DNA from: Oscillospiraceae bacterium | GTDB lineage: Bacteria; Bacillota; Clostridia; Oscillospirales; Oscillospiraceae | DNA length: 64,000 nt | Reading direction: 5' to 3' | NCBI GenBank assembly: GCA_022846095.1 | Contig: AP025583.1 | Location: forward strand, 806,001-870,000 | Notes under the pieces: generated by a model | What the model was told of the DNA's origin: nothing | Database searches by the model: none | What the model saw: the letters and a program-made list of their open reading frames with translations, nothing else | Made by a program: the position numbers and the translations under genes | Part shown: piece after piece, positions 1 to 64,000 of the stretch | Layout: each line of letters starts with the position of its first letter | Position numbering within the stretch: position 1 is the first letter of the stretch

Positions 1-999
1 CACCTGGCCGTCCACCGTGCAGGTGATGGTGGTGGTGCCGTGGCTCACGGCGGTGACGGTGCCGTCGCTGGCGATGGTGGCCACGCCGGTGTTGCCGATG
101 CTCCAGGTGGGGGTGGAGGAGGTGCCGGAGACCTTCATCTTGAAGGTCTCGCCCGCCGCTTTAAAGGAGAAGTCCTCCCGGTTGAGCTCCAGGGTTGTGG
201 CGGCGGTGCCGCTCCCGGTCCCGGTGCCCGTGCCTGTGCCGGTACCCGTGCCGGGGTTGGCCGCCGCGCCGGTGAAGTTGCAGCGCACGGTGATCTCCTG
301 CTTGACCCCGCCCGCCATGGTGGCGGTGATGATGGCGGAGCCGTTCTTGGTGCCCCGGCTGACCTTGCCGGTTTCATCCACGGTGGCCACGTCGGGGGAG
401 GCGCTGGTCCAGGTGATGGTGCCGGTGGAGCCGGCGGGGCTGAAGGTCACCTTGAGCTTTACGGGCTCGGGGTACTTGTCGTTCATAGTGAAGTCGCTGG
501 GGCTGACGGTGAAGGAGGTGGCGGTCTGCCCGGCGGGGATCACGTCCGTGGGGGCCTCCGAGGCCGGGGGCTGGGAGCCCTCGGGCGGGTTGGAGCTGTC
601 CGGGCCGGGGGTGCCGGAGGGCTGCACCTGCTGGCTCTGGGAGGGCGGGGGCGGGTTGTCCGGGTCGATGGGCGGAGTGTTGCCCTTGTCCACCAGGGGC
701 TTGATGAAGGACACCACAATGCACACCGCCGCCACGATCAGGGCGATGGAGAGCACGGTGAGGATGATGTGGAAGGGGGAGCTGCCCCCGCCGTAGCCGC
801 CGCCCCGGGTGTTGCTTCTCAGGCGTTTGCCGCCGCCTCCCCGGCGGTCGTCCTCGTACTCCTCGCCGCCGTCGTAGCCGCCGCTGCCGGGGCGGCCGTC
901 GCAGAAGGGGCAGCGCTTATAGGTAGCGGCGTAATCCTCGCCGCAAAATTCACAGTGGATGGTCTCGGCCCGTGTGCCCGCGGGGCGTCTGGTAGCCAT
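1..999 (-). CDS. Zinc-ribbon, single-pass membrane protein with Ig-like (BIG2-type) domains (C-terminus cut by window edge)
   Basis: The reading frame is open from an ATG preceded by GGAGGG to the first base of the window, so 333 codons are visible and the stop is outside. The N-terminus has a zinc-ribbon pattern (Cys16, Cys19, Cys30, Cys33), then a Gly/charged linker, a hydrophobic helix at about 76-99, a Pro/Ser-rich linker, and two repeats of the kind 'ITWTSASPDVATVDETGKV' that are typical of bacterial Ig-like group 2 domains. Between the repeats lies a Gly-Thr linker. The layout suggests a cytoplasmic zinc ribbon with extracellular Ig-like domains. The function is unknown; a surface or cell-wall-associated role is inferred. 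Confidence 0.8.
   Translation of the reverse strand, partial: MATRRPAGTRAETIHCEFCGEDYAATYKRCPFCDGRPGSGGYDGGEEYEDDRRGGGGKRLRSNTRGGGYGGGSSPFHIILTVLSIALIVAAVCIVVSFIKPLVDKGNTPPIDPDNPPPPSQSQQVQPSGTPGPDSSNPPEGSQPPASEAPTDVIPAGQTATSFTVSPSDFTMNDKYPEPVKLKVTFSPAGSTGTITWTSASPDVATVDETGKVSRGTKNGSAIITATMAGGVKQEITVRCNFTGAAANPGTGTGTGTGTGTGSGTAATTLELNREDFSFKAAGETFKMKVSGTSSTPTWSIGNTGVATIASDGTVTAVSHGTTTITCTVDGQV
205..260. repeat. Hexanucleotide repeat coding a Gly-Thr linker
   Basis: A run of degenerate GGTACC/GGCACG-type hexamers encodes about six Gly-Thr pairs between the two Ig-like domains. The 6-bp unit keeps frame, so any copy-number change would alter only linker length. Confidence 0.6.
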
Positions 1000-1032
1000 A
1001 AAAATCCCTCCATTTTCCCATTCTTTTGTCCC

Positions 1033-1061
1033 ATTTTACACGCTGCGGCAGGAACAGTCAA
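1033..1061 (-). promoter_or_regulatory. Sigma-A promoter of the zinc-ribbon/Ig-like gene
   Basis: On the minus strand TTGACT is followed by a 17-bp spacer and TAAAAT, about 35 bp upstream of the start codon. Confidence 0.65.
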
Positions 1062-1126
1062 CGCCTGGAAGGAAAATGTCAATTATTTTTAATATATTAT
1101 GTCGACCAACCGGGAAAAAGCCCGGC

Positions 1127-1155
1127 TTGATTCCAGGGCGCCTTTCGGATATAAT
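1127..1155 (+). promoter_or_regulatory. Sigma-A promoter of the AAA+ gene
   Basis: TTGATT, a 17-bp spacer and a perfect TATAAT lie 30 bp upstream of the ATG. Confidence 0.75.
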
Positions 1156-1185
1156 AATACGGAATAATTGAGGGGTGGTTTTGGG

Positions 1186-2697
1186 ATGAAGGGTTCCTTG
1201 AGCGCGGCGGAGGTCCACAGGCAGTACGACGAGGGGATCGCGGCCTTCCGGCGGCAGATTGGCGACGCCACGCTGCGGGTGAAGTTCAACCAGGAGATCG
1301 ACGTGTTTATGCGGGCCTGCGCCCTGGGCGTCTGGGGCAGGGACGGCAGCGCCATTACCCCCCGCCACGTGGAGTACTACAACGCGCTCTACTGTAAGGG
1401 CAACCCGGTGCCCACCATCCTGTTCTGGGAGCTGTCCACCGCCGTGGGGGAGTACCCCGGCTTCCAGCCCCCGGCCTTTTTCGCCCGTATGCGGGCCTGC
1501 GACAAGGTGTCGGGCACCAAGCTGGCCCGGCGCTTCGTGGATCTGATGACGCTGATGACCCTGCTCTTCGCCGCCGTGGACGACATGGTCAGCGAGGAGG
1601 AGGCCGGTTTTGTCAACCAGTGCGCCGCCGTGCTGGGCGCCCTGTGCGACCGGGACGGGATCAAGGGGGATCGCGCGCCCCTGGACGTGAAGGACTTTGT
1701 GACCAGGCGCCCCGCCGCCCCCGCCGCAGCCGGCGGCAACGCCCCGGCCCCGGCGGCCCAGGGGGAGGGGAGCGGGGAGCAGGCAAACCAGGCCGCGCCC
1801 GAGGCGGAGGCCGAGCCCGCCCCCAGCCTGGAGGAGCTGCTCGCCGAGCTGGACGGGCTGTGCGGCCTGGACAAGGTGAAGGAGGACGTGAAGGGCCTCA
1901 TCAACCTGGTGAAGGTGCGCAAGCTGCGCCAGGAGCACGATTTGCCCGTGCCCCCCATGTCCCTGCACCTGGTGTTCATGGGCAATCCCGGCACGGGCAA
2001 AACCACCGTGGCCCGGCTGCTGGCCAAGATCTACCACGCCATCGGGGTGCTGTCCAAGGGCCAGCTGGTGGAGGTGGACCGCTCGGGGCTGGTGGCGGGC
2101 TTCGTGGGCCAGACCGCCATGAAAACCAACGAGGTCATCCAGAAGGCCCTGGGGGGCGTGCTCTTTATCGACGAGGCCTACGCCCTGGCCAACGTGGACG
2201 CGCCCAACGACTTTGGCAAGGAGGCCGTCGAGACCCTGCTCAAGGGCATGGAGGACCACCGGGCGGACCTCATCGTCATCGTGGCGGGGTATACCGCCCT
2301 GATGGGCAATTTCATCCACTCCAATCCCGGCCTGGAGAGCCGCTTCAACAAGTATTTTTACTTTGAGGACTACACCGGGGAGCAGCTCATGGAGATTTTC
2401 AGGTCCATGTGCGCGAAAAACGGCTACACCCTGGACGCGGAGGCCGAGGCCTTCGCCGCCGAGGGCTTCACGGAGCTGTACGAGGAGCGGGACGAGAACT
2501 TCGGCAACGCCCGGGACGTACGCAACGTGTTTGAAAAGGCGGTGTCCCGCCAGGCCAACCGCGTGTCCGCCATGGAAAACCCCGGCAAGGAGGAGCTGAT
2601 GGCCTTCACCGCGGCGGACCTCAGGGAAGCGGATCCGGAGGAGGACACGCCTGAGACAGCGCCAGACCAAGGCGAAGCCCCTCCCGAAACGCCGTAA
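1186..2697 (+). CDS. CbxX/CfqX-type AAA+ ATPase (SpoVK-like)
   Basis: This 503-residue protein has a helical N-terminal domain (about 1-165) that may be TerB-like, an Ala/Pro/Glu-rich linker (about 175-210), and a C-terminal AAA+ module. The Walker A sequence GNPGTGKTT starts at residue 266, Walker B ends in Asp329-Glu330, and a sensor/Arg-finger segment SRFNKYF lies near 385. The order matches the CbxX/SpoVK family, which remodels partner proteins by ATP hydrolysis. The ATG at 1186 was chosen because GAGGGGTGG precedes it by 7 bases; an in-frame TTG at 1168 has no such site. Its 3' end overlaps a convergent small gene by 77 bp. The substrate is unknown. Confidence 0.85.
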   Translation: MKGSLSAAEVHRQYDEGIAAFRRQIGDATLRVKFNQEIDVFMRACALGVWGRDGSAITPRHVEYYNALYCKGNPVPTILFWELSTAVGEYPGFQPPAFFARMRACDKVSGTKLARRFVDLMTLMTLLFAAVDDMVSEEEAGFVNQCAAVLGALCDRDGIKGDRAPLDVKDFVTRRPAAPAAAGGNAPAPAAQGEGSGEQANQAAPEAEAEPAPSLEELLAELDGLCGLDKVKEDVKGLINLVKVRKLRQEHDLPVPPMSLHLVFMGNPGTGKTTVARLLAKIYHAIGVLSKGQLVEVDRSGLVAGFVGQTAMKTNEVIQKALGGVLFIDEAYALANVDAPNDFGKEAVETLLKGMEDHRADLIVIVAGYTALMGNFIHSNPGLESRFNKYFYFEDYTGEQLMEIFRSMCAKNGYTLDAEAEAFAAEGFTELYEERDENFGNARDVRNVFEKAVSRQANRVSAMENPGKEELMAFTAADLREADPEEDTPETAPDQGEAPPETP

Positions 2698-2851
2698 GCG
2701 AGGCGTAGCCCGCAAGCATATCGGCCAGATTGCGTGCGTCCCAGGAGTATTTCTCCAGTTTGGCCGACAGCTCGGCGGTTTCCTGGGGAAAATCGTCTGC
2801 GTGGGGCTTAAAGACAAAGGTATAGTACAATGCGTCAATCGTAGGGTTCAC
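2621..2851 (-). CDS. Small hypothetical protein, DUF6809-like
   Basis: The 76-residue frame begins at a GTG preceded by GGAGGG with 6 bases spacing. An upstream in-frame ATG at 2899 lies inside the operator region and has no ribosome site. The C-terminal helix 'FREGLRLGLALS' resembles the 'YGFRLGLTMT' helix of the DUF6809-like protein at 39.9 kb, so the two may be distant relatives. It is transcribed divergently from a small XRE regulator and its end overlaps the AAA+ gene. The function is unknown. Confidence 0.6.
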   Translation of the reverse strand: MNPTIDALYYTFVFKPHADDFPQETAELSAKLEKYSWDARNLADMLAGYASLTAFREGLRLGLALSQACPPPDPLP

Positions 2852-2867
2852 GGTAATCCCTCCAAAC

Positions 2868-2883
2868 ACGAAACTTGTTTCGT
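2868..2883. promoter_or_regulatory. Palindromic operator between small divergent genes
   Basis: ACGAAACTTGTTTCGT is a perfect inverted repeat with 7-bp arms and a 2-bp centre. It sits midway between the starts of the XRE regulator and the divergent small gene. A second, looser dyad (ACACG...CGTGT, 2896-2915) lies next to the XRE start. Both are likely XRE binding sites. Confidence 0.6.
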
Positions 2884-2929
2884 AATAATAGTGTAACACG
2901 TAATATGTTGCGTGTCAAGAGGTGAGACG

Positions 2930-3148
2930 ATGGTATTCAACGAACGGCTTCGTCAGTTGCGGCAGGGGAAGGGGATTACCCAGACCCAGGCGGCACAGGG
3001 AATCGGCATCACGAATCGGAATTATCAGCGCCTTGAGGCGGACGGCTCTATACCCAGCTACCAAAGCCTGCTGGCGATTGCAGATTTTTTCGACGTGTCC
3101 GTGGACTACCTCATGGGCCGCACCGATAAAAAGGAGATCAACCGCTGA
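2930..3148 (+). CDS. Small XRE-family helix-turn-helix regulator
   Basis: This 72-residue protein is almost entirely one HTH_XRE domain, with 'ITQTQAAQGIGITNRNYQRLE' (residues 15-35) as the helix-turn-helix and the typical ending 'FDVSVDYLMGRTD'. The ATG has GAGGTGAG a few bases upstream; an earlier in-frame GTG at 2912 does not. It is divergent from the small gene at 2621-2851, with a perfect palindrome in the shared 78-bp control region, so autorepression with control of the neighbour is likely. Confidence 0.85.
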   Translation: MVFNERLRQLRQGKGITQTQAAQGIGITNRNYQRLEADGSIPSYQSLLAIADFFDVSVDYLMGRTDKKEINR

Positions 3149-3250
3149 CGCACCAAAGCCTCCCCTATGAGGGGAGGTGGCGCGCAGCGCCGGAGGGGTC
3201 AGACCCCCCAGCCGCTGCGGCGGCAGCCCCCCTCATAGGGGGGCCAAGGA
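3149..3250. repeat. Intergenic inverted-repeat element (CCTCCCCTATGAGGGG family)
   Basis: The segment begins with CACCAAAGCCTCCCCTATGA, runs through GC-rich hairpins and ends with a near-inverted copy (CCCCCCTCATAGGGGGG). A short stub of the same left end recurs at 40179-40202. It resembles the dispersed non-coding repeats common in gut Clostridia and has no coding potential. Confidence 0.65.
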
Positions 3251-3257
3251 CGAAGGA

Positions 3258-3300
3258 AAAAAAGAGCCCACCGCAACGTCGTTGCGGCGGGCTCTTTTCA
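3258..3300. terminator. Bidirectional intrinsic terminator
   Basis: GAGCCCACCGCAAC and GTTGCGGCGGGCTC form a 14-bp stem flanked by A7 and T4. It ends the S41 protease transcript on the minus strand and also serves the XRE gene side. Confidence 0.85.
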
Positions 3301-3309
3301 TGTTCATAT

Positions 3310-5220
3310 TCAGTTGGGCAGCACCCCGGTCTGATAGAGCACGGCGTACACCAGCCACGCGGCCTCCCCACGGGTGGAGGCGGCGGCGGGGTCGATGGCC
3401 CCGGCCTCGTCCCAGAGCAGGTTGATGGAGTTGCCCAAATAGCCCTTCTGGCTCTCGCTCAGCAGCCACGCCCCCTCCCGGGCCCAGTCCGCGTACCCCG
3501 CCAGGGGGGCGGCGGAGAGGGCGTCCGCGGGCATGGCCTTGGCGGCCTCGTAGAACTCGATGGACAGCTGGTCGGCCAGCCGCCCCAGGATGGCGATCAG
3601 CTGCTGGTGGTCCACCGGGGCGTCGGGGGCGAATTTGCCGCCGCCCACGCCGGAGACCAGTCCCATCTCCGCCACGGCGTTCACCGCCGGGCCGTACCAC
3701 GCCGCCATGTCCACGTCGGAGAAGCGGGAATCCCCGGTGGGCACGTTGCAGTTCAGGGCCTGGGCCAGCAGGGCGCAGAGCTGGGCCCTGGTGAGGGTAT
3801 CGTTGGGCCGGAAGGCCCCGCTGCCGTCGCCGGAGACGATGCCGTAGGTGCCCAGCAGGTCGATCTGCTTGCCGTAGGGGCTGGCGTCCGCGTCGGAGAA
3901 GCCCCGGCTCCGGTAGTCCAGCCCCAGCCCGGCGGCCGCGGCGGCGGGGGTGGTCTGGGTCCACTCGCTGCCGCCCGCGCCCTCGTAGAGGGGCACATTG
4001 GCGGGGATGGCCTCCAGCAGCTCGGTAAAGGCGGCGCGGTAGGGCTCGGAGGCGGCGGTCTCCAGGTCGATGTACCAGCGCCACTCCAGCTCCAGCTGGA
4101 GATAGCCCGTGCTGTCCGCCGGCACGGCGGAGGAGAGCAGATAGGCCGCGTCCGCCGCGTTCTGGCTGGAGACCACCAGGTGGGGCACCACGCCCACCAC
4201 GTGGGTGGTGGCGCCGTTGCCGGAGAAGTAGCGGAAGGAGGTGATTTTGAGGGCGTCCCCGTCGGGGAAATACTCGGGCAGCACGCTCTGGTCCAGCAGG
4301 GACTGGCCCACGCCCTTGCCGTAGGTGCGCCCGCCCACCACGATGCCCGCCCCCGCGTCCCGCACGGCGGCGGAAAAGAGCTCGGAGGCGCTGGCGGTCT
4401 GCACGTCGGAGAGTACGATCAGGGGCTTGTCGGTGCGGGCGGCGGCGTCGTTCTGGTACGCGCCGTACTCCCCCGCGCCGTTGCGGATGTAGCCCACCAG
4501 GGCGGGGCCGGTAAAGGCGCCCACCGCGTCCACGGCGGCGGTCACCATGCCGCCCCCGTTGCCCCGCAGATCCACCACCCAGCGGTCGGCCTGGTCCCGG
4601 TAGGTATCCAGCGCGTCGAAGAAATGCCGGGCCGTCTCGGTGCCGAAGGTGGTACAGTCGATGTAGCCGATATGGCCGTCCACCAGCTCGGCGGAGGCGG
4701 TGGGGATGCTGACCGCGGCGCGCTTGAGGGTCACGGCGGCCTCCACGCCGCCGCGCAGGTAGGAAATGTCCACACTGGTGCCCGCCTCGCCCTGGATCCA
4801 GGGGGACACCTCGTCCACAGTGCGCCCGGCGGTGGCCTTGCCGTCCACGGCGGAGATCACGTCCCCGGCCAGCAGGCCGCCCGCCGCCGCCGGGGACCCG
4901 GCGTACACCTTCACCAGCAGGAGGCCCTGCTCGGTCATCTGCGTGGAGACGCCGATGCCCACCAGGGTGGCGTCCTCATAGTGGGCGGAGTAGGCCGCGT
5001 ACTCCTCGGGGGTGAAATACTCGGTGTAGGGGTCGCCCAGCGCCTCCACCATGGCCTGGATGGTGGGCTGATCCAGCACCTCCCGGGGCACCGGGTCCAC
5101 GTACTCGGACTGGAAGATCTCCCGCGCCTGCTCCACGTTGAGGGCCCGGGCGGCGGGGAGGAGGAGCAGGGAGAGGGACAGGCACAGCGCGCTCAGGCGG
5201 GCGAGCGTCTTCTTTTGCAT
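3310..5220 (-). CDS. S41 (C-terminal processing) peptidase with PDZ and SLH domains
   Basis: The 636-residue protein has a signal peptide (1-26), a PDZ domain (about 85-165) and a tail-specific protease core. The catalytic Ser279 lies in SASASEL and the general-base Lys302 in TYGKG, the arrangement of CtpA-type Ser/Lys proteases. The C-terminal third (about 425-560) has two SLH repeats (FSDADASPYGKQI..., FSDVDMAAWYGPAV...), so the protease is probably anchored to secondary cell-wall polymer outside the membrane. A purine-rich site (AAGGAGG) precedes the ATG by 6 bases. The gene stands alone between two terminators. Confidence 0.9.
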   Translation of the reverse strand: MQKKTLARLSALCLSLSLLLLPAARALNVEQAREIFQSEYVDPVPREVLDQPTIQAMVEALGDPYTEYFTPEEYAAYSAHYEDATLVGIGVSTQMTEQGLLLVKVYAGSPAAAGGLLAGDVISAVDGKATAGRTVDEVSPWIQGEAGTSVDISYLRGGVEAAVTLKRAAVSIPTASAELVDGHIGYIDCTTFGTETARHFFDALDTYRDQADRWVVDLRGNGGGMVTAAVDAVGAFTGPALVGYIRNGAGEYGAYQNDAAARTDKPLIVLSDVQTASASELFSAAVRDAGAGIVVGGRTYGKGVGQSLLDQSVLPEYFPDGDALKITSFRYFSGNGATTHVVGVVPHLVVSSQNAADAAYLLSSAVPADSTGYLQLELEWRWYIDLETAASEPYRAAFTELLEAIPANVPLYEGAGGSEWTQTTPAAAAAGLGLDYRSRGFSDADASPYGKQIDLLGTYGIVSGDGSGAFRPNDTLTRAQLCALLAQALNCNVPTGDSRFSDVDMAAWYGPAVNAVAEMGLVSGVGGGKFAPDAPVDHQQLIAILGRLADQLSIEFYEAAKAMPADALSAAPLAGYADWAREGAWLLSESQKGYLGNSINLLWDEAGAIDPAAASTRGEAAWLVYAVLYQTGVLPN

Positions 5221-5274
5221 GGGCGGGGCCTCCTTAAAGGGTTACATAATATTGTCTGTGCCCTATTTTACAAC

Positions 5275-5310
5275 AAAACCGGGAGGGGCACAATGCCCTT
5301 CCCGGTTTTG
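5275..5310 (-). terminator. Intrinsic terminator after the copper-amine-oxidase-like gene
   Basis: AAAACCGGGAAGGGCA and its complement form a long stem with a terminal T-run on the minus strand, downstream of the gene ending at 5358. Confidence 0.8.
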
Positions 5311-5357
5311 AAATAATTTGTCATTTTTAATGGGGGATAACGCCCACGGCGGTCAGC

Positions 5358-6371
5358 CTAAAAGGGGGAGACCTGCGAGAGCTTCAGGTTGTGCACGCGG
5401 ATCACGTCCTCGGCGGCCAGGAAGGTCACCCCGTTCACGGACACGGGCTTGTGGGCCAGGGACATGACCATGTCCCCCTCCACAGTGACGGTGTCGCCGT
5501 CCAGGCTGAAGGCGTAGAGACGCTCGCCGCTGCGCTCCACGGCGATCTGGCCGGGGTTGGCGGGATCCCACACCACGGTGCAGCCCAGGGCCTCGGCCAC
5601 CGCGCGCACGGGGAGCATCAGCCTGCCGTCCAGGGCGAAGGGCTGCTGGTCGGCGTTCAGGGCCAGGTCCGCGCCGTTGAGGGAGATCCCCCCATCGTTC
5701 AGGTCAATCCAGCCGCCGTAGGGGCTGGAAAAGACCATGACCTTGCCGGGGGTGGCCTGGGCGGGCATGCTCAGCGCCACCGCGCTGTACCAGGACAGCA
5801 GGCGGGTGCCGGGCACGATGACGGCGGGGCCCTCGCTGGGCATCCCCGGCCCGGGCAGATACTCGGTGTCGGCGTTCAGGTGGAGCACCACCTCGCCGGT
5901 CATGAGCACGCTGCGGCTGCCGTCCTCCTTCTCCGTGACGCCCAGCACCTCGCCCCAGGTGGGCACGGCGTAGTCGGCGGGGATGTTGCACAGAATGAGG
6001 GAGGCGTGGGCGATGGGGGGCATGCTGCGGGTCATGGCGGGGCCCACGTAGGCGTAGAGGGCGTCGCCCTCCTTGATGTCCGCCAGGGAGGCGGCGGCGC
6101 CGGTGACGGCGTCCAGGATGAGGGTGTCCTCACCCACGGAGAGCACGATGTGGTTGTAGGGGTCGCTCTCGTTGTCGTTCTTGAGCTCGATGCGGTCCTG
6201 GTCGGGCGCGGAGGCGGTGCCCCACACCTGGATGGGGAACTGGCTGTCGTTTTCAACGGTGTAGTCCCCGGCGGGGGCGGGTGAGACGGGGGCGCCGACC
6301 CCGGAGGCCAGGGCGGACGCGGTGAGCAGCGCCGCGCTCAGGGCGGCGCAAAAGAGGCTTCTGAGCTTCAT
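5358..6371 (-). CDS. Exported protein with C-terminal copper-amine-oxidase N-like domain
   Basis: The protein has 337 residues, a signal peptide (1-22, 'ALAS' end), a beta-rich middle, and from about 235 a segment 'FALDGRLMLPVRAVAEALGC' plus 'VVWD' that is diagnostic of the copper amine oxidase N-terminal-like domain. This domain is common in clostridial surface proteins and carries no oxidase activity. AAGGAG lies 8 bases before the ATG. It is followed by its own terminator and preceded by an ABC exporter on the same strand. The function is unknown. Confidence 0.8.
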   Translation of the reverse strand: MKLRSLFCAALSAALLTASALASGVGAPVSPAPAGDYTVENDSQFPIQVWGTASAPDQDRIELKNDNESDPYNHIVLSVGEDTLILDAVTGAAASLADIKEGDALYAYVGPAMTRSMPPIAHASLILCNIPADYAVPTWGEVLGVTEKEDGSRSVLMTGEVVLHLNADTEYLPGPGMPSEGPAVIVPGTRLLSWYSAVALSMPAQATPGKVMVFSSPYGGWIDLNDGGISLNGADLALNADQQPFALDGRLMLPVRAVAEALGCTVVWDPANPGQIAVERSGERLYAFSLDGDTVTVEGDMVMSLAHKPVSVNGVTFLAAEDVIRVHNLKLSQVSPF

Positions 6372-6448
6372 GGTGGATTCTCCTTCCATCGTTGTATGTG
6401 CACTTAGACGGCGCAGAGGAGAAAAGGTTCCCGGTCCGCCCAGGGAAA

Positions 6449-8056
6449 TTATAGATCCGTAAAGAGCGCCGGCCCCCGCAGGCGCAGCAGCAGGAACAGC
6501 ACGGCGTCCAGCGCCAGCAATACCAGCATACAGAGGCCCAGCGCGCCGTACATCCCCAAAACTCCGTGCAGGAGCGCGTACAGTCCGGCCAGCGCCAGCA
6601 CCAGCAGCATGGCCCCGAAGAGGGAGAGCATGGCGGAGGCGCTCTGCTTGACCACCACCATGTCGTTGGGGGCGTCCAGCTTGGGCAGGCAAAGGTTGAC
6701 GAACAGGCCGCCCAGGGCGGTCAGGGCCGACATGAGCGCGGCCAGGAGGATCAGCAGCAGCAGGTCCGCTGCGCCCAGGCCCAGCCCCAGGCCCGCGCAC
6801 AGGCAGAAGAACAGCGCGCAGGGCAGGCAGAGCAGCAGGTGGAACCCGGCCTTGACGGCGAAGAGGGCGTGGGCGGACACCGGGGCCTCCTTTAAGATCC
6901 ACAGCTGCCTGCCCTCCAGGCTGATGGAGGAGGCGGAGACCGCCACGGTGGACAGCAGGAAGCACACCGCGCAGGCCAGCAGGGGGAGCAGGGGCAGGGA
7001 GAGCCCCATGTCCGTGAACTGGGCCAGCGTGTCCAGCACCCGGCCCCGGAACAAAATGGAGGCCCCGCCGCCCACCAGCAGCAGCACCAGGCCCAGCCCG
7101 GCGTTAAAGAGGTAGATGGGTGTGCCGAAGAAGCGCCCGGCCTCCTTGCGCAGCAGGGCGCGGCGCTGCCCGGCGGCGGAGAGCCGCTCCAGCTTGTAGT
7201 CCGAGCGGGCGCCCCGGGCGGTCAGCGCCGTGACGATGGCCTTGTACCGCAGGCCCAGCAGCCACACCGCCGCCAGGAAGGGCAGCAGGCAGACTGCCAA
7301 AAAGCCCAGCAGGGCCGGCAGGCTGCCCCCGCACAGCCCCCGCTCCAGCAGCAGGAAGGGCAGCCCCCAGCCCGCGAAGCCGCCCCGCAGCCCGGCGGCG
7401 GTCTCCGCCAGGTTGGTCATCAGGCCGTTGAGCCGGGTCATGAGCACAAGCAGGCCGATGAAGAACAGGCCGTAGAGCAGGTTGGAGAGCAGGGCCCGCC
7501 GGGTGAAGCGGCTGGAGATCCAGGCCAGCACGCAGCCGCACAGCAGGGAGAGCAGGGAGGGCAGCAGGGCCAGGAACAGGGCGCACAGCAGAAGCCCGGC
7601 GCAGAAGGCGATCCCGCCGCCCCCGCCGTAGGCCAGGTAGGCCACCCCGGCGGGCACGAGCACAAAGACGGTGATCAGCAGGTTTTCCAGGTACAGGGCC
7701 AGGGTGCGGGAGAGCATCAGGGTAAAGGAGGACACGGGCAGGGCGAGCATCAGATCGTTGTCCCGTCCCCCGAAAATGATGCCCTGGGCGGCGAAGAGGG
7801 TGAAGAAGAAGCCCACGGCCACCGCCATCACCGGCATCAGCAGCCACAGCAGGGGGAGCGCGTCCACCTGGGCGAGCTGGGCAGCGAAGAGGAAGCTGTA
7901 GGTGCCCGAGAGGTAGGCCGCCAGCGCGGCGATAAAGACCAGCGCCCCCGCACCTGTTGCGGCCCGGCGGCGGCGCTTGCCGCCCCCCAGCCGCAGGGAG
8001 GAGAGCATCGCCCGGAGGTTGAGCCACACCAGGGCGCGGAATTTACGGGTTCTCAT
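6449..8056 (-). CDS. ABC exporter permease
   Basis: This 535-residue, strongly hydrophobic protein has about ten to twelve predicted membrane segments and lacks the usual importer EAA loop, as in ABC-2-type or 'putative ABC exporter' permeases. Its ATG overlaps the end of the ATPase gene by 14 bp, so the two are translationally coupled and should form one transporter. The substrate cannot be read from the sequence. Confidence 0.8.
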   Translation of the reverse strand: MRTRKFRALVWLNLRAMLSSLRLGGGKRRRRAATGAGALVFIAALAAYLSGTYSFLFAAQLAQVDALPLLWLLMPVMAVAVGFFFTLFAAQGIIFGGRDNDLMLALPVSSFTLMLSRTLALYLENLLITVFVLVPAGVAYLAYGGGGGIAFCAGLLLCALFLALLPSLLSLLCGCVLAWISSRFTRRALLSNLLYGLFFIGLLVLMTRLNGLMTNLAETAAGLRGGFAGWGLPFLLLERGLCGGSLPALLGFLAVCLLPFLAAVWLLGLRYKAIVTALTARGARSDYKLERLSAAGQRRALLRKEAGRFFGTPIYLFNAGLGLVLLLVGGGASILFRGRVLDTLAQFTDMGLSLPLLPLLACAVCFLLSTVAVSASSISLEGRQLWILKEAPVSAHALFAVKAGFHLLLCLPCALFFCLCAGLGLGLGAADLLLLILLAALMSALTALGGLFVNLCLPKLDAPNDMVVVKQSASAMLSLFGAMLLVLALAGLYALLHGVLGMYGALGLCMLVLLALDAVLFLLLRLRGPALFTDL

Positions 8057-8765
8057 GGGTTCCCTCCAGCTCCAGGAACACGTCCTCCAGGGTGGAGTCC
8101 CCCACGATGTCCGCGGTGAGGCCCTGCTTCACCAGCCGCCCGCCCTTGATGATGGCGATGCGGTGGCAGAGCTTCTCCGCCACCTCCAGCACGTGGGTGG
8201 AGAAAAAGACCGCGCCGCCCGCGGCGCAGATTTCTGCCAGGTAGCCCTTGAGCAGGTGGGAGGCCGCCGGGTCCAGGCCCACGAAGGGCTCGTCCAGAAT
8301 GAGCAGCTTGGGGGCGCGGATCAGGGCGGAGACCAGCGCCAGCTTCTGCTTCATGCCGTGGGAGTAGCTGCCGATGGGGCTGCCCAGACTGCCGGTGAGC
8401 GCGAAGGCCCCGGCGTACTCGGCCACCCGCGCCTGCCGCTCCCCGGCGGGGATCTCGTACAGGTCGGCGATGAAGTTGAGGTACTGGATCCCCGAGAGGA
8501 ACTCGTACAGGTCCGGGTTGTCGGGCAGGAAGGCGGTGACCCGCTTGGCGGCGGTGGCCTCCCGCTTCACGTCGTGGCCGTCGATGGAGATGCGCCCCTC
8601 GGTAAAGTCCATCACCCCCGCCACCGCCCGCAGGGTGGTGGTCTTGCCCGCGCCGTTGTGGCCGATGAAGCCGAAAATCTCCCCGGCGCCCACGTCCAGG
8701 GACAGGTCGTCCACCGCCCGCTTGCCGCCGGGGTAGGTCTTGGAAAAATGTTCAATATGCAGCAT
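8043..8765 (-). CDS. ABC exporter ATP-binding protein
   Basis: The 240-residue ATPase has Walker A GHNGAGKT at 35-42, a degenerate signature (SYSHGMKQK), Walker B LLILDEP and the switch His in FSTHVLE. This is the pattern of CcmA/NatA-type drug and polypeptide exporters. The ATG at 8765 follows AAAGGGAAA; the frame continues upstream only into a non-coding repeat. It is the first gene of a two-gene unit with the permease. Confidence 0.9.
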   Translation of the reverse strand: MLHIEHFSKTYPGGKRAVDDLSLDVGAGEIFGFIGHNGAGKTTTLRAVAGVMDFTEGRISIDGHDVKREATAAKRVTAFLPDNPDLYEFLSGIQYLNFIADLYEIPAGERQARVAEYAGAFALTGSLGSPIGSYSHGMKQKLALVSALIRAPKLLILDEPFVGLDPAASHLLKGYLAEICAAGGAVFFSTHVLEVAEKLCHRIAIIKGGRLVKQGLTADIVGDSTLEDVFLELEGTHENP

Positions 8766-8834
8766 GGCTGATTTCCCTTTCAAATTGTGCGTAGGATGCA
8801 GGCGCCGTCCTTGCAGATAAGGTGCATAAGGCGG

Positions 8835-9240
8835 CCTGTCATTGCGAGGAGGCCCCGCGGGGCCGACGCGGCAATCCGTTTCCTTTTTGGAGGCCCGGCC
8901 TCCGGCGGCGGGATTCTTTGCTTGCAAAGAACCCCGGGAAGAAACAACCAGGGCCTGCGGGCCCTGGACCCAAGGGCCCCGCGGCGGTGCGGTTCAGGTA
9001 ACCTGCAAAACCTGAAAGCGCTCAGGGCTCGGTTCGGCCTGTGCCCTCTGCAAATAGGGCTGCCGCCCACGCGGCACATGACCCGCCCAGACTTGGTAAT
9101 AGTTGCGGTTCAACAGGTGCCTGAAAAGCCGCCCGTACTGCTATGCCCAGTACAGCGCTTGGCACTTGTAGGGGCCGATGCCCACATCGGCCCGCTGCTC
9201 CAACCCAGTAGGGGCGATTCACGAATCGCCCGCCTTTCGT
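8835..9240 (+). repeat. Dispersed ~400-bp intergenic repeat, copy 1
   Basis: This gap holds a repeat that starts CCTGTCATTGCGAGGAGGCC, continues as GC-rich palindromes and a long conserved non-coding stretch, and ends with the hairpin GGGCGATTCACGAATCGCCC. A second copy in the same orientation lies at 56106-56495. This copy carries an extra hairpin (GGGCCGATGCCCACATCGGCCC-like, about 9174-9195) absent from copy 2. Its short open frames differ between the copies, so it is not coding. Confidence 0.85.
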
Positions 9241-9245
9241 TCACC

Positions 9246-9575
9246 TTATCCCCCCTGGGCGTCGCCCTTGATTCTGACCGCGGTGCCGTAGGCGGTGACC
9301 TCGGCGGCCCCCTGCATCACGGAGGAGGAGGCGTAGCGCAGGTTGATAATGGCGTCGGCCCCCAGGGCCTCGGCCTCGTCCACCATGCGCTTGGTGGCGA
9401 TCTGGCGGGCCTGGTTGAGCATGTCGGTATAGCTCTCGATCTCGCCGCCCACCAGGGTTTTCATCCCCGCCATGAAGTCCTTGCCGAAGTTCTTGGACTG
9501 CACCACCGAGCCCTTGACCACGCCCAGGGCCTCGATGCGTTTTTCGGGCACGTAGTTAATACTTAGAAGCAGCAT
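9246..9575 (-). CDS. YbjQ/UPF0145 family protein
   Basis: The 109-residue protein has the YbjQ-family body (VKGSVVQSKNFGKDF near the start, ARQIATKRMVDEAEALGADAI, a small beta-rich end) and the usual length of about 105. The family forms pentamers and is described as putative heavy-metal-binding, without a proven role. Its start overlaps the 3' end of the MerR gene by 20 bp, which implies co-transcription and translational coupling. Confidence 0.85.
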   Translation of the reverse strand: MLLLSINYVPEKRIEALGVVKGSVVQSKNFGKDFMAGMKTLVGGEIESYTDMLNQARQIATKRMVDEAEALGADAIINLRYASSSVMQGAAEVTAYGTAVRIKGDAQGG

Positions 9576-10206
9576 CTTCTTCTCCTCCTTGAATTTGTTT
9601 GAACCGCTGCACCAGCGCCAGCAGTACCCCCAGGATGACCACCGCCGGGACGGCGATAATCAGGATCAGCACCCCCAGGGGCGGCGCGTCCGCCGGATCG
9701 GTGGACACCGCCCAGACCACAAAGCCGATGACGAAGGACATCAGGCCGATAAAGACCAGGGCGGCGGCGGTGGGCCCGGCGTACCGGGCCAGGGTGTCGT
9801 GCTTTTTGATGTTCACAAATCGGGTCCCCTCCTGTTCCATGCGCTCCATCTCGGAGAGGTAGCGGCCCGCGTCCAGGGTGGGGAGCTGCGCCCCCGCGTC
9901 GGCCAGGGTCTGGCACAGGCGCTGGGTGGTGTCCAGGTTCTCCCGCTGCCGCTCCAGCTGGATGATGTGGCGGCGCAGCCCGTCGTCCAGGGTCAGATCC
10001 CCCCGCTGCATCCGCCGGATCTCCTCCAGGGGCACGTCCAGCTTGCGCAGCAGCTTGATCTTCTTGAGCGCCTCCACGTCCTCGTCGGCGTAGTCCCGGT
10101 AGCCGTTCTCGCTGTTGCGGCCGGGGCTGAGCAGCCCCTCCTTCTCGTAGTAGCGGATGTTGCGCTTGGTGATGCCCACCCGCTCCTCCACCTCGTTGAT
10201 TTTCAC
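9556..10206 (-). CDS. MerR-type regulator with C-terminal membrane helices
   Basis: Residues 1-70 form a MerR winged helix (VEERVGITKRNIRYYEKEGLL), followed by a coiled-coil region (about 75-110). Then two hydrophobic helices appear (about 144-166 and 178-200), so the protein is probably membrane-tethered with a cytoplasmic DNA-binding head. MerR proteins are normally soluble, so a membrane-held sensor that controls transcription directly is plausible. It overlaps the YbjQ gene and is the first gene of the pair. Confidence 0.8.
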   Translation of the reverse strand: MKINEVEERVGITKRNIRYYEKEGLLSPGRNSENGYRDYADEDVEALKKIKLLRKLDVPLEEIRRMQRGDLTLDDGLRRHIIQLERQRENLDTTQRLCQTLADAGAQLPTLDAGRYLSEMERMEQEGTRFVNIKKHDTLARYAGPTAAALVFIGLMSFVIGFVVWAVSTDPADAPPLGVLILIIAVPAVVILGVLLALVQRFKQIQGGEEDAASKY

Positions 10207-10274
10207 TGCCGTTCACCTCTTCTATGGACACAGGCTACACCTTCCACCGGGTGGAAAGTCAAGCGGAATCCGAA

Positions 10275-11741
10275 CTATTTTTCCAATCGCTCCTCCAGCG
10301 CCCGGCGCACCGTCCGCAGCACCTTGAGCCGGGCGTATTTCTTGTCGTTGCCCTCCACGATGACCCAGGGGGCGTACTCGGTGGAGGTTTTCTGCAACAT
10401 TTCATCCACTGCAACCTCGTATTCCGGCCACTTGGCTCGGTTGCGCCAGTCCTCCTCGGTGATCTTCCACCGCTTGTCCGGGTTGTTCTGCCGGTCGGTG
10501 AAGCGGGCGAGCTGGGTGTCCCGGTCGATCTGCAGCCAGAACTTCAGCACCACCGCGCCCCAGGCGGACAGCTCCCGTTCAAACTCGCAGATCTCGTCGT
10601 ACCCCATCTGCCAGCGGGCCTCGGGGGTGAAGCCCTCCACCCGCTCCACCATCACCCGGCCGTACCAGGTGCGGTCGAAGATGGCCACGTGCCCGTCCTT
10701 GGGGACCTGCCGCCAGAAGCGCCAGAGGTAGTGGCGGGCCAGCTCGTCCGGGGTGGGGGCCGCGATGGGCACCACGTCGAAGCCCCGGGGGTCCAGCGCC
10801 CAGGACAGCCGCCGGATGGCGCCCCCCTTGCCCGCCGCGTCCCAGCCCTCGAAGCCGATGACCACGGGCACCTTCTCCCGGTACAGCCGGCTGTGCAGCC
10901 GCCGGAGCTTTTTGCGCTCCCGCCCCAGGGCGGCGTCGTAGTCCGAATCGTCCACCGTGGGGGAGAGGTCCACCCCGGCCAGCCTGGGCATGTTCAGGCG
11001 CGGGGGATCCAGGGGGTTGAGCCGGGCGCAGCGGGGGGCTCCGTGCTCCAGCGCGGCGCCCAGCGCGTCCCGGATGGCGCGCAGCACCAGCAGCACCCCG
11101 GCGTTTTTGTCCTCGTTCCACACCATGTGCCAGGGGGCCCAGGCCGGGTTGGTGGCCTCCATCAGACCGTCCCAGCTCCGGCGCAGGCTGTCGTAGTCCC
11201 GGTTCTGCTCCCAGTCCTGCCGGGTCACCCGCCAGGCGGTGGCGGGATCTCCCGCCAGCTTCTCCAGGCGCTTGCGCTGGGTGGCGCGGCCCACGTGGAG
11301 GAAGAATTTCAAAATGAGGTACCCGTCGTCGGCCAACTGCCGCTCGAAGGTGTTGATGGACGCGATGCACCCCATGGCCCCCTCCGGGTCGTTCCGCAGC
11401 AGCTCGGCCGACTGCCGGTACCAGCCCCGGTCCAGCACCGCCATCCTGCCCCGGGCGGGCAGATCCCGCCAGAAGCGCCACAGATAGGGGCGGCGGGCCT
11501 CGGCGGGCTCGGGGTCCGCGTTGGAATAGACCTGGTAGCCCCGGGGGTCCAGCTCGGAGATGAGCTTGGCGATGGCGCGGCCCTTGCCCGCCGTGCTCCA
11601 GCCCTCAAAGAGAACCACCACCGGCAGCCCGGCTTCCTTGATGCGCTGCTGCAGCGCGGCCAGCTCCCGCTGCAGCGCCTTGATCTCCGCCTTGACGTTC
11701 CCTCCGCCCGCGTCCCGCGCCCGGTTTTCCTGCTCCAGCAT
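10275..11741 (-). CDS. Tandem-domain polyphosphate kinase 2 family protein (polyphosphate:AMP phosphotransferase type)
   Basis: The protein has 488 residues with two PPK2 domains. The Walker-A-like motif occurs twice, as GWSTAGKG (47-54) and GWDAAGKG (about 297-304), and each is followed by the lid sequence LWRFWR and a DR(G/T)WY motif. Two-domain PPK2 enzymes (PPK2 class II) phosphorylate AMP to ADP with polyphosphate. Both halves keep key residues, although usually only the C-terminal domain is active. AAGGAGG precedes the ATG, and the gene is divergent from comEC. Confidence 0.9.
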   Translation of the reverse strand: MLEQENRARDAGGGNVKAEIKALQRELAALQQRIKEAGLPVVVLFEGWSTAGKGRAIAKLISELDPRGYQVYSNADPEPAEARRPYLWRFWRDLPARGRMAVLDRGWYRQSAELLRNDPEGAMGCIASINTFERQLADDGYLILKFFLHVGRATQRKRLEKLAGDPATAWRVTRQDWEQNRDYDSLRRSWDGLMEATNPAWAPWHMVWNEDKNAGVLLVLRAIRDALGAALEHGAPRCARLNPLDPPRLNMPRLAGVDLSPTVDDSDYDAALGRERKKLRRLHSRLYREKVPVVIGFEGWDAAGKGGAIRRLSWALDPRGFDVVPIAAPTPDELARHYLWRFWRQVPKDGHVAIFDRTWYGRVMVERVEGFTPEARWQMGYDEICEFERELSAWGAVVLKFWLQIDRDTQLARFTDRQNNPDKRWKITEEDWRNRAKWPEYEVAVDEMLQKTSTEYAPWVIVEGNDKKYARLKVLRTVRRALEERLEK

Positions 11742-11805
11742 GGCAGTTCCCTCCTTTAAACAGGATACGCATAGTATACACGATCCGCGCAAAAGATTCC
11801 ACCGC

Positions 11806-11834
11806 TTGTACCCCTCCCGGATTTCTGATAAAAT
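11806..11834 (+). promoter_or_regulatory. Sigma-A promoter of comEC-holA-rnmV
   Basis: TTGTAC, a 17-bp spacer and TAAAAT lie 27 bp upstream of the GTG start of comEC. Confidence 0.65.
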
Positions 11835-11861
11835 ACATGCATCTGGAGAGGGGGGACGGCC

Positions 11862-14132
11862 GTGCGGAAGCTCTGCGCCTTTGCCGTGCCCTTCTGCGCC
11901 GCGGTCTTTGCGGCGGTGCTGCTGCTGCCGGAGGGGGCGCTCCTCCCGGCGGCGGCGCTGTGCGCCCTGCCGGCCCTCTCCGCCCCGCTGTGGAGGGGGG
12001 ACGCCCGGCTGCGGGTGGTGCTGATCGCCCTGGGGGCCGCCGCCGGGCTGCTGTGGACGGGCCTCTTCGGGGCGTGGCGGATCGCCCCGGCCCTGGCGCT
12101 GGATGGACAGACCCGCCCGGTGGAGGCCGAGGTGGCGGACTACCCCACCGTCACGGATGACAGGATGGCCGTGGCGGTGCGCATCGAGGGGATAAGGGCC
12201 ACCCTGTTCACCGACGCCTCCTGCGCCGGGGTGAAGCCGGGGGACATCATATTCTGCACCGCCTCCCTGCGCCGCTCCGACGTGTCCCGCGGGGAGGCGT
12301 ATTTGGGGTACTGGGCGAAGGGGATCTACCTCAACGCATACGCCCGGGGGGAGGCGCGCTGCGCCCCCTGCGGCGGGATCCCCCCGCGCTATCTGCCCCG
12401 GGTGTGGGCCGGGGCCCTGAAGGACAGCCTGCGGCGCTGCTTCGGCCCGGAGCTGGCCCCTTTCTTCATTTCCCTGGTCACCGGGGACAAGTCCCTCCTG
12501 CCGGGGGACGTGTACACCGCCCTGCGCCGCACCGGGCTGGCCCACGTGGTGGCGGTGTCCGGGCTGCACGTGACCTTCCTGGCCGGTTTTGCGGGCGCTC
12601 TGCTCGGGCGGCGGCGGCGCGGCTCCGCCGCCCTGGGCCTGCTGCTCTGCGTGTGCTTCGCCGCCGTGGCGGGGTTCACCCCCTCGGTGGTGCGGGCCGT
12701 CTTTTTCCAGGCCGCCATCCTGCTGGCCCCCCTGCTGGGGCGGGAGGAGGACCGGCCCACCACCCTCTCCGCCGCCCTGCTGGTGCTGCTGCTCCAGAAC
12801 CCCTACGCGGCGGCGGGCATCGGGCTCCAGCTCTCCTTCGCCGCCGTGGCGGGGATCAGCCTGCTCACCGGGCGGCTCAACCGGAGGTGGACGGCCAGGC
12901 TGCCCATGCGGCCCGGAACGCCGCCCCTGCGGCTGGGATGCGCCCTGGCCCGCTTCGCCCTGGGCACCCTGGCCACCACCCTGGGGGCGCTGCTCTTCAC
13001 CACCCCGCTGACGGCCTTCTACTTCCGCTCCGTGTCCCTGATCGCCCCCCTGGCAAACCTCCTGTGCCTGTGGGCGGTGTCCTACGCCTTCCTGGGCGGG
13101 CTGATCGCCGCCCTGGCCGGGCTGGCCCTTCCGGCGCTGGGCGCGGTGGCCGCCGCCGTCGCCGCCGTCCCCGGGCGCTATGTGCTCTGGACGGCGGCCC
13201 GCCTGAGCCGGTTCCCCTTCGCGGCCGTGTCCCTGGACGCGGTGTACCTGCTGCTCTGGCTGCTGCTGGCCTACGCGGTGGCGCTGCTCTATCTGCTGCG
13301 GTTTTTCCGCCGGGGGGCGGGCGGACGGCCCCTGATCCCCCTGTGCGGCTGCGGGGCGGCGCTGGCCCTGGCCCTGGTGCTCAACGCCGCCTCCCTCTCC
13401 GGGGAGTGCCTGCGCATGTCCGTCCTGGACGTGGGGCAGGGGCTCTGCGTGGCCCTGCGCGCCGGGGGGCGCACCGCCCTGGTGGACTGCGGCGGCAACA
13501 CCTTCGGCGGCCCCGGCGATCTGGCCGCCGACTACCTCCAGGGGACGGGCGCGGGGCGGCTGGACGTGCTGATCCTCACCCACTGCCACGCCGACCACGC
13601 CGGGGGCGTGCCCGAGCTGCTGGCGCGGCTGGACGTGGGGCTGATCGTGCTCCCGCAATCGGAGGAGGACGAGCCCCTGCGGCGGGAGATCCTGGACCTG
13701 GCGGCGGAGCGGGGCGTGCCCGTGCAGCTGCTGGACGAGAACGCCGTGGTGGAGCTGGGCCCGGCCCGGCTGACCCTCTACGCCCCGCTGGGGGACGGGG
13801 GGATCAACGAGGAGGGGCTCTCGGTGCTGTGCACCAGCGGGGACTTCGACGTGCTGATCACCGGCGACATGAACCAGGCCGTGGAAAAGCGGCTGATCAA
13901 GTACGGGGCGCTGCCCGACGTGGAGGTGCTGGTGGCGGGGCACCACGGCTCCAAATACGCCACCTCCCCCGAGCTGCTGCGCGCCGTGACGCCGGAGTAC
14001 GCGGTCGTCTCCTCCGGGTATAACGCCTACGGCCACCCCGCCCCCGAGACCCTCTCCCGGCTGGCGGAGGCCGGGTGCGCCGTTTACCGCACCGACCTCA
14101 TGGGGGATATTACGATTACCTATCGTGGATAG
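11862..14132 (+). CDS. comEC: ComEC/Rec2 DNA-uptake channel protein
   Basis: This 756-residue membrane protein has N-terminal helices, a competence domain (about 200-490) with 'FFISLVTGDKSLLP' and 'HVVAVSGLHVTFLAGF', and a C-terminal metallo-beta-lactamase domain with HCHADH at 574-579. This is the complete ComEC layout: the channel moves single-stranded DNA into the cytoplasm, and the MBL domain is thought to degrade the other strand. The GTG start follows GGAGAGGGGGGA. It heads an operon with holA and rnmV, a common order in Clostridia. Confidence 0.93.
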   Translation: MRKLCAFAVPFCAAVFAAVLLLPEGALLPAAALCALPALSAPLWRGDARLRVVLIALGAAAGLLWTGLFGAWRIAPALALDGQTRPVEAEVADYPTVTDDRMAVAVRIEGIRATLFTDASCAGVKPGDIIFCTASLRRSDVSRGEAYLGYWAKGIYLNAYARGEARCAPCGGIPPRYLPRVWAGALKDSLRRCFGPELAPFFISLVTGDKSLLPGDVYTALRRTGLAHVVAVSGLHVTFLAGFAGALLGRRRRGSAALGLLLCVCFAAVAGFTPSVVRAVFFQAAILLAPLLGREEDRPTTLSAALLVLLLQNPYAAAGIGLQLSFAAVAGISLLTGRLNRRWTARLPMRPGTPPLRLGCALARFALGTLATTLGALLFTTPLTAFYFRSVSLIAPLANLLCLWAVSYAFLGGLIAALAGLALPALGAVAAAVAAVPGRYVLWTAARLSRFPFAAVSLDAVYLLLWLLLAYAVALLYLLRFFRRGAGGRPLIPLCGCGAALALALVLNAASLSGECLRMSVLDVGQGLCVALRAGGRTALVDCGGNTFGGPGDLAADYLQGTGAGRLDVLILTHCHADHAGGVPELLARLDVGLIVLPQSEEDEPLRREILDLAAERGVPVQLLDENAVVELGPARLTLYAPLGDGGINEEGLSVLCTSGDFDVLITGDMNQAVEKRLIKYGALPDVEVLVAGHHGSKYATSPELLRAVTPEYAVVSSGYNAYGHPAPETLSRLAEAGCAVYRTDLMGDITITYRG

Positions 14133-14166
14133 GGCCCCGCCACATGAAGAAAAAAGGACTGATTGG

Positions 14167-15204
14167 ATGCCACCCAAGGCCAAAGCGGACGGCTCCGCCT
14201 ATAAAAAGCTGAAAAAGGACCTCTCGGAGGGGAATTTGGGCCAGCTCTACGTCTTTCACGGCGAGGAGGCCTACCTCCGGGACTTCTATCTGGGCCAGAT
14301 GAAAAAGAAGCTGCTCCCCCCAGGTATGGAGGAGTTCAACCTCCATACCCTGAACGGCAAGGAATTCGACCTGAAAAAGCTGGAGCAGCTGGTGGACTGC
14401 CTGCCCATGATGAGCGCGCGTACCCTGATTGTGGTGAGCGACTACGACATTTATAAAGGGGACAAGGACGGCCTGGTGAAGCTCCTGTCCGACCTGCCCG
14501 ACTACGTGTGCCTGGTCTTCGTCTACGACCTCATCGAGTATAAGGCGGACGCGCGCACCAAGTTGGCCGGGGTGCTGAAGGAGCGGGGGAGCGTGGTGCC
14601 CTTCAACCGTCAGGAGCAGGGGGATCTGGTGGACTGGATTTTCCGCCGCTTCCGCGCCATGGACCGGGAGATCGGCACCGAGGACGCCAAGTACCTCATC
14701 TTCCTGTGCGGGGATCTGATGAACGGCCTGATCTCCGAGATCGGGAAAATCGGCTCCTACGCCAAGCACCACCGGGTCACCCGGGAGGACATCGACGCGG
14801 TGGCCACCCCCCAGCTGGACGCGGTGGTCTTTCAGATGACCGACGCCATCGCCGCCGGGAACTTCGACAAGGCGGCCTCGGTGCTGGGGGACCTCTTCCA
14901 CATGCAGGAGGCCCCCATCAAGCTGCTCTCTGTGCTGGGGCGGCAGCTGCGGCAGCTCTACTCCGCCCGGCTGGCCATCGAGGGGCACAAGGGCGCGCCC
15001 TACCTCATGGAGCTGTGGGGGCTGCGCTCGGCCTACCCGGCGGACAAGCTGATGCAGTCGGCCCGGCGCTTCTCCCTGGACTGGTGCCGCCGGGCGGTAA
15101 TCCGCTGCGGGCAGACCGATCTGGCCATGAAGTCCACCGGGGCCGGCGGGGAGGACCTGCTCATCTCCCTGCTGATGGAGCTGGCGGGGGAACGGGCGAA
15201 ATGA
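14167..15204 (+). CDS. holA: DNA polymerase III delta subunit
   Basis: The protein has 345 residues, the usual length for HolA, with the clamp-loader N-terminal ATPase-like fold ('LGQLYVFHGEEAYLRD') and the C-terminal 'APIKLLSVLGRQLRQLY' helix typical of delta. It opens the beta clamp as part of the clamp loader. The ATG at 14167 gives the family N-terminus. An in-frame GTG at 14125 overlaps comEC by 8 bp and remains possible. Confidence 0.92.
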   Translation: MPPKAKADGSAYKKLKKDLSEGNLGQLYVFHGEEAYLRDFYLGQMKKKLLPPGMEEFNLHTLNGKEFDLKKLEQLVDCLPMMSARTLIVVSDYDIYKGDKDGLVKLLSDLPDYVCLVFVYDLIEYKADARTKLAGVLKERGSVVPFNRQEQGDLVDWIFRRFRAMDREIGTEDAKYLIFLCGDLMNGLISEIGKIGSYAKHHRVTREDIDAVATPQLDAVVFQMTDAIAAGNFDKAASVLGDLFHMQEAPIKLLSVLGRQLRQLYSARLAIEGHKGAPYLMELWGLRSAYPADKLMQSARRFSLDWCRRAVIRCGQTDLAMKSTGAGGEDLLISLLMELAGERAK

Positions 15205-15797
15205 CGCTGAAAATCAGAGAGGCCATCGTGGTGGAGGGCCGCTACGACAAGAACACCCTGTCCCAGCTGGTGGATACCGTGATATTGGAGACGTCGGGCT
15301 TCGGCATCTTTAAGGACGCCGAGCGCCTGGCCCTGCTGCGGCGGCTGGCGGAGCGCCGGGGGCTCATCGTGCTCACCGACCCGGACGGGGCGGGCTTCGT
15401 CATCCGCAATTTCCTCAAGGGGAGCATCCCGCCGGAGCAGGTCAAGCACGCCTACGTGCCCGACGTGTACGGCAAGGAGCGCCGCAAGCGCCAGGGCGGC
15501 AAGGAGGGCAAGCTGGGGGTGGAGGGGATGCGCCCCGAGGTGCTGGAACAGGCCCTGCGCCGGGCGGGGGCCACATTTTTGGAGGAGGCGGCCGCGCCTG
15601 CCGCCCCCCGCCGCGCCATTACCAAGGCGGATCTGTTCGCCGACGGCCTGTCCGGCGGCCCGGACTCCGCCCGGCGGCGGCAGGCGCTGCTTAAAGCGCT
15701 GGAGCTGCCCGAGCGCCTCACCGCCAACGCCTTGCTGGAGGTGCTCAACAGCCTGTACAGCTACGAGGAGTACGCCGCGGCGATTCAGGCGCTGTAG
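15201..15797 (+). CDS. rnmV: Ribonuclease M5
   Basis: The 198-residue protein begins with a Toprim domain (IREAIVVEGRYDKNTL..., acidic DPDGAG near 64) and has the RNase M5 C-terminal region. The enzyme matures 5S rRNA. The ATG overlaps the holA stop as ATGA, so it is the third gene of the comEC operon. It is not beside ksgA here, which is the frequent neighbour elsewhere. Confidence 0.88.
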   Translation: MTLKIREAIVVEGRYDKNTLSQLVDTVILETSGFGIFKDAERLALLRRLAERRGLIVLTDPDGAGFVIRNFLKGSIPPEQVKHAYVPDVYGKERRKRQGGKEGKLGVEGMRPEVLEQALRRAGATFLEEAAAPAAPRRAITKADLFADGLSGGPDSARRRQALLKALELPERLTANALLEVLNSLYSYEEYAAAIQAL

Positions 15798-15877
15798 CGG
15801 CAGAAACCGGATTTGCACCCACGCCGGCCCGGTTTCAGCGGGGAAGAAAAAAATTCTGGAAATTCTGAAAAAAACAC

Positions 15878-15906
15878 TTGACGAACCGGGTGCGCTGTGG
15901 TATCTT
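15878..15906 (+). promoter_or_regulatory. Sigma-A promoter of rubrerythrin
   Basis: TTGACG and TATCTT are separated by exactly 17 bp, about 84 bp before the start codon. Confidence 0.7.
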
Positions 15907-15917
15907 AATAACAGAAA

Positions 15918-15932
15918 CAGTAATCATTACTG
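15918..15932. promoter_or_regulatory. Fur/PerR-type operator
   Basis: CAGTAATCATTACTG is a perfect 7-1-7 inverted repeat lying over the expected transcription start. The 7-1-7 A/T-rich form matches Fur-superfamily (PerR) boxes, and peroxide control of rubrerythrin by PerR is known in Clostridia. No perR gene is in this window. Confidence 0.7.
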
Positions 15933-15989
15933 ATTAACAGCAAAACATGAGCTTACATTTAAAATAAAAATTTAGGAGGAAATTGAGTT

Positions 15990-16532
15990 ATGAAAAAGTT
16001 TGTCTGCACGGTCTGCGGTTACGTCCATGAGGGTGAAAAGGCGCCCGACTTCTGCCCGGTCTGCAAGGCTCCTGCCAGCAAGTTCAAGGAGCAGGGCGGC
16101 GACAAGACCTGGGCCGCCGAGCACGTGGTCGGCGTGGCCAAGGGCGCGCCCCAGGAGATCATCGACGGCCTGCGCATGAACTTCGAGGGCGAGTGCTCCG
16201 AGGTGGGCATGTACCTGGCCATGGCCCGTGTGGCCCACCGCGAGGGCTACCCCGAGATCGGCATGTACTGGGAGAAGGCCGCCTATGAGGAGGCCGAGCA
16301 CGCCTCCAAGTTCGCCGAGCTGCTGGGCGAGGTGGTCACCGACTCCACCAAGAAGAACCTGCAGATGCGCGTGGACGCCGAGAACGGCGCCACCGCCGGC
16401 AAGGTCGAGCTGGCCAAGCTGGCCAAGGAGCTGGGCCTGGACGCCATCCACGACACCGTGCACGAGATGGCCCGCGACGAGGCCCGCCACGGCAAGGCCT
16501 TCGAGGGTCTGCTGGGCCGCTACTTCGGCTAA
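15990..16532 (+). CDS. Rubrerythrin (reverse type, N-terminal rubredoxin)
   Basis: The 180-residue protein starts with a rubredoxin-like Cys4 site (Cys6, Cys9, Cys22, Cys25) and continues with a four-helix di-iron domain holding repeated E..E..H motifs ([31 protein letters not shown]). The rubredoxin-first order is that of reverse rubrerythrins, which act as NADH peroxidases and reduce hydrogen peroxide in anaerobes. TAGGAGG precedes the ATG. The last 45 bp of the gene and its terminator are duplicated twice downstream. Confidence 0.92.
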
Positions 16533-16547
16533 AACATCATGGATAGG

Positions 16548-16577
16548 GAGGACGGGGCGTATGCCCCGTCCTCTTTT
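16548..16577 (+). terminator. Rubrerythrin terminator (first of three copies)
   Basis: GAGGACGGGGC/GCCCCGTCCTC forms a stem with a T5 tail. The same hairpin recurs at 16772-16801 and 16994-17021. Confidence 0.85.
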
Positions 16578-16711
16578 TGTGTGGCGGGCCTCGTCACCGA
16601 GCGTTTTGGCCCCGCGGGGCCAAAACCTCGATGCCGGGCGGATTGATTCCGCCCGAGCAGATAAAATGAAAAGAGGGGTTCCCACGGGACGGGTCCCGTG
16701 GGAGAGCCCGG
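16577..16711 (-). mobile_element. Core-ATTTTATCTGC hairpin element, rubrerythrin copy 1
   Basis: The element is about 135 bp. Read on the minus strand it has hairpin 1 (TCCCACGGGAC...GTCCCGTGGGA), ACCCC, the core ATTTTATCTGC (16657-16667), hairpin 2 (GGGCGGAATCAATCCGCCC) and hairpin 3 (GTTTTGGCCCC/GGGGCCAAAAC). It has no coding capacity. See the related copies at groES and at the chromate transporter. Confidence 0.7.
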
Positions 16712-16800
16712 CACGGCAAGGCCTTCGAGGGTCTGCTGGGCCGCTACTTCGGCTAAAACATCATGGATAGGGAGGACGGGGCGTATGCCCCGTCCTCTTT

Positions 16801-16935
16801 TTGTGTGGCGGGCCTCGTCACCGAGCGTTTTGGCCCCGCGGGGCCAAAACCTCGATGCCGGGCGGATTGATTCCGCCCGCGCAGATAAAATGAAAAGAGG
16901 GGTTCCCACGGGACGGGTCCCGTGGGAGAGCCCGG
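16801..16935 (-). mobile_element. Core-ATTTTATCTGC hairpin element, rubrerythrin copy 2
   Basis: This is a nearly exact copy of the element 224 bp upstream, with one visible difference (CCCGCGCAG for CCCGAGCAG) beside the core at 16881-16891. Confidence 0.7.
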
Positions 16936-17045
16936 CACGGCAAGCCTTCGAGGGTCTGCTGGGCCGCTACTTCGGCTAAGATCACAGATAGGGAGGACGG
17001 GGCGTATGCCCCGTCCTCTTTATAGCGGAGTTTTCAGACTACAAA

Positions 17046-17080
17046 AGAAGGCCGCCGGTGCAAGCGCACCGGCGGCCTTT
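17046..17080 (-). terminator. groEL terminator
   Basis: GGCCGCCGGTGC/GCACCGGCGGCC forms a 12-bp stem followed on the minus strand by TTCTTTTG. Confidence 0.75.
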
Positions 17081-17090
17081 ATGGGTTTGC

Positions 17091-18725
<1,635 letters not shown>

Positions 18726-18758
18726 CTACCTCCTAAAATATTGAGATAAGAAAAGATG

Positions 18759-18818
18759 TTACTCCACAACGGCCAGAATGTCGCTCTGGCGGACGATGGT
18801 CTACTCCTCGCCGTCCAC
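18759..18818 (-). pseudogene. Duplicated 3' end of groES (60-bp stub)
   Basis: Sixty bases matching the last 20 codons of groES (18964-19023) recur 205 bp away. The stub has changed: the Tyr codon of EEYTIV is TAG, and the last codons differ (VVE encoded by other triplets). It has no start and is not a gene. Confidence 0.85.
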
Positions 18819-18963
18819 CCCGCGAAACAACGTTTCGCGGGGACCCCTTGATTTTATCTGCGGCCGGGAGAAATAAATTCCCCCGGCCTGCGGCGCTTTA
18901 CGCGCCGCCCCATCTGCGATGGAGCCCCAAGGTGTCCGGCTTACCCCGCTGTGGAAACAGGGC
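18819..18963 (+). mobile_element. Core-ATTTTATCTGC hairpin element within the groES-groEL operon
   Basis: The 145-bp element has hairpin 1 (CCCCGCGAAAC...GTTTCGCGGGG), ACCCC, the core at 18851-18861, hairpin 2 (GGCCGGGAGAAATAAATTCCCCCGGCC-like) and hairpin 3 (GGCGCTTTACGCGCC), then a small CCATCTGCGATGG stem. It lies between direct repeats of the groES end. Confidence 0.7.
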
Positions 18964-19327
<364 letters not shown>

Positions 19328-19337
19328 CGCAAGTATT

Positions 19338-19366
19338 ATAATACCCTCAGTTTGCGAAATGCGCAA
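19338..19366 (-). promoter_or_regulatory. Sigma-A promoter of groES-groEL
   Basis: On the minus strand TTGCGC, a 17-bp spacer and TATTAT stand just before the CIRCE element. Confidence 0.8.
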
Positions 19367-19399
19367 GTCTAAAATTTTGAACAAACCGTTAATTTTGAG

Positions 19400-19441
19400 A
19401 AAAAAACGGGCCCCATCCCAGAATAGCTTCTGAAATGGGGC
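19400..19441 (-). terminator. Terminator after the lipid kinase gene
   Basis: GCCCCATTTCAGAA and TTCTGGGATGGGGC pair around a short loop and are followed on the minus strand by CGTTTTTT. Confidence 0.75.
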
Positions 19442-19474
19442 GCGATCTCGATTTTTCTCCTGTTTTCTCCCGTT

Positions 19475-20425
19475 TTAAGATTTTGCTCCGGGGGATTTGT
19501 TAGCAGACTGTGAACTTTCACGCCAGAACACGTCCGGGGGATAGAAGAAGTTGAGCTTCTTCTCGGACAGGCGGATGGTGAACTCCCTGCCCCGCAGCAC
19601 TTCGCCGTCCACCACCACCACCAGCTCGGCGGGGGAGGAGAAGTCCACCCGCTGGCCGTGGTAGTGGGTGATAAGCTCGGGAAATTCACGGTAGCGCCCC
19701 TTGGCGTACTTGCCCACCAGCCGGGCGAAGGTGCGGCGGTTGACCTTGGGCACCAGCAGCATGTCCAGCACGCCGTCGTCGGGCTGGGCGTCCCCCACGG
19801 GCATGAAGCCGCCGCCGTAGTAGCGGCCGGAGCAGACGCACAGGATGGATACCTCGCCCTCAAAGTGGATGGGGCCCATGTCCACGGTCATGGGCCGGGT
19901 GATGCCCTTGAAGAGCACGTTGACGGTGAGGGAGGAGATATAGGCCCCCGCGCCGGTGACCAGGGGCAGGGCCTTGTAGCGGTCCACGTCGCCGGCCACC
20001 CGGGCGTCCACGCCGGCACAGGCCACGTCGATGCCCAGCAGGCCGTTGCAGTCCATTAAATCCAGGGGGGTCTGGGGCCCGTCCCGCAGGGCGGCCAGGT
20101 CGGTAAAGCGCCGGACGCCCTCCTTGCCGAAGATGCGCAGAAAGTCGTTGCCCGTGCCCTTGGGCACGTTGGTCACCGCCGCCCAATCGCAGCCCGCGGC
20201 GGCGTTGACCACCTCGTTGAGGGTGCCGTCCCCGCCGCAGGCGTAGAGGCGTATGGGCTCCCGCCGCGCCACGGCCTTTTCCGCGATGGCGCGGGCGTCC
20301 CCCGCGCCGTGGGTGAGGGCGACCTGGCAGCTCTGCCGGGAGAAGACCGCGTAGATCTGGTCCAGCAGGTGGGCGGTGGAGTCCTTTTTCCCGGCGGCGG
20401 GGTTGATGATAAACAGGTGCTTCAT
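19475..20425 (-). CDS. Diacylglycerol/lipid kinase family protein
   Basis: The 316-residue protein has the DAGK catalytic start 'HLFIINPAAGKK', the glycine-rich 'YACGGDGTLNEVVN' nucleotide loop and the 'PKGTGNDFLR' motif. The family (YegS/DgkB) phosphorylates diacylglycerol or related lipids at the membrane face. The C-terminal half has the expected beta-sandwich pattern ('LVVVVDGEVL'). GAAGGAAAC precedes the ATG. It ends at its own terminator; the exact lipid is not determined. Confidence 0.9.
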   Translation of the reverse strand: MKHLFIINPAAGKKDSTAHLLDQIYAVFSRQSCQVALTHGAGDARAIAEKAVARREPIRLYACGGDGTLNEVVNAAAGCDWAAVTNVPKGTGNDFLRIFGKEGVRRFTDLAALRDGPQTPLDLMDCNGLLGIDVACAGVDARVAGDVDRYKALPLVTGAGAYISSLTVNVLFKGITRPMTVDMGPIHFEGEVSILCVCSGRYYGGGFMPVGDAQPDDGVLDMLLVPKVNRRTFARLVGKYAKGRYREFPELITHYHGQRVDFSSPAELVVVVDGEVLRGREFTIRLSEKKLNFFYPPDVFWRESSQSANKSPGAKS

Positions 20426-20475
20426 AGCCACGTTTCCTTCCTTGGGCCGCGCCCATCCAATCTGGTCTGAGGCGC

Positions 20476-21687
20476 TTATTGAGCGGGCGCGGGGGAGGGG
20501 GACGGTGTGGCGGGGGAGCCGCTGCGGTAGTACGCGGCGGTGCTCCAGAGGGTCACCCGCTGCTCGGTGCGGGCCATGCGGGAGACGATGGCGGCCACCT
20601 CGGCCCGGGTGATGCTGTCGCCGGGACGGAAGGTCATGGCGCTGTCGCTGCCGGTAAAGACGCCCTTGGCGTACAGGGCGTAGATGTCGTCGGCCGACGG
20701 GCTGCCGGCGGGCACGTCGGGCAGGGAGGCGCGTACCCGATCCAGGCTGTTGAGCACCGGCATCCCCTTGGCCAGGGAAGTGGCCGCGAAGAGCTTTGCC
20801 ATCTCGGCGCGGGTGATGGGTCGGTCGTAGGAGTCGAACTGGCCCTGGGCCAGAATGCCGCTGGCGATGCAGTAGTCCACCGAGGGGGCGTACCACACGG
20901 GGTTGGTGTTGCTCTGGAGGTGGAAGTCGTCCCCGGTGTAGCGGCTCTCCATAAAGGCGGCCAGCTTCACCGCCTCGGCCACCGTCAGGGTGGCGTCCGG
21001 GGCGAAGCGGTTGCCCCCCACGCCCTCCATAAGCTCCAGGTTATAGGCCAGATCCACCCACAGGTCGTACCACTGGCGGGGGGATACGTCGGTGAAGTCG
21101 GGCAGACGGTTGCGCACGAGGGGGAAGCGGGCGGAGGGCACCTGCTTTTCCACCAGGATGTTGTTGATCTGGAACAGGGGGATGCGGGTCTTGGCGCCCT
21201 CCTGGGTGAGCACCAGGGTGTCCACTCCGCCGGTCTGGACGATCTCGGCGGAGTCGTAGAGGAAATCGTAGAGGATGTTGGTGGTGCCCCCCCGTCCGTC
21301 GGGGAAGGGGAGGATGCTCACCACGCCCCACTTCATCCCCTTCTGGGCGATGTAGAGCCCGGAGTTCATATGGATCAGGGTGCCGTACTCCGGCCGGATC
21401 AGGTAGGTCCCGTCCTGGAGAATGACCCCCAGGCGGCTGCCCAGGCGCACCTGGGCCAGGCCCAGGGTAAAGTCCAGAGCGGAGGTGTACTGGATGGGGA
21501 TAACGATGTCGCCCTTCACGTTGGCGTAGCCGTACAGCCCGTCCTGCTCCGCCAGGGCCAGCCCCTCCTGGTAGCCCCAGATGGTCACGCCCGCGGGGGC
21601 CGCGGCATGGGCCGCCAGGGCGCCGCTGAGCAGCGCCCCGGCCAGGACGAGGGTGATGAGGGTCCTCCAGCGTGTGTGCAGCTTCAT
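20476..21687 (-). CDS. Exported WG-repeat and SLH-domain surface protein
   Basis: The 403-residue protein has a signal peptide (1-28), then a region with WG-repeat-like units ('GLYGYANVKGDIVIPIQYTSA', 'GMKWGVVS'). From about 195 to 385 it has three SLH-type segments ('FTDVSPRQWYDLWVDLAYNLELMEG', 'NPVWYAPSVDYCIASGIL', 'ADDIYALYAKGVFTGSDS'). It is probably bound to the cell wall. A Pro/Ser tail ends the protein. AAGGAG lies before the ATG. It follows the rRNA methyltransferase gene on the same strand with a 20-bp gap, so the two are probably co-transcribed. Confidence 0.85.
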   Translation of the reverse strand: MKLHTRWRTLITLVLAGALLSGALAAHAAAPAGVTIWGYQEGLALAEQDGLYGYANVKGDIVIPIQYTSALDFTLGLAQVRLGSRLGVILQDGTYLIRPEYGTLIHMNSGLYIAQKGMKWGVVSILPFPDGRGGTTNILYDFLYDSAEIVQTGGVDTLVLTQEGAKTRIPLFQINNILVEKQVPSARFPLVRNRLPDFTDVSPRQWYDLWVDLAYNLELMEGVGGNRFAPDATLTVAEAVKLAAFMESRYTGDDFHLQSNTNPVWYAPSVDYCIASGILAQGQFDSYDRPITRAEMAKLFAATSLAKGMPVLNSLDRVRASLPDVPAGSPSADDIYALYAKGVFTGSDSAMTFRPGDSITRAEVAAIVSRMARTEQRVTLWSTAAYYRSGSPATPSPSPAPAQ

Positions 21688-21707
21688 CTCGTACTCCTTG
21701 TCTTCCG

Positions 21708-22823
21708 TTAACGGTACTGGAACAGGTCGCATTTGATCATGCCGTTGTAGAGCTTGCGGCGCTTGTCGGCGGTCTTGCCGAAGGTGCGCTCGAATTCCGT
21801 GTGGGAGGACAGGACGCTGACCTTCCAGCCCGGGGGCAGGGTGCGCACCGCCGCGCCGAAGGCCTGGTAGAGATCCTCCGCCTCCCGCTTCTCCATAATC
21901 CGCTCGCCGTAGGGCGGGTTGGTGACCACCCGGCCGAAGGGGGCGTCCCGGTGGAATTTGGCGGCGTCCGCCACCTCGAAGCGCACCAGGTCCTCCACGT
22001 CGGCCTTCACCGCGTTGGCCCGGGCGATCTCCACCGCCTTGGGGTCCACGTCGCCCCCCCAGATGTCGTAGTCGCCGTCGAACTCCCTGTCCATGGCCTC
22101 GTCGGCAGCGTCCATCCAGATGTTGGCGGGGAAGCAGCCCCACTTCTGGGCCGCGAAGGAGCGGGACAGGCCGGGGGCCCGGTTTTTGGCCATGAGGGCG
22201 GCCTCGATGGCGATGGTGCCCGAGCCGCAGAAGGGGTCGCAGAAGGGGTCCCGCCCGCGGTAGCGGGAGAGGGTCACCATGGCGGCGGCCAGGGTCTCAC
22301 GCAGGGGGGCCACCACGCCCACCGCCCGGTAGCCCCGCTTGTGCAGGCCCGCGCCGGAGGTGTCCAGCATGAGGGTGGCGGTGTCCTTCATAATAGCGAA
22401 CTGCACCTGATAGAGCGCGCCGGTCTCGGGCAGGGAGGACAGGCCGTAGCGCTCCCCCAGCCGGGCGGCCACCGCCTTGTTGACGATGGACTGGCAGGCG
22501 GGCACCGAGTGCAGGGCGGAGTTGAGGCAGTGCCCCTTCACGGGGAAGGCGCCCTCCCGGGGGATGAAGTCCTCCCACGGCAGTGCGCGGGTGCCCTCGA
22601 AGAGGGCGTCAAAATCGGCGGCGCGGAAGCTGCCCAGCACGATGAGCACCCGCTCCCCGCAGCGCAGGTTCAGGTTGACCCGGGCCACGTCGGCGGGGGA
22701 GGCGGCGCACAGCACGCGGCCGTTTTCCGCCCGCACGTCGTCCAGGTTCAGCCGCCGCAGCTCGTCGGCGGCCAGGCCCTCCAGCCCGAACAGGGTGGGC
22801 ACGGCCAGTTCCAGCTTTGTCAT
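21708..22823 (-). CDS. THUMP-domain class I methyltransferase (RlmL/YpsC type)
   Basis: The 371-residue protein has an N-terminal ferredoxin-like/THUMP region (about 1-160) and a Rossmann methyltransferase with 'DPFCGSGTIAIEAALMAKN' (SAM site) and 'VVTNPPYGERI' (catalytic NPPY). This matches the RlmL/YpsC family that makes N2-methylguanine in 23S rRNA. The ATG at 22823 follows GGGAGC; the one at 22838 has no site. Confidence 0.9.
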   Translation of the reverse strand: MTKLELAVPTLFGLEGLAADELRRLNLDDVRAENGRVLCAASPADVARVNLNLRCGERVLIVLGSFRAADFDALFEGTRALPWEDFIPREGAFPVKGHCLNSALHSVPACQSIVNKAVAARLGERYGLSSLPETGALYQVQFAIMKDTATLMLDTSGAGLHKRGYRAVGVVAPLRETLAAAMVTLSRYRGRDPFCDPFCGSGTIAIEAALMAKNRAPGLSRSFAAQKWGCFPANIWMDAADEAMDREFDGDYDIWGGDVDPKAVEIARANAVKADVEDLVRFEVADAAKFHRDAPFGRVVTNPPYGERIMEKREAEDLYQAFGAAVRTLPPGWKVSVLSSHTEFERTFGKTADKRRKLYNGMIKCDLFQYR

Positions 22824-22881
22824 TCGGTAAGCTCCCATAACATTATTTCGTAAAAACCAAGTTTCGCGTCAATTTAATCTT

Positions 22882-22910
22882 AGTATATCCGATCTGCCCC
22901 GGAATGGCAA
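22882..22910 (-). promoter_or_regulatory. Sigma-A promoter of the methyltransferase gene
   Basis: TTGCCA, a 17-bp spacer and TATACT lie on the minus strand about 60 bp before the start codon. Confidence 0.65.
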
Positions 22911-23037
22911 ATCCTTTTGCAATCGACAAGCGGGCACAGGGTTTGACAAAATTTACACTTTTCTTACTTACACCAAATTTGCTTTCCTTTTTCCCAGCTT
23001 TGTGGTAGGATGAAAACCAGTAAAGGAGGAATGCGGA

Positions 23038-23526
23038 ATGCTTGAATGGCTGAGCGCGGCCGGCCCCAGCGTGTTTTGGCTGGCGGCCATGGTGGTGCTC
23101 CTGGCCGTGGAGGCGGCCACGGTGGGCCTGGTGTCCATCTGGTTCGCCGCGGGAGCGCTGTGCGCCTTCCTGGTGTCCCTGCCCGTGAAGAACGTCTGGG
23201 TGCAGATTGTGGTATTCCTGGTGATCTCCTTCGTCTGTATGCTGGCGGTACGCCCGCTGGCGCGCAGGTACATGACCCCGCGCCGCCAGGCCACCAACGC
23301 CGACCGGGCCATCGGGGCCGAGGCCGTGGTGACCCAGGACATCGACAATCTGCGCGCCCAGGGCCAGGTACAGGTGCAGGGGGCAATTTGGACGGCCCGG
23401 AGCGCGGCGGAGGAGCAGGTTATCCCCGCAGGCGCCAAGGTGCGCGTGGAGCGCATCGAGGGCGTCAAGCTGATCGTCAACCCGCTTGTGGCCTGCCGCG
23501 CGGGGGAGAAGAAAGAGGAGGAGTAG
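23038..23526 (+). CDS. NfeD-family membrane protein
   Basis: The 162-residue protein has three closely spaced hydrophobic segments (about 12-34, 37-52, 55-75) followed by a small soluble beta-barrel ('GAEAVVTQDIDNLRAQGQVQVQGAIWTARS'), the truncated NfeD layout. NfeD proteins partner with SPFH proteins at the membrane, and an SPFH gene follows 6 bp later. AAAGGAGGAA precedes the ATG. A possible -35 TTGACA (22943-22948) lacks a convincing -10. Confidence 0.88.
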   Translation: MLEWLSAAGPSVFWLAAMVVLLAVEAATVGLVSIWFAAGALCAFLVSLPVKNVWVQIVVFLVISFVCMLAVRPLARRYMTPRRQATNADRAIGAEAVVTQDIDNLRAQGQVQVQGAIWTARSAAEEQVIPAGAKVRVERIEGVKLIVNPLVACRAGEKKEEE

Positions 23527-23532
23527 AAAACT

Positions 23533-24456
23533 ATGCCGTATCTGATTATCGCGCTGGTCGTCCTGATCCTTGTCATCATCGCACTGAACATCAAGGTGGT
23601 CCAGCAGTCCAAGGCCTACGTGGTGGAGCGCCTGGGCGCCTTCCACGCCGTGTGGGGCGTGGGCATCCACTTCAAGGTGCCCTTCATCGAGAAGGTGGCC
23701 AAGGCCGTCTCCCTCAAGGAGCAGGTGGTGGATTTCGCCCCCCAGCCCGTCATCACCAAGGATAACGTCACCATGCAGATCGACACGGTGCTCTACTTCC
23801 AGATCACCGACCCCAAGCTCTACACCTACGGCGTGGAGCACCCCATGAGCGCCATCGAGAACCTGACCGCCACCACCCTGCGCAACATCATCGGCGATCT
23901 GGAGCTGGACCAGACCCTCACCAGCCGCGACATCATCAACTCCAAGATGCGCGCCCTGCTGGACGAGGCCACCGACCCCTGGGGCATCAAGGTCAACCGC
24001 GTGGAGCTGAAGAATATCATTCCGCCCAGGGAGATCCAGGACGCCATGGAGCGCCAGATGAAGGCCGAGCGTGAGCGCCGCGAGTCCATCCTCCAGGCCG
24101 AGGGCCAGAAGGCCAGCCAGATCCTGGTGGCCGAGGGCGAGAAGCAGTCCGTCATCCTCAAGGCCGACGCCGCCAAGCAGGCCGCCATCATGCGGGCCGA
24201 GGGCGAGGCCGAGGCCATCATGAAGGTCCAGCAGGCCACCGCCGAGGCCATCAAGCTGCTCAACGCGGCCAACCCCAACGAGCAGGTGATCAAGGTCAAG
24301 GCCCTGGAGGCCTTCCAGGCCGCCGCCGACGGCAAGGCCACCAAGATCATCATTCCCTCCGAGATCCAGGGCCTGGCCGGGCTTTGCGCCTCCGCCAAGG
24401 CCGTGTTCGACTCGGTGGAGCCCAACCGGCCCCAGCCCCCCCAGGCGGGCAAGTAA
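23533..24456 (+). CDS. SPFH/band 7 membrane protein (QmcA/paraslipin type)
   Basis: The 307-residue protein has an N-terminal membrane anchor (1-20), an SPFH domain (about 25-190, 'VVQQSKAYVVERLGAFHAVW') and a long Ala/Glu-rich coiled coil (190-260). It belongs to the stomatin/QmcA branch and is expected to oligomerise with the NfeD partner upstream as a membrane-microdomain scaffold. It ends at a strong terminator. Confidence 0.92.
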   Translation: MPYLIIALVVLILVIIALNIKVVQQSKAYVVERLGAFHAVWGVGIHFKVPFIEKVAKAVSLKEQVVDFAPQPVITKDNVTMQIDTVLYFQITDPKLYTYGVEHPMSAIENLTATTLRNIIGDLELDQTLTSRDIINSKMRALLDEATDPWGIKVNRVELKNIIPPREIQDAMERQMKAERERRESILQAEGQKASQILVAEGEKQSVILKADAAKQAAIMRAEGEAEAIMKVQQATAEAIKLLNAANPNEQVIKVKALEAFQAAADGKATKIIIPSEIQGLAGLCASAKAVFDSVEPNRPQPPQAGK

Positions 24457-24465
24457 ACCCATAAA

Positions 24466-24502
24466 AAAGAGGGCCGCCCCGGCAGGGGCGGCCCTCTTCT
24501 CT
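24466..24502 (+). terminator. Terminator of the nfeD-SPFH unit
   Basis: GAGGGCCGCCCC/GGGGCGGCCCTC forms a 12-bp stem followed by TTCTCTTC. Confidence 0.8.
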
Positions 24503-24545
24503 TCGGTGGGGATGGATTGCCGCGCTCCTGCGGCCCTCGTACTGT

Positions 24546-25037
24546 CTATCTCCCGCCGGGGGAGTGGCGGCGGCACCAGCGGTCGTACCGCTCCCGCCGG
24601 GCCGCCCCCTCCAGGGGCAGGCCGTACTGGCGGCAGGCCACCACGTCGGCGTCCTTTACGATCTCCTCCAGGGGGGTGCCGATCTGGTCCTTGTCGCTGT
24701 GGCAGGCCACCGCCTCGGCCACCAGGTCGATTTCGGCGGGGGTGAACAGGTCCAGCCGCTCCAGCAGGGCCCGGGCGGGCTCCCGCCCCGCGGGGGCGTG
24801 GCCCTCCTGCTTCCCGGTGAGGATGCGCCCCACGTCGTGCAGGGAGCAGGCCACGGCGGCCAGGGCGGGGTCCTCCCCCTGCTCCTCGGCCATGAGGAAG
24901 CCCAGCGCCGCGCAGCCGGCCAGGTGCAGGCGCTCCCAATCCAAGCTCTCGTCCCGCTGGATCTCCCGGCCCTCCTGGGCGGCGATCAGCTCCAGCACGG
25001 CGGACTGTACAATGAGAATCCGGTTCATCGCTGACAT
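24546..25037 (-). CDS. HD-domain protein (putative phosphohydrolase)
   Basis: The 163-residue protein has an HD-type metal site: His35 region ('ERLHLAG'), 'ACSLHDVGRI' (HD pair near 66-67) and a later 'VACHSD', then 'KDADVVA'. These are the residues of the HD superfamily of metal phosphohydrolases. The ATG at 25037 has GGGGGAG 6 bases upstream; the next ATG, at 25028, is an alternative. No partner gene indicates its substrate. Confidence 0.8.
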   Translation of the reverse strand: MSAMNRILIVQSAVLELIAAQEGREIQRDESLDWERLHLAGCAALGFLMAEEQGEDPALAAVACSLHDVGRILTGKQEGHAPAGREPARALLERLDLFTPAEIDLVAEAVACHSDKDQIGTPLEEIVKDADVVACRQYGLPLEGAARRERYDRWCRRHSPGGR

Positions 25038-25189
25038 CCCTTTCTCCCCCAGGGGGGATTGCTTTGGGACAGTGTACCACAGCTTGGCCGGAGGGGAAAG
25101 CCCTCTTTGGACGCTTTGTAAACTGTGCGGTATAACGGGCGGAAAACAGACGGCGGTTTTGGGCGGTTTTTCGCCGTGCGCGCCGTGGC

Positions 25190-26242
25190 TCACTCCAGGG
25201 TGAATTCCTCCGCCGAAGGCCTGCCCTGCCAGATATATCCGTCCGTGCGCTGGTACTGCCTGTCAACCGTGCCGTCCGGCCTGGTGTAGTCGATTACGAA
25301 GACCTGCCCCTCCCCCACCGGCATGGGGTAGTTGTCGTAGGGCAGGATATTACCCGTCTTGGGATTGTCCTTAAAGTCGTTGTACGCGTCCTCCAGCCGC
25401 CAGAATTCCCTGGAGCTATAGTCCTTGGAAAAACCTGTTGTGTCCTGCTCGCCGTAGTACGGGGCCTGGTACTCCTTCCCGCCGACCGTAATGGTGTCAA
25501 CGCGCAGGGGGATGCCGGTCAAATCCTCGGTGTGCAGGGTATCGCCGTAGACCTCGTGCAGCTGGTTGGCCATACGGGGGACGGTGCCGGCGGCGTCCAG
25601 ACCATCGATTATAGTGTGGTAAGAGCCGTAAATCCCCATAATACTCTCGCCGTCCAGCGCGTCAAATGCCCGGATAAAGTTCTCCGCCATTTTGTTCTCC
25701 CGATAGTTGTCGTCGGAGTGCCCGTAATAATACTTCCCCTGATCGATGTTCTCCTGCGCCAGGCGGGCCTGTTCGGAGTCCCCCAGGCCGTTTTCCCAGA
25801 GGTAGCGCAGGTACCGCATCCCTGTGGTGCTGTACTGGTGCCCTACGTCGGTGCCGTGAAACATCGTCTCCGGGCACTGGCGCTTGAGTTCAACGTAGAA
25901 TTCTCTGACACCGGGGTCGTGGGAGAGGCTCCCCTCCCAGTCCTGGTAGAGCGCGTCCAGAATGTCGTCGCTGTCCGACTGCATCCAGAGGTTGAGAAAC
26001 TCCGCGGTGTAGTAGGCGTCCTCCACAAAGAGGTGGCGCATCCCCTGATCATTGTAGTAGCCGCTCCACAATTCCAGCTCCCGATCTAAAATATGCTGCA
26101 CGGCGTGGGACTCCCCGTACAGGTAGATCTGCCCCGGCGGCGGGGTGGAGGGGAGCGGCACCTCCTCCGGCGCGGGGGCGGGCGAGCAGGCGGACAGCAG
26201 CAAAAACAGCGCGCACAGCGCGGCGATTCCCGTCCGTTTCAT
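25190..26242 (-). CDS. Lipoprotein of the TIKI/ChaN-like superfamily
   Basis: The 350-residue protein has a lipoprotein signal (LLLSAC, Cys19), a Pro-rich spacer and a body starting 'IYLYGESHAVQHILDRE'. The GE-H element and later 'HLFVEDAYYTAEFLN' and 'YGSYHTII' resemble the TIKI/ChaN/EreA-like fold of putative metal-dependent hydrolases. Function in this organism is unknown. GGAGGG is 7 bases before the ATG. It is divergent from the CNNM transporter gene. Confidence 0.7.
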   Translation of the reverse strand: MKRTGIAALCALFLLLSACSPAPAPEEVPLPSTPPPGQIYLYGESHAVQHILDRELELWSGYYNDQGMRHLFVEDAYYTAEFLNLWMQSDSDDILDALYQDWEGSLSHDPGVREFYVELKRQCPETMFHGTDVGHQYSTTGMRYLRYLWENGLGDSEQARLAQENIDQGKYYYGHSDDNYRENKMAENFIRAFDALDGESIMGIYGSYHTIIDGLDAAGTVPRMANQLHEVYGDTLHTEDLTGIPLRVDTITVGGKEYQAPYYGEQDTTGFSKDYSSREFWRLEDAYNDFKDNPKTGNILPYDNYPMPVGEGQVFVIDYTRPDGTVDRQYQRTDGYIWQGRPSAEEFTLE

Positions 26243-26316
26243 AGAACATCCCTCCAAGCGTTTCGTCTTGTTTTTACTCTATCACACGCGCCTGTCTTTG
26301 GCAACGGCATGGGGGC

Positions 26317-26345
26317 TTGCATTGTGCGCCTACCTGTGGTATAAT
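26317..26345 (+). promoter_or_regulatory. Sigma-A promoter of the CNNM transporter gene
   Basis: TTGCAT, a 17-bp spacer and a perfect TATAAT are followed by a leader of about 150 nt. Confidence 0.8.
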
Positions 26346-26351
26346 ACGCCC

Positions 26352-26503
26352 TAATCAATTTCGGATGGAAAGGACAGGGTGAGCCCGCGTGGACGAACCT
26401 CCGCCCAGTAACCGAATACAGCCGTGATGATCCGGGCAGCCTTACTCCAAACGGGGATAGGGCTGTCCGTTTGCGCGTAAAAACAAAATTTGATTTGGAG
26501 TTG
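26352..26503 (+). promoter_or_regulatory. Structured 5' leader of the CNNM gene, possible riboswitch
   Basis: The transcribed leader has GGACAG (26372-26377) complementary to CTGTCC (26463-26468), enclosing about 85 nt. An alternative pairing CAGCC (26437-26441) with GGCTG (26461-26465) uses some of the same bases, so two exclusive folds are possible. No known riboswitch consensus (M-box, NiCo, yybP-ykoY) could be matched by eye. A metal-ion sensor would fit the downstream gene but is not shown. Confidence 0.4.
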
Positions 26504-27784
26504 ATGGGTTCCACTATGGACAGTCCCAGTATCACGATGCTCGCCGCGATTATTTGCCTGGTAATCATGTCGGCCTATTTTTCCGCCACCGAGACCGCCT
26601 TTACCTCCCTGAACCGGGTGCGCCTGCGCAGCAGGGCGGAGGGCGGCAACCGCCGGGCGGCGCTGGCCCTGGAGATGGAGGAGGACTACGACCGCCTGCT
26701 CTCCACCATCCTGATCGGCAACAACATCGTCAACATCACGGCCACCACCGTGGGCACGGTGTTCTTCACCCGGCTGCTGGGCGGGGCCTCCGGCCCCACG
26801 GTGTCCACCGTGGTGCTCACCGTGGTGGTGCTGATCTTCGGCGAGGTCACCCCCAAGAGCCTGGCCAAGGAGTTCCCCGAGGGCTTCGCCATGTTCTCCG
26901 CCCCCTTCCTCCACGCCCTGATGATCCTGCTCAAGCCCTTCACCTTCTTTTTCGCCCAGTGGAAGCGGCTGCTCTCCCGCCTGGTGCGCAAGAAGGGGGA
27001 CGAGGGCATTACCGAGGAGGAGCTGATGACCATGGTGGACCAGGCCGAGGACGAGGGCGGCCTGGACCGGCACGAGAGCGAGCTCATCCGCTCCGCCATC
27101 GAGTTCAACGACATGGAGGTGGACGAGATCCTCACCCCCCGGGTGGACATCGTGGCGGTGGAGGACAGCGCCTCCATGGACGAGATCGCCGCCGTCTTTG
27201 CGGAGAACGGCTACTCCCGCCTGCCGGTGTACCACGAGGACATCGACGACATCGTGGGCGTCATCCACGAGAAGGACTTCCACGCCGCCCGCTACCACGG
27301 GCAGACCGACGTGTCCGCCCTGGTCAGCTCGGTGCTCTACACCACCGGCAACACCAAGATCTCCGAGCTGCTGCGCATCCTCCAGCGGGAGAAGGCCCAC
27401 ATGGTGGTGGTGGTGGACGAGTACGGCGGCACCGAGGGCCTGGTGACCCTGGAGGACATCGTGGAGGAGCTGGTGGGCGAGATCTGGGATGAGCACGACG
27501 AGGTGATCGAGCAGTTTAAAAAACAGGAGGACGGCAGCTACCTGATCTCGTGCGGCGCCGACCTGACCGACCTGCTGGATCTCTTCTCCATCAAGGGGGA
27601 GTGCGACGCCAACACCGTGTCCGGCTGGGTCATGGAGCAGATCGGCCGGGTGCCCCAGGAGGGGGACCGCTTCCAGGCCGAGGGGCTGGACGTGACGGTG
27701 ACGCAGGTGGACCACCGCCGGGTGATGGAGATCCGGGTGGTGGTGCCCGCCCCGGCGGAGCCGGAGCAGGACGGGAAGAAATGA
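26504..27784 (+). CDS. CNNM/DUF21-CBS-CorC_HlyC transporter (hemolysin-like)
   Basis: The 426-residue protein has an N-terminal CNNM transmembrane domain (about 5-175), a CBS pair (about 200-320, '[12 protein letters not shown]', '[31 protein letters not shown]') and a C-terminal CorC/HlyC domain. Members export divalent cations, often magnesium. The ATG at 26504 follows TTTGGAG closely (3 bases); the ATG at 26516 is the alternative. It has a structured leader and its own promoter. Confidence 0.88.
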
Positions 27785-27788
27785 TACA

Positions 27789-27827
27789 TCAACCCGGCGC
27801 GGCTGAGGCCGCGCCGGGTTTTTTAAA
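27789..27827 (+). terminator. Terminator of the CNNM gene
   Basis: AACCCGGCGCGGC/GCCGCGCCGGGTT forms a 13-bp stem around TGAG, followed by T6. Confidence 0.92.
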
Positions 27828-27834
27828 TCTGATA

Positions 27835-27863
27835 TTGACCAGTCTGGTCAATTGTGCTATACT
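27835..27863 (+). promoter_or_regulatory. TetR-operon promoter
   Basis: TTGACC, a 17-bp spacer and TATACT. The -35 box is the left arm of the first operator. Confidence 0.85.
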
Positions 27864-27886
27864 GCAAATATGACCAGAGTGGTCAA
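27835..27886. promoter_or_regulatory. Pair of TetR operators
   Basis: Two near-identical palindromes with 7-bp arms and 3-bp centres flank the -10 box: TTGACCAGTCTGGTCAA (27835-27851) and ATGACCAGAGTGGTCAA (27870-27886). The arm sequence TGACCA is common to both, so one regulator should bind twice and block the promoter. Confidence 0.88.
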
Positions 27887-27907
27887 TTTGAAGGGAGCTG
27901 GTATGCG

Positions 27908-28531
27908 GTGCAGATTGATTTCAACGGCCTGAAGGCGGAAAAGCGGCAGAGCATTCTGAACGCGGCCCTGGGGGAGTTTGCTGACAAGGGGTACGCCCTG
28001 GCCTCCACCAACGGGATTGTGCGCCGGGCGGGGATCTCCAAGGGGGCGCTGTTCACCTATTTCCCCACCAAAAAGGAGCTTTTTCTGTACCTGTGCGACT
28101 ACGGCTGGGAGATCCTGCGCCGGGAGTACCTGGAGGCCATCCCGGCGGCGGGAGGCGACCTCATCGCCCGGCTCCACGAGGCCGTGCTGCTGAAAATGGC
28201 GGTGCTGGAGCGGCAGCCCAGGCTCATTGCCTTTCTGGCACGGCTGCTGGTGGAGGACGACCCGGAGGTGGCCGCGCAGGCAGCGGCCTTCTCCGCCAAG
28301 GCCATGGAGCTGCAAAACCGGGTGCTCTACTCGGGACTGGACGAGCGCTTTTTCCGGGAGGACCTGCCGCCGGAGCAGGCCCAGCGCATGATCTGCTGGT
28401 GTGTGAACGGCTATGCGGCGCAGCTGACCCCCCAGGCCCAGAAGCAGCCTGTGGACCGCTTCGACATGGAGGGGGCGACCCGGGACTTTGAAAACTTTCT
28501 GGCCCTGCTGCGGAAGGTCTATTACAGATAG
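27908..28531 (+). CDS. TetR-family transcriptional repressor
   Basis: The 207-residue protein has a TetR N-terminal HTH (residues about 10-55, 'GIVRRAGISKGALFTYFPTKKELF') and a helical ligand domain. A GTG at 27908 gives the family N-terminus and has GGGAGC about 10 bases upstream. Two palindromes at its own promoter indicate autorepression. It is co-transcribed with an ABC exporter (12-bp gap), so it probably responds to a compound exported by those proteins. Confidence 0.88.
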   Translation: MQIDFNGLKAEKRQSILNAALGEFADKGYALASTNGIVRRAGISKGALFTYFPTKKELFLYLCDYGWEILRREYLEAIPAAGGDLIARLHEAVLLKMAVLERQPRLIAFLARLLVEDDPEVAAQAAAFSAKAMELQNRVLYSGLDERFFREDLPPEQAQRMICWCVNGYAAQLTPQAQKQPVDRFDMEGATRDFENFLALLRKVYYR

Positions 28532-28543
28532 GAGGCAAGGCGA

Positions 28544-29425
28544 ATGGATGCCATTGAACTGTCCCATCTGACCAAGCGGTACGGCGTCCACCGGGGCGTG
28601 GAGGATCTGACCCTCTCTGTGAGGGAGGGGGAGATCTACGGCTTCATCGGCCCCAACGGCGCGGGCAAGTCCACCACCATTCGCGCCCTGCTGGGCCTGA
28701 TCCGCCCCACCTCGGGCAGCGCCAGGCTCCTGGGCCTGGACTGCGCCGGGGACGGGCCCGGGGCCCGGGCGCAGGTGGGCTACCTGCCCGGCGAGGTTTT
28801 CTATTACGAGCACATGCGGGTGGGGGAGCTGCTGGACTACGCCGCCGGGTTCTACCCCGGCGACCACCGCGCCCGGACCCGTGAACTGGCGCAGTACATG
28901 GAGCTCGACCTAAGCCGGAGGATCGGTGAGCTCTCCTTCGGCAACAAGAAGAAGGTGGGCATCGTGCAGGGCTTGCAGCACGCGCCCAGGCTCCTGCTGC
29001 TGGACGAGCCGACCGCCGGTCTGGACCCCTTGATGCAGCAGCGGTTTTTCGATTTGCTGCGGGAGGAGAACCAAAGGGGCGTCACCGTTTTCTTCTCCTC
29101 CCACATCCTCAGCGAGGTGCAGCGGCTCTGCCACCGGGTGGCCATCCTGCGGGAGGGGCGGCTGGTGGAGGAGCAGTCCATGGAGGCACTGCGGGATCAG
29201 AGCTGCTGCCGGGTGCGGCTGAGCGCCGCGGCGGCCCGGGAGGAGCAGTTCCGGCTTTCGGGGGTGGGTGATCTCACCGTCCGGGGCAGCGAGGTGAGCT
29301 TCCTGTACCGGGGCAGCCCCAACGCCCTGGCCGAGGGGCTGCGCAGCGTGCCCATGGACAGCCTGTGGATTGAGGAGCCCTCCCTGGAGGAGATCTTCCT
29401 CCACTACTACGAGGGCGGTGATTAA
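28544..29425 (+). CDS. ABC exporter ATP-binding protein
   Basis: The 293-residue ATPase has Walker A GPNGAGKS (about 37-44), the variant signature LSFGNKKK, Walker B LLLLDEP and the switch His in FSSHIL, plus a CcmA/NatA-type C-terminal extension. AGGAGG lies before the ATG. It is the second gene of a TetR-controlled unit and abuts the first permease. Confidence 0.92.
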   Translation: MDAIELSHLTKRYGVHRGVEDLTLSVREGEIYGFIGPNGAGKSTTIRALLGLIRPTSGSARLLGLDCAGDGPGARAQVGYLPGEVFYYEHMRVGELLDYAAGFYPGDHRARTRELAQYMELDLSRRIGELSFGNKKKVGIVQGLQHAPRLLLLDEPTAGLDPLMQQRFFDLLREENQRGVTVFFSSHILSEVQRLCHRVAILREGRLVEEQSMEALRDQSCCRVRLSAAAAREEQFRLSGVGDLTVRGSEVSFLYRGSPNALAEGLRSVPMDSLWIEEPSLEEIFLHYYEGGD

Positions 29426-30235
29426 ATGAACGTCTACCGCTTCGAGCTGCGGCGGCTGCGGGGGAGCGTGGCGGGCTGGTCCGCCGCGGTGTGCTGCTTC
29501 TTGTGGATCTACCTGGGCATGTACCCCCTGTTCCGGGAGGACGGGGCCAAGGCGGCCGGGCTGTTCGCCAAGTTCCCGGAGACGCTGCAGGCCCTCTGCG
29601 GCATGGACCACCTGGATTTGAGCAGCGTCAGGGGCTTTTTGTCCTTTCCCATGAAGCTCGTCCAGGAGCTGCTGGCCATCGGCGGGTTCATGCTGGGTGT
29701 GCGGGTGATCTCCCACGACACCCGCTCCAAATGCGCCGACTTCCTCTACGCCCTGCCCGTGTCCCGCCGGAAGGTATTCCGGGCGAAGGCGGGGGCGGTG
29801 TTCACCCTGGGCGCCGCGTTCTTCGCGGTCACGGCGCTGGGCGCCGGGGGAATGTCCGCCCTGGTGGCCCCGGGCGAGCTGCCCGCGCGGAATCTGCTGG
29901 CCTGCGCGGCGGTCTGCGCGCTGCTCTTCTGCCTCTACGGCGCGGCCGGGCTGCTGGTGGGGGCGCGCTTCCCCCGCATACGTGGCACCGCCGCCATCGG
30001 CGTGGCCTCCATGTTCTTTTTCCACATCGTCTTTAGTGTGTGCAAGGTGATCACCAGGGACGCGGGCAGCCTGGCGGCCCGCCTGCTGGTGCCGGTGTTC
30101 CTGTTCGACCGGGAGCTGGCTGCCGAGCGGGGGATCATCGAGCCGCCCTTCCTGCTGCTGTGGTGCGCCGAGGCGGCGCTGCTGCTGCTTCTGGCCGGGC
30201 GGACCCTGCGGCGCAGAGACGTGGTTTGCGGTTAG
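29426..30235 (+). CDS. ABC-2-type permease, first subunit
   Basis: The 269-residue protein has about six hydrophobic helices and opens with 'MNVYRFELRRLRG', which is nearly the same as its partner's 'MRHIYRFELRRNLR'. Motif 'DFLYALPVSRRKVFRAK' is typical of ABC-2 permeases. The start follows the ATPase stop without a gap. The two permeases probably form a heterodimer. Confidence 0.85.
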   Translation: MNVYRFELRRLRGSVAGWSAAVCCFLWIYLGMYPLFREDGAKAAGLFAKFPETLQALCGMDHLDLSSVRGFLSFPMKLVQELLAIGGFMLGVRVISHDTRSKCADFLYALPVSRRKVFRAKAGAVFTLGAAFFAVTALGAGGMSALVAPGELPARNLLACAAVCALLFCLYGAAGLLVGARFPRIRGTAAIGVASMFFFHIVFSVCKVITRDAGSLAARLLVPVFLFDRELAAERGIIEPPFLLLWCAEAALLLLLAGRTLRRRDVVCG

Positions 30236-30245
30236 GAGGGAAAAC

Positions 30246-31040
30246 ATGAGGCATATCTACCGCTTTGAGCTCCGGCGCAACCTGCGGCCCCTGCTGGTGT
30301 GGGGGCTGTGCCTGGCGGGGCTGGTGTGCATGGGGTACATGGAGTTCGCCTTCGTCTTTCGCTCGAACGCCGACGTAACGGCCATTATGGACGCCCTGCC
30401 CCCGCAGCTGTCCGTTCTGCTGGGCATCACCGCCCATGTGGACTTCTCCACCGCCCCCGGCTTCTTCTGCCTGATGGCCGACTTCTCCTTTTACGCCCTG
30501 AGCGCCTACGCCATCCTGCTGGGGACGGGGATGCTCGCCCGGGAGGAGGAGGAGCGCACCGCCGACTTCCTATACGCCCGGCCTTGCTCCCGGGGGGAGG
30601 TTCTGGCGGGGAAGTGGCTGGCGGGGCTCACCTGCTGCTTCCTGCTCTCGCTGCTGTCCGTCCTCGTCAGCGCCCTGACCTTCGGCGCCGCGGCGCCGGG
30701 GCTGGCGGCGGCGGCAGCGGCGTGGGGGGCGGGGCTGCTCTTTACCCAGAGCCTCTACTTCTCCGCCGGGGCTCTCATCGCGGCCTTTTGCCGCCGTCCG
30801 GGCCGGGCCTCAGTGCTCTCCCTGCTCCTCCTGGCGGCCACCATCTTCGCCGGAAAGTTCCTGGCCATGGCGGGCATTGCCGGGGGCCCGGCCCTGGCGG
30901 TCAGCCCGCGGGACTACTTTCCGGTGGAACGCTGGCTGTACGGCGGCGGCTACGGGCTCTGGCCCTGGCTGCTGGCGGGGGGCGGCACGGCGGCGCTGTT
31001 CGCCGCGGCCCTGGGCCGCTACCGGAGGAAGGATTTATAG
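30246..31040 (+). CDS. ABC-2-type permease, second subunit
   Basis: The 264-residue protein is a paralogue of the preceding permease with the shared N-terminus and 'DFLYARPCSRGEVLAGK'. It has about six membrane segments. TTAGGAGGG precedes the ATG. It is the last gene of the TetR operon. Confidence 0.85.
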   Translation: MRHIYRFELRRNLRPLLVWGLCLAGLVCMGYMEFAFVFRSNADVTAIMDALPPQLSVLLGITAHVDFSTAPGFFCLMADFSFYALSAYAILLGTGMLAREEEERTADFLYARPCSRGEVLAGKWLAGLTCCFLLSLLSVLVSALTFGAAAPGLAAAAAAWGAGLLFTQSLYFSAGALIAAFCRRPGRASVLSLLLLAATIFAGKFLAMAGIAGGPALAVSPRDYFPVERWLYGGGYGLWPWLLAGGGTAALFAAALGRYRRKDL

Positions 31041-31081
31041 CGACAGGGACGGACCCCGAATCGGGGTCCGTCCCTGTTTTT
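31041..31081. terminator. Terminator between convergent exporter and LysO genes
   Basis: ACAGGGACGGACCCCG/CGGGGTCCGTCCCTGT makes a 16-bp stem with T5 on the plus strand and A-rich sequence on the other side. Confidence 0.88.
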
Positions 31082-31089
31082 GCACTGGT

Positions 31090-31689
31090 TTAGAAGGGCA
31101 GCGCCACGATGGCTGGCACCACCACGGGGACCGCGAAGGAGAGGATTACGCCGGAGACGAAGGAGTAGATGGCGATGCGCTCACTGGTGGACTTGACCAC
31201 CACGGGCAGCACGGTGTCCATGGCGGTGGCGCCCGCCATGCCCACGCACTCCAGGTAGCCCACCCGCCGGGCCACGATGGGGATGAGCACGATGGCCAGC
31301 ACCTCACGCATGACGTTGGAGAGGAAGGCCACGGCGGATACGGAGGCCGAGTAGTCGGCCAGCAGCATGGGGGCCAGGGAGTACCAGCCGAAGCCCGCGC
31401 TGGCCGCCATGGCGTCCTTCACCCCCATGGGGAGGAAGAGCCCGGCCACGGCCGCCGCGGCCAGGGTGCCCACGGCGGTAAAGACGGGGATCAGGAGCAC
31501 CTTGAGCCCGGCCTCCTTCACGTCCCGCCACACGTTGCCCTGCTTGCCCATGTCCAGCCCCACCAGGAAGAGGATGAGGCACAGCCCGGCGGTGATAAGG
31601 GTGCCGCAGTGGGCGGAGAGCGCGGGGGGCACCACGAAGTGGCCCGCCAGCATCCCCACGATCACCGCGCCGATGATCCAAAGGGTCAT
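31090..31689 (-). CDS. LysO-type lysine exporter, C-terminal subunit
   Basis: The 199-residue membrane protein has the 'FGWYSLAPMLL' and 'GATAMDTVLPVVVKST' motifs of LysO (YbjE, DUF340), which exports L-lysine and analogues. In Escherichia coli LysO is a single chain, but here it is split, with the N-terminal part encoded by the overlapping upstream gene (ATGA). Such splits are known in Firmicutes. Confidence 0.85.
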   Translation of the reverse strand: MTLWIIGAVIVGMLAGHFVVPPALSAHCGTLITAGLCLILFLVGLDMGKQGNVWRDVKEAGLKVLLIPVFTAVGTLAAAAVAGLFLPMGVKDAMAASAGFGWYSLAPMLLADYSASVSAVAFLSNVMREVLAIVLIPIVARRVGYLECVGMAGATAMDTVLPVVVKSTSERIAIYSFVSGVILSFAVPVVVPAIVALPF

Positions 31690-32048
31690 ACCGCGTTCCC
31701 TCCTTCCCGCGCCTCGTCCTCGGCGCGCTGCTCGGCGGTGCGGCCCCTGCGGTCCAGCTTCAGGAGCTTGCGGGCCAGGACCACCGCCAGCACGGAGCCC
31801 GCCAGGGCCAGCAGGGTGATGGCCAGGGCGGACACGCCGATGGCCCCCAGGGAGGAGATAACCTGCTCGTCCGAGCCGATCTCCACCCCCAGCATCAGGA
31901 TCAGGAGCACCAGGGCCACGGACTGGAATTTGCCCAGCCAGGCCAGCTTTTTCGCGCGCACTGCCCTGCGGGAGCCGATGACGGCCCCCAGGACGATGAC
32001 GCCCAGATAGAGCCCCAGGCTCTGGAGGGTGGCCAGAAAGGTCTGCAT
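31686..32048 (-). CDS. LysO-type lysine exporter, N-terminal subunit
   Basis: The 120-residue protein has three membrane helices and a basic linker ('RKLLKLDRRGRTAEQ'), corresponding to the N-terminal domain of LysO. Its stop overlaps the start of the C-terminal subunit by 4 bases, so both subunits are probably made in equal amounts. AAGGAGGTACC precedes the ATG. Confidence 0.8.
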   Translation of the reverse strand: MQTFLATLQSLGLYLGVIVLGAVIGSRRAVRAKKLAWLGKFQSVALVLLILMLGVEIGSDEQVISSLGAIGVSALAITLLALAGSVLAVVLARKLLKLDRRGRTAEQRAEDEAREGGNAV

Positions 32049-32069
32049 GGGGTAGGTACCTCCTTGTTT

Positions 32070-33407
32070 CTAGTTCTCTTGGAGCCAGGCCAGCGCCCGC
32101 CGGAGGGCGTCCCCGCCCACCGCGGTGGTCAGATCGGGCGTCACGGCGTCCCGCTCCGCGCCCTGGTCGGGGCGGAGCCAGCGCTTGTGGGAGATGCTGC
32201 CCGACAACCCGGTGTGCTCCAGCTCAAAGCTGAGGGTGTCGCCGTAGCTGTTGGGCGCGTTGGCGCTGGGGCGGCCTATAATCGCGCCCAGGCCGCCGTC
32301 CCGGACAAAGACCGCCAGCATGGTGGCCGAGCTGAAGGTGTTCTCGTTGGTGAGCACGGCCAGGGCAATTGCCGGGTTGGCCCGGGCGGCGCCGGGGTTG
32401 GGGTCTGCCTGGACATAGCCGCTGTCCCGCCCGTAACCCCGCTGGGCGTCGGCCAGGGGGGAGAAGCGGACGCAGCCCCCGTAGCCGGGCGGGCGCATAC
32501 CCATGGCCTCCAGGAGCGCCTCGCAGGTGGAGGAGTCCCCGCCGCCGTTGTCCCGCACGTCGATGATCACCTTGCACACGCCCTCCGCCACGGCCTGCTC
32601 CAGTTGGGCGGTCACGGCGTCCAGGGCGTCCCCCGGCCTGCACTCGTTGAAATCTATGTAGAACACGTCCCCCATCCGCTCGCAGGAGATGACGGTGTCG
32701 AAGGGGGGCGGCGTCTGGGGATTGCGGGGGGAAAAGGGGACCAATTGCTCCACCCCGTCCACCGCCACCGTGCCGCCGTCGCCGCGGAGTTCGCCGCCCA
32801 GATGGAGCAGCAGATCCCGCACCCCGGCGTACCGGCTGTGGTTCCGGTCCCGGCCCGCCTGGTTCTCGGCGGGGAGGCAGCGGTCGATGCCCGCAAAGAC
32901 CTCGGCCACGCTCAGTCCGCAGATCTCCGTGACCTCCTGGCCGGTCAGCGCCCCGTCTCCGTCCAGCAGGTACAGGCGCTCCCCGTCCGCCGCCCAGGGC
33001 AGGTCCAGACAGGGGGTATCGGACAGGGAGCGGATTCGGGTGTGCCCGTCCTCCAGCACGGTGAGGTACTCCATGGCCTGCCAACGGAAGTCCTCCGGGC
33101 CGGCGTCGGCGGACGCGGCCGCCAAAAACCGGGCCTTCGCCGCCTCATAGCCCTCGGGCACGTCCTCCAGCGGGAAGCAGGGGTGGACCTCCTCCACAAG
33201 GGCAACAAGCTGCTCCGCGTCCGCCCGGTAGATGGGATCGGGCGTGGGGGTTGGCGTGGGAGCCGGCGCAGGGGTTGGCGTGGGGGCGGGCGTTTCCACC
33301 GGCGGGGGCGCGGGTGTGGATAAAGCCGTGGGCTCCGGCGCGGCCGGGCCGCAGCCCGCCAGCAGGGAAACCGCCAGTACGCAGGCGCAGAGGGCGGGGT
33401 GCTTCAT
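32070..33407 (-). CDS. S41-family peptidase lipoprotein
   Basis: The 445-residue protein has a lipobox (LLAGC, Cys19), a Pro/Thr spacer (25-58) and an S41 protease core with 'VIIDVRDNGGGDSS' and 'ENTFSSATMLA' (Ser nucleophile region). The usual Lys is not in the equivalent 'IGRPSANAPNSYGD' motif; the GxPxxxxPNxYGD form occurs in a separate S41 subgroup. It is outside the membrane. AGGAGGCAG is 6 bases before the ATG. Confidence 0.85.
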   Translation of the reverse strand: MKHPALCACVLAVSLLAGCGPAAPEPTALSTPAPPPVETPAPTPTPAPAPTPTPTPDPIYRADAEQLVALVEEVHPCFPLEDVPEGYEAAKARFLAAASADAGPEDFRWQAMEYLTVLEDGHTRIRSLSDTPCLDLPWAADGERLYLLDGDGALTGQEVTEICGLSVAEVFAGIDRCLPAENQAGRDRNHSRYAGVRDLLLHLGGELRGDGGTVAVDGVEQLVPFSPRNPQTPPPFDTVISCERMGDVFYIDFNECRPGDALDAVTAQLEQAVAEGVCKVIIDVRDNGGGDSSTCEALLEAMGMRPPGYGGCVRFSPLADAQRGYGRDSGYVQADPNPGAARANPAIALAVLTNENTFSSATMLAVFVRDGGLGAIIGRPSANAPNSYGDTLSFELEHTGLSGSISHKRWLRPDQGAERDAVTPDLTTAVGGDALRRALAWLQEN

Positions 33408-33437
33408 ATCTGCCTCCTAATTCCGCATGGCCTGAGG

Positions 33438-33470
33438 AAACAGGGCCCCGGCGTTTGCCGGGGCCCTGAG
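33438..33470 (-). terminator. thrS terminator
   Basis: CAGGGCCCCGGC/GCCGGGGCCCTG forms a 12-bp stem with TTTCC on the minus strand. Confidence 0.7.
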
Positions 33471-33481
33471 CGTTTCGTTGG

Positions 33482-35242
33482 TTACTTGATCTCCCTGTTG
33501 TCCACCTCGGACTTGAGGGCGGCCAGGAAGTCGCCAAGGGGCATGGCGCCCTGGTCCACGCCCGCGCGGGTGCGAACGGCCACGGTGCCCGCCTCGGCCT
33601 CCTTGTCCCCCACCACGATCATGTAGGGGATCTTCTGGAGCTGGGCCTCGCGGATCTTGTAGCCGATCTTCTCGCTGCGGTGGTCGGTCTCCACCCGGTA
33701 GCCGGCCGCGTCGATCTGGGCCGCCACCTGGTCGGCGTACTGCGCCGCCCGGTCGGTGATGGGCAGCACCTTGACCTGCACGGGGGCCAGCCAGGCGGGG
33801 AAGGCCCCGGCGAAGTGCTCGGTGATGACGCCGATGAAGCGCTCGATGCTCCCCAGCACCACCCGGTGGATCATGACGGGGCGGTGCTTCTCGCCGTCGG
33901 GGCCGGTGTACTCCAGGTCAAAGCGCTCGGGCATCTGCATGTCCAGCTGAATGGTGCCGCACTGCCAGGTGCGGCCCAGGGAGTCGGCCAGGTGGAAGTC
34001 CAGCTTGGGGCCGTAGAACGCGCCGTCGCCCTCGTTGACCACATAGGCCTTGCCCATGTCGGTGATGGCCTCCTTCAGGGTCTCGGTGGCGAAGTCCCAG
34101 TCCTTCACGTCGCCGATGTGGTCCTCGGGCATGGTGGACAGCTCAATCTCGTAGGACAGGCCGAATACGGAGTACACCTCGTCAAAGAGCTTGGCCACGC
34201 CCTTGATCTCGTCCTTCATCTGCTCGGGGGTCATGAAGATGTGGGCGTCGTCCTGGGTGAAGCAGCGCACGCGGAACAGGCCGTGGAGCGCGCCGGAGAG
34301 CTCGTGGCGGTGGACCAGGCCCAGCTCGCCCACCCGCAGGGGCAGCTCCCGGTAGGAGTGGGGCTCGTTCTTGTACACCAGCATGCCGCCGGGGCAGTTC
34401 ATGGGCTTGACGGCGTAGTCCTCCTCGTCGATGACGGTGGTGTACATGTTGTCCTTGTAGTGGTCCCAGTGGCCGGAGCGGTGCCAGAGGTCCTGGTTGA
34501 GGATGATGGGGGTGGAGATCTCCACGTACCCGTACTTCTTGTGCACCTGGCGCCAGTAGTCGATGAGGGTGTTGCGCAGCACCATGCCCTTCGGCAGGAA
34601 GAAGGGGAAGCCGGGGCCCTCCTCGGTCAGCATGAACAGGCCCAACTCGCGGCCCAGCTTGCGGTGGTCGCGGCGCTTGGCCTCCTCAATGCGCTGGAGG
34701 TAGGCGTCCAGTTCGTCCTTCTTGGGGAAGGCGATGCCGTAGATGCGCTGGAGCATCTTGCGGCTGGAGTCGCCCCGCCAGTAGGCCCCCGCGATGGAGG
34801 TCAGCTTGACGGCGTTGCCCTTCACCCGGCCGGTGGAGTCCAGGTGGGGCCCGGCGCACAGGTCGGTGAACTCGCCCTGCTTGTAGAAGGAGATCACCGC
34901 GTCCTCGGGCAGGTCGTTGATGAGCTCCACCTTGTAGGGCTCGTCCTTGCCCTGCATAAACCGGATGGCCTCAGCCCGGGGCAGCTCGAAGCGCTCCAGC
35001 TTCTCCTTCTCCTTGCAGATCTTGCGCATCTCCGCCTCCAGGGCGGCGAGGGTCTCCTCGGTGAAGGTGAAGGGGGCGTCGAAGTCGTAGTAGAAGCCCT
35101 CCTTGATGGACGGGCCGATGGCCAGCTTCACCTCCGGGTACAGGCGCTTCATGGCCTGGGCCAGGATATGGGAGGTGGTGTGCCAGTAGGTCTTGCGGAA
35201 TTCCTCGTTCTCGAAGGTATACAGGCTGTTTTCTTCGGACAT
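33482..35242 (-). CDS. thrS: Threonyl-tRNA synthetase, TGS-less form
   Basis: The 586-residue protein has the editing-domain HxxxH (His21, His25, 'HTTSHILAQ'), the catalytic motifs 'MNCPGG' and 'FTQDDAHIF', and a C-terminal anticodon-binding domain. It starts directly at the editing domain, so the N-terminal TGS domain (about 60 residues) of the usual 640-residue enzyme is missing. AGGAGGCAT precedes the ATG. Expression is governed by a T-box leader. Confidence 0.97.
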   Translation of the reverse strand: MSEENSLYTFENEEFRKTYWHTTSHILAQAMKRLYPEVKLAIGPSIKEGFYYDFDAPFTFTEETLAALEAEMRKICKEKEKLERFELPRAEAIRFMQGKDEPYKVELINDLPEDAVISFYKQGEFTDLCAGPHLDSTGRVKGNAVKLTSIAGAYWRGDSSRKMLQRIYGIAFPKKDELDAYLQRIEEAKRRDHRKLGRELGLFMLTEEGPGFPFFLPKGMVLRNTLIDYWRQVHKKYGYVEISTPIILNQDLWHRSGHWDHYKDNMYTTVIDEEDYAVKPMNCPGGMLVYKNEPHSYRELPLRVGELGLVHRHELSGALHGLFRVRCFTQDDAHIFMTPEQMKDEIKGVAKLFDEVYSVFGLSYEIELSTMPEDHIGDVKDWDFATETLKEAITDMGKAYVVNEGDGAFYGPKLDFHLADSLGRTWQCGTIQLDMQMPERFDLEYTGPDGEKHRPVMIHRVVLGSIERFIGVITEHFAGAFPAWLAPVQVKVLPITDRAAQYADQVAAQIDAAGYRVETDHRSEKIGYKIREAQLQKIPYMIVVGDKEAEAGTVAVRTRAGVDQGAMPLGDFLAALKSEVDNREIK

Positions 35243-35279
35243 AAAAATGCCTCCTTGTTTTGAATCTCGGGGCAAAACA

Positions 35280-35318
35280 AAGCGCCTCACCCCTGAAAAA
35301 TGTCAGGGGTGAGGCGCA
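35280..35318 (-). terminator. T-box terminator of thrS
   Basis: GCGCCTCACCCCTGAC/GTCAGGGGTGAGGCGC is a long stem followed by TTTGTTTTG on the minus strand, 35 bases before the ribosome site. Confidence 0.9.
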
Positions 35319-35524
35319 GCACGTCCCACGGTTCCACCCTGCTTACAGCCCCTTCGCGGGGGCTGTCGCTTGTGACCTCTGTAACGGGAGGGCCCGTCCC
35401 GCTTATGTCGCGGGCGGCTCGGGGGTGGTTGCGGCTCCGTCCGCGTCCCAAGCGCGCTTTCAGCCTCCGGCGCGCTCTCTCTGAGGGGCGGGCGGGGCTT
35501 GGTCCCCGTCATTGCCTTTTATAC
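35280..35524 (-). promoter_or_regulatory. T-box leader (tRNA-Thr responsive)
   Basis: The minus strand carries the T-box AGGGTGGAACCGTGGGA (35324-35340), an AGAGAG element in the predicted stem I (near 35470), and an antiterminator region that competes with the terminator hairpin. The T-box pairs with the uncharged tRNA acceptor end. A Thr codon ACC occurs in stem I near 35425, but the specifier loop was not assigned with certainty. Confidence 0.9.
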
Positions 35525-35530
35525 GGGGAC

Positions 35531-35559
35531 AATATATCACCTCAAAGTCCGTCTGTCAA
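35531..35559 (-). promoter_or_regulatory. Sigma-A promoter of the thrS T-box leader
   Basis: TTGACA, a 17-bp spacer and TATATT on the minus strand. Confidence 0.88.
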
Positions 35560-35639
35560 GGGCGAAAAAAGGGGGCGATGCCCGCATCCGCCTCCGCGTT
35601 TGCCGCGGCTGCCCCCCGGCCGTTTGCTTTTATATTGTA

Positions 35640-35825
35640 ATTTACACATTGTTCATAATACGGTCATGAATTGGCCTCAATTGCCCGTTATGATAAACAT
35701 GGATTCAGGAAAGAGCCAGAAACCGAAATCCTCCCAAACAAAACCAATCCCTCTCCAACACCTTTGCAAAACACAACACACACACCCAAAAAGCCCCGGC
35801 CGGAAGGCCGGGGCTTTTTGGTTCC
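35640..35825 (+). ncRNA. Candidate small RNA or nadE leader ending in a terminator
   Basis: The 675-bp gap between the divergent genes thrS and nadE contains, beyond the T-box region, an A/C-rich segment (about 35725-35788, with CCTCCC and CCCTCTCC) and then a strong terminator. No protein gene on the plus strand precedes that terminator, so it should end a short transcript. A convincing promoter was not found; TTGTAA at 35635 and TAATAC at 35656 are separated by only 15 bp. Confidence 0.4.
35789..35825 (+). terminator. Strong intrinsic terminator upstream of nadE
   Basis: AAAAAGCCCCGGCC/GGCCGGGGCTTTTT is a 14-bp stem around GGAA. Confidence 0.88.
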
Positions 35826-35916
35826 GTCTTTGGCGGAGTGCTTTTCTTGCATTTGAGCGATAATAGGGATATATTATATTACGAACAGAAACATCCTCAA
35901 AAGGAGGCGTTCTATT

Positions 35917-37842
35917 ATGCGGGACGGTTTTATCAAGGTGGCCGCCGGCACGCCGAAAATCCAGGTGGCCGGCTGCCGGCACAACGCCGAGCAGGTGTTT
36001 ACCCTCATGCGGGAGGCCGACCGCCAGGGCGTGCGCGTGCTGGCGCTGCCCGAGCTGTGCCTGACCGGGTACACCTGCGGCGATCTCTTCCTCCAGCCCA
36101 CGCTGCTGCGGGGGGCGGAGGAGGCCCTGGCCACCGTGCTGGAGGCCACCAGCGCCCTGGATCTGCTGGCGGCGGTGGGCCTGCCGGTGGAGTACCGGGG
36201 CAAGCTCTACAACTGCGCGGCGGTCATCTGCCGCGGCGAGATCCTGGGCGTGGTGCCCAAGACCCACCTGCCCAACTATGGCGAGTTCTACGAAAGACGC
36301 TGGTTCGAGCCCGCGCCCCGGCAGGGGGGCCTGCTGGAGCTGTGCGGGCAGGAGTGCTTTTTCGGCGCGGATCTGCTCTTCCGCTGCGAGAGCATGCCCG
36401 GCCTCACCCTGGGCGTGGAGATCTGCGAGGACCTGTGGGCGCCCTGCCCGCCCTCGGTGCGGCTGGCCCAATCGGGCGCCACGGTGATCCTGAACCTCTC
36501 CGCCAGCGACGAGACGGTGGGCAAGGCCCACTACCGCCGCCAGCTGGTGGCGGGGCAGTCGGCCCGGCTGCTGTGCGGCTACGTGTACGCCGACGCGGGG
36601 GAGGGGGAGTCCTCCACCGACCTGGTGTTCGCCGGGCACGACATGGTGGCGGAGAACGGCGCGCTGCTGGCCGAGGACCGGCGCTTCGCCGCCGGGCTGA
36701 CGGTGAGCGAAATCGACGTGGAGCGCCTGTGCGCCGAGCGGCGGCGCAGCTCCACCTTCCCGCCCGCCCCCGGGCCGGAGGAGGCACCCATGGCGGTGAG
36801 CTTCACCCTGGAGAGCTCCACCACCACCCTGACCCGGCACATCTCGCCCACCCCCTTCGTCCCGGAGGACGGTGCGGGCCGGGCCGAGCGCTGCGACGAG
36901 ATCCTGAAAATCGCCGCCATGGGCCTCAAGACCCGGCTGGAGCACACCGGGGCGCGCACGGCGGTGGTGGGCCTGTCCGGCGGGCTGGACTCCACCCTGG
37001 CGGTGCTCGTCGCCACGGTGGCCATGCGCCTGCTGGACCGCCCGGCCAGCGACATCATCGCCGTGACCATGCCGTGCTTCGGCACCACCGACCGCACCCG
37101 GGACAACGCCGTGGAGCTGGCCGGGCGGCTGGGCACCACCCTGCGGCGCATCGACATCTCCAAGACGGTGCGCAGCCACTTCGCCGACATCGGCCAGTCC
37201 CCGGACAACCACGACGTGACCTACGAAAACGCCCAGGCCCGGGAGCGCACCCAGGTGCTCATGGACATCGCCAACCAGACCGGCGGCCTGGTGGTGGGCA
37301 CCGGGGACCTCAGCGAGCTGGCCCTGGGCTGGGCCACCTACAACGGCGACCACATGAGCATGTACGGCGTGAATTCCTCCATCCCCAAGACCCTGGTGCG
37401 CCACCTGGTGTCCTTCGTGGCGGGGGACAAGGCGGAGGAGGACCGCGCCCTGTCCGACGTGCTGGAGGACATTCTGGACACCCCCGTCTCCCCGGAGCTG
37501 CTCCCCGCCGTGGGGGGTCGCATCGCCCAAAAGACCGAGGATCTGGTGGGGCCCTACGAGCTGCACGACTTCTTCCTCTACTATGCCGTGCGCTGGGGCT
37601 TCCCGCCCCGGAAGGTGCTGCGGCTGGCGGAGCACGCCTTCGCCCGCACCTACGACCGCGCCGCCATCCTCAAGTGGGAGCGCACCTTCTACCGCCGCTT
37701 CTTCGCCCAGCAGTTCAAGCGCTCCTGCCTGCCCGACGGGCCCAAGGTGGGCTCCGTGACCCTCTCGCCCAGAGGGGACTGGCGCATGCCCTCCGACGCG
37801 GTGGCCCAGCTCTGGCTGGAGGAGCTGGAGGGCCTGGACTGA
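35917..37842 (+). CDS. nadE: Glutamine-dependent NAD+ synthetase
   Basis: The 641-residue protein has an N-terminal nitrilase-type glutaminase (about 10-290, 'LPELCLTGYTCGDLF', 'KTHLPNYGEFYERRWF', 'GVEICEDLW' with the Cys) and a C-terminal synthetase with the pyrophosphate loop SGGLDST at 354-360. It amidates deamido-NAD using glutamine. AGGAGGC is 8 bases before the ATG. The stop is 3 bases before the first (stub) ATG of the chromate transporter region. Confidence 0.96.
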   Translation: MRDGFIKVAAGTPKIQVAGCRHNAEQVFTLMREADRQGVRVLALPELCLTGYTCGDLFLQPTLLRGAEEALATVLEATSALDLLAAVGLPVEYRGKLYNCAAVICRGEILGVVPKTHLPNYGEFYERRWFEPAPRQGGLLELCGQECFFGADLLFRCESMPGLTLGVEICEDLWAPCPPSVRLAQSGATVILNLSASDETVGKAHYRRQLVAGQSARLLCGYVYADAGEGESSTDLVFAGHDMVAENGALLAEDRRFAAGLTVSEIDVERLCAERRRSSTFPPAPGPEEAPMAVSFTLESSTTTLTRHISPTPFVPEDGAGRAERCDEILKIAAMGLKTRLEHTGARTAVVGLSGGLDSTLAVLVATVAMRLLDRPASDIIAVTMPCFGTTDRTRDNAVELAGRLGTTLRRIDISKTVRSHFADIGQSPDNHDVTYENAQARERTQVLMDIANQTGGLVVGTGDLSELALGWATYNGDHMSMYGVNSSIPKTLVRHLVSFVAGDKAEEDRALSDVLEDILDTPVSPELLPAVGGRIAQKTEDLVGPYELHDFFLYYAVRWGFPPRKVLRLAEHAFARTYDRAAILKWERTFYRRFFAQQFKRSCLPDGPKVGSVTLSPRGDWRMPSDAVAQLWLEELEGLD

Positions 37843-37845
37843 TTT

Positions 37846-38052
37846 ATGAATCTCTATCTTGACCTGTTTCTGACCTTCGCCCGCGTGGGCGCGTGCATCC
37901 CCGGCACGCCGGCGGCGCGCCGGGGGCCCCAAGTGATTTTATCTGCGGGGCGTGGAAGTGAATTCCACGCCCCTGCGCGGCAGATGCCGCGCCCCGCGCA
38001 GCGGGGCCCCGGTGCCCGCGCGGGTGGGAACGGCGGTGGCGGAAGGCTGTGA
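37846..38052 (+). pseudogene. Stub ORF 1: duplicated 5' end of the chromate transporter gene fused to element sequence
   Basis: This 68-codon frame starts with the same 17 residues as the intact transporter gene, then runs through a 152-bp hairpin element as low-complexity Pro/Arg/Gly sequence and stops at a TGA that overlaps the GTG of the next copy (GTGA). The ATG here, right after nadE, is probably the ancestral start of the transporter gene. A functional peptide is unlikely; translational relay is possible. Confidence 0.75.
37898..38049 (+). mobile_element. Core-ATTTTATCTGC hairpin element, transporter copy 1
   Basis: This element has hairpin 1 (CCCCGGC...GCCGGGG), CCCCAAGTG, the core at 37936-37946, hairpin 2 (GGGGCGTGGAA/TTCCACGCCCC) and hairpin 3 (GCGCGGCA/TGCCGCGC), followed by a GC-rich tail. 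Confidence 0.7.
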
Positions 38053-38255
38053 ATCTCTATCTTGACCTGTTTCTGACCTTCGCCCGCGTGGGCGCATGCA
38101 TCCCCGGCACGCCGGCGGCGCGCCGGGGGCCCCAAGTGATTTTATCTGCGGGGCGTGGAAGTGAATTCCACGCCCCTGCGCGGCAGATGCCGCGCCCCGC
38201 GCAGCGGGGCCCCGGTGCCCGCGCGGGTGGGAATGGCGGTGGCGAAAGGCTGTGA
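38049..38255 (+). pseudogene. Stub ORF 2: second duplicated 5' end
   Basis: This frame repeats stub ORF 1 with a GTG start overlapping the previous stop, and it ends in a TGA that overlaps the GTG of the intact transporter gene. The chain stub 1-stub 2-intact gene is linked by two GTGA junctions. Confidence 0.75.
38101..38252 (+). mobile_element. Core-ATTTTATCTGC hairpin element, transporter copy 2
   Basis: The core is at 38139-38149, 203 bp after that of copy 1, with the same three hairpins. Confidence 0.7.
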
Positions 38256-38830
38256 ATCTCTATCTTGACCTGTTTCTGACCTTCGCCCGCGTGGGCGCGT
38301 GCACCTTCGGCGGGGGGTACGCCATGCTGCCCATCCTCCAGCGGGAGCTGGTGGAGAAGCGGGGGTGGTGCGGCGAGGAGGAGCTGGCCGACTACTTCGC
38401 CATCGGCCAGTGCACCCCCGGCATCATCGCCGTGAATACCGCCACCTTTGTGGGCCATAAGCAGAAGGGGAACCTGGGGGGCGTGACGGCCACCCTGGGG
38501 CTGGTGGCCCCGTCGGTGCTCATTATTCTGCTGATCGCCGCCTTCCTGGAGAACTTCGCCGACCTGCCCGTGGTGGGCCACGCCTTCGCCGGGGTGCGCG
38601 CCTGCGTGTGCGCCCTCATTCTGGCCAGCGTGCTCAAGCTGCGGAAGAATACCGTCATCGACCTGCCCACCACCATCATTTTTATCGCCGTGTTGGCCCT
38701 CTCGCTGGTCAAAAGCTACGTGCCCGGCCTGCCCGGCGCGCTGTCCCAAATTTTCTCCCCGGTGGGGCTGGTGCTGCTGGCGGGGGCGGCGGGCTTCGGC
38801 ATTCGCGCCGCCCGGGGGTGGAAAAAATGA
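38252..38830 (+). CDS. Chromate-transporter-family protein, first half
   Basis: The 192-residue protein has the ChrA half-transporter pattern ('FARVGACTFGGGYAMLPILQRELVEKRGW', 'IGQCTPGIIAVNTATFVGHKQKG') with about six membrane segments. Short ChrA pairs (CHR3 type) form heterodimers; in gut anaerobes the real substrate is unproven. The start is a GTG overlapping the stop of stub ORF 2, with GGTGG 9 bases upstream. Duplication of its 5' end has probably replaced an ATG start next to nadE. Confidence 0.85.
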   Translation: MNLYLDLFLTFARVGACTFGGGYAMLPILQRELVEKRGWCGEEELADYFAIGQCTPGIIAVNTATFVGHKQKGNLGGVTATLGLVAPSVLIILLIAAFLENFADLPVVGHAFAGVRACVCALILASVLKLRKNTVIDLPTTIIFIAVLALSLVKSYVPGLPGALSQIFSPVGLVLLAGAAGFGIRAARGWKK

Positions 38831-39399
38831 TTCTGCTCCAGCTGTTTTTCGAGTTCTTTAAGGTGGGGCTCTTCTCCGTGGGCGGGGGGCTGGCCACCAT
38901 CCCCTTCCTCACCGACATGGGCGTGCGCACGGGGTGGTTTTCCGGCGCAGATCTGGCCAACATGATCGCCGTGTCCGAGTCCACCCCCGGCGCCATGGGA
39001 GTGAATATGGCCACCTACGTGGGCTTCACCGCGGGCGGCCCCCTGGGGGCGGTTATCGCCACATTGGGGCTGGTGGCGCCCTCCATCCTGGTCATTCTGC
39101 TTATCGCCCGGGTGCTGCAAAAGTTCCGCCAGTCCCGGGCCGTGGACGCGGTGTTCTACGGCCTGCGCCCCGCCTCCACCGCCCTGATCGCGGCGGCGGG
39201 AGTGTCGGTGGCGGTCATCGCCCTGCTCAACGTGGACGGCTGGCGCGCGGTGGAGGCCCTCTCCGCCCTTTTTCGGTGGAAGGCCATTTTGCTGGCCGTG
39301 GCCGTGTTCGTGTGTATGCAGCTCAAACCCCTGAAAAAGCTGCACCCCGTGGTCTTTATCGCCGCCTCGGCGGTCATCGGGGTCGTGTTCCAGTTCTGA
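38827..39399 (+). CDS. Chromate-transporter-family protein, second half
   Basis: The 190-residue protein is the paralogous partner ('FKVGLFSVGGGLATIPFLTDMG', 'ESTPGAMGVNMATYVGF'), overlapping the first by ATGA. The two are presumed to form one transporter in the membrane. A terminator follows. Confidence 0.85.
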   Translation: MILLQLFFEFFKVGLFSVGGGLATIPFLTDMGVRTGWFSGADLANMIAVSESTPGAMGVNMATYVGFTAGGPLGAVIATLGLVAPSILVILLIARVLQKFRQSRAVDAVFYGLRPASTALIAAAGVSVAVIALLNVDGWRAVEALSALFRWKAILLAVAVFVCMQLKPLKKLHPVVFIAASAVIGVVFQF

Positions 39400-39403
39400 G
39401 GAA

Positions 39404-39443
39404 AAGGGCCCGCCGGTAATGAACCGGCGGGCCCCTTTTTTGT
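39404..39443 (+). terminator. Terminator of the nadE/transporter unit
   Basis: GGGCCCGCCGGT/ACCGGCGGGCCC forms a 12-bp stem followed by CTTTTTT. Confidence 0.9.
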
Positions 39444-39458
39444 TCTTTTAAATTTTGC

Positions 39459-39487
39459 TTGACTTTTAATCCGTACCAGAATATACT
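39459..39487 (+). promoter_or_regulatory. Promoter and operator of the ribbon-helix-helix gene
   Basis: TTGACT and TATACT are separated by 17 bp. An inverted repeat TCCGTA (39470-39475) / TACGGA (39492-39497) surrounds the -10, suggesting autorepression by the encoded protein. Confidence 0.75.
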
Positions 39488-39517
39488 TATGATACGGACC
39501 GAAAGTGAGGTGGTAAA

Positions 39518-39706
39518 TTGAGTCCTCGCACAGGCAGGCCGCTCTCCGAGAACCCGAGGCATGAACGAGTTGAGACAAAGATGACAAAAGAGGAACTGGA
39601 AAAGCTCGACTTCTGCTGCAGGGCCACGGGGAAATCGCGGTCGGAGGTGATCCGGGCGGGGATCGATGTGATCTACGCCCGCCTGGAGAAGCCCGAACAG
39701 AAATAG
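39518..39706 (+). CDS. Ribbon-helix-helix (CopG/Arc-like) protein
   Basis: The 62-residue protein has the pattern 'RVETKMTKEELEKLDFCCRATGKSRSEVIRAGID' of a ribbon-helix-helix fold, in which dimers bind DNA by a beta-ribbon. It starts at a TTG with GAGGTGG 5 bases upstream; the only downstream ATG would delete the ribbon. No toxin gene is directly attached. It stands at the left edge of the accessory island. Confidence 0.75.
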   Translation: MSPRTGRPLSENPRHERVETKMTKEELEKLDFCCRATGKSRSEVIRAGIDVIYARLEKPEQK

Positions 39707-39851
39707 CAGGGGCGGCGCACTCCCTCAGAAGAACCGCGCCGCCCCCAACAAACCGCCAACTGCCCGGAGGCAGATGCAGCGTAAATAGTATAACATACAC
39801 CGCGTCTCCTTTCAAGCGCCGCTGGCGGAAAAAGGAAAGGAGAAACACAGA

Positions 39852-40151
39852 ATGCCGAGTATTTTAGAGGAGTTCGCCTACGGGAACGTGTCGCCGGAGG
39901 CACAGTTCTTCAAAAAAGACTCCGAGTACGGCCGGGCGCTGGACTGCGTGTCCCGCAGCGAACAGAAGCTGCTGGAGCGGCTTGGGGCGGAGGACAGGAA
40001 GATCTTCGAGGCCTACGCCGACATGCAGGGCGAGGTCAACCGCCTCACCGCGGTGAAAAACCTGGTCTACGGCTTCCGCTTGGGCCTGACGATGACGGCG
40101 GAGGCATTTACCGGCCTGGACAGCCTCTGCGCCGGAGGGGACGGCGTGTAG
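39852..40151 (+). CDS. Small DUF6809-like protein
   Basis: The 99-residue, helix-rich protein begins 'MPSILEEFAYGNVSPEAQFF' and ends 'LVYGFRLGLTMTAEAFTGLDSL', the frame of the DUF6809-like family frequent in gut Clostridia accessory regions. AAAGGAAAGGAGAAA precedes the ATG. Its function is unknown. A distant relative is encoded at 2621-2851. Confidence 0.65.
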   Translation: MPSILEEFAYGNVSPEAQFFKKDSEYGRALDCVSRSEQKLLERLGAEDRKIFEAYADMQGEVNRLTAVKNLVYGFRLGLTMTAEAFTGLDSLCAGGDGV

Positions 40152-40178
40152 CGGAAGCTGCGGCAGCGGCGGAGAAAG

Positions 40179-40202
40179 CACCCCAAAGCCTCCCCTATGA
40201 GT
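40179..40202. repeat. Stub of the CCTCCCCTATGAGGGG repeat
   Basis: GCACCCCAAAGCCTCCCCTA and four further bases match the left end of the element at 3149, then the similarity stops. It lies at the junction with the dnd genes. The remainder of the gap up to the dnd promoter shows no gene. Confidence 0.55.
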
Positions 40203-40342
40203 GGCCTGAGTGGAAACAAAGACGTGGGGCGGGGGCTTGCCCCCGCAGTTCTTCTGCACTTTAGCCGCGTCTCTTGTACAAGCGTCCACAGACTTCCCCT
40301 GCCCGGCGGCGATTTGGCCAGGGATCGATTTGCGGCGTATCT

Positions 40343-40371
40343 CGACAATCTATTTGGATTGATGTATAATA
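40343..40371 (+). promoter_or_regulatory. Promoter of the dnd operon
   Basis: TCGACA, a 17-bp spacer and a perfect TATAAT are 51 bp before the dndC start. Confidence 0.8.
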
Positions 40372-40422
40372 ACTAAATATGCGATTCGGTACAACTATTT
40401 TAGACAAGGTGGAAGACCCCAA

Positions 40423-41805
40423 ATGAAAAATAGTTATTTTAATGAAAATACGCTGAGCGATCTGCTGGACGAGATCGAGTATGTCTATCTCTCGGACGAC
40501 CGTCCCTGGATCATCGGCTACAGCGGCGGAAAGGATTCCACCGTGGTGGTCCATCTGGTCTACTCCATGCTGCTCAGGCTGCTGCCGTCCAAGCGGAAAA
40601 AGCATGTGTATATTGTCTCCTCCGACACAATGGTGGAAAATCCTCTGATTAAGACCTACCTCTCGGAGATGCTGGACAGCTTGAACAAAGCGGTCAAAAA
40701 GGACGGGATACCGCTCTCCGCACATGCGGTGCAGCCTGAACCAAGCAACACCTTCTGGGCCAATATTATCGGGCGCGGACTGCCGACGCCCAACCTGAAC
40801 GGACGCTTCCGCTGGTGCACCGACCGGCTGAAAATCAATCCCAGCGGCAAGTTTATTGAAGACATCATCCGCAGGGAGAAGACGGAGGTCGTGGTTCTGC
40901 TCGGCGTGCGCAAGGCGGAGAGCATCGCACGGAAGAGGCGCATAGAGGGGCGAGAGATTATGGGGCGCCTGCTCAACCGCCACGAGACGATTAAAAAGGC
41001 ATTTGTCTACCCGCCGATCGTCGAGCTCACGACGGATGACGTATGGACGATTTTGATGTCAAACAAACAGCGTACCGCCTGGGGCGGAGACAACAGCAAG
41101 CTGGTCGCGCTCTACTCCGACGCGGACGGGGAATGCCCCTTCGCCGGTATTTCCAGCAGGGACGAGCAGCAGCAGTCCTGCGGCAATTCCCGCTTCGGCT
41201 GCTGGGTCTGTTCGGTGGTCAAGGAGGACAAGTCCCTGAATGGCTTCATCCGCTCGGGTCACCGGGAGCTGATCCCCCTGCAAAAGTTCCGCCAGTGGCT
41301 CATCGATCTGCGCTGGGAAACCGGGAAACGGGAACAAAAGATGCGGGGCGGCCGCATTTATTACACGAAAGACGGGGACCTGGGGTACGGCCCCTTCACT
41401 TGGGAAGCCAGGCAGGAGATTCTGGAGAGATTGCTCAAGCTCCAGATGGAGATGAACTATGAGCTGATTACGGTGGACGAGCTGCGCGCCATCGACGCCA
41501 TATGGGACGAGGAGCTGGATTTGACCCGCCGGACACTGGTCGATCTGTACTACAGGGTGACGGGGGAGAAACTGCCCTGGCACGACTTAAAGGTGCCGCT
41601 CTTTGACGCCAAGACCATCTCGCAAATTGAGAAATTTGCCAAGGAATACGACGTTCCGATGGATTTGGCCAGGGATATGATCCTAGCCGCGGAAAAAAAC
41701 AAGCACTTTTCCAACCCCCAATTGCTGCGCAATGCGTTGGATAAGGCGGTCACCCAGCACTATCTATACGAGGACAGATTGCGGGAGTTAATGGATGAGA
41801 ATTAA
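40423..41805 (+). CDS. dndC: DNA phosphorothioation sulfurtransferase DndC
   Basis: The 460-residue protein is a PAPS-reductase-type ATP pyrophosphatase with the loop SGGKDST (34-40), the conserved 'GRFRWCTDRLK' (Cys132) and a Cys cluster 'SCGNSRFGCWVC' (Cys253, Cys260, Cys263) expected to bind an iron-sulfur cluster. DndC activates the DNA backbone or sulfur for replacement of a phosphate oxygen. The start of the gene is A/T-rich compared with the flanking genome, suggesting transfer. It is the first gene of the dndC-D-E-A operon and overlaps dndD by 11 bp. Confidence 0.93.
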   Translation: MKNSYFNENTLSDLLDEIEYVYLSDDRPWIIGYSGGKDSTVVVHLVYSMLLRLLPSKRKKHVYIVSSDTMVENPLIKTYLSEMLDSLNKAVKKDGIPLSAHAVQPEPSNTFWANIIGRGLPTPNLNGRFRWCTDRLKINPSGKFIEDIIRREKTEVVVLLGVRKAESIARKRRIEGREIMGRLLNRHETIKKAFVYPPIVELTTDDVWTILMSNKQRTAWGGDNSKLVALYSDADGECPFAGISSRDEQQQSCGNSRFGCWVCSVVKEDKSLNGFIRSGHRELIPLQKFRQWLIDLRWETGKREQKMRGGRIYYTKDGDLGYGPFTWEARQEILERLLKLQMEMNYELITVDELRAIDAIWDEELDLTRRTLVDLYYRVTGEKLPWHDLKVPLFDAKTISQIEKFAKEYDVPMDLARDMILAAEKNKHFSNPQLLRNALDKAVTQHYLYEDRLRELMDEN

Positions 41806-43981
41806 TCGAATTAAGCTGTACAACATCAGCTCTTACTCGGGGGCCTGCGAGTTTGATTTTACGGTCTCGCAGGCGCACAATATCGTGCTGATCGGCGGCC
41901 AGAACGGAACGGGAAAGACCTCCCTGTTCACCGCCATCAAGCTGGCTCTCTACGGCCCGCTTTGCTTTCATTTCCAGAGTAAGAACAACCAGTACACGGC
42001 CCGGGTGAAGGAGCTGATCAGCCACGACGCCTTTGCGCAGGAGGAGGTCCGGGCGTATATCGAGCTGGAAATCGAGCTGCCGCGGGATCAGGAGCTGATC
42101 CAATACACCATCCGCCGGGAATGGAGCTACGAGGACAAGAAGCTGGAGGAGACGGACAGCGTCTGGGAGGACGGCAGGCCACTGGAGGAGGAGGAGACGG
42201 GCTTTTTTCAAAACTATCTCTACCATGTGCTCCCACCCAACCTGTTCGACTTCTTTTTCTTTGACGGCGAGGAGATCGCGGGCTTTTTCTCCACGCCGGG
42301 CTACCACTCCTACCTGCGGGAGGCCGTCCTTACCCTGGACCACTACGACACGTTTGGCCTGATTGAAAAGTTCAGCCGGCGCTACGTCGTGAACGAGGAG
42401 GATTCAGAAAAGGCGGGGCGGCAGCGGGAGGAATATGAGGAGATCTGCAACGAGCTGGACCGGGCGGACGAGATGCGCCAGGCGCGGGAGTCCCGGATAC
42501 AGGAGCTGCAAGCGCGCATCGACGGATGCGAGCAGGAGCTGTTTGCGCTGGAAAACCGATTCAAAAAGGCGGGGGGCCTGCCGCGCGGAGAGCTGGACAG
42601 GCTGAATAAAAAGACCACCGAACTGGAGCGGCGGCGGGAACAGATCAATCTGGGCCTAAAGAACTACATGGAGGAGACGGCCCCTCTGGTGCTGACGGCG
42701 CCCGTCGCGGAGGAGCTGCGCGCCCAGCTCGCGCTGGAGCAGCAGGTGCAGCAGTACCGGGCGGTGTCCCGGCACATGTCCCCCCAGCGGCTGGAAGCGG
42801 CGCTGGCCGGAATCCTGCCCACGTTTGGCGTGGAGCGGCGGGAGGATTTTATCCTGGCGCTGTCCAGGGCGCTGGACGCGTCCGTAAAGCCGGATCTCGA
42901 CCTGGAGGGCTTTGCATTCCTCCACGATTTGTCCCAGGAACAGCGGGACGCCGTGGGGGAGGTCCTGAGCCGCCTGGAGCGCGTGGACCGGGAAGCGCTC
43001 CTGGCAGAGATACGGGAGAAGGACGAGATCGGCCGGGAGCTGTCCGAAATTCGCAAGGTGGTGGAGAGCTCGATTGCGCCGGAGGAGCGGCAGGTATATG
43101 AAAAGCGGCAGCTCCAGCTGGAATTGGATTTGACGCGCAGCCGGGCGGACCTGCAGGCGGAGCAGGACGGGGCGGAGGAGTACGAGAAGCGGCTGGTAAA
43201 GCTGGAAAACCGCCGCAAATCCCTGCGCACCTCACTGGTGGGGGCGACCCGGAAGATTGAGGCGAAGCAGTACACGGAACGCCTGAGCGACATGATGCAC
43301 GAGATGCTCGCCGCCCTGCTTGAAGGAAAGCGCCGCGAAATAGAGGCGGAGACCCTGCGCCTGTCCAAGGAGATCCTGCGTAAGGAGCATTTCATCGACC
43401 TCATTGAGCTGGATGAAAAATTCGATTTTTGCCTGTACCGCGAGCAGGCGTATACCTACGAGGAGCTGTCCGCGCTGTTTGCGAATATCGGGTCGGAGGA
43501 CCTGTCACGCCGGATCGGCGCGGACGGCGTGAAGCGCCTGCAGGAGCTGTTTCACGTGGATACGGTATCCGGGCTGAAAAAAGTCTTTAAAAACAAGGGG
43601 AGCCAGTCCACCCTGTATGACGGCAAGCGGTTCGACCTCTATAAGCGGCTGGAATTCCAGCAGTTCTCCAAGGGGGAGAAGCAGATCTTCATCCTCTCCC
43701 TCTACTGGGCCATCATCAAGACCTCCGGCAGGGACATCCCCTTTATCATCGACACGCCCTTCGCGCGGATTGACACGGAGCACCGGGAGCAGATTGCAAA
43801 AAAGTTTTTCCCAAATATCAGCGCCCAGGTGATTATCTTGTCCACCGACGAGGAGATTACCCAGCCCTACTACGACGTGCTGCGTCCGTACATTGCGCAG
43901 GAGTATACCCTCTCGTACAATGAAAAGCTGGGCCAGACGGAGGTATTACGCGGATATTCCTTCGGAGGGAGCGCCATATGA
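41795..43981 (+). CDS. dndD: DNA phosphorothioation SMC-like ATPase DndD
   Basis: The 728-residue protein has Walker A GGQNGTGKTSL (34-44), a long coiled coil (about 190-560) and the C-terminal ABC motifs 'FSKGEKQIFILSLYWAII' and 'DTPFARID'. This SMC/Rad50-like form is that of DndD, which works with DndC and DndE in strand opening and sulfur insertion. GGGAG precedes the ATG, which lies within the end of dndC. Confidence 0.93.
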   Translation: MRINRIKLYNISSYSGACEFDFTVSQAHNIVLIGGQNGTGKTSLFTAIKLALYGPLCFHFQSKNNQYTARVKELISHDAFAQEEVRAYIELEIELPRDQELIQYTIRREWSYEDKKLEETDSVWEDGRPLEEEETGFFQNYLYHVLPPNLFDFFFFDGEEIAGFFSTPGYHSYLREAVLTLDHYDTFGLIEKFSRRYVVNEEDSEKAGRQREEYEEICNELDRADEMRQARESRIQELQARIDGCEQELFALENRFKKAGGLPRGELDRLNKKTTELERRREQINLGLKNYMEETAPLVLTAPVAEELRAQLALEQQVQQYRAVSRHMSPQRLEAALAGILPTFGVERREDFILALSRALDASVKPDLDLEGFAFLHDLSQEQRDAVGEVLSRLERVDREALLAEIREKDEIGRELSEIRKVVESSIAPEERQVYEKRQLQLELDLTRSRADLQAEQDGAEEYEKRLVKLENRRKSLRTSLVGATRKIEAKQYTERLSDMMHEMLAALLEGKRREIEAETLRLSKEILRKEHFIDLIELDEKFDFCLYREQAYTYEELSALFANIGSEDLSRRIGADGVKRLQELFHVDTVSGLKKVFKNKGSQSTLYDGKRFDLYKRLEFQQFSKGEKQIFILSLYWAIIKTSGRDIPFIIDTPFARIDTEHREQIAKKFFPNISAQVIILSTDEEITQPYYDVLRPYIAQEYTLSYNEKLGQTEVLRGYSFGGSAI

Positions 43982-44364
43982 TATTTAAACTCAAGGTCTC
44001 CAAGGAGACGGAAGCCATTTTTAAGGCGCTGGACCAGAGGGCGAACCTGAAGCCCTACACGCTGGTGAAGCACGCCATCGCGTGGTCTGTACGGGAGGAG
44101 ACGCCCTTGACGAAACGGGATTTCTCCACGGACGCCCAGGGCCTGGAGCTGAACCGGCAGACCATCACCGGCAGCTACGACGCCTACTTTAAGGCAATCA
44201 TCGAGCAGTACGAGCAGCGGCAGCTGACCGAGGACGAGTACTTCCCGCGGTATGTGAAGGCGCATATCGACAGGGGGGCAAAGGTGCTCAACGCCATGTT
44301 CAACCATGCCGGGTCGCTGGACCGCTATATTTTGCGCAGCTTGGGGGTTGGCGACACGGTATGA
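43978..44364 (+). CDS. dndE: DNA phosphorothioation protein DndE
   Basis: The 128-residue protein starts 'MIFKLKVSKETEAIFKALDQRANLKPYTLVKHAIAWSV' and has the DndE family length (110-130) with a ribbon-helix-like start. DndE binds nicked DNA in the modification complex. It overlaps dndD and dndA by 4 bp each (ATGA). Confidence 0.92.
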   Translation: MIFKLKVSKETEAIFKALDQRANLKPYTLVKHAIAWSVREETPLTKRDFSTDAQGLELNRQTITGSYDAYFKAIIEQYEQRQLTEDEYFPRYVKAHIDRGAKVLNAMFNHAGSLDRYILRSLGVGDTV

Positions 44365-45554
44365 TCTATCTAGACCATTGCGCGACCACGCCCGTGGACG
44401 GCCGGGTGTACGAGGCCATGGCCCCCTTTCTCACCACGGAGTTTGGGAACCCGTCCAGCAAGTATTACACCCAGGCAGCCCACGCCCGGGACGCGGTGGA
44501 GCAGGCCAGGGCCCAGGTGGCCGGCCTTATCCACGCCGCGCCGGAGGAGATCGTGTTTACCTGCGGCGCCACGGAGAGCAATAACACCATCCTGAAAGGG
44601 ATTGCCGACTACCGGAAGTACTACGACCGGCGGGGAAACCACATCATCACCTCCCAAGTGGAGCACCACGCGGTTCTCAATACCTGCCGCTTCCTCAACG
44701 GCGAGATCTACTCCAACCACGACGACACGTTCACGCTGGATCAGGCGCCGCGCAGAGTGGACCGGGGGTTTGAGGTGACCTTTCTGGCGGTCAACCCCTA
44801 CGGCCAGGTGGAGCCGGAGGCGCTGGAACAGGCCATCCGCCCGGAGACGACCATTGCCTCCCTGCTCTGGGGCAACAATGAGGTCGGATCCCTGAATGAT
44901 ATTTCCGCGCTGGGGCGGATTGCGCGGGCGCGGGACGTGTTTTTCCACTCCGATGCCACGCAGGTGCTGGGCAAGCTGCCGATCGACGTCCGCGCGGTCC
45001 CGGTGGACGCGCTGTCCTTCTCGGCCCACAAGCTGCGCGGGCCCAAGGGCGTGGGGGCTTTATACGTGCGCACTGACGAGTTCGGGCTTATGCCGCCGTT
45101 CTCGTCGCTGATGCACGGCGGCGAACAGGAGAACGGCGTGCGGGGCGGAACCCTGTCCGTGCCCAACATCGTGGGCTTTGGAGCGGCGGCGGAACTGGCG
45201 GCTGGCCGCCTGGAACAGGATCTGGAAAGGGAACGGCGGCTGGACGCGGAGGTGCGTGCTCTGCTGCGGGCGCTTCCCGGCGTGGAGGTCCTGGGCGATC
45301 CCGAGCGCCATCTGCCCGGTATTTTCAGTATCGTCGTTCACGATACGTTCTTTAATAACGAGCAGTTTTTAAAGGAGATCGGCGGAGAAATTGCGGCCTC
45401 CACCGGCTCGGCCTGTACGGCGGGAGAGCCCTCCCACGTGCTCCAGGCCATGGGGCGGGGGGAGGAGACGGGGCAGGTAGTCCGTATTTCCACCGGGCCC
45501 GAGAGCAAGATCACCGACGTAAAAGCGCTGATAGAGCGCCTTGCACGGCAGTAA
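44361..45554 (+). CDS. dndA: Cysteine desulfurase DndA (IscS/NifS-like)
   Basis: The 397-residue protein has the PLP-binding Lys224 in 'SFSAHKLRGPKG' and the catalytic Cys352 in 'STGSACTAGEPS'. It supplies persulfide sulfur to DndC. The order dndC-D-E-A differs from the usual dndA, dndBCDE arrangement. No dndB lies in the operon. Confidence 0.92.
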   Translation: MIYLDHCATTPVDGRVYEAMAPFLTTEFGNPSSKYYTQAAHARDAVEQARAQVAGLIHAAPEEIVFTCGATESNNTILKGIADYRKYYDRRGNHIITSQVEHHAVLNTCRFLNGEIYSNHDDTFTLDQAPRRVDRGFEVTFLAVNPYGQVEPEALEQAIRPETTIASLLWGNNEVGSLNDISALGRIARARDVFFHSDATQVLGKLPIDVRAVPVDALSFSAHKLRGPKGVGALYVRTDEFGLMPPFSSLMHGGEQENGVRGGTLSVPNIVGFGAAAELAAGRLEQDLERERRLDAEVRALLRALPGVEVLGDPERHLPGIFSIVVHDTFFNNEQFLKEIGGEIAASTGSACTAGEPSHVLQAMGRGEETGQVVRISTGPESKITDVKALIERLARQ

Positions 45555-45619
45555 TTGGGCGAAATACACAGAAATACAGCTGCTGTTCTGTGAGAAATTT
45601 AGAAATAATCCCTCATAAC

Positions 45620-45648
45620 TTGACAAAATTCCCCTGCGCTGTTACCCT
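45620..45648 (+). promoter_or_regulatory. Promoter of the AIPR-leader RNA
   Basis: TTGACA and TACCCT separated by 17 bp; predicted start near 45655. Confidence 0.65.
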
Positions 45649-45650
45649 AT

Positions 45651-45862
45651 ATCCATCGGCTGGTGCTCACAGATGTGTAGGAGCAGCCGTGCCCATCGTA
45701 AGCGCTTGCGTGACACCTGTGTCCGCATAGCCGGATGCCCATTATCTGCGAAGCAGGTATGAGGGAATGGATGACATCCCCCTTTTTCCGTACGGCAGCG
45801 GATAAGGGCTATTTTGTCTATCTTTTCTTGCGTCCCTGTTTTTGCAGGGACGCAATTTTTTA
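45651..45862 (+). ncRNA. Structured RNA locus upstream of the AIPR gene
   Basis: The 338-bp gap after dndA holds a transcript of about 200 nt with several hairpins: GGCT-GGT-GCTC...GAGC-AGCC (45658-45688), TGCG-T-GACA...TGTC-CGCA (45707-45727) and CTGC-GAA-GCAG (45736-45746), closed by ATCCAT (45651-45656) with ATGGAT (45767-45772). It ends in a strong terminator 30 bp before the AIPR ATG. No known riboswitch, 6S, SRP, tmRNA or RNase P consensus was recognised. It is either an attenuating leader or a free RNA. Confidence 0.5.
45830..45862 (+). terminator. Terminator of the AIPR-leader RNA
   Basis: GCGTCCCTG/CAGGGACGC forms a 9-bp stem around TTTTT and is followed by AATTTTTT. Confidence 0.85.
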
Positions 45863-45892
45863 TGTCGAAAATTTGATGAAAGGGACAGGATT

Positions 45893-47206
45893 ATGACTAA
45901 ATTGACAATTCCGGCCAAGGATTTCAGAAGGTTTGACGACCCCTTCGCCAAGGAGCGCGACGAGGAGCGCCCGGTGAAATACCGCTTCTACGCCCGCGTG
46001 GCGGACGTGCCCGACGCGCTTTTAGACTGGATGGAGACCAATCCCCGCGACCAGAATTTGAATACCGACACCTCAAAAGCCATTCGCGAGACGCTGCTTG
46101 ACGACGATACCCCCTATTTTCACCTGTGGAACCGCGGCATCCTGATCTCAGCGGACAAGGTCATATACGACAATCGGAAGGACCGGCAGTCGGCGGAAAT
46201 CTTCCTGGACGACCCAAGGGTCCACGGCAACATCGACGGCGGGCATACCCTGCGTATTATTTTGGACTGCCAGAAGAAGGTGGCCGAGGGCAAGCTGGAG
46301 CGGATGCCGGCGCAGTATGTGGAGATCGAGGTCATCACAGGCCTCAGCTCCCCGGAGGGCCTGGCCGAGGCGCGGAACACGAGCGTCGCCGTCGATCTGA
46401 AGAGTATGGAGGAGCTGCGAAAGAGCTTTGAGGTGCTGAAGGAAATTCTGGAGCCCTGCACCCTCCTGGGGGATCATTACGCAGGGCGGATAGAGTTCCG
46501 GCAGAACCAGATGCGGGCGGCCAAGGATCTTGAGAAGGGGAAAGGCAAAGACGTGGAGCCGCAGAACTGGGTGGACGTGAGAGAGGTCATCTCCATCCTG
46601 AACATGTTCAACCAGACGCTGTACCCCAATGACAATATCCAGTGCACACAGCCCATCCAGTCGTTCAGCGGGAAGGAGGTGGGCCTCAAGCGCTTCCTCC
46701 AGGCGGGACTGGACGGCAGCGCCACGGACGAGGAGCGCCGCAGGGAGCGGGACGCGCTCCTGCGCCATATGGCCCCGATCATACCCGACATCATCGAGCT
46801 GTGGGACCACGTGGAGCGCCACTTTACCGAGGCCACCAACCAGATCAACAAGCGGTACGGGGCGCGGAAGTATTCCAAGGGCGTGAAGCCCAGGGCGATG
46901 TTCTCCAATGCGCCGATTAAATACGTGGTCCCCAAGGGGATTATGTATCCGCTCGTCGGTTCGTTTAGGGCGCTGGTGCGGGTGAACGACGAGGGAGATT
47001 ACTATTGGGCGGTAAAGCCCGGCCAGGCATGGGAAGACATGAAGGGCCCTCTGGCAACCTTTGTGATGTCCACCTCCGAGGAGCTGGCGAATAACCCGGC
47101 CAATGTCGGGCGCTCGTCAAACCTGTGGTCGAACCTGTTTTCAAACATGTACGTATACGCCATGAAAAACGAAGGGAAGGGAACCGAGAGTGCGGATGTG
47201 GAGTGA
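45893..47206 (+). CDS. AIPR-like (abortive infection phage resistance) protein
   Basis: The 437-residue protein has 'FHLWNRGILISADK' (about 77-90) and 'GNIDGGHTLRIIL' (about 113-125, with DGGHT at 115-119), which correspond to the FW..NNGI and V.GGQT elements of the AIPR family (PF10592), whose members act in phage exclusion. Assignment is by motif only. GAAAGGGACAGG precedes the ATG at 45893. It follows the dnd operon after a structured RNA and may be the effector or guard of the island. Confidence 0.65.
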   Translation: MTKLTIPAKDFRRFDDPFAKERDEERPVKYRFYARVADVPDALLDWMETNPRDQNLNTDTSKAIRETLLDDDTPYFHLWNRGILISADKVIYDNRKDRQSAEIFLDDPRVHGNIDGGHTLRIILDCQKKVAEGKLERMPAQYVEIEVITGLSSPEGLAEARNTSVAVDLKSMEELRKSFEVLKEILEPCTLLGDHYAGRIEFRQNQMRAAKDLEKGKGKDVEPQNWVDVREVISILNMFNQTLYPNDNIQCTQPIQSFSGKEVGLKRFLQAGLDGSATDEERRRERDALLRHMAPIIPDIIELWDHVERHFTEATNQINKRYGARKYSKGVKPRAMFSNAPIKYVVPKGIMYPLVGSFRALVRVNDEGDYYWAVKPGQAWEDMKGPLATFVMSTSEELANNPANVGRSSNLWSNLFSNMYVYAMKNEGKGTESADVE

Positions 47207-47333
47207 GCCGCCGGTTTACAAACCTGTTCCTTTTTGTAGAGTTATGTAACCCTTTTTTCTCCGAACTGTAAAGCCTGTGCGCCTCTTTCGTGGTATCGTA
47301 GTGGATACCGGATGTGTGAAAGGACGTGTGGCG

Positions 47334-48302
47334 ATGATCCCCCAGGGGCAATGGAAAAAGAAGGTTTACAAACGGTGGAAGCTGGCGCTCCCACTGCTGG
47401 CCGCGGCGGCGCTGTGCGCCGCCTGCGCCTACCCGCCGGCGGGGGCGGAGTCGGCGGGGATGGGGGAAGTGGTCGCGGGCCCGCCGCCCGGTTCCGCCGG
47501 GGAGGGACAGGCCCTCACGGCCTCCGCCGCCCCGTCGGCCACGCCGGAACCCAACCCGGAACCCACCCCTGCGCCCGCGCCGCCGGCGGCCGAGCACCCG
47601 GCCTACGAGGCGCTCTACCCGGAGCTCTACGCGCGGGAGGCGGCGCGCGCCAGCGTCAACGAGGAGAAAACGGTATACCTCACGTTTGACGACGGCCCCT
47701 CCGGGCGCACGCCGGAGATCCTGGACATTCTAAAGGAGTACGGCGTCCAAGCCACCTTCTTTACCGTGGGGCAGACGGACGATGACGCGAAGGCGTACAT
47801 GCGCCGGATTGTGGAGGAGGGCCACGCGCTGGGGGTACATAGCTTCTCCCACGACTACCGGAGGATCTACGCCGGCGTGGAGGAATTTTTGGAGGACTTC
47901 AAGGCCCAGTACGACCTGATCTACGAGGCCACCGGGACGTACCCGCAGATTTTCCGCTTCCCGGGCGGCAGCGTCAACGGCTACAACGGCCATATCTACC
48001 AGGAGATCATCGCGGAGATGACCCGCCGGGGCTTCGTCTACTTCGACTGGAACGTGTCGGCGGCGGACGCCGCGCAGCACCCCACCGCGGCCACGGTGCT
48101 GGCCGGGGCCACCAACAAAATCAGCGGCCTGCGCCGGGCCTTCGTGCTCATGCACGACAGCGCCCCCAAGACCTACACCGTGGAGGCCCTGCCCGCCGTC
48201 ATCGAGGCCTACCAGGAGGCGGGCTTTACCTTCCGCACCCTCTCCCCCGAGGTTCTGCCGCTGATCTTCCCCTACCCGGACGGCGGCCTGCCCCAGGGAT
48301 AA
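47334..48302 (+). CDS. Polysaccharide deacetylase (NodB domain) lipoprotein-like exported protein
   Basis: The 322-residue protein has an N-terminal membrane/lipobox segment (CAACAYPP), a Pro/Ala-rich linker (about 45-95) and a NodB deacetylase domain with TFDDGPSG (117-124), 'HSFSHDY' (metal His pair) and 'FRFPGGSVN'. Family members remove acetyl groups from peptidoglycan or chitin-like sugars. AAAGGA is 9 bases before the ATG. It is outside the dnd island. Confidence 0.9.
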   Translation: MIPQGQWKKKVYKRWKLALPLLAAAALCAACAYPPAGAESAGMGEVVAGPPPGSAGEGQALTASAAPSATPEPNPEPTPAPAPPAAEHPAYEALYPELYAREAARASVNEEKTVYLTFDDGPSGRTPEILDILKEYGVQATFFTVGQTDDDAKAYMRRIVEEGHALGVHSFSHDYRRIYAGVEEFLEDFKAQYDLIYEATGTYPQIFRFPGGSVNGYNGHIYQEIIAEMTRRGFVYFDWNVSAADAAQHPTAATVLAGATNKISGLRRAFVLMHDSAPKTYTVEALPAVIEAYQEAGFTFRTLSPEVLPLIFPYPDGGLPQG

Positions 48303-48333
48303 CACATAGTTTGCTTGAATGGGGGAGATTTTT

Positions 48334-49074
48334 GTGAAACGACGGCTGCTGCCGCTCCTGCTCGCCGCGTGTATCCTGATACTGCCGGGGTGCGCGCCGG
48401 AACCGCCGCCGGAGTCAGTACCGCCCGTGCCGCCCGGCCCTGCGGGAGACGGCTCCGCAGGCGATGAATTTCAGGCGTTTGTTGATACCTGGAAGCTGTC
48501 CGGCCTGGTTCCCGCGGGCCTGGTGATGACGGACGAAAATAAGGACGGCGTGCTCCAATATTTTGAGGCGTTGGACGGCGCGGAGCGGGATTACGTCATG
48601 CTGCTCCTACAGGCCATATCCGCCGGTGAGCAGACGCCGGCGGACGCGTACTGCAGTTTTGAGGGCGGCGTCTATCTCGACTCCTGCCAGTTCTGCCTGT
48701 ATGATATGAATCTGGACGGATTCCCGGAATTTATCTTGAAAACGGGCAGCTGTGAGGCCGATTACTGGATTACGGTCTATACCATCGCGGACGGCGCCCT
48801 CGTCGACTGCGGCGGACTCAGCGGCGGCCATTGCGTCCTGTACGCCGACGGCTCGGGCGGATTCGTGGGGTATGAGGGCCATATGGGGGAATACCACATC
48901 ACCGCGTCGGCGTTGGAGGGGACGGCGCTTTCCACGCGGGAGATCGCGCAGGGCGTGGTGGACCACGGCCAGGGCGGGACCTATCCTGATTTGGAGCAGT
49001 TCGGATATGGGGACTATGATCAGCCGCTGGAGTTCAGCGGGATACCGACCCTGTTCCTCGCCCCGGCGGGGTGA
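48334..49074 (+). CDS. Hypothetical lipoprotein
   Basis: The 246-residue protein has a lipoprotein signal (ILPGC) and a Pro-rich spacer, then a body with 'CLYDMNLDGFPEFILKTGSCEADY', a FG-GAP/EF-like acidic element common in secreted clostridial proteins. A GTG at 48334 has GGGGGAG 6 bases upstream; the ATG at 48319 overlaps that site. The function is unknown. Confidence 0.75.
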   Translation: MKRRLLPLLLAACILILPGCAPEPPPESVPPVPPGPAGDGSAGDEFQAFVDTWKLSGLVPAGLVMTDENKDGVLQYFEALDGAERDYVMLLLQAISAGEQTPADAYCSFEGGVYLDSCQFCLYDMNLDGFPEFILKTGSCEADYWITVYTIADGALVDCGGLSGGHCVLYADGSGGFVGYEGHMGEYHITASALEGTALSTREIAQGVVDHGQGGTYPDLEQFGYGDYDQPLEFSGIPTLFLAPAG

Positions 49075-49097
49075 CGGCAGTCAAGCAAAAACGGACA

Positions 49098-49137
49098 AAA
49101 AAGCGGCTTCCTCCAAATTGGAGGAAGCCGCTTTTAT
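49098..49137. terminator. Terminator between convergent lipoprotein and cyclase genes
   Basis: AAAAGCGGCTTCCTCC/GGAGGAAGCCGCTTTT is a 16-bp stem usable in both directions. Confidence 0.9.
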
Positions 49138-49152
49138 ATGAGGGCGGGGGGG

Positions 49153-49710
49153 CTACAGCTCGGCCACCACGCGGCAGGGCAGGCCCGTGGCGCTGGCATA
49201 GCGCAGGGGGTAGGTGTGGGCGGTAAAGTCCGCCCCGTGGGCCAGGATCTGTTCCAGGCCCCACAGGTTCTCCACAACGAAGGCCCCCCGGTCGGCGCAG
49301 CGCTGGTCCGTGGGGGTGTGCTCCGCACCCCGGCGCACCCCGGCGAAATCCACGCCGAGGATGGACACGCCCCGGTCCAGCAGGGCGTCAATCAGGGCGT
49401 GGGAGAGCTGGGGATGGGCGGAGAAGTAGGTCTTGCCGCCGTAGCCCTGCTCTGTAATGAAGCCGGAGCAGAAGGCCACGAACATGCCCGGCTCCACCCG
49501 GGTGAGATCCACGTCCTCCGGTTCGATGTCCCGCCCCCGCACCGCCCGCACGTCGAAGACCACGCTGGGGCGGCGGGTGTACGCCAGGGGGAATTCCTTG
49601 TCCATCACGTCGAAATGGGTGCCCAGGTGCCCGGAGAGGGCCTTGCGCTCGTTGCCCCGGGCGTCCTGCGCCATTTGGGGCGTAATCTCCAGTGTGATGT
49701 CGATCAGCAC
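49153..49710 (-). CDS. Cyclase-family (kynurenine formamidase-like) hydrolase
   Basis: The 185-residue protein has 'SGHLGTHFDV' with the metal-binding HxGTHxD motif and a later 'GVDFAGV', as in the Cyclase family (PF04199). Usual length is 200-220, so it is slightly short. The GTG at 49710 follows GAGGAGGAATAG. It is the second gene behind a MerR regulator that abuts it. Confidence 0.88.
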   Translation of the reverse strand: MLIDITLEITPQMAQDARGNERKALSGHLGTHFDVMDKEFPLAYTRRPSVVFDVRAVRGRDIEPEDVDLTRVEPGMFVAFCSGFITEQGYGGKTYFSAHPQLSHALIDALLDRGVSILGVDFAGVRRGAEHTPTDQRCADRGAFVVENLWGLEQILAHGADFTAHTYPLRYASATGLPCRVVAEL

Positions 49711-49712
49711 GG

Positions 49713-50102
49713 CTATTCCTCCTCCTGATGCATCAGCCTCTGTTCGGCCGGGAGCAGGCCCTGGTCGTAGCGCTCGATCTTGGTGTTGAGGCGATCCAGG
49801 GTCTGCTGCTGCTCCGCGATCCGGGCCCGGAGCTGGTCCCGCTGCTCGGTGAGGATCTGCTTTCTGGCCTCGATGGTGCCGTCGCCCTGCTGGAAGAGGG
49901 CCACGTACTCGATGAGGGCCTCGATCTGGATGCCCGCGCCCCGCATACACTTGGCGAACTCCACCCAGCGGCAGTCCTCCTCGGTGTAGGCGCGGATGCC
50001 GCTCTTGCTCCGGGTCACACCCGGGATAAGGCCGATGCGCTCATAGTAGCGCAGGGTGTCCGCCGACAGGCCGTACTGCCTGCTCACTTCCGCAATGGTC
50101 AT
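49713..50102 (-). CDS. MerR-family regulator
   Basis: The 129-residue protein has a MerR winged helix (1-70, 'VSRQYGLSADTLRYYERIGLIP') and a C-terminal dimerisation coiled coil. No metal-binding Cys cluster is present, so it is of the YfmP/NolA-like organic-signal class. It lies between an aldo-keto reductase and a cyclase on the same strand. A 19-bp-spacer promoter upstream of the reductase is its likely target, so the three genes are probably one regulon. Confidence 0.9.
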   Translation of the reverse strand: MTIAEVSRQYGLSADTLRYYERIGLIPGVTRSKSGIRAYTEEDCRWVEFAKCMRGAGIQIEALIEYVALFQQGDGTIEARKQILTEQRDQLRARIAEQQQTLDRLNTKIERYDQGLLPAEQRLMHQEEE

Positions 50103-50115
50103 ACAGCGACCCTCC

Positions 50116-51264
50116 TCACCGGCCGAAAATTTCGGCGGCTAATCTCATATTTTCCGCCACGCCCACGCCGAAGGGGCAGCGCCCCTCGCACGCGCCGCAG
50201 GAGAGGCACTCCCCGGCGGCGTGGGGCAGCAGGGCGTAGTGCTCCCGCACGGTCTCGGGCACGCCGCCCTGGGCGCGGGCCAGGTTCAGGAATTTCGTCA
50301 CCGCCGCCACGTCGATGCCCACGGGGCAGGGGGCGCAGTGGCCGCAGTACATGCACCGTCCCCGCCAGGAGATGGAGGGGAAGCCCGCGAAGGCGGCGGC
50401 GTAGTCCCGCTCCTCCGGGGCGGCCCGCTCATAGGCGGCGCTGCGCTCCAGCTCCTCCACCGTGCGGGCGCCGGAGAGCACGGTGCACACGCCGGGGCGG
50501 GTGAGCGCGTAGTGCAGGCACTGTTTGGGGGTGAGGGCCCGCCCGGCGGGGGAGAGGCGCTCGTCCAGCAGGTCCCCGCCGCCGAAGGCCTTCATCACCG
50601 TGATGCCCACCCCCAGGCGCTGGCAGGTCTCGTACAGGGCCTCCCGCTGGGGGTCCAGGTTGACCAGGGGGCGGCTGTAGGCCTCGTCGGCCCAGAGGTC
50701 CTCCACGTTCTCCCCGGCGGGCTGGAGGTCGTAGCAGGGGTTCACGCTGAACATCAGCACCTCGATAAGCCCGCTCTCCACGGCGGCCAGGGCGGCCTCC
50801 GGGTTGTGGCTGGACAGGCCGATGTGGCCGATTTTGCCCTGGGCCTTCAGGGCCTGGGCGTACTCCATCACAGGGCCGTCCTTGACGGACTGCCAGTCGG
50901 CCAGGGAGTCCACGTAGTGGATCATGCCCACGTCGATGAAGTCCGTACCCAGGCGCTCCAGCAGATCCGCAAACCCGGCGCGCACCTCGTCCATGTCCCG
51001 GGTGCGCTTGTACTGGCCGTCCTGCCAGATGGTGCACAGGTGGCCCTGGAGCAGGAATTTGTCCCGCCGCCCCTTCAGCGCGCGGCCCAGGCGGGTGCGC
51101 ATCCCGGGGTCCGGGGTGTACAGGTCGATGTAGTTGATCCCCAGGCGCTCGGCGGCGTCCAGCAGGGGCTCCACCAGGGCGCCGCCGTGGTCCACGAAGC
51201 CCTCGCAGCCCATGCCGATCTCGCCCACCCACAGGCCGGTGCGGCCCAGCTGTCTTTTTTCCAT
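50116..51264 (-). CDS. Aldo-keto reductase with C-terminal ferredoxin-like domain
   Basis: The 382-residue protein has an AKR barrel ('MEKRQLGRTGLWVGEIGMGCEGF', Tyr of 'NYIDLYTPDP') and, at about 310-370, two Cys clusters 'CMYCGHCAPCPVGID' and 'CLSCGACEGRCPFGV' that resemble a 2[4Fe-4S] ferredoxin. Such AKR-ferredoxin fusions are common in Clostridia. It is the first gene of the MerR/cyclase unit and has a MerR-type promoter. Confidence 0.92.
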   Translation of the reverse strand: MEKRQLGRTGLWVGEIGMGCEGFVDHGGALVEPLLDAAERLGINYIDLYTPDPGMRTRLGRALKGRRDKFLLQGHLCTIWQDGQYKRTRDMDEVRAGFADLLERLGTDFIDVGMIHYVDSLADWQSVKDGPVMEYAQALKAQGKIGHIGLSSHNPEAALAAVESGLIEVLMFSVNPCYDLQPAGENVEDLWADEAYSRPLVNLDPQREALYETCQRLGVGITVMKAFGGGDLLDERLSPAGRALTPKQCLHYALTRPGVCTVLSGARTVEELERSAAYERAAPEERDYAAAFAGFPSISWRGRCMYCGHCAPCPVGIDVAAVTKFLNLARAQGGVPETVREHYALLPHAAGECLSCGACEGRCPFGVGVAENMRLAAEIFGR

Positions 51265-51293
51265 GGCTGTCACCTCTTCCGATTGGTAGCTTA

Positions 51294-51324
51294 GGTATAC
51301 CACCTGGAGTGCACTCCAAGTCAA
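51294..51324 (-). promoter_or_regulatory. MerR-type promoter with 19-bp spacer and operator
   Basis: On the minus strand TTGACT and TATACC are 19 bp apart. The palindrome TGGAGTGCACTCCA (51305-51318) fills the spacer. Overlong spacers with a central dyad are the hallmark of MerR-activated promoters. Confidence 0.9.
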
Positions 51325-51357
51325 GAGGATTTTTGAAAAAGGGGCCCCGGCGCACCC

Positions 51358-52344
51358 CTACAGCGGATAGCGCAGCACGGGCGCGCTGCCCGTCACACGG
51401 GGGTTATCCAGGAAAAGGAGGACGCTCTCCCCGTCGTAGGCGTACCGGTAGTCGGACAAGGCCAGGCCGCTGTAGTACCCCTCCACCTCCTCCCGCTTCC
51501 AGCCGATCCCGCAGACCTGGTCGGTCACCCAGCGGTTGAAGTCCGCGCTGTCCGCCGTGACGAAATAATCCAGCCCCAGCGGATCGCCGGAACGGAGATC
51601 GAAGGTATAGCCGTAATAAGAGATGGAGTTCATCCCGCCCGCGTTCCAGCTGGAGACCTGCCGGACACTGAGTATATCCATATCGAGGTAGGTCAGCTGT
51701 GTAGACATGGTGTCGTGCAGGGGCTGGAGGATATAGGGACGATCCTGCCCGGCGGTATCCATCCACTCCGCGCAGGCCTCCCAGAAGTAGTCGTCGGCCA
51801 TAAAAGCCTCGCACTTTTGTTCAAAAAATGCGCCAATTTTTTCTGCGACGGGTTGTGCGGCGTGGGACAGTCCGGGCAGATCGTACCACCGACGGGCCAG
51901 GACCTGCCTTTGCTCATTGACGGCCGCCTGCTCCACCCGGTTCAGGTAGAGGGCGATCCAGCCGTCCTGCCGCTCGTAGGTCAGGCGCTCGACGTAGGGT
52001 TCGCCCTCCGCCATGCCCACCACGCCCCGGACGGCGGCGCTGAAATAGCTGCTATAGGAGCTGTCGCCCTGAATCCCCTCCACCGTCCCGGTGACGGTCC
52101 CGCCGTCGCAGGTGAGGTCCAGCTTTTGAATGCGGACGGTGGCCTTCCCGCCGAAGAGCCCCCCGTCGGTGCCGTTGCAGTCGGCGCCCATGTAGTCCCG
52201 GATCAGGGCGATCTGCACGGCGCCGCTTGGCCGGGCCGCTTCGGCGCTCACGCCGGGGGAGGGGGCGGGCGCGGCGCAGCCCGCCGACAGCAGCAGACAG
52301 GCGCACAGCAGGACCGCGCCCGCGTTCGTCCTCGTTTTTTTCAT
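51358..52344 (-). CDS. Lipoprotein with DUF3298/DUF4163-like region
   Basis: The 328-residue protein has a lipobox (LLSAGC) and a body with 'YYGYTFDLRSGDPLGLDYFV' and 'LSDYRYAYDGESVLLFL', similar to the DUF3298 (RsiV/YtzG-like) domain of secreted clostridial proteins. The ATG abuts the fbp stop, so both are probably co-transcribed. Function unknown. Confidence 0.65.
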   Translation of the reverse strand: MKKTRTNAGAVLLCACLLLSAGCAAPAPSPGVSAEAARPSGAVQIALIRDYMGADCNGTDGGLFGGKATVRIQKLDLTCDGGTVTGTVEGIQGDSSYSSYFSAAVRGVVGMAEGEPYVERLTYERQDGWIALYLNRVEQAAVNEQRQVLARRWYDLPGLSHAAQPVAEKIGAFFEQKCEAFMADDYFWEACAEWMDTAGQDRPYILQPLHDTMSTQLTYLDMDILSVRQVSSWNAGGMNSISYYGYTFDLRSGDPLGLDYFVTADSADFNRWVTDQVCGIGWKREEVEGYYSGLALSDYRYAYDGESVLLFLDNPRVTGSAPVLRYPL

Positions 52345-54354
52345 CTACTGCCCCTTGTGGTCCTCCTTGACCAGGCCGCGCTTGAAGGCCCGCAGCAGGG
52401 CCTTCAGATCCTCCACCTGGCGCTGCAGCTCGCTGCCGATGTCGGTCTCCGCGATCTTCATGCGTTGCTCCAGCCGCTCGAACACCACCGAGTCGGAGTG
52501 GATGTCGCCGTTGACCCGCAGGGCCTCCTCCTTGCCCGCGAAGGGCTGGTGGGAGACGATGCGGAAGCAGGCGGAGTTGAAGATCAGGGTGTACCCGGCG
52601 ATGCCCGTGGTGGGCTGGTAGGCCTTGCAGAAGCCGCCGTCGATGACGATGAGCTTGCCGCCGGCCTTGAAGGGGCTCTCCCCCTTCTTGGACTTGACGG
52701 GGATGTGGCCGTTGATGATGTGGCAGTGGGGCCCCGCCAGGCCGAATTCGGCCAGCACCCGGTCGCACACGGCGGGGTCGTTGTAGTGGGTGTAGTAGGC
52801 GTTTTTGGGCTCGGTCCAGGCTTTTTCGTCGGCCATGAGCCGCCGCTCGAAGGTGGTCATGCGGTCCCGGCCAAAGACCGGGGAGTTGCGCCCGCACCAC
52901 AAAAACCACAGGTAGTCCATGCCGAACTGCTTCTCGGCCGAGCCGGGCTTGGCGTAGTAGGCCTTGCGGGCCACCGATTCGGCGTAGTCCAGGAAGGCGC
53001 GGCCGGAGAGCTCGCCCCGGTCGGTCTTGAAGGCCATGAACTCCCCGTCCTCCGTCATGGGCAGGCAGCCGTGGAAGAGCAGGTTGCCGTTAAAGACCTT
53101 GTACAGGCCGCCCTTGGAGTAAATAAAGCGGATGTGCTGCTGGAGCTTCTCGCTGCGCTGGAAGGAGGCGGTGAGCTGGCCTATGACCTCGTCCTCCTCG
53201 GGAGAGAGGTCGTAGGGGTGCTCCCGGTCCACGGTGGGGAAGTCGCAGTCGTCCAGGGGCCAGGTCTTGCCGCCGATGGTCACGCACTTGTGCTCGTAGT
53301 CGATCTTGTCCAGCAGGAGCCGGTCCTCCATGCCGAAGCCGGGGTTGCGCAGGATCTTCTGCCCCTCCAGCTTGAAGAGGATGATGGTGATGGCCTTGTG
53401 CATCCGGGCGGAGAGGAGCTTATCCTTCTCGGTGTAGTTGTCCTTGTCGTCCCCGGCCAGCTTGATGGCGAAGCGGGAGCAGTCGGTGTCCCGGTAGACC
53501 TCGTTGGCGAAGAGGGCCAGGGGCCGCAGGGAGATGCCGTAGCCGGTCTCGATGACCTCCAGGTTGTTGTAGTGGATGGAGTTGGAGAGCACCGTGGCCA
53601 CCAGGGTGCGGCTGCCGGTGGCGGCCCCCATCCACAGCACGTCGTGGTTGCCCCACTGGAAGTCCACCGCGTGGTGGGTGAGCAGGGCGTCCATGATAAT
53701 ATCGGCCCGGGGGCCGCGGTCGAAGATGTCGCCCACCACGTGCAGGCGGTCCACCACCATGTGCTTGATGAGCTCGCACACGTGGACGATGAAGTCGCCC
53801 GCCCGGTCGATGTCGATGATGGTGGAGATGACATTCTCGTAGTAGTCCCGCTTGTCGTAAAACTCGTAGTTGGTGTTGAGCAGCTCGTCGATGATGTAGG
53901 CGTACTCATGGGGCAGGGCCTTGCGCACCTTGGAGCGGGTGTACTTGCTGGTGACCAGGCGGCACACGTCCAGCAGGCGGTGGAGGGTGATGCGGTACCA
54001 CTCCTCCAGCGCCTCGTCGTCCAGCGCCCGGGCCACCTGCTCCAGCTTCTCCTCCGGGTAGTAGATCAGGGTGGCCAGCTCGTCCCGGTCGTACCTGGAC
54101 ACGCTGGCGGCGAAGAGCTGGTCCACCTTCTCGCGCACCACGCCGGAGGCGCTGTTGAGGATGTGAAGAAAGGCCTCGTACTCCCCGTGCACGTCGGAGA
54201 GGAAGTGCTCGGTGCCCTTGGGCAGGTTCAGGATGGCCTGGAGGTTGACGATCTCGCTGCTGGCGGCCTGGACGGTGGGGTACTGGCGGGAGAGCATCTG
54301 GAGGTAGCGCAGATCCTCCGGGGTCACGGCGTCGTCTGGCTTTTGGCGTTTCAT
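52345..54354 (-). CDS. fbp: Fructose-1,6-bisphosphatase class III
   Basis: The 669-residue protein is full length for class III FBPase, with the metallophosphatase motifs 'HFLSDVHGEYEAF', 'GDIFDRGPR' and 'WGNHDVLWMG'. The enzyme performs the last regulated step of gluconeogenesis in Firmicutes. AGGAGGAGGAAC is before the ATG. The promoter is shared symmetrically with the divergent flavin-binding protein gene. Confidence 0.96.
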   Translation of the reverse strand: MKRQKPDDAVTPEDLRYLQMLSRQYPTVQAASSEIVNLQAILNLPKGTEHFLSDVHGEYEAFLHILNSASGVVREKVDQLFAASVSRYDRDELATLIYYPEEKLEQVARALDDEALEEWYRITLHRLLDVCRLVTSKYTRSKVRKALPHEYAYIIDELLNTNYEFYDKRDYYENVISTIIDIDRAGDFIVHVCELIKHMVVDRLHVVGDIFDRGPRADIIMDALLTHHAVDFQWGNHDVLWMGAATGSRTLVATVLSNSIHYNNLEVIETGYGISLRPLALFANEVYRDTDCSRFAIKLAGDDKDNYTEKDKLLSARMHKAITIILFKLEGQKILRNPGFGMEDRLLLDKIDYEHKCVTIGGKTWPLDDCDFPTVDREHPYDLSPEEDEVIGQLTASFQRSEKLQQHIRFIYSKGGLYKVFNGNLLFHGCLPMTEDGEFMAFKTDRGELSGRAFLDYAESVARKAYYAKPGSAEKQFGMDYLWFLWCGRNSPVFGRDRMTTFERRLMADEKAWTEPKNAYYTHYNDPAVCDRVLAEFGLAGPHCHIINGHIPVKSKKGESPFKAGGKLIVIDGGFCKAYQPTTGIAGYTLIFNSACFRIVSHQPFAGKEEALRVNGDIHSDSVVFERLEQRMKIAETDIGSELQRQVEDLKALLRAFKRGLVKEDHKGQ

Positions 54355-54389
54355 AAGTTCCTCCTCCTTAGAAGAAAATAACTAAACTC

Positions 54390-54419
54390 ATTGTATCACT
54401 CGCCGCCGCGCGTTACAAT
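54390..54419. promoter_or_regulatory. Symmetric divergent promoter
   Basis: ATTGTAT(17 bp)TACAAT can be read in both directions: TTGTAT-17-TACAAT on the plus strand and TTGTAA-17-TACAAT on the minus strand, with the -10 of one forming the -35 of the other. The fbp and PNPOx-like genes are thereby mutually exclusive at this site. Confidence 0.65.
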
Positions 54420-54447
54420 ATGGGGAGCGGAAAAGGAGGACGGGAAT

Positions 54448-54918
54448 ATGCAGCACAGGATGAAAGAGGGGGCCATGACGCCGGCGGAGATGGAGGCCCT
54501 GCTCCGCGAGGCCCCGGTGGGGCGGATCTCCACCCTGGGGGAGGACGGCTACCCCTACACGGTGGCGGTGCACTTCGTGTACCTGGACGGGAAGATCTAC
54601 TTCCACGGCCTGAACGCCGGGCAGAAGCTGGAGAACGTGGCCCGCTGCCCCAGGGTGTGCTTCGAGACGGACGTGCTGGACGGCCTGCTGGCGGAGGACC
54701 TGCAGACCCCGTGCAGCGCGGACGCGGCCTACCGCAGCGTGGTGATCACGGGGGACGCGGCCCTGGTGGCGGACATGGAAAAAGGGCGGCCCCTGGCCGC
54801 CCTTGTGGAGAAGTATACGCCCCAGTGGGCCCATTTGGAGATGCCCACTGCCCGGGTGCGGGGCACCGCCGTGGTGGCGGTCACCCCCCGGTCCATGACG
54901 GGGAAAAAGCACGCCTGA
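54448..54918 (+). CDS. Pyridoxamine 5'-phosphate oxidase-like flavin-binding protein
   Basis: The 156-residue protein has the split-barrel pattern 'APVGRISTLGEDGYPYTVAVHFVYLDGKIYFHGLNAGQKLENV' of the PNPOx/NimA-like family that binds FMN or heme. The ATG at 54448 follows AAAAGGAGGA. The next gene on the other strand ends 1 bp after its stop. The exact reaction is unknown; some relatives give nitroimidazole resistance. Confidence 0.85.
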   Translation: MQHRMKEGAMTPAEMEALLREAPVGRISTLGEDGYPYTVAVHFVYLDGKIYFHGLNAGQKLENVARCPRVCFETDVLDGLLAEDLQTPCSADAAYRSVVITGDAALVADMEKGRPLAALVEKYTPQWAHLEMPTARVRGTAVVAVTPRSMTGKKHA

Positions 54919-54919
54919 G

Positions 54920-55954
54920 CTACGCCGCCTCGAAGATGTTGAGCATATCCTGCGTCATGGGCGTGGTGTAGGGGTTTAAAAAGCCGTTGAGGATGTCCAG
55001 CGTCTGGTCGGGGTAGAGCTGGTAGTGCCAGCGGCTGCCCTGGTAGCGCACGTCCGGGTCCCCCGGGAGGGTGGCGGACTGCAGGCCGGTGGACAGATCG
55101 AAGCCCAGGGCGGGCTCGGCAAACCAGAGCATGGTCTCCAGGGGCATGTCGCTCTTCACGTACTGGGAGAAGATCTCAATGTATTTGCCGATCTTCTGGG
55201 GGTTGGAGAGCACCTTTTTGACGATCAGGGAGAGCACCTGCTGCTGGGTCTGGGTGCGCCCGATGTCGGAGTACTCGCTGCCCGAGCCGTCGTTGCTGTG
55301 GCGGAAGCGGCACACTTCCATGGCCTGCTGGCCGTTCAGGTGGGTCATGCCCGGCTCGTAGAAGATGGACAGCTCCTGGGTGGGGTCGTAGTAGCCCATG
55401 TGGATGGGGATGTTGAAGTCCACGCCCCCCACCTCGTCCACCAGGGCGATAAAGCCCTTGACGCTGGCCGTCACGTAGTAGTCGATGGGGATGCCCAGCA
55501 TGTCGGAGACCACGTCCCGCAGGTTCTCCGGCCCCTTGTGGTAGGCGGCGTTGATCTTGCCGTAGCCCTGGACCAGGGTGTCCCGGGGGATGGAGACCAG
55601 GCCCGCCTGCTGGTTCACCGTGTCGTACATGGCCACCATGATGGTGTCGGCGTTGCCGCTGGTGGCGTCGCTGCACGCCAGGAGCACGGTGTAGGTGTAG
55701 GGCTTGCGCTCCAGCGCGGGGACGGGGTCGGCCAGATCCTCCCGCTCCCCGGTGTCCGGGTTGTCGGTGGGGCGGACCGCCTTGGGGGTGGACATGGCGG
55801 GGGCCTGGGTGGGCTGCTTGGAGGCCAGCTTATAGGCGCAGAAGAGCGCCACGATGACGGCGGAGAGAACCACCAGGGTGCGGTACAGGGCCCGGCCCGC
55901 CCTGCGGGCGGGCGCAGGGCGGCGGGAGGAGGGCTTGACGCGTTTTCCTGCCAC
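54920..55954 (-). CDS. LytR-CpsA-Psr (LCP) family ligase
   Basis: The 344-residue protein has a basic cytoplasmic tail, one membrane helix (about 25-45) and an extracellular LCP domain ('RKPYTYTVLLACSDATSGNADTIMVAMYDTVNQQAGLVSIPRDT', 'VDEVGGVDFNIPIHMGY', 'CRFRHSND'). The SIPRDT and RxRHSN motifs hold the Arg and Asp that bind pyrophosphate. LCP enzymes attach wall polymers to peptidoglycan. Its promoter has a palindrome just downstream. Confidence 0.95.
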   Translation of the reverse strand: MAGKRVKPSSRRPAPARRAGRALYRTLVVLSAVIVALFCAYKLASKQPTQAPAMSTPKAVRPTDNPDTGEREDLADPVPALERKPYTYTVLLACSDATSGNADTIMVAMYDTVNQQAGLVSIPRDTLVQGYGKINAAYHKGPENLRDVVSDMLGIPIDYYVTASVKGFIALVDEVGGVDFNIPIHMGYYDPTQELSIFYEPGMTHLNGQQAMEVCRFRHSNDGSGSEYSDIGRTQTQQQVLSLIVKKVLSNPQKIGKYIEIFSQYVKSDMPLETMLWFAEPALGFDLSTGLQSATLPGDPDVRYQGSRWHYQLYPDQTLDILNGFLNPYTTPMTQDMLNIFEAA

Positions 55955-55984
55955 GGGGCGCGCCCCCTTTCTTTTGTGTTATGT

Positions 55985-56004
55985 TAACATATGCGCGTAT
56001 GTTA
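55985..56004. promoter_or_regulatory. Inverted repeat at the LCP gene promoter
   Basis: TAACATATGCGCGTATGTTA is a perfect 7-6-7 dyad placed over the transcription start of the LCP gene. The regulator is unknown. Confidence 0.65.
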
Positions 56005-56032
56005 GTATACAAAATCGGACGGCGTTCGGCAA
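56004..56032 (-). promoter_or_regulatory. Sigma-A promoter of the LCP gene
   Basis: TTGCCG, a 17-bp spacer and TATACT on the minus strand. Confidence 0.75.
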
Positions 56033-56105
56033 GGATAAATTGCACGGTTTTATAATTATTTAAGGATTGCGGGCGAAGAGCCCCGGCGGTGGGGATAGGG
56101 CACAC

Positions 56106-56495
56106 CCTGTCATTGCGAGGAGGCCCCGCGGGGCCGACGCGGCAATCCGTTTCCTTTTTTGGAGGCCCGGCCTCCGGCGGCGGGATTCTTTGGTTGCAAA
56201 GAACCCCGGGAAGAAACAACCAGGGCCTGCGGGCCCTGGACCCGGGGCCCCGCGGCGGTGCGGTTCAGGTGGCTTGCAAAACCTGCAAGCGCTCAGGGCT
56301 CGGTTCGGCCCGTGCCCTCTGTGAATAGGGCTGCCGCCCCTGCGGCACATGACCCGCCCATACTTGAAAGTAGTTGCGGTTCAACAGGTGCCTAAAAAGC
56401 CGCTCGTACTGCCATGCCCCATACAGCGCTTGGCACTCGTAGGGGCGATTCACGAATCGCCCGTCCACCATCGCCCGCCTTATCCGCCTTAGTTG
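56106..56495 (+). repeat. Dispersed ~400-bp intergenic repeat, copy 2
   Basis: This is the second copy of the repeat at 8835-9240, in the same orientation and nearly identical in most parts by eye. It lacks the extra GGGCCGATG hairpin but keeps the terminal GGGCGATTCACGAATCGCCC hairpin. It fills most of the gap between the LCP gene and the gene at 56560. Confidence 0.85.
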
Positions 56496-56525
56496 AAAAA
56501 TTTTGTTTGGCTTTCTCAACAGAGT

Positions 56526-56563
56526 GAAAAGCCCCGGCGGTGGCGCCGGGGCTCTCTTTTTAC
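56526..56563. terminator. Terminator of the Cys-rich small gene
   Basis: AGCCCCGGCG/CGCCGGGGCT forms a stem with T-rich ends on both strands. Confidence 0.75.
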
Positions 56564-56913
56564 CTCCGGCACTGGGCCGCCAGCATGGCGGCGGTGAGCG
56601 AGTTGATTGCGCCCAGTATGTCCACCAAAAGCTGGTTCTGGCCCGCGAGCACCTCGAGGATCCGCTCCAGGGTCTCCTGCTCACACCCGCAGGGCACGGT
56701 GGGGCAGGCCGTGGGCGCGTCGCACACGGGGAGGGGGTATATGTATCGGTTCATGGGTTCCTCCGCCTCCATGGCGGCCTCCGCCCCGGTCCGGGCTTCC
56801 CCGGCCTGGGCGGCCACGCTCCTGCCCTGGGCGATAATGGCCCGCGCGGCGGCCTCGGCCTCCGCGCGGGCCCGGTTCATGTCCCGGCTGCGGCGGCAAT
56901 TCTGTTTCGGCAT
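56560..56913 (-). CDS. Hypothetical Ala-rich protein with Cys motif
   Basis: The 117-residue protein has a charged Ala-rich helical half (about 10-50) and then 'YPLPVCDAPTACPTVPCGCEQETLERILEVLAGQNQLLVDILGAINSLTAAML'. The C-x5-C-x4-CxC cluster and hydrophobic tail are visible, but no family was recognised. AGGAGGTGC precedes the ATG. Spore-coat proteins sometimes look like this, but there is no direct evidence. Confidence 0.65.
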   Translation of the reverse strand: MPKQNCRRSRDMNRARAEAEAAARAIIAQGRSVAAQAGEARTGAEAAMEAEEPMNRYIYPLPVCDAPTACPTVPCGCEQETLERILEVLAGQNQLLVDILGAINSLTAAMLAAQCRR

Positions 56914-57023
56914 TGCGGCACCTCCTGTCTGATACCCCATGTTATGCGCAGGCGCCTCCCGCCGTCCCCGGCGGCAGGGCAAAGACAGGGATTTTTTTGC
57001 GAAATCCGCTGCCGGCGGAGCGT

Positions 57024-57785
57024 TCACCCCCGCTTTTGCGAGGAGACAATCATCTGAATCGCCCCGTCGGAGAGGGGCGATCCGCCGTAATCGGAAAAGG
57101 TATCCACAATGTGCATATCCCGCCGGTGCAGAATGTCCCGGATCTCGGCGAGGTGGTACAGCCTGGTGGGGTTTCCCCGGGTGATCGCGGGCCTGTCCAG
57201 CGCCTCGCCGTATCGGCGGTCCCACTGGCCGTAGAGCATGACGCGGGTTTTGGCGTCCCACTCGAACCTGGACAGGGTGAGGCCCTGCTCTCCCGCGTCC
57301 CAGAGCTGGCAGGGAAAGTGGGTGTCCGCGTACCCGGCGTTCATGACGTCCATAAAATGCTTGCCGCCCGGACGCAGGGCCCGGGAAATTACGTCGAAGA
57401 TCTTGAGGTTCTCCCCCTCGTCCTCCAGGTAGCCGATGGCCCCGTCGGAGAGGCTGAGCACCGCGTCAAAGGTCTGCTCCGGCTTGAAATCGCGTATGTC
57501 GGAGCAGAAAAACCGGGCGCTGAGGCCCTCCTCCTCCGCCCGGCGGGTCGCGTGGCCGATATAGGCCCCGGTAATATCCACCCCCACCACCGGAAAGCCC
57601 CGCCGCGCCAGCTCCAGCGCGTGCCTGCCGAAGCCGCAGGCCAGATCCAGAATACGCGCCCGGCCGGTCAGGCCCAGCGTGCGCACGATAAAGTCCACCT
57701 GTCTGCGGGTGTCTTCCACCCACGATTGGGCTTGGATGTCCAGGGTCCATCCTTTCTTGTACCAGTCGCTTCCGGCAGATTCCAT
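57024..57785 (-). CDS. Class I SAM-dependent methyltransferase
   Basis: The 253-residue protein has the SAM site 'ILDLACGFGRHALELARRGF' and acidic 'VVGVDIT', with a C-terminal region including 'FSDYGGSPLSDGAIQMIV'. Substrate is unknown. The ATG at 57785 was chosen on GGAGGGCG about 10 bases upstream. It is divergent from the Crp/Fnr gene. Confidence 0.85.
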   Translation of the reverse strand: MESAGSDWYKKGWTLDIQAQSWVEDTRRQVDFIVRTLGLTGRARILDLACGFGRHALELARRGFPVVGVDITGAYIGHATRRAEEEGLSARFFCSDIRDFKPEQTFDAVLSLSDGAIGYLEDEGENLKIFDVISRALRPGGKHFMDVMNAGYADTHFPCQLWDAGEQGLTLSRFEWDAKTRVMLYGQWDRRYGEALDRPAITRGNPTRLYHLAEIRDILHRRDMHIVDTFSDYGGSPLSDGAIQMIVSSQKRG

Positions 57786-57878
57786 GGCATAACGCCCTCC
57801 TCTCAGCCGTCTCATTATACGCCCGCGGGATGTGGAGGCCAACCCTTTTGTAGAAAAGGGAGAATTCGCCAGAGGCTC

Positions 57879-57907
57879 TTGACATTTGCCGCCGATTCGC
57901 GTACAGT
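57879..57907 (+). promoter_or_regulatory. Sigma-A promoter of the Crp/Fnr regulator
   Basis: TTGACA, a 17-bp spacer and TACAGT. Confidence 0.8.
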
Positions 57908-57912
57908 AGCCT

Positions 57913-57928
57913 TGTCTCAAATGAGACA
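57913..57928. promoter_or_regulatory. Crp/Fnr-type operator
   Basis: TGTCTCAAATGAGACA is a perfect 7-2-7 palindrome 6 bp after the -10 box. It resembles the TGT-N10-ACA form of Crp/Fnr sites and indicates autoregulation. Confidence 0.8.
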
Positions 57929-57943
57929 TAAGGAGGTGCGGAA

Positions 57944-58618
57944 ATGGATCGGTCCGATTTGGACGGCGCCCTGCTGGAGCGCCTGGGCGGCACCTTCCTG
58001 TTCCGCGCCACGCCCCCGGGGCTGATGGAGGCGGTGCTGCTGGACCGGCGGTGCTTCCGGGCGCGGGTGCGCAAGGGCCGCACCATCTACACCCCAGAGG
58101 ATTTCCGCCGCTGCCTGGGGCTGCTGGTGTCAGGGACGGTGCAGGTCAGCAAGGAAAATCTGATCGTCAGCGTGCTGGGGCCGGGGGAGCTGTTCGGGGC
58201 GGCCGCCCTGTTCAACGACGAGGAGGCGTACGTCACCACCCTCACCGCCCGCGCGGACTGCGACCTGGTCTTTTTCCCCCAGTCCCTGGTGGAGGACCTG
58301 ATGTCGAGCTGCCCCGCCGTGGCCCGCAGCTACATCTCCTACCTGTCGGGCCGCATCCGCTTCCTCAACGGGAAGATCCAGGGCCTGATCGCCCCCACGG
58401 CGGAGCGGAAGCTGGAGCAGTATCTGGCCGCCCACGTCCGGGACGACTGGGTGGAGCTGGACTGCCCGGCCACCGGGCTTGCCAAGCGGCTCAACGTGAG
58501 CCGCGCCTCCCTCTACCGCGCCTTCGACGCCCTGGAGGCGGCGGGGGCCATCCGGCGGGAGGGGAAGCGCATCCGCATCCTGGACGGGGAGGCCCTGCGC
58601 CAAGGTGCCTTGGAGTGA
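57944..58618 (+). CDS. Crp/Fnr-family transcriptional regulator
   Basis: The 224-residue protein has an N-terminal cyclic-nucleotide-binding-like barrel (about 20-135, 'GLLVSGTVQVSKENLIVSVLGPGELFGAAALFN') and a C-terminal winged helix ('TGLAKRLNVSRASLYRAFDALEAAGAIRREGKRI'). There is no N-terminal Cys cluster as in FNR, so the signal is not an iron-sulfur cluster. AAGGAGGTGCGG precedes the ATG. It heads an ABC import operon and carries an operator at its own promoter. Confidence 0.9.
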   Translation: MDRSDLDGALLERLGGTFLFRATPPGLMEAVLLDRRCFRARVRKGRTIYTPEDFRRCLGLLVSGTVQVSKENLIVSVLGPGELFGAAALFNDEEAYVTTLTARADCDLVFFPQSLVEDLMSSCPAVARSYISYLSGRIRFLNGKIQGLIAPTAERKLEQYLAAHVRDDWVELDCPATGLAKRLNVSRASLYRAFDALEAAGAIRREGKRIRILDGEALRQGALE

Positions 58619-58646
58619 AGTTCTATATAAGGAAGGAAAGAGTAGT

Positions 58647-59708
58647 ATGAAGCTGAAGAAACTGACCGCGCTGGGCCTGAGCCTGGCGCTGGTGCTGGCC
58701 CTGGCGGCCGGCTGCACCCAGAAGCCAGCCGAGGCGCAGACCCCCGCCCCCGCGCCCACCCCCAGCGAGACTGCCACACCCACCCCCGCGCCCACCCCCA
58801 CGCCGGAGCCGGCGGATGAGCGCCCCCAGGTGAACCTGGCCATGCTCAAGGGCCCCACCGGCATCGGCGCGGCCAAGCTCATGGCGGACAACGATGCGGA
58901 CGCCACCCTGAACCGCTACACCGTGGAGGTGGCGGCCCAGCCCACCGATCTGGTGGGCAAGCTGACCAGCGGCGAGCTGGACATGGCGGCCATGCCCACC
59001 AACCTGGCCGCCTCCCTGTGGAACAAGACCGGCGGCGGGGTGGAGCTGGTGGCCCTGAACACCCTGGGGGTGCTGTACATCCTGGAGAAGGGCGACACCG
59101 TCCGCTCCATGGCGGATCTGGCGGGCAGGACCGTGCTGGCCACAGGCCAGGGGGCCAACCCGGAGTACGTGCTCAACTACCTGCTGCGGCAGAACGGGCT
59201 GGAGCCCGGCAAAGACGTGACCATCGAGTGGAAGACCAGCGACGAGGTCTCCGCCCTCATGGCCTCTGGCGAAGCGGATCTGTGCATGCTGCCCGTGCCC
59301 GCCTCCACCGCCGTGCTCATGCAGAACCAGGACGTGCGCGCCGCGCTGGACCTGACCCAGGAGTGGGAGAACGCCGGGGCCGCCGGCGTGTTCACCATGG
59401 GCTGCGTGGTGGTGCGCTCCGACTTTGCCAAGGAGAACCCCGAGGCCGTGGCCAACTTCCTCACCGACTACGCCGCCTCCATCGACTACGTGAAGGCCAA
59501 CGTGGACGAGGCCGCCGAGCTGGTGGCGCAGTACGGCATCACCCCCAAGGCCGCCATCGCCAAGGCGGCCATCCCCCAGGCCAACCTGGTGTGCATCACG
59601 GGGGAGGATATGCGCCAGATCCAGGACTACTACGAGGTGCTCTACGCCGCCGACCCGGCCTCCATCGGAGGGAATATTCCCGATGACTCCTTCTACTTCA
59701 TCCCGTAA
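58647..59708 (+). CDS. NitT/TauT-type ABC substrate-binding lipoprotein
   Basis: The 353-residue protein has a lipobox (LALAAGC, Cys23), a Pro/Thr-rich linker (30-53) and a periplasmic-binding fold of the NMT1/SsuA type ('LVGKLTSGELDMAAMPTNLAASLW', 'MADLAGRTVLATGQGANPEYVLNYLL'). It delivers an unknown small molecule to the permease downstream. AAGGAAAG precedes the ATG. It is under the Crp/Fnr gene. Confidence 0.9.
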   Translation: MKLKKLTALGLSLALVLALAAGCTQKPAEAQTPAPAPTPSETATPTPAPTPTPEPADERPQVNLAMLKGPTGIGAAKLMADNDADATLNRYTVEVAAQPTDLVGKLTSGELDMAAMPTNLAASLWNKTGGGVELVALNTLGVLYILEKGDTVRSMADLAGRTVLATGQGANPEYVLNYLLRQNGLEPGKDVTIEWKTSDEVSALMASGEADLCMLPVPASTAVLMQNQDVRAALDLTQEWENAGAAGVFTMGCVVVRSDFAKENPEAVANFLTDYAASIDYVKANVDEAAELVAQYGITPKAAIAKAAIPQANLVCITGEDMRQIQDYYEVLYAADPASIGGNIPDDSFYFIP

Positions 59709-60498
59709 CAATCGCGGTATGCCCCAGCCCGCCCCCCCGCATGGGGGGACGGGCTGGAGGCGCCTCGTCAAAACCGCCGTGCCCCTGGCCGTCTGGCTGG
59801 GGGTGTGGCAGCTTGCGGCCATGGGGGTGGGCAAGGAGCTGCTGCTCCCCACCCCCGCCGCCGTGGGGCGCACCCTGGCCGCCCTGGCGGGCACGCAGGC
59901 ATTCTGGGCCGCCGCCGCGGCCTCCCTGCTGCGGGTGTTCGGCGGCTTTGCCGCCGGGTGCGCGCTGGGCGCGGCGCTGGCCGTGCTGACCAGCTTCTGC
60001 ACCTGGGCGGACTGGATTTTTTCCCCGGCGGTGCGCATCGTCCGGGCCACCCCGGTGGCCTCCTTCATCCTGCTGGTACTGCTCTGGGCCCCCACCGGGC
60101 AGGTGCCCGCCATTATCGCGGCGCTTATGGTGCTGCCCGTGGTGTGGGCCAACGTGTGTAAGGGCATCGCCCAGACCGACCCCCTGCTGCTGGAGGCGGC
60201 CCGGGCCTACCGCTTCTCCGCCGGCAGGACCGCCCGGCTGGTCTACGCCCCCTCGGCGCTGCCCTACTTTGCCGCGGGCTGCTCCACCGGCATGGGGCTG
60301 GCCTGGAAGGCCGGGGTGGCCGCCGAGGTGCTCTGCCAGCCCCGCGCCGCCATCGGCACCCAGGTCTACTTCTCAAAAATCTACCTGGAGACGCCCGACC
60401 TCTTCGCCTGGACGGCGGTGGTCATCGTGCTCAGCCTGCTGCTGGAAAACGCCCTGGGCGCGGCCCTGGGGCGCATGGGAAGGGGGGCGGATCGGTGA
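59683..60498 (+). CDS. NitT/TauT-type ABC permease
   Basis: The 271-residue protein has six membrane helices and the EAA-loop region ('[33 protein letters not shown]'), as in SsuC/TauC. The ATG at 59683 overlaps the binding-protein gene by 26 bp and has GGAGGG about 10 bases upstream. ATG at 59719 is less likely. Confidence 0.88.
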
Positions 60499-61076
60499 TA
60501 ACTGTCAGGGATATTACGGTGCGTTATGGGGAAAAGACCGTGCTGGAGCGCTTTTCCCTGGCTCTCCCGGCCCGGGGGATCACCGCCCTGTCCGGCCCCT
60601 CGGGCTGCGGCAAGACCACCCTGCTGCGGGTGATGGCGGGGCTGCTCACGCCGGAGGCCGGGACGGTGGGTCTGCCGGGGCGGGCGGTGATGCTCTTCCA
60701 GGAGGACCGCCTCTTCCCCTGGCGCACGGCGGAGCAGCACGTGGCCGACGTGCTGCCCAAGGGGGCGCGGGGGGAGGCCGGGCGCTGGCTCACCCTGTGC
60801 GAGCTGCACGGGGAGGGGGGCAGCTACCCCGCCTCCCTGTCCGGGGGCATGGGGCGGCGGCTGGCTCTGGCCCGGGCCCTGGCCTGCGGCGGGGACGTGC
60901 TGCTGCTGGACGAGCCCTTCACCGGCGTGGACGGGGCGCGCATGGCGCGGATTCTGGACCGGGTGCGGGCGCTGGGCATGCCCGTCATCCTCTCCAGCCA
61001 CGAGGCGGAGGTACTGGCCCGGGCCGACCGGGTCGTCCGGTTGGACGGCCCGCCCCTGGCCGTAACGCCGTCCTAG
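60495..61076 (+). CDS. NitT/TauT-type ABC ATP-binding protein (short)
   Basis: The 193-residue ATPase has Walker [10 protein letters not shown] (about 34-42), signature 'LSGGMGRR', Walker B 'VLLLDEP' and switch 'LSSHEAE'. It is shorter than the usual 240-260 residues, ending directly after the H-loop region. It overlaps the permease (GTGA) and starts with GTG. A terminator follows. Confidence 0.88.
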
Positions 61077-61094
61077 CGGGAACGGGGAACGTGG

Positions 61095-61133
61095 GAGAGG
61101 GGGGACGCCGCGCGCGGCGTCCCCCCTCTCTTA
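61095..61133 (+). terminator. Terminator of the ABC import operon
   Basis: GAGAGGGGGGACGCCGCG/CGCGGCGTCCCCCCTCTC forms an 18-bp perfect stem, ending in TTAT. Confidence 0.8.
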
Positions 61134-61169
61134 TGCTGCGCGGAGGAAACGGGTTCAAAAGGGACCCCG

Positions 61170-62981
61170 TTACAACTCATTGATGGTCTCCGTCACAGAG
61201 ACAGTGCGCATTCTTTTCGCCGGAGCAAAGGTAGCCAGGACGGCCGCGAAGAGGACAAAGACGAGGATGACCGCCAGGTTGACGGCGGGAAAGCGCCAGG
61301 CCGCATAGCTGTAGTGGCCGGTAATGAGGAAATCGAACAACAGCTTGCTGCAGGGCAGTCCGACGGCGCAGCCGGCGGCGCACCCCCAGAAGGCATAGGT
61401 GAGCGCTTCGGAGGCGATCATCCGGGTGATCTGGCGCCCATCCATCCCCACCGCCCGCATGGCGCCGTACTGCTTTATCCTGGCCGATACGCTCATAGAG
61501 ATGCTGTTGACAATATTGAGTATCGTGACCAACGTGATAATCCCCAGAAACCCGTATACGCAAAACACGAAAGCGAGATATGTGCCGGCGGTGCGTTCCT
61601 CCCGCCTGTCTTTAAAGGCATATTCGCCGCCGGCTGCCGCCTGTATGGCCAGGACATCTTCGTCGGTGGCGCCGCCCGCCGTCTGGACCATGATAAGGGA
61701 GTAGCCGCTCTCGCCCGTCAGGCGGGTGAAGGTGTCCCCGGACGTGATGAGCGTGAGCTTACCGTTGGTAAGGCCGTCACTGCTGAAGGGGTCATAGCGC
61801 AGCAGACCCGCGATCTCCAGCTCCCCGCCGTTCACCAGGACCTTGTCGCCGATGCCCCAGGGGCTGCTCCGGTCCCAGGTGGCCAGGACATAACCGCTGT
61901 TTCCATAGACCTTTGACAGGTCGCTGCCCCGCATTAACGCGTGGTCCTTGTTCAGGCACTCCAGATCAAAATCGTCAAAGGAGATTAGATCGGCCCCGCC
62001 GGAGCCCGCGGTGCCGCCGTTGACTGCGGCGGGCACCCCCAACATGACCCGGCGGCCGTAGACCCGCTCCACCCCCTCCATGCCGCTGAGCGTATCGATG
62101 AGCCCGCTGCCGATTGAGTTGGAGCCGTCGCGGCTGGCAATATCAAGGTCGGAGGCGCCGGCCGACTGCGGCATCACATAGTTTACAAAGTCGATCAGCA
62201 CCGAAAAGCTCAAAAAGAGGATGATGCTCAGGGCAAAGGAGCCGATCATCAGGAACAGGTTTTTCTTGATGGATACCGCATGATGAATGCCCAAAGCCGT
62301 TTCAATCTTGAAAAAGCGGGATTTCACCGCATGGCGTACAGCCTGCGCGCCCTCCGAGTTGCCGGCGGCCGCCGTCACGGGCGATACCCTTGCCGCCCTC
62401 TTTGCCGGCGAGCTTGCGGCGAACAGCACCGAAACGACGCCCACGACGATTCCGCTGGCGATCCCGGTGGCGCTGAACCCGAACAGGGGGATGTGTGAAA
62501 ATTCTTCTCCGACGAGAAACCGCAGCGCGGCGCACATGCCCCATGAGGTCACGATTCCGAGAACAAGGCCGATGGGGACCGCGGTTTTACACCAATTCAG
62601 GGCCTCCAGCCGGATAAAACGGATAATTTGCTGTTTACTCATTCCGATGCAGCGCATCATGCCGAAAAACCTGGTCCTCTGGGCGACGCTGCTGTTCATG
62701 CTGCTGGAGATCATTAACACGCCGGCGACCAATACCAGCAGAAACAGGACTGCGGCGATCAATAACAGGGCTTGTCCCAGGGCGCTGTCGAACAGGCCCG
62801 AAAAGGACAGGGCGCCGTGCTTCTCCAGCAGCCGTCCCTGCTCCATCCGGGCGCCCATCTCAGCCATGCTGAACACGGCCGTCACCATAAACACCGAAAA
62901 GATGATGCACAGGAGCGTCATGCGGCTTTGACGCCTGTGTACTCTGGCTGAAATCGGGATCAGGCTCAGGTAGCTTTTCAT
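61170..62981 (-). CDS. FtsX-like ABC permease (large extracellular domain)
   Basis: The 603-residue protein has two FtsX-type membrane regions (about 60-165 and 480-590) and a large extracellular loop between (about 260-470). This is the topology of bacitracin/antimicrobial peptide or lipoprotein transporters (BceB/MacB-like). ATG at 62981 has GGGAGG 8 bases upstream. It overlaps the ATPase gene by 4 bp. A sensor kinase lies upstream, consistent with a two-component-controlled defence or cell-envelope system. Confidence 0.88.
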
Positions 62982-63661
62982 TCCCGGCACCTCCCGAAGT
63001 CGGTGAGCACTCCGTCGGATACCTGCAGGATGCGGTCTGCGGTCTGCGCGATGCTCCTGCTGTGCGTGATCATGATGATGGTCTGCTCGTATTTCCTGGA
63101 GGCCTCCCTGAGCAGGGTGATCACCTCGCTGGTGTTTTGGGTGTCCAGATTACCGGTGGGTTCATCGGCAAGGATCAGCGCGGGCCGCGTGATCAGGGCA
63201 CGGCCGATGGCCACACGCTGCTGCTGGCCGCCGGATAACTGGCTGGGCAGATGGTGGCGGCGCTCGTTCAAATTCAGCACCGTGAGCAGCTCATCCAAGT
63301 ACTTCTTGTTGGGCCTCTGGTAGTCCAGCAGGACGGGAAAGACCATATTTTGCTCAACGGTCAATTCCGGAATCAGGTTGAAGCTCTGAAAGATAAAGCC
63401 GATGTTCCTGCGGCGGAATATGGTCAGGCTGTTGTCCTTCATGGAGAAAATGTCCCTGCCGTCGATGCGTACCTTGCCGGACGTGGGCGTGTCAAGCGCG
63501 CCGATCAGATTCAGCAGGGTGCTCTTCCCGGAGCCGGACTCTCCGACGACGGCGACGAATTCCCCCTTAGGGACGGAGAAGGTCGCCTGCCTCAACGCAT
63601 GGACGGCGGTTTCGCCGCTCCCATAGGTTTTTGAGATATGATCGACTTCCAACAAATTCAT
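62978..63661 (-). CDS. LolD/MacB-type ABC ATP-binding protein
   Basis: The 227-residue ATPase has Walker [10 protein letters not shown] (about 39-47), signature 'LSGGQQQR', Walker B 'LILADEP' and H-loop 'MITHSRS'. This is typical of the FtsE/LolD/MacB class that works with FtsX-like permeases. The ATG at 63661 has GAGGTG about 9 bases upstream; ATG at 63682 is the alternative. Confidence 0.92.
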
Positions 63662-63734
63662 ACGGTTCAGCACCTCTTTCATCCTTGGTAAGGAAAGGGT
63701 ACCATATCAATCCTACCGCAAGATGACACACAGG

Positions 63735-64000
63735 CTACAATTTTGTAGGCGTCAAAAAATTGACCGTAAAGGCGGCGCCGGCGCCCGGCGCACTGTCCAC
63801 CTCAATGGTCCCGCTGTGTGCTTCCACAATCGCCTTTGCAAGCGGCAGGCCAAGCCCCACGCCCTGCGTGTCCTTTGAAAACCGGCTGCGGTAAAACCGC
63901 TTGAAGATATGGTGCAGGTCCTCCGGGTGGATGCCGCAGCCGTTGTCCCGCACGGCGATCTGGACCACCGAGGGCAAGGCCCTCCACGTGACGGAAACCG
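63735..64000 (-). CDS. Sensor histidine kinase, C-terminal part (cut by window edge)
   Basis: The frame is open to the window edge and 88 codons are visible. They include the N-box-to-G-boxes of a HATPase_c domain ('AVRDNGCGIHPEDLHHIFKRFYR', 'GVGLGLPLAKAIVEAHSGTIEVDS', 'GAAFTV'). It should be the sensor partner of a two-component system controlling the adjacent FtsX/LolD transporter, by gene order in other Firmicutes. Confidence 0.92.
   Translation of the reverse strand, partial: VSVTWRALPSVVQIAVRDNGCGIHPEDLHHIFKRFYRSRFSKDTQGVGLGLPLAKAIVEAHSGTIEVDSAPGAGAAFTVNFLTPTKL

Follow-up and report, generated by a model that had tools for sequence, protein, structure and literature searches.

The stub open reading frames (ORFs) that precede the chromate transporter gene in the window, that is in the whole 64-kb stretch of Oscillospiraceae DNA analysed here, are displaced starts of the transporter gene itself, separated by copies of a short hairpin-rich element (E) whose gene-end family is apparently undescribed; the portions of the open-access literature that were searched hold no description of it. 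Typically E is inserted some 50-100 bp inward from a gene's start or stop codon; the stretch of gene between the insertion point and that codon (T) flanks it on both sides, and the gene-proximal T copy completes the gene.

At the transporter, where every feature lies on the plus strand, the interval 37846-38830 is an array of the form T(ET)2, with 51 bp of gene start as T, a 152-bp E and a unit of 203 bp; two unit copies, 99% identical, are followed by a partial third. The upstream neighbour is a nadE-like gene for NAD synthase (35917..37842; PF02540, PF00795), and 3 bp lie between its stop and the old transporter start, an ATG at 37846. T1 (37847..37897), the native 5' end of the transporter gene, was recognised as displaced from comparison of the repeats and from the adjacency of nadE and transporter in relatives. 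It is followed by E1 (37898..38049, from the family model and alignment), made of hairpin A (37898-37926), the core TGATTTTATCTGC (37934-37946), hairpin B (37947-37973), hairpin C (37975-37992), a tail hairpin (37993-38006), the segment D (38011-38021) and a segment x (38022-38048). After T2 (38050..38100, from repeat comparison) comes the second element copy, E2 (38101..38252), with hairpin A at 38101-38129, core at 38137-38149, B at 38150-38176, C at 38178-38195 and D at 38214-38224, and then T3 (38253..38303), the copy of the gene start in functional use, with the junction sequence J at 38295..38305. The intact gene for a chromate transporter subunit (38252..38830; PF02417) starts with GTG and overlaps at an ATGA the gene for a second subunit (38827..39399; PF02417). 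The initial annotation had described this array exactly. Both stubs are open and 68 aa long, the first (37846..38052) with an ATG start and a TGA overlapping the next GTG, the second (38049..38255) with a GTG start and a TGA overlapping the real GTG; each consists of 17 transporter codons, an open frame through E and the TGA/GTG overlap, and two GTGA junctions lead from the old ATG to the intact gene.

In the family, hairpin A is followed by a conserved core (CCCC..TGATTTTATCTGC), after which come hairpins B and C, in many copies one more hairpin, and finally a tail that contains D. Looking for the antisense core GCAGATAAAAT, we found it at three loci of the window, namely the transporter, a rubrerythrin-like gene and groES. 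At the 3' end of the rubrerythrin-like gene (15990-16532, plus strand) a T(ET)2 array occupies 16482..17021 on the minus strand, and at the 3' end of the groES-like gene (18964-19311, minus strand) a T-E-T arrangement spans about 18759..19024 on the plus strand, its ends being taken from alignment. Names of genes other than nadE, chromate transporter, rubrerythrin and groES are, here and below, our own reading of translations. A covariance model of the core and hairpins B and C was used for the family search. In the 4.31-Mb genome from which the window comes (the own genome) it gave 51 matches at an E-value <= 0.01, three of them opposite-strand echoes of palindromic copies, so about 48 element copies, 22 of the 48 lying, as judged by spacing, in 9 tandem arrays. 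The element is present in 10 of 40 relatives (own genome included), in 112 of 400 genomes and 42 of 106 genera of the bacterial family, where at most 11 candidates were scored per genome, and in 27 of 295 genomes of the order, with at most 15 candidates per genome. A pattern scan of named genomes returned 68 stretches, mostly from Flavonifractor, Pseudoflavonifractor, Intestinimonas and Galloscillospira by their titles, along with some Clostridiales and Eubacteriales assemblies that are unplaced; neither viral contigs nor phages nor plasmids, each searched with one pattern or one query, yielded an element. Rfam had nothing over threshold in the 64-kb window, and at a relaxed threshold on eight loci it gave 6 matches, one of them above the cut-off (uup, L043:652-699) and none over E.

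Other repeats were seen alongside. The relative G030 carries (L322-L341) a related subfamily without T, within a larger mosaic of GC-rich repeats; at L333 it forms a head-to-tail array with units of about 118 bp, and other copies in that genome stand behind tRNA terminators. In the own genome, a repeat G(T/C)AGGGGCGATTCACGAATCGCCCG, distinct from E, recurs in the intergenic flanks of L017, L018 and L019. A two-unit array at own position 3460966 (L004/L007) has a T ending in a strong terminator-like hairpin; a script found no open coding frame there, and it is perhaps the end of an RNA gene.

The duplication of gene ends accompanies most copies: T is present beside 59 of 69 external element copies and beside 157 of 191 in a pooled set that favours high-scoring copies. 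The last units with T number 138; by assignment 120 of them belong to gene 3' ends, one to neither end and 17 to 5' ends, although reading showed four of these 17 to be wrongly placed. Among 132 assigned units, the 119 at 3' ends carry the element in antisense to the gene and the 13 at 5' ends carry it in sense. T measures 28-210 bp, with quartiles of 53, 71 and 96 bp, and the median identity of its two copies is 0.948. In the 119 units at gene 3' ends the gene-distal end of T falls no more than 5 nt from the stop codon in 70 cases, beyond it in 36 and inside the gene in 13, and at this end the two copies become less alike, identity falling from 0.79 to 0.45. Turnover of arrays would be expected to leave a gradient of divergence along T; it was looked for and is absent, identity staying at 0.90-0.95 over the first 100 nt. 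T scores below 50 were obtained in G030 (L064, L071, L076, L082), G010 (L069, L074, L080) and G018 (L070, L075), so that three of four copies in G010 and two of four in G018 have no T of score 50. G030 has the most matches among the 40 relatives (69), and the copies inspected there, some of them after a tRNA terminator, have no T by eye. T is therefore not universal. As a separate observation, one DUF554-like gene end is occupied in two genera (L003/L006, own position 341428, and L065, in G014); in the own genome the rebuilt gene ends in residues wholly unlike those of the displaced copy, and the C-terminus of the protein may have changed with the insertion.

A second regularity concerns the tail of E. 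At the first ten loci it was seen by eye to be the inverted complement of the sequence that surrounds the right end of T and continues into the gene. The match between D and the junction sequence reached a score of at least 20 in 99 of 133 units, against 2.6% of mismatched control pairings, and in 87 of the 99 (87/133 units) it spans the junction, with coverage from about -13 to +4; 34 of the 133 units have no match of score >=20, and the 12 others of the 99 do not span the junction. D was also compared with its own J and with the J of the same site in another genome: in 235 ordered pairs, limited to elements with an own score >=18, a limit that favours the own J, the own J matched better in 154, worse in 28 and equally in 53. 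The two copies of J1, the T side of the junction, differ at 126 positions, and of these D matches the gene copy at 105, the displaced copy at 10 and neither at 11, in alignments chosen on the gene copy, which favours that copy. D thus tends to follow changes in the local gene. At the transporter of the window 10 of 11 positions are complementary at the junction by eye; the best alignment by script lies elsewhere, at -26 to -15, with a score of 17 that 8% of local controls reach. The homologous D at the same site in G101, a genome of another genus, reads 10 of 10 at the junction.

Elements occupy 71 sites, 27 of them in more than one locus, and the nearest neighbour of an element is an element of the same site in 55 of 89 cases, while 2.2 would be expected; the transporter elements of the own genome and of G101 are reciprocal best matches. 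Judging from these sequence comparisons, element lineages are specific to sites and common to several species and genera. Sites are occupied in a patchy manner. Applied to 30 transporter loci, the model detects E in the own genome, in G101 and in G019, where it is next door, in the 3' end of nadE (L083/L197), adjoining the transporter start that is occupied in the other two. A partial element tail is left at the locus of G071, and in several relatives the site is empty, with nadE running directly into the transporter. The tree of the transporter gene is poorly resolved: own and G101 are not sisters in it, and the own copy pairs with that of G065, in which E is not found by the model; this fork (87/90) is not firm.

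With somewhat better than even confidence, we hold that the family of E consists of DNA elements that are selfish and are, or at least once were, mobile. The unit that moves would be E plus T, about 160-240 bp, and D would act as an internal DNA guide or splint holding the junction J1|J2, in such a way that insertion rebuilds the gene. Arrays and the alike T copies could then derive from repeated insertion at the intact gene-side site, or from recombination between T copies. At the transporter the stub would be a displaced native start plus E, and since this gene is probably coupled to nadE, only 3 bp away, the variants kept would be those whose stub stays open across E and ends at the new start, or in which a new ribosome site is present. 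Insertion by a splint would account for the position of D across the junction and for the rebuilding of the gene, and templated replication would explain the upkeep of the hairpins and of D; both processes may act. Against this reading stand the units that have no D match across the junction, the D of the transporter copy in the window, whose best alignment by script lies elsewhere, the copies without T and the U.G pairs at the outermost position of the B region; moreover, the site-specific lineages could reflect plain vertical inheritance, and templated mutation could by itself maintain the hairpins and D. Should D guide insertion, it would represent a protein-free, DNA-encoded targeting principle. 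We know of no class of repeat that lies inside conserved gene ends, leaves the genes unbroken and often carries the complement of its own insertion point. In any case, partially duplicated genes, stub ORFs and unusual gene ends in these gut bacteria can be accounted for by the family, and it offers a natural test bed for two processes, the coupling of translation where a start codon has moved and the templated mutation that acts on inverted repeats.

Searches with the models RVT_1, Y1, IS110 and TnpB identified no mobilising enzyme. RVT_1 (PF00078, a single model of reverse transcriptases) has no match in four of six E-bearing genomes (G010, G018, G019, G030), so that target-primed reverse transcription, our first model, was dropped. 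The Y1 transposase (PF01797) has no match in five of 11 (G010, G018, G030, G089, G103), in a search of drafts of 82-99% completeness; the IS110 DEDD transposase (PF01548) has none in eight of 15 and TnpB (PF07282) none in 11 of 15, the own genome included in both cases. The last three were rejected as mobilisers, their presence not following that of the element. A stronger form of the favoured reading supposes a protein-free mobile DNA element with its own DNA guide, in which the gene-end copy serves as rescue and the guide is rewritten by templated synthesis, like a natural homing element with built-in rescue; we consider this possible but rather doubtful.

The pairing of the hairpins bears on whether any mobility is needed. 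In the alignment fitted to the model, 80 distinct rows show 23 of 24 pairs changed on both sides, with 232 such cells against 58 in shuffles; one-sided changes occupy 23 cells, 14 of them U.G at the outermost pair (14 U.G of 78, B region). In stem B, 863 of 878 pairs are Watson-Crick, one is G.T and four are A.C, in 110 stems that passed a filter in which G.T is not counted as paired. RNA structures usually tolerate G.U, and stem B is nearly free of it, which suggests that pairing is maintained at the level of DNA or through templated mutation. An RNA-level function was also tried as a candidate and rejected: neither stem B nor D:J shows an excess of wobble pairs on either strand, again with a filter that ignores G.T as a pair. 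Replication by itself is a rival explanation. Clusters of hairpins might provoke template switching or slipped pairing, which would yield the T copies, the arrays and D without dedicated mobility, and the same process would homogenise the inverted repeats, leaving D and the hairpins complementary without selection. Such a process agrees with pairing kept with few wobble pairs and with the tendency of D to follow the local gene, and two papers (PMC8604942; PMC7202029) report that template switching homogenises the arms of inverted repeats. It leaves unexplained, however, the centring of D on the insertion point, the frequent ending of T at a stop or start codon and the presence of about 48 dispersed copies of one conserved core, and as a complete account we judge it unlikely, though a serious competitor.

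The compensatory changes in the hairpins are strong, and this, together with the persistence of elements at particular sites across species and genera, would suit a domesticated element in which E and the D:J pairing form a selected cis-acting DNA or RNA structure acting in message stability, termination or coupling. But the element is antisense at 3' ends (119) and sense at 5' ends (13), and its B stems have almost no G.U on either strand, which makes a single RNA function unlikely; presence at the transporter site is moreover patchy. Our estimate for domestication is low.

The initial annotation had proposed that the element keeps translation connected after displacing the native start, holding that a 152-bp GC-rich insert without a stop in the stub frame, twice and with the start/stop overlap, would not be expected if it were random. 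The surprise claimed for the open frame was not confirmed: through 110 family copies at gene 3' ends 165 of 330 frames in the sense of E are open. Since half of the frames are open by composition, and since the two transporter units are a single duplicated sequence, an open stub frame alone means little. The GTGA is itself native, as several relatives without E start the transporter gene with GTGAA (L191, L193, L195, L200, L203, L206), and in L203 the stop of nadE, read from the sequence, overlaps the transporter GTG. Other insertions at gene starts were then considered, in a sample of 15 units at 11 gene starts gathered by hand. The stub stops inside the element at six of the 11 (rpiB-, uvrB-, copA-, tyrA- and sdaAB-like genes and the gene of L134), and as a property of the element the proposal thus does not pass the check that the initial annotation itself had set. 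At the other five (chrA, PHP-like, GNAT-like, racD-like and, at -18, trxB-like) the stub ends between -18 and +5 of the real start, three of them with an NTGA overlap as at the transporter, and three sites show read-through in two genomes: chrA (own, G101), PHP-like (own, G174) and racD-like (G321, G353). With the null rate for a stub ending near the real start taken from the gene-3'-end copies (313/1635 = 0.19), the probability of five or more in 11 is 0.04. Read-through goes with whether T begins at the start codon or not (5/5 versus 0/6), in a split made post hoc. In three orthologous 5' pairs the unit lengths differ by 0, 6 and 3 nt; at 3' sites the difference is a multiple of 3 in 56 of 142 pairs, giving a chance of 0.06 for three out of three.

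The transporter elements of the own genome and G101 agree at 117 of 152 bases, and the 35 differences include no indel and leave no stop in the stub frame. The values of pS/pN between them are 0.36/0.19 in the stub frame, 0.35/0.20 in the frame with stops and 0.14/0.29 in the third; the stub peptide is under no clear constraint, and selection on it at the protein level was rejected, its pS and pN being equalled by a frame that contains stops. In G101 a strong ribosome site (-10.6 kcal/mol) precedes the real transporter start, while in the own genome the site at the real start is weak (-6.1 kcal/mol) and that of the old ATG has -9.8; on these predicted energies the transporter may also be initiated from an independent ribosome site. 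The proposal of connected translation is partly supported, by the five read-through sites and not as a property of the element: continuity is plausible and probably selected at coupled genes, and we conclude that it is a consequence of the landing site and not of element design. That the element was built for this purpose finds some encouragement in the stub ends at five of 11 sites, three of them in two genomes, and in the frame-preserving unit lengths of all three pairs; as a general rule, however, it is already contradicted by the stops inside the element, by the half of frames open by composition and by the position of 119 of the 132 assigned units, which lie at gene 3' ends and so displace no start, and we regard it as very unlikely. 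An ordinary non-autonomous transposon with an unusually long target duplication (a MITE, a REPIN, an IS200/605 or IS110 derivative, or a retroelement) would be short, dispersed, palindromic and patchy like E, but this reading is already weakened by terminal inverted repeats at control level, by a T that varies from 28 to 210 bp and by the lack of RVT_1, Y1, IS110 and TnpB matches each in some E-bearing genomes, and seems highly improbable.

Comparison with known systems places E beside several of them. It lacks the terminal inverted repeats of MITEs, end-to-end complementarity being found in 1% of 131 units and in 1% of controls, and T, at 28-210 bp, is not a short target duplication of fixed length. 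A reverse transcriptase, as for retroelements (group II intron, DGR, retron), a DEDD transposase, as for IS110 bridge-RNA systems, and a nuclease, as for IS605/TnpB, are each without a match in part of the E-bearing genomes tested, and no Rfam RNA matches E in the searches described. REP, BIME and REPIN sequences with their RAYT transposases are short dispersed palindromes near gene ends, in clusters and tandem runs. E resembles them in being short, conserved, dispersed, palindromic, near gene ends, clustered and tandem; it differs in being flanked by a duplicated gene end, often with a junction-complementary tail, and the RAYT (Y1) enzyme is unmatched in five of 11 carrier genomes. Rickettsia palindromic elements insert in frame inside genes. 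E too is palindromic, lies within coding regions and can stay open. The Rickettsia elements are named in a review of prokaryotic MITEs (PMC10969869). Unlike them, E does not become part of the host protein, and the duplicated end rebuilds the gene. Genomic islands enter gene 3' ends by site-specific recombination, with direct repeats, a gene rebuilt on one side and tandem accretion. At E sites, too, the gene end is duplicated and restored, and the loci have direct repeats with the gene end, one-sided rebuilding and tandem accretion; the E unit, in contrast, has neither integrase nor cargo, is about 160-240 bp long and has a repeat that differs at each site. Finally, the DNA guides of IS608-type elements, the bridge RNA of IS110 and the exon-binding sequences of group II introns are internal segments complementary to the target junction. 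D is also an internal segment complementary to a junction, but it is complementary to one strand across that junction, it differs from site to site, and the enzymes of those systems are missing from some carriers of E.
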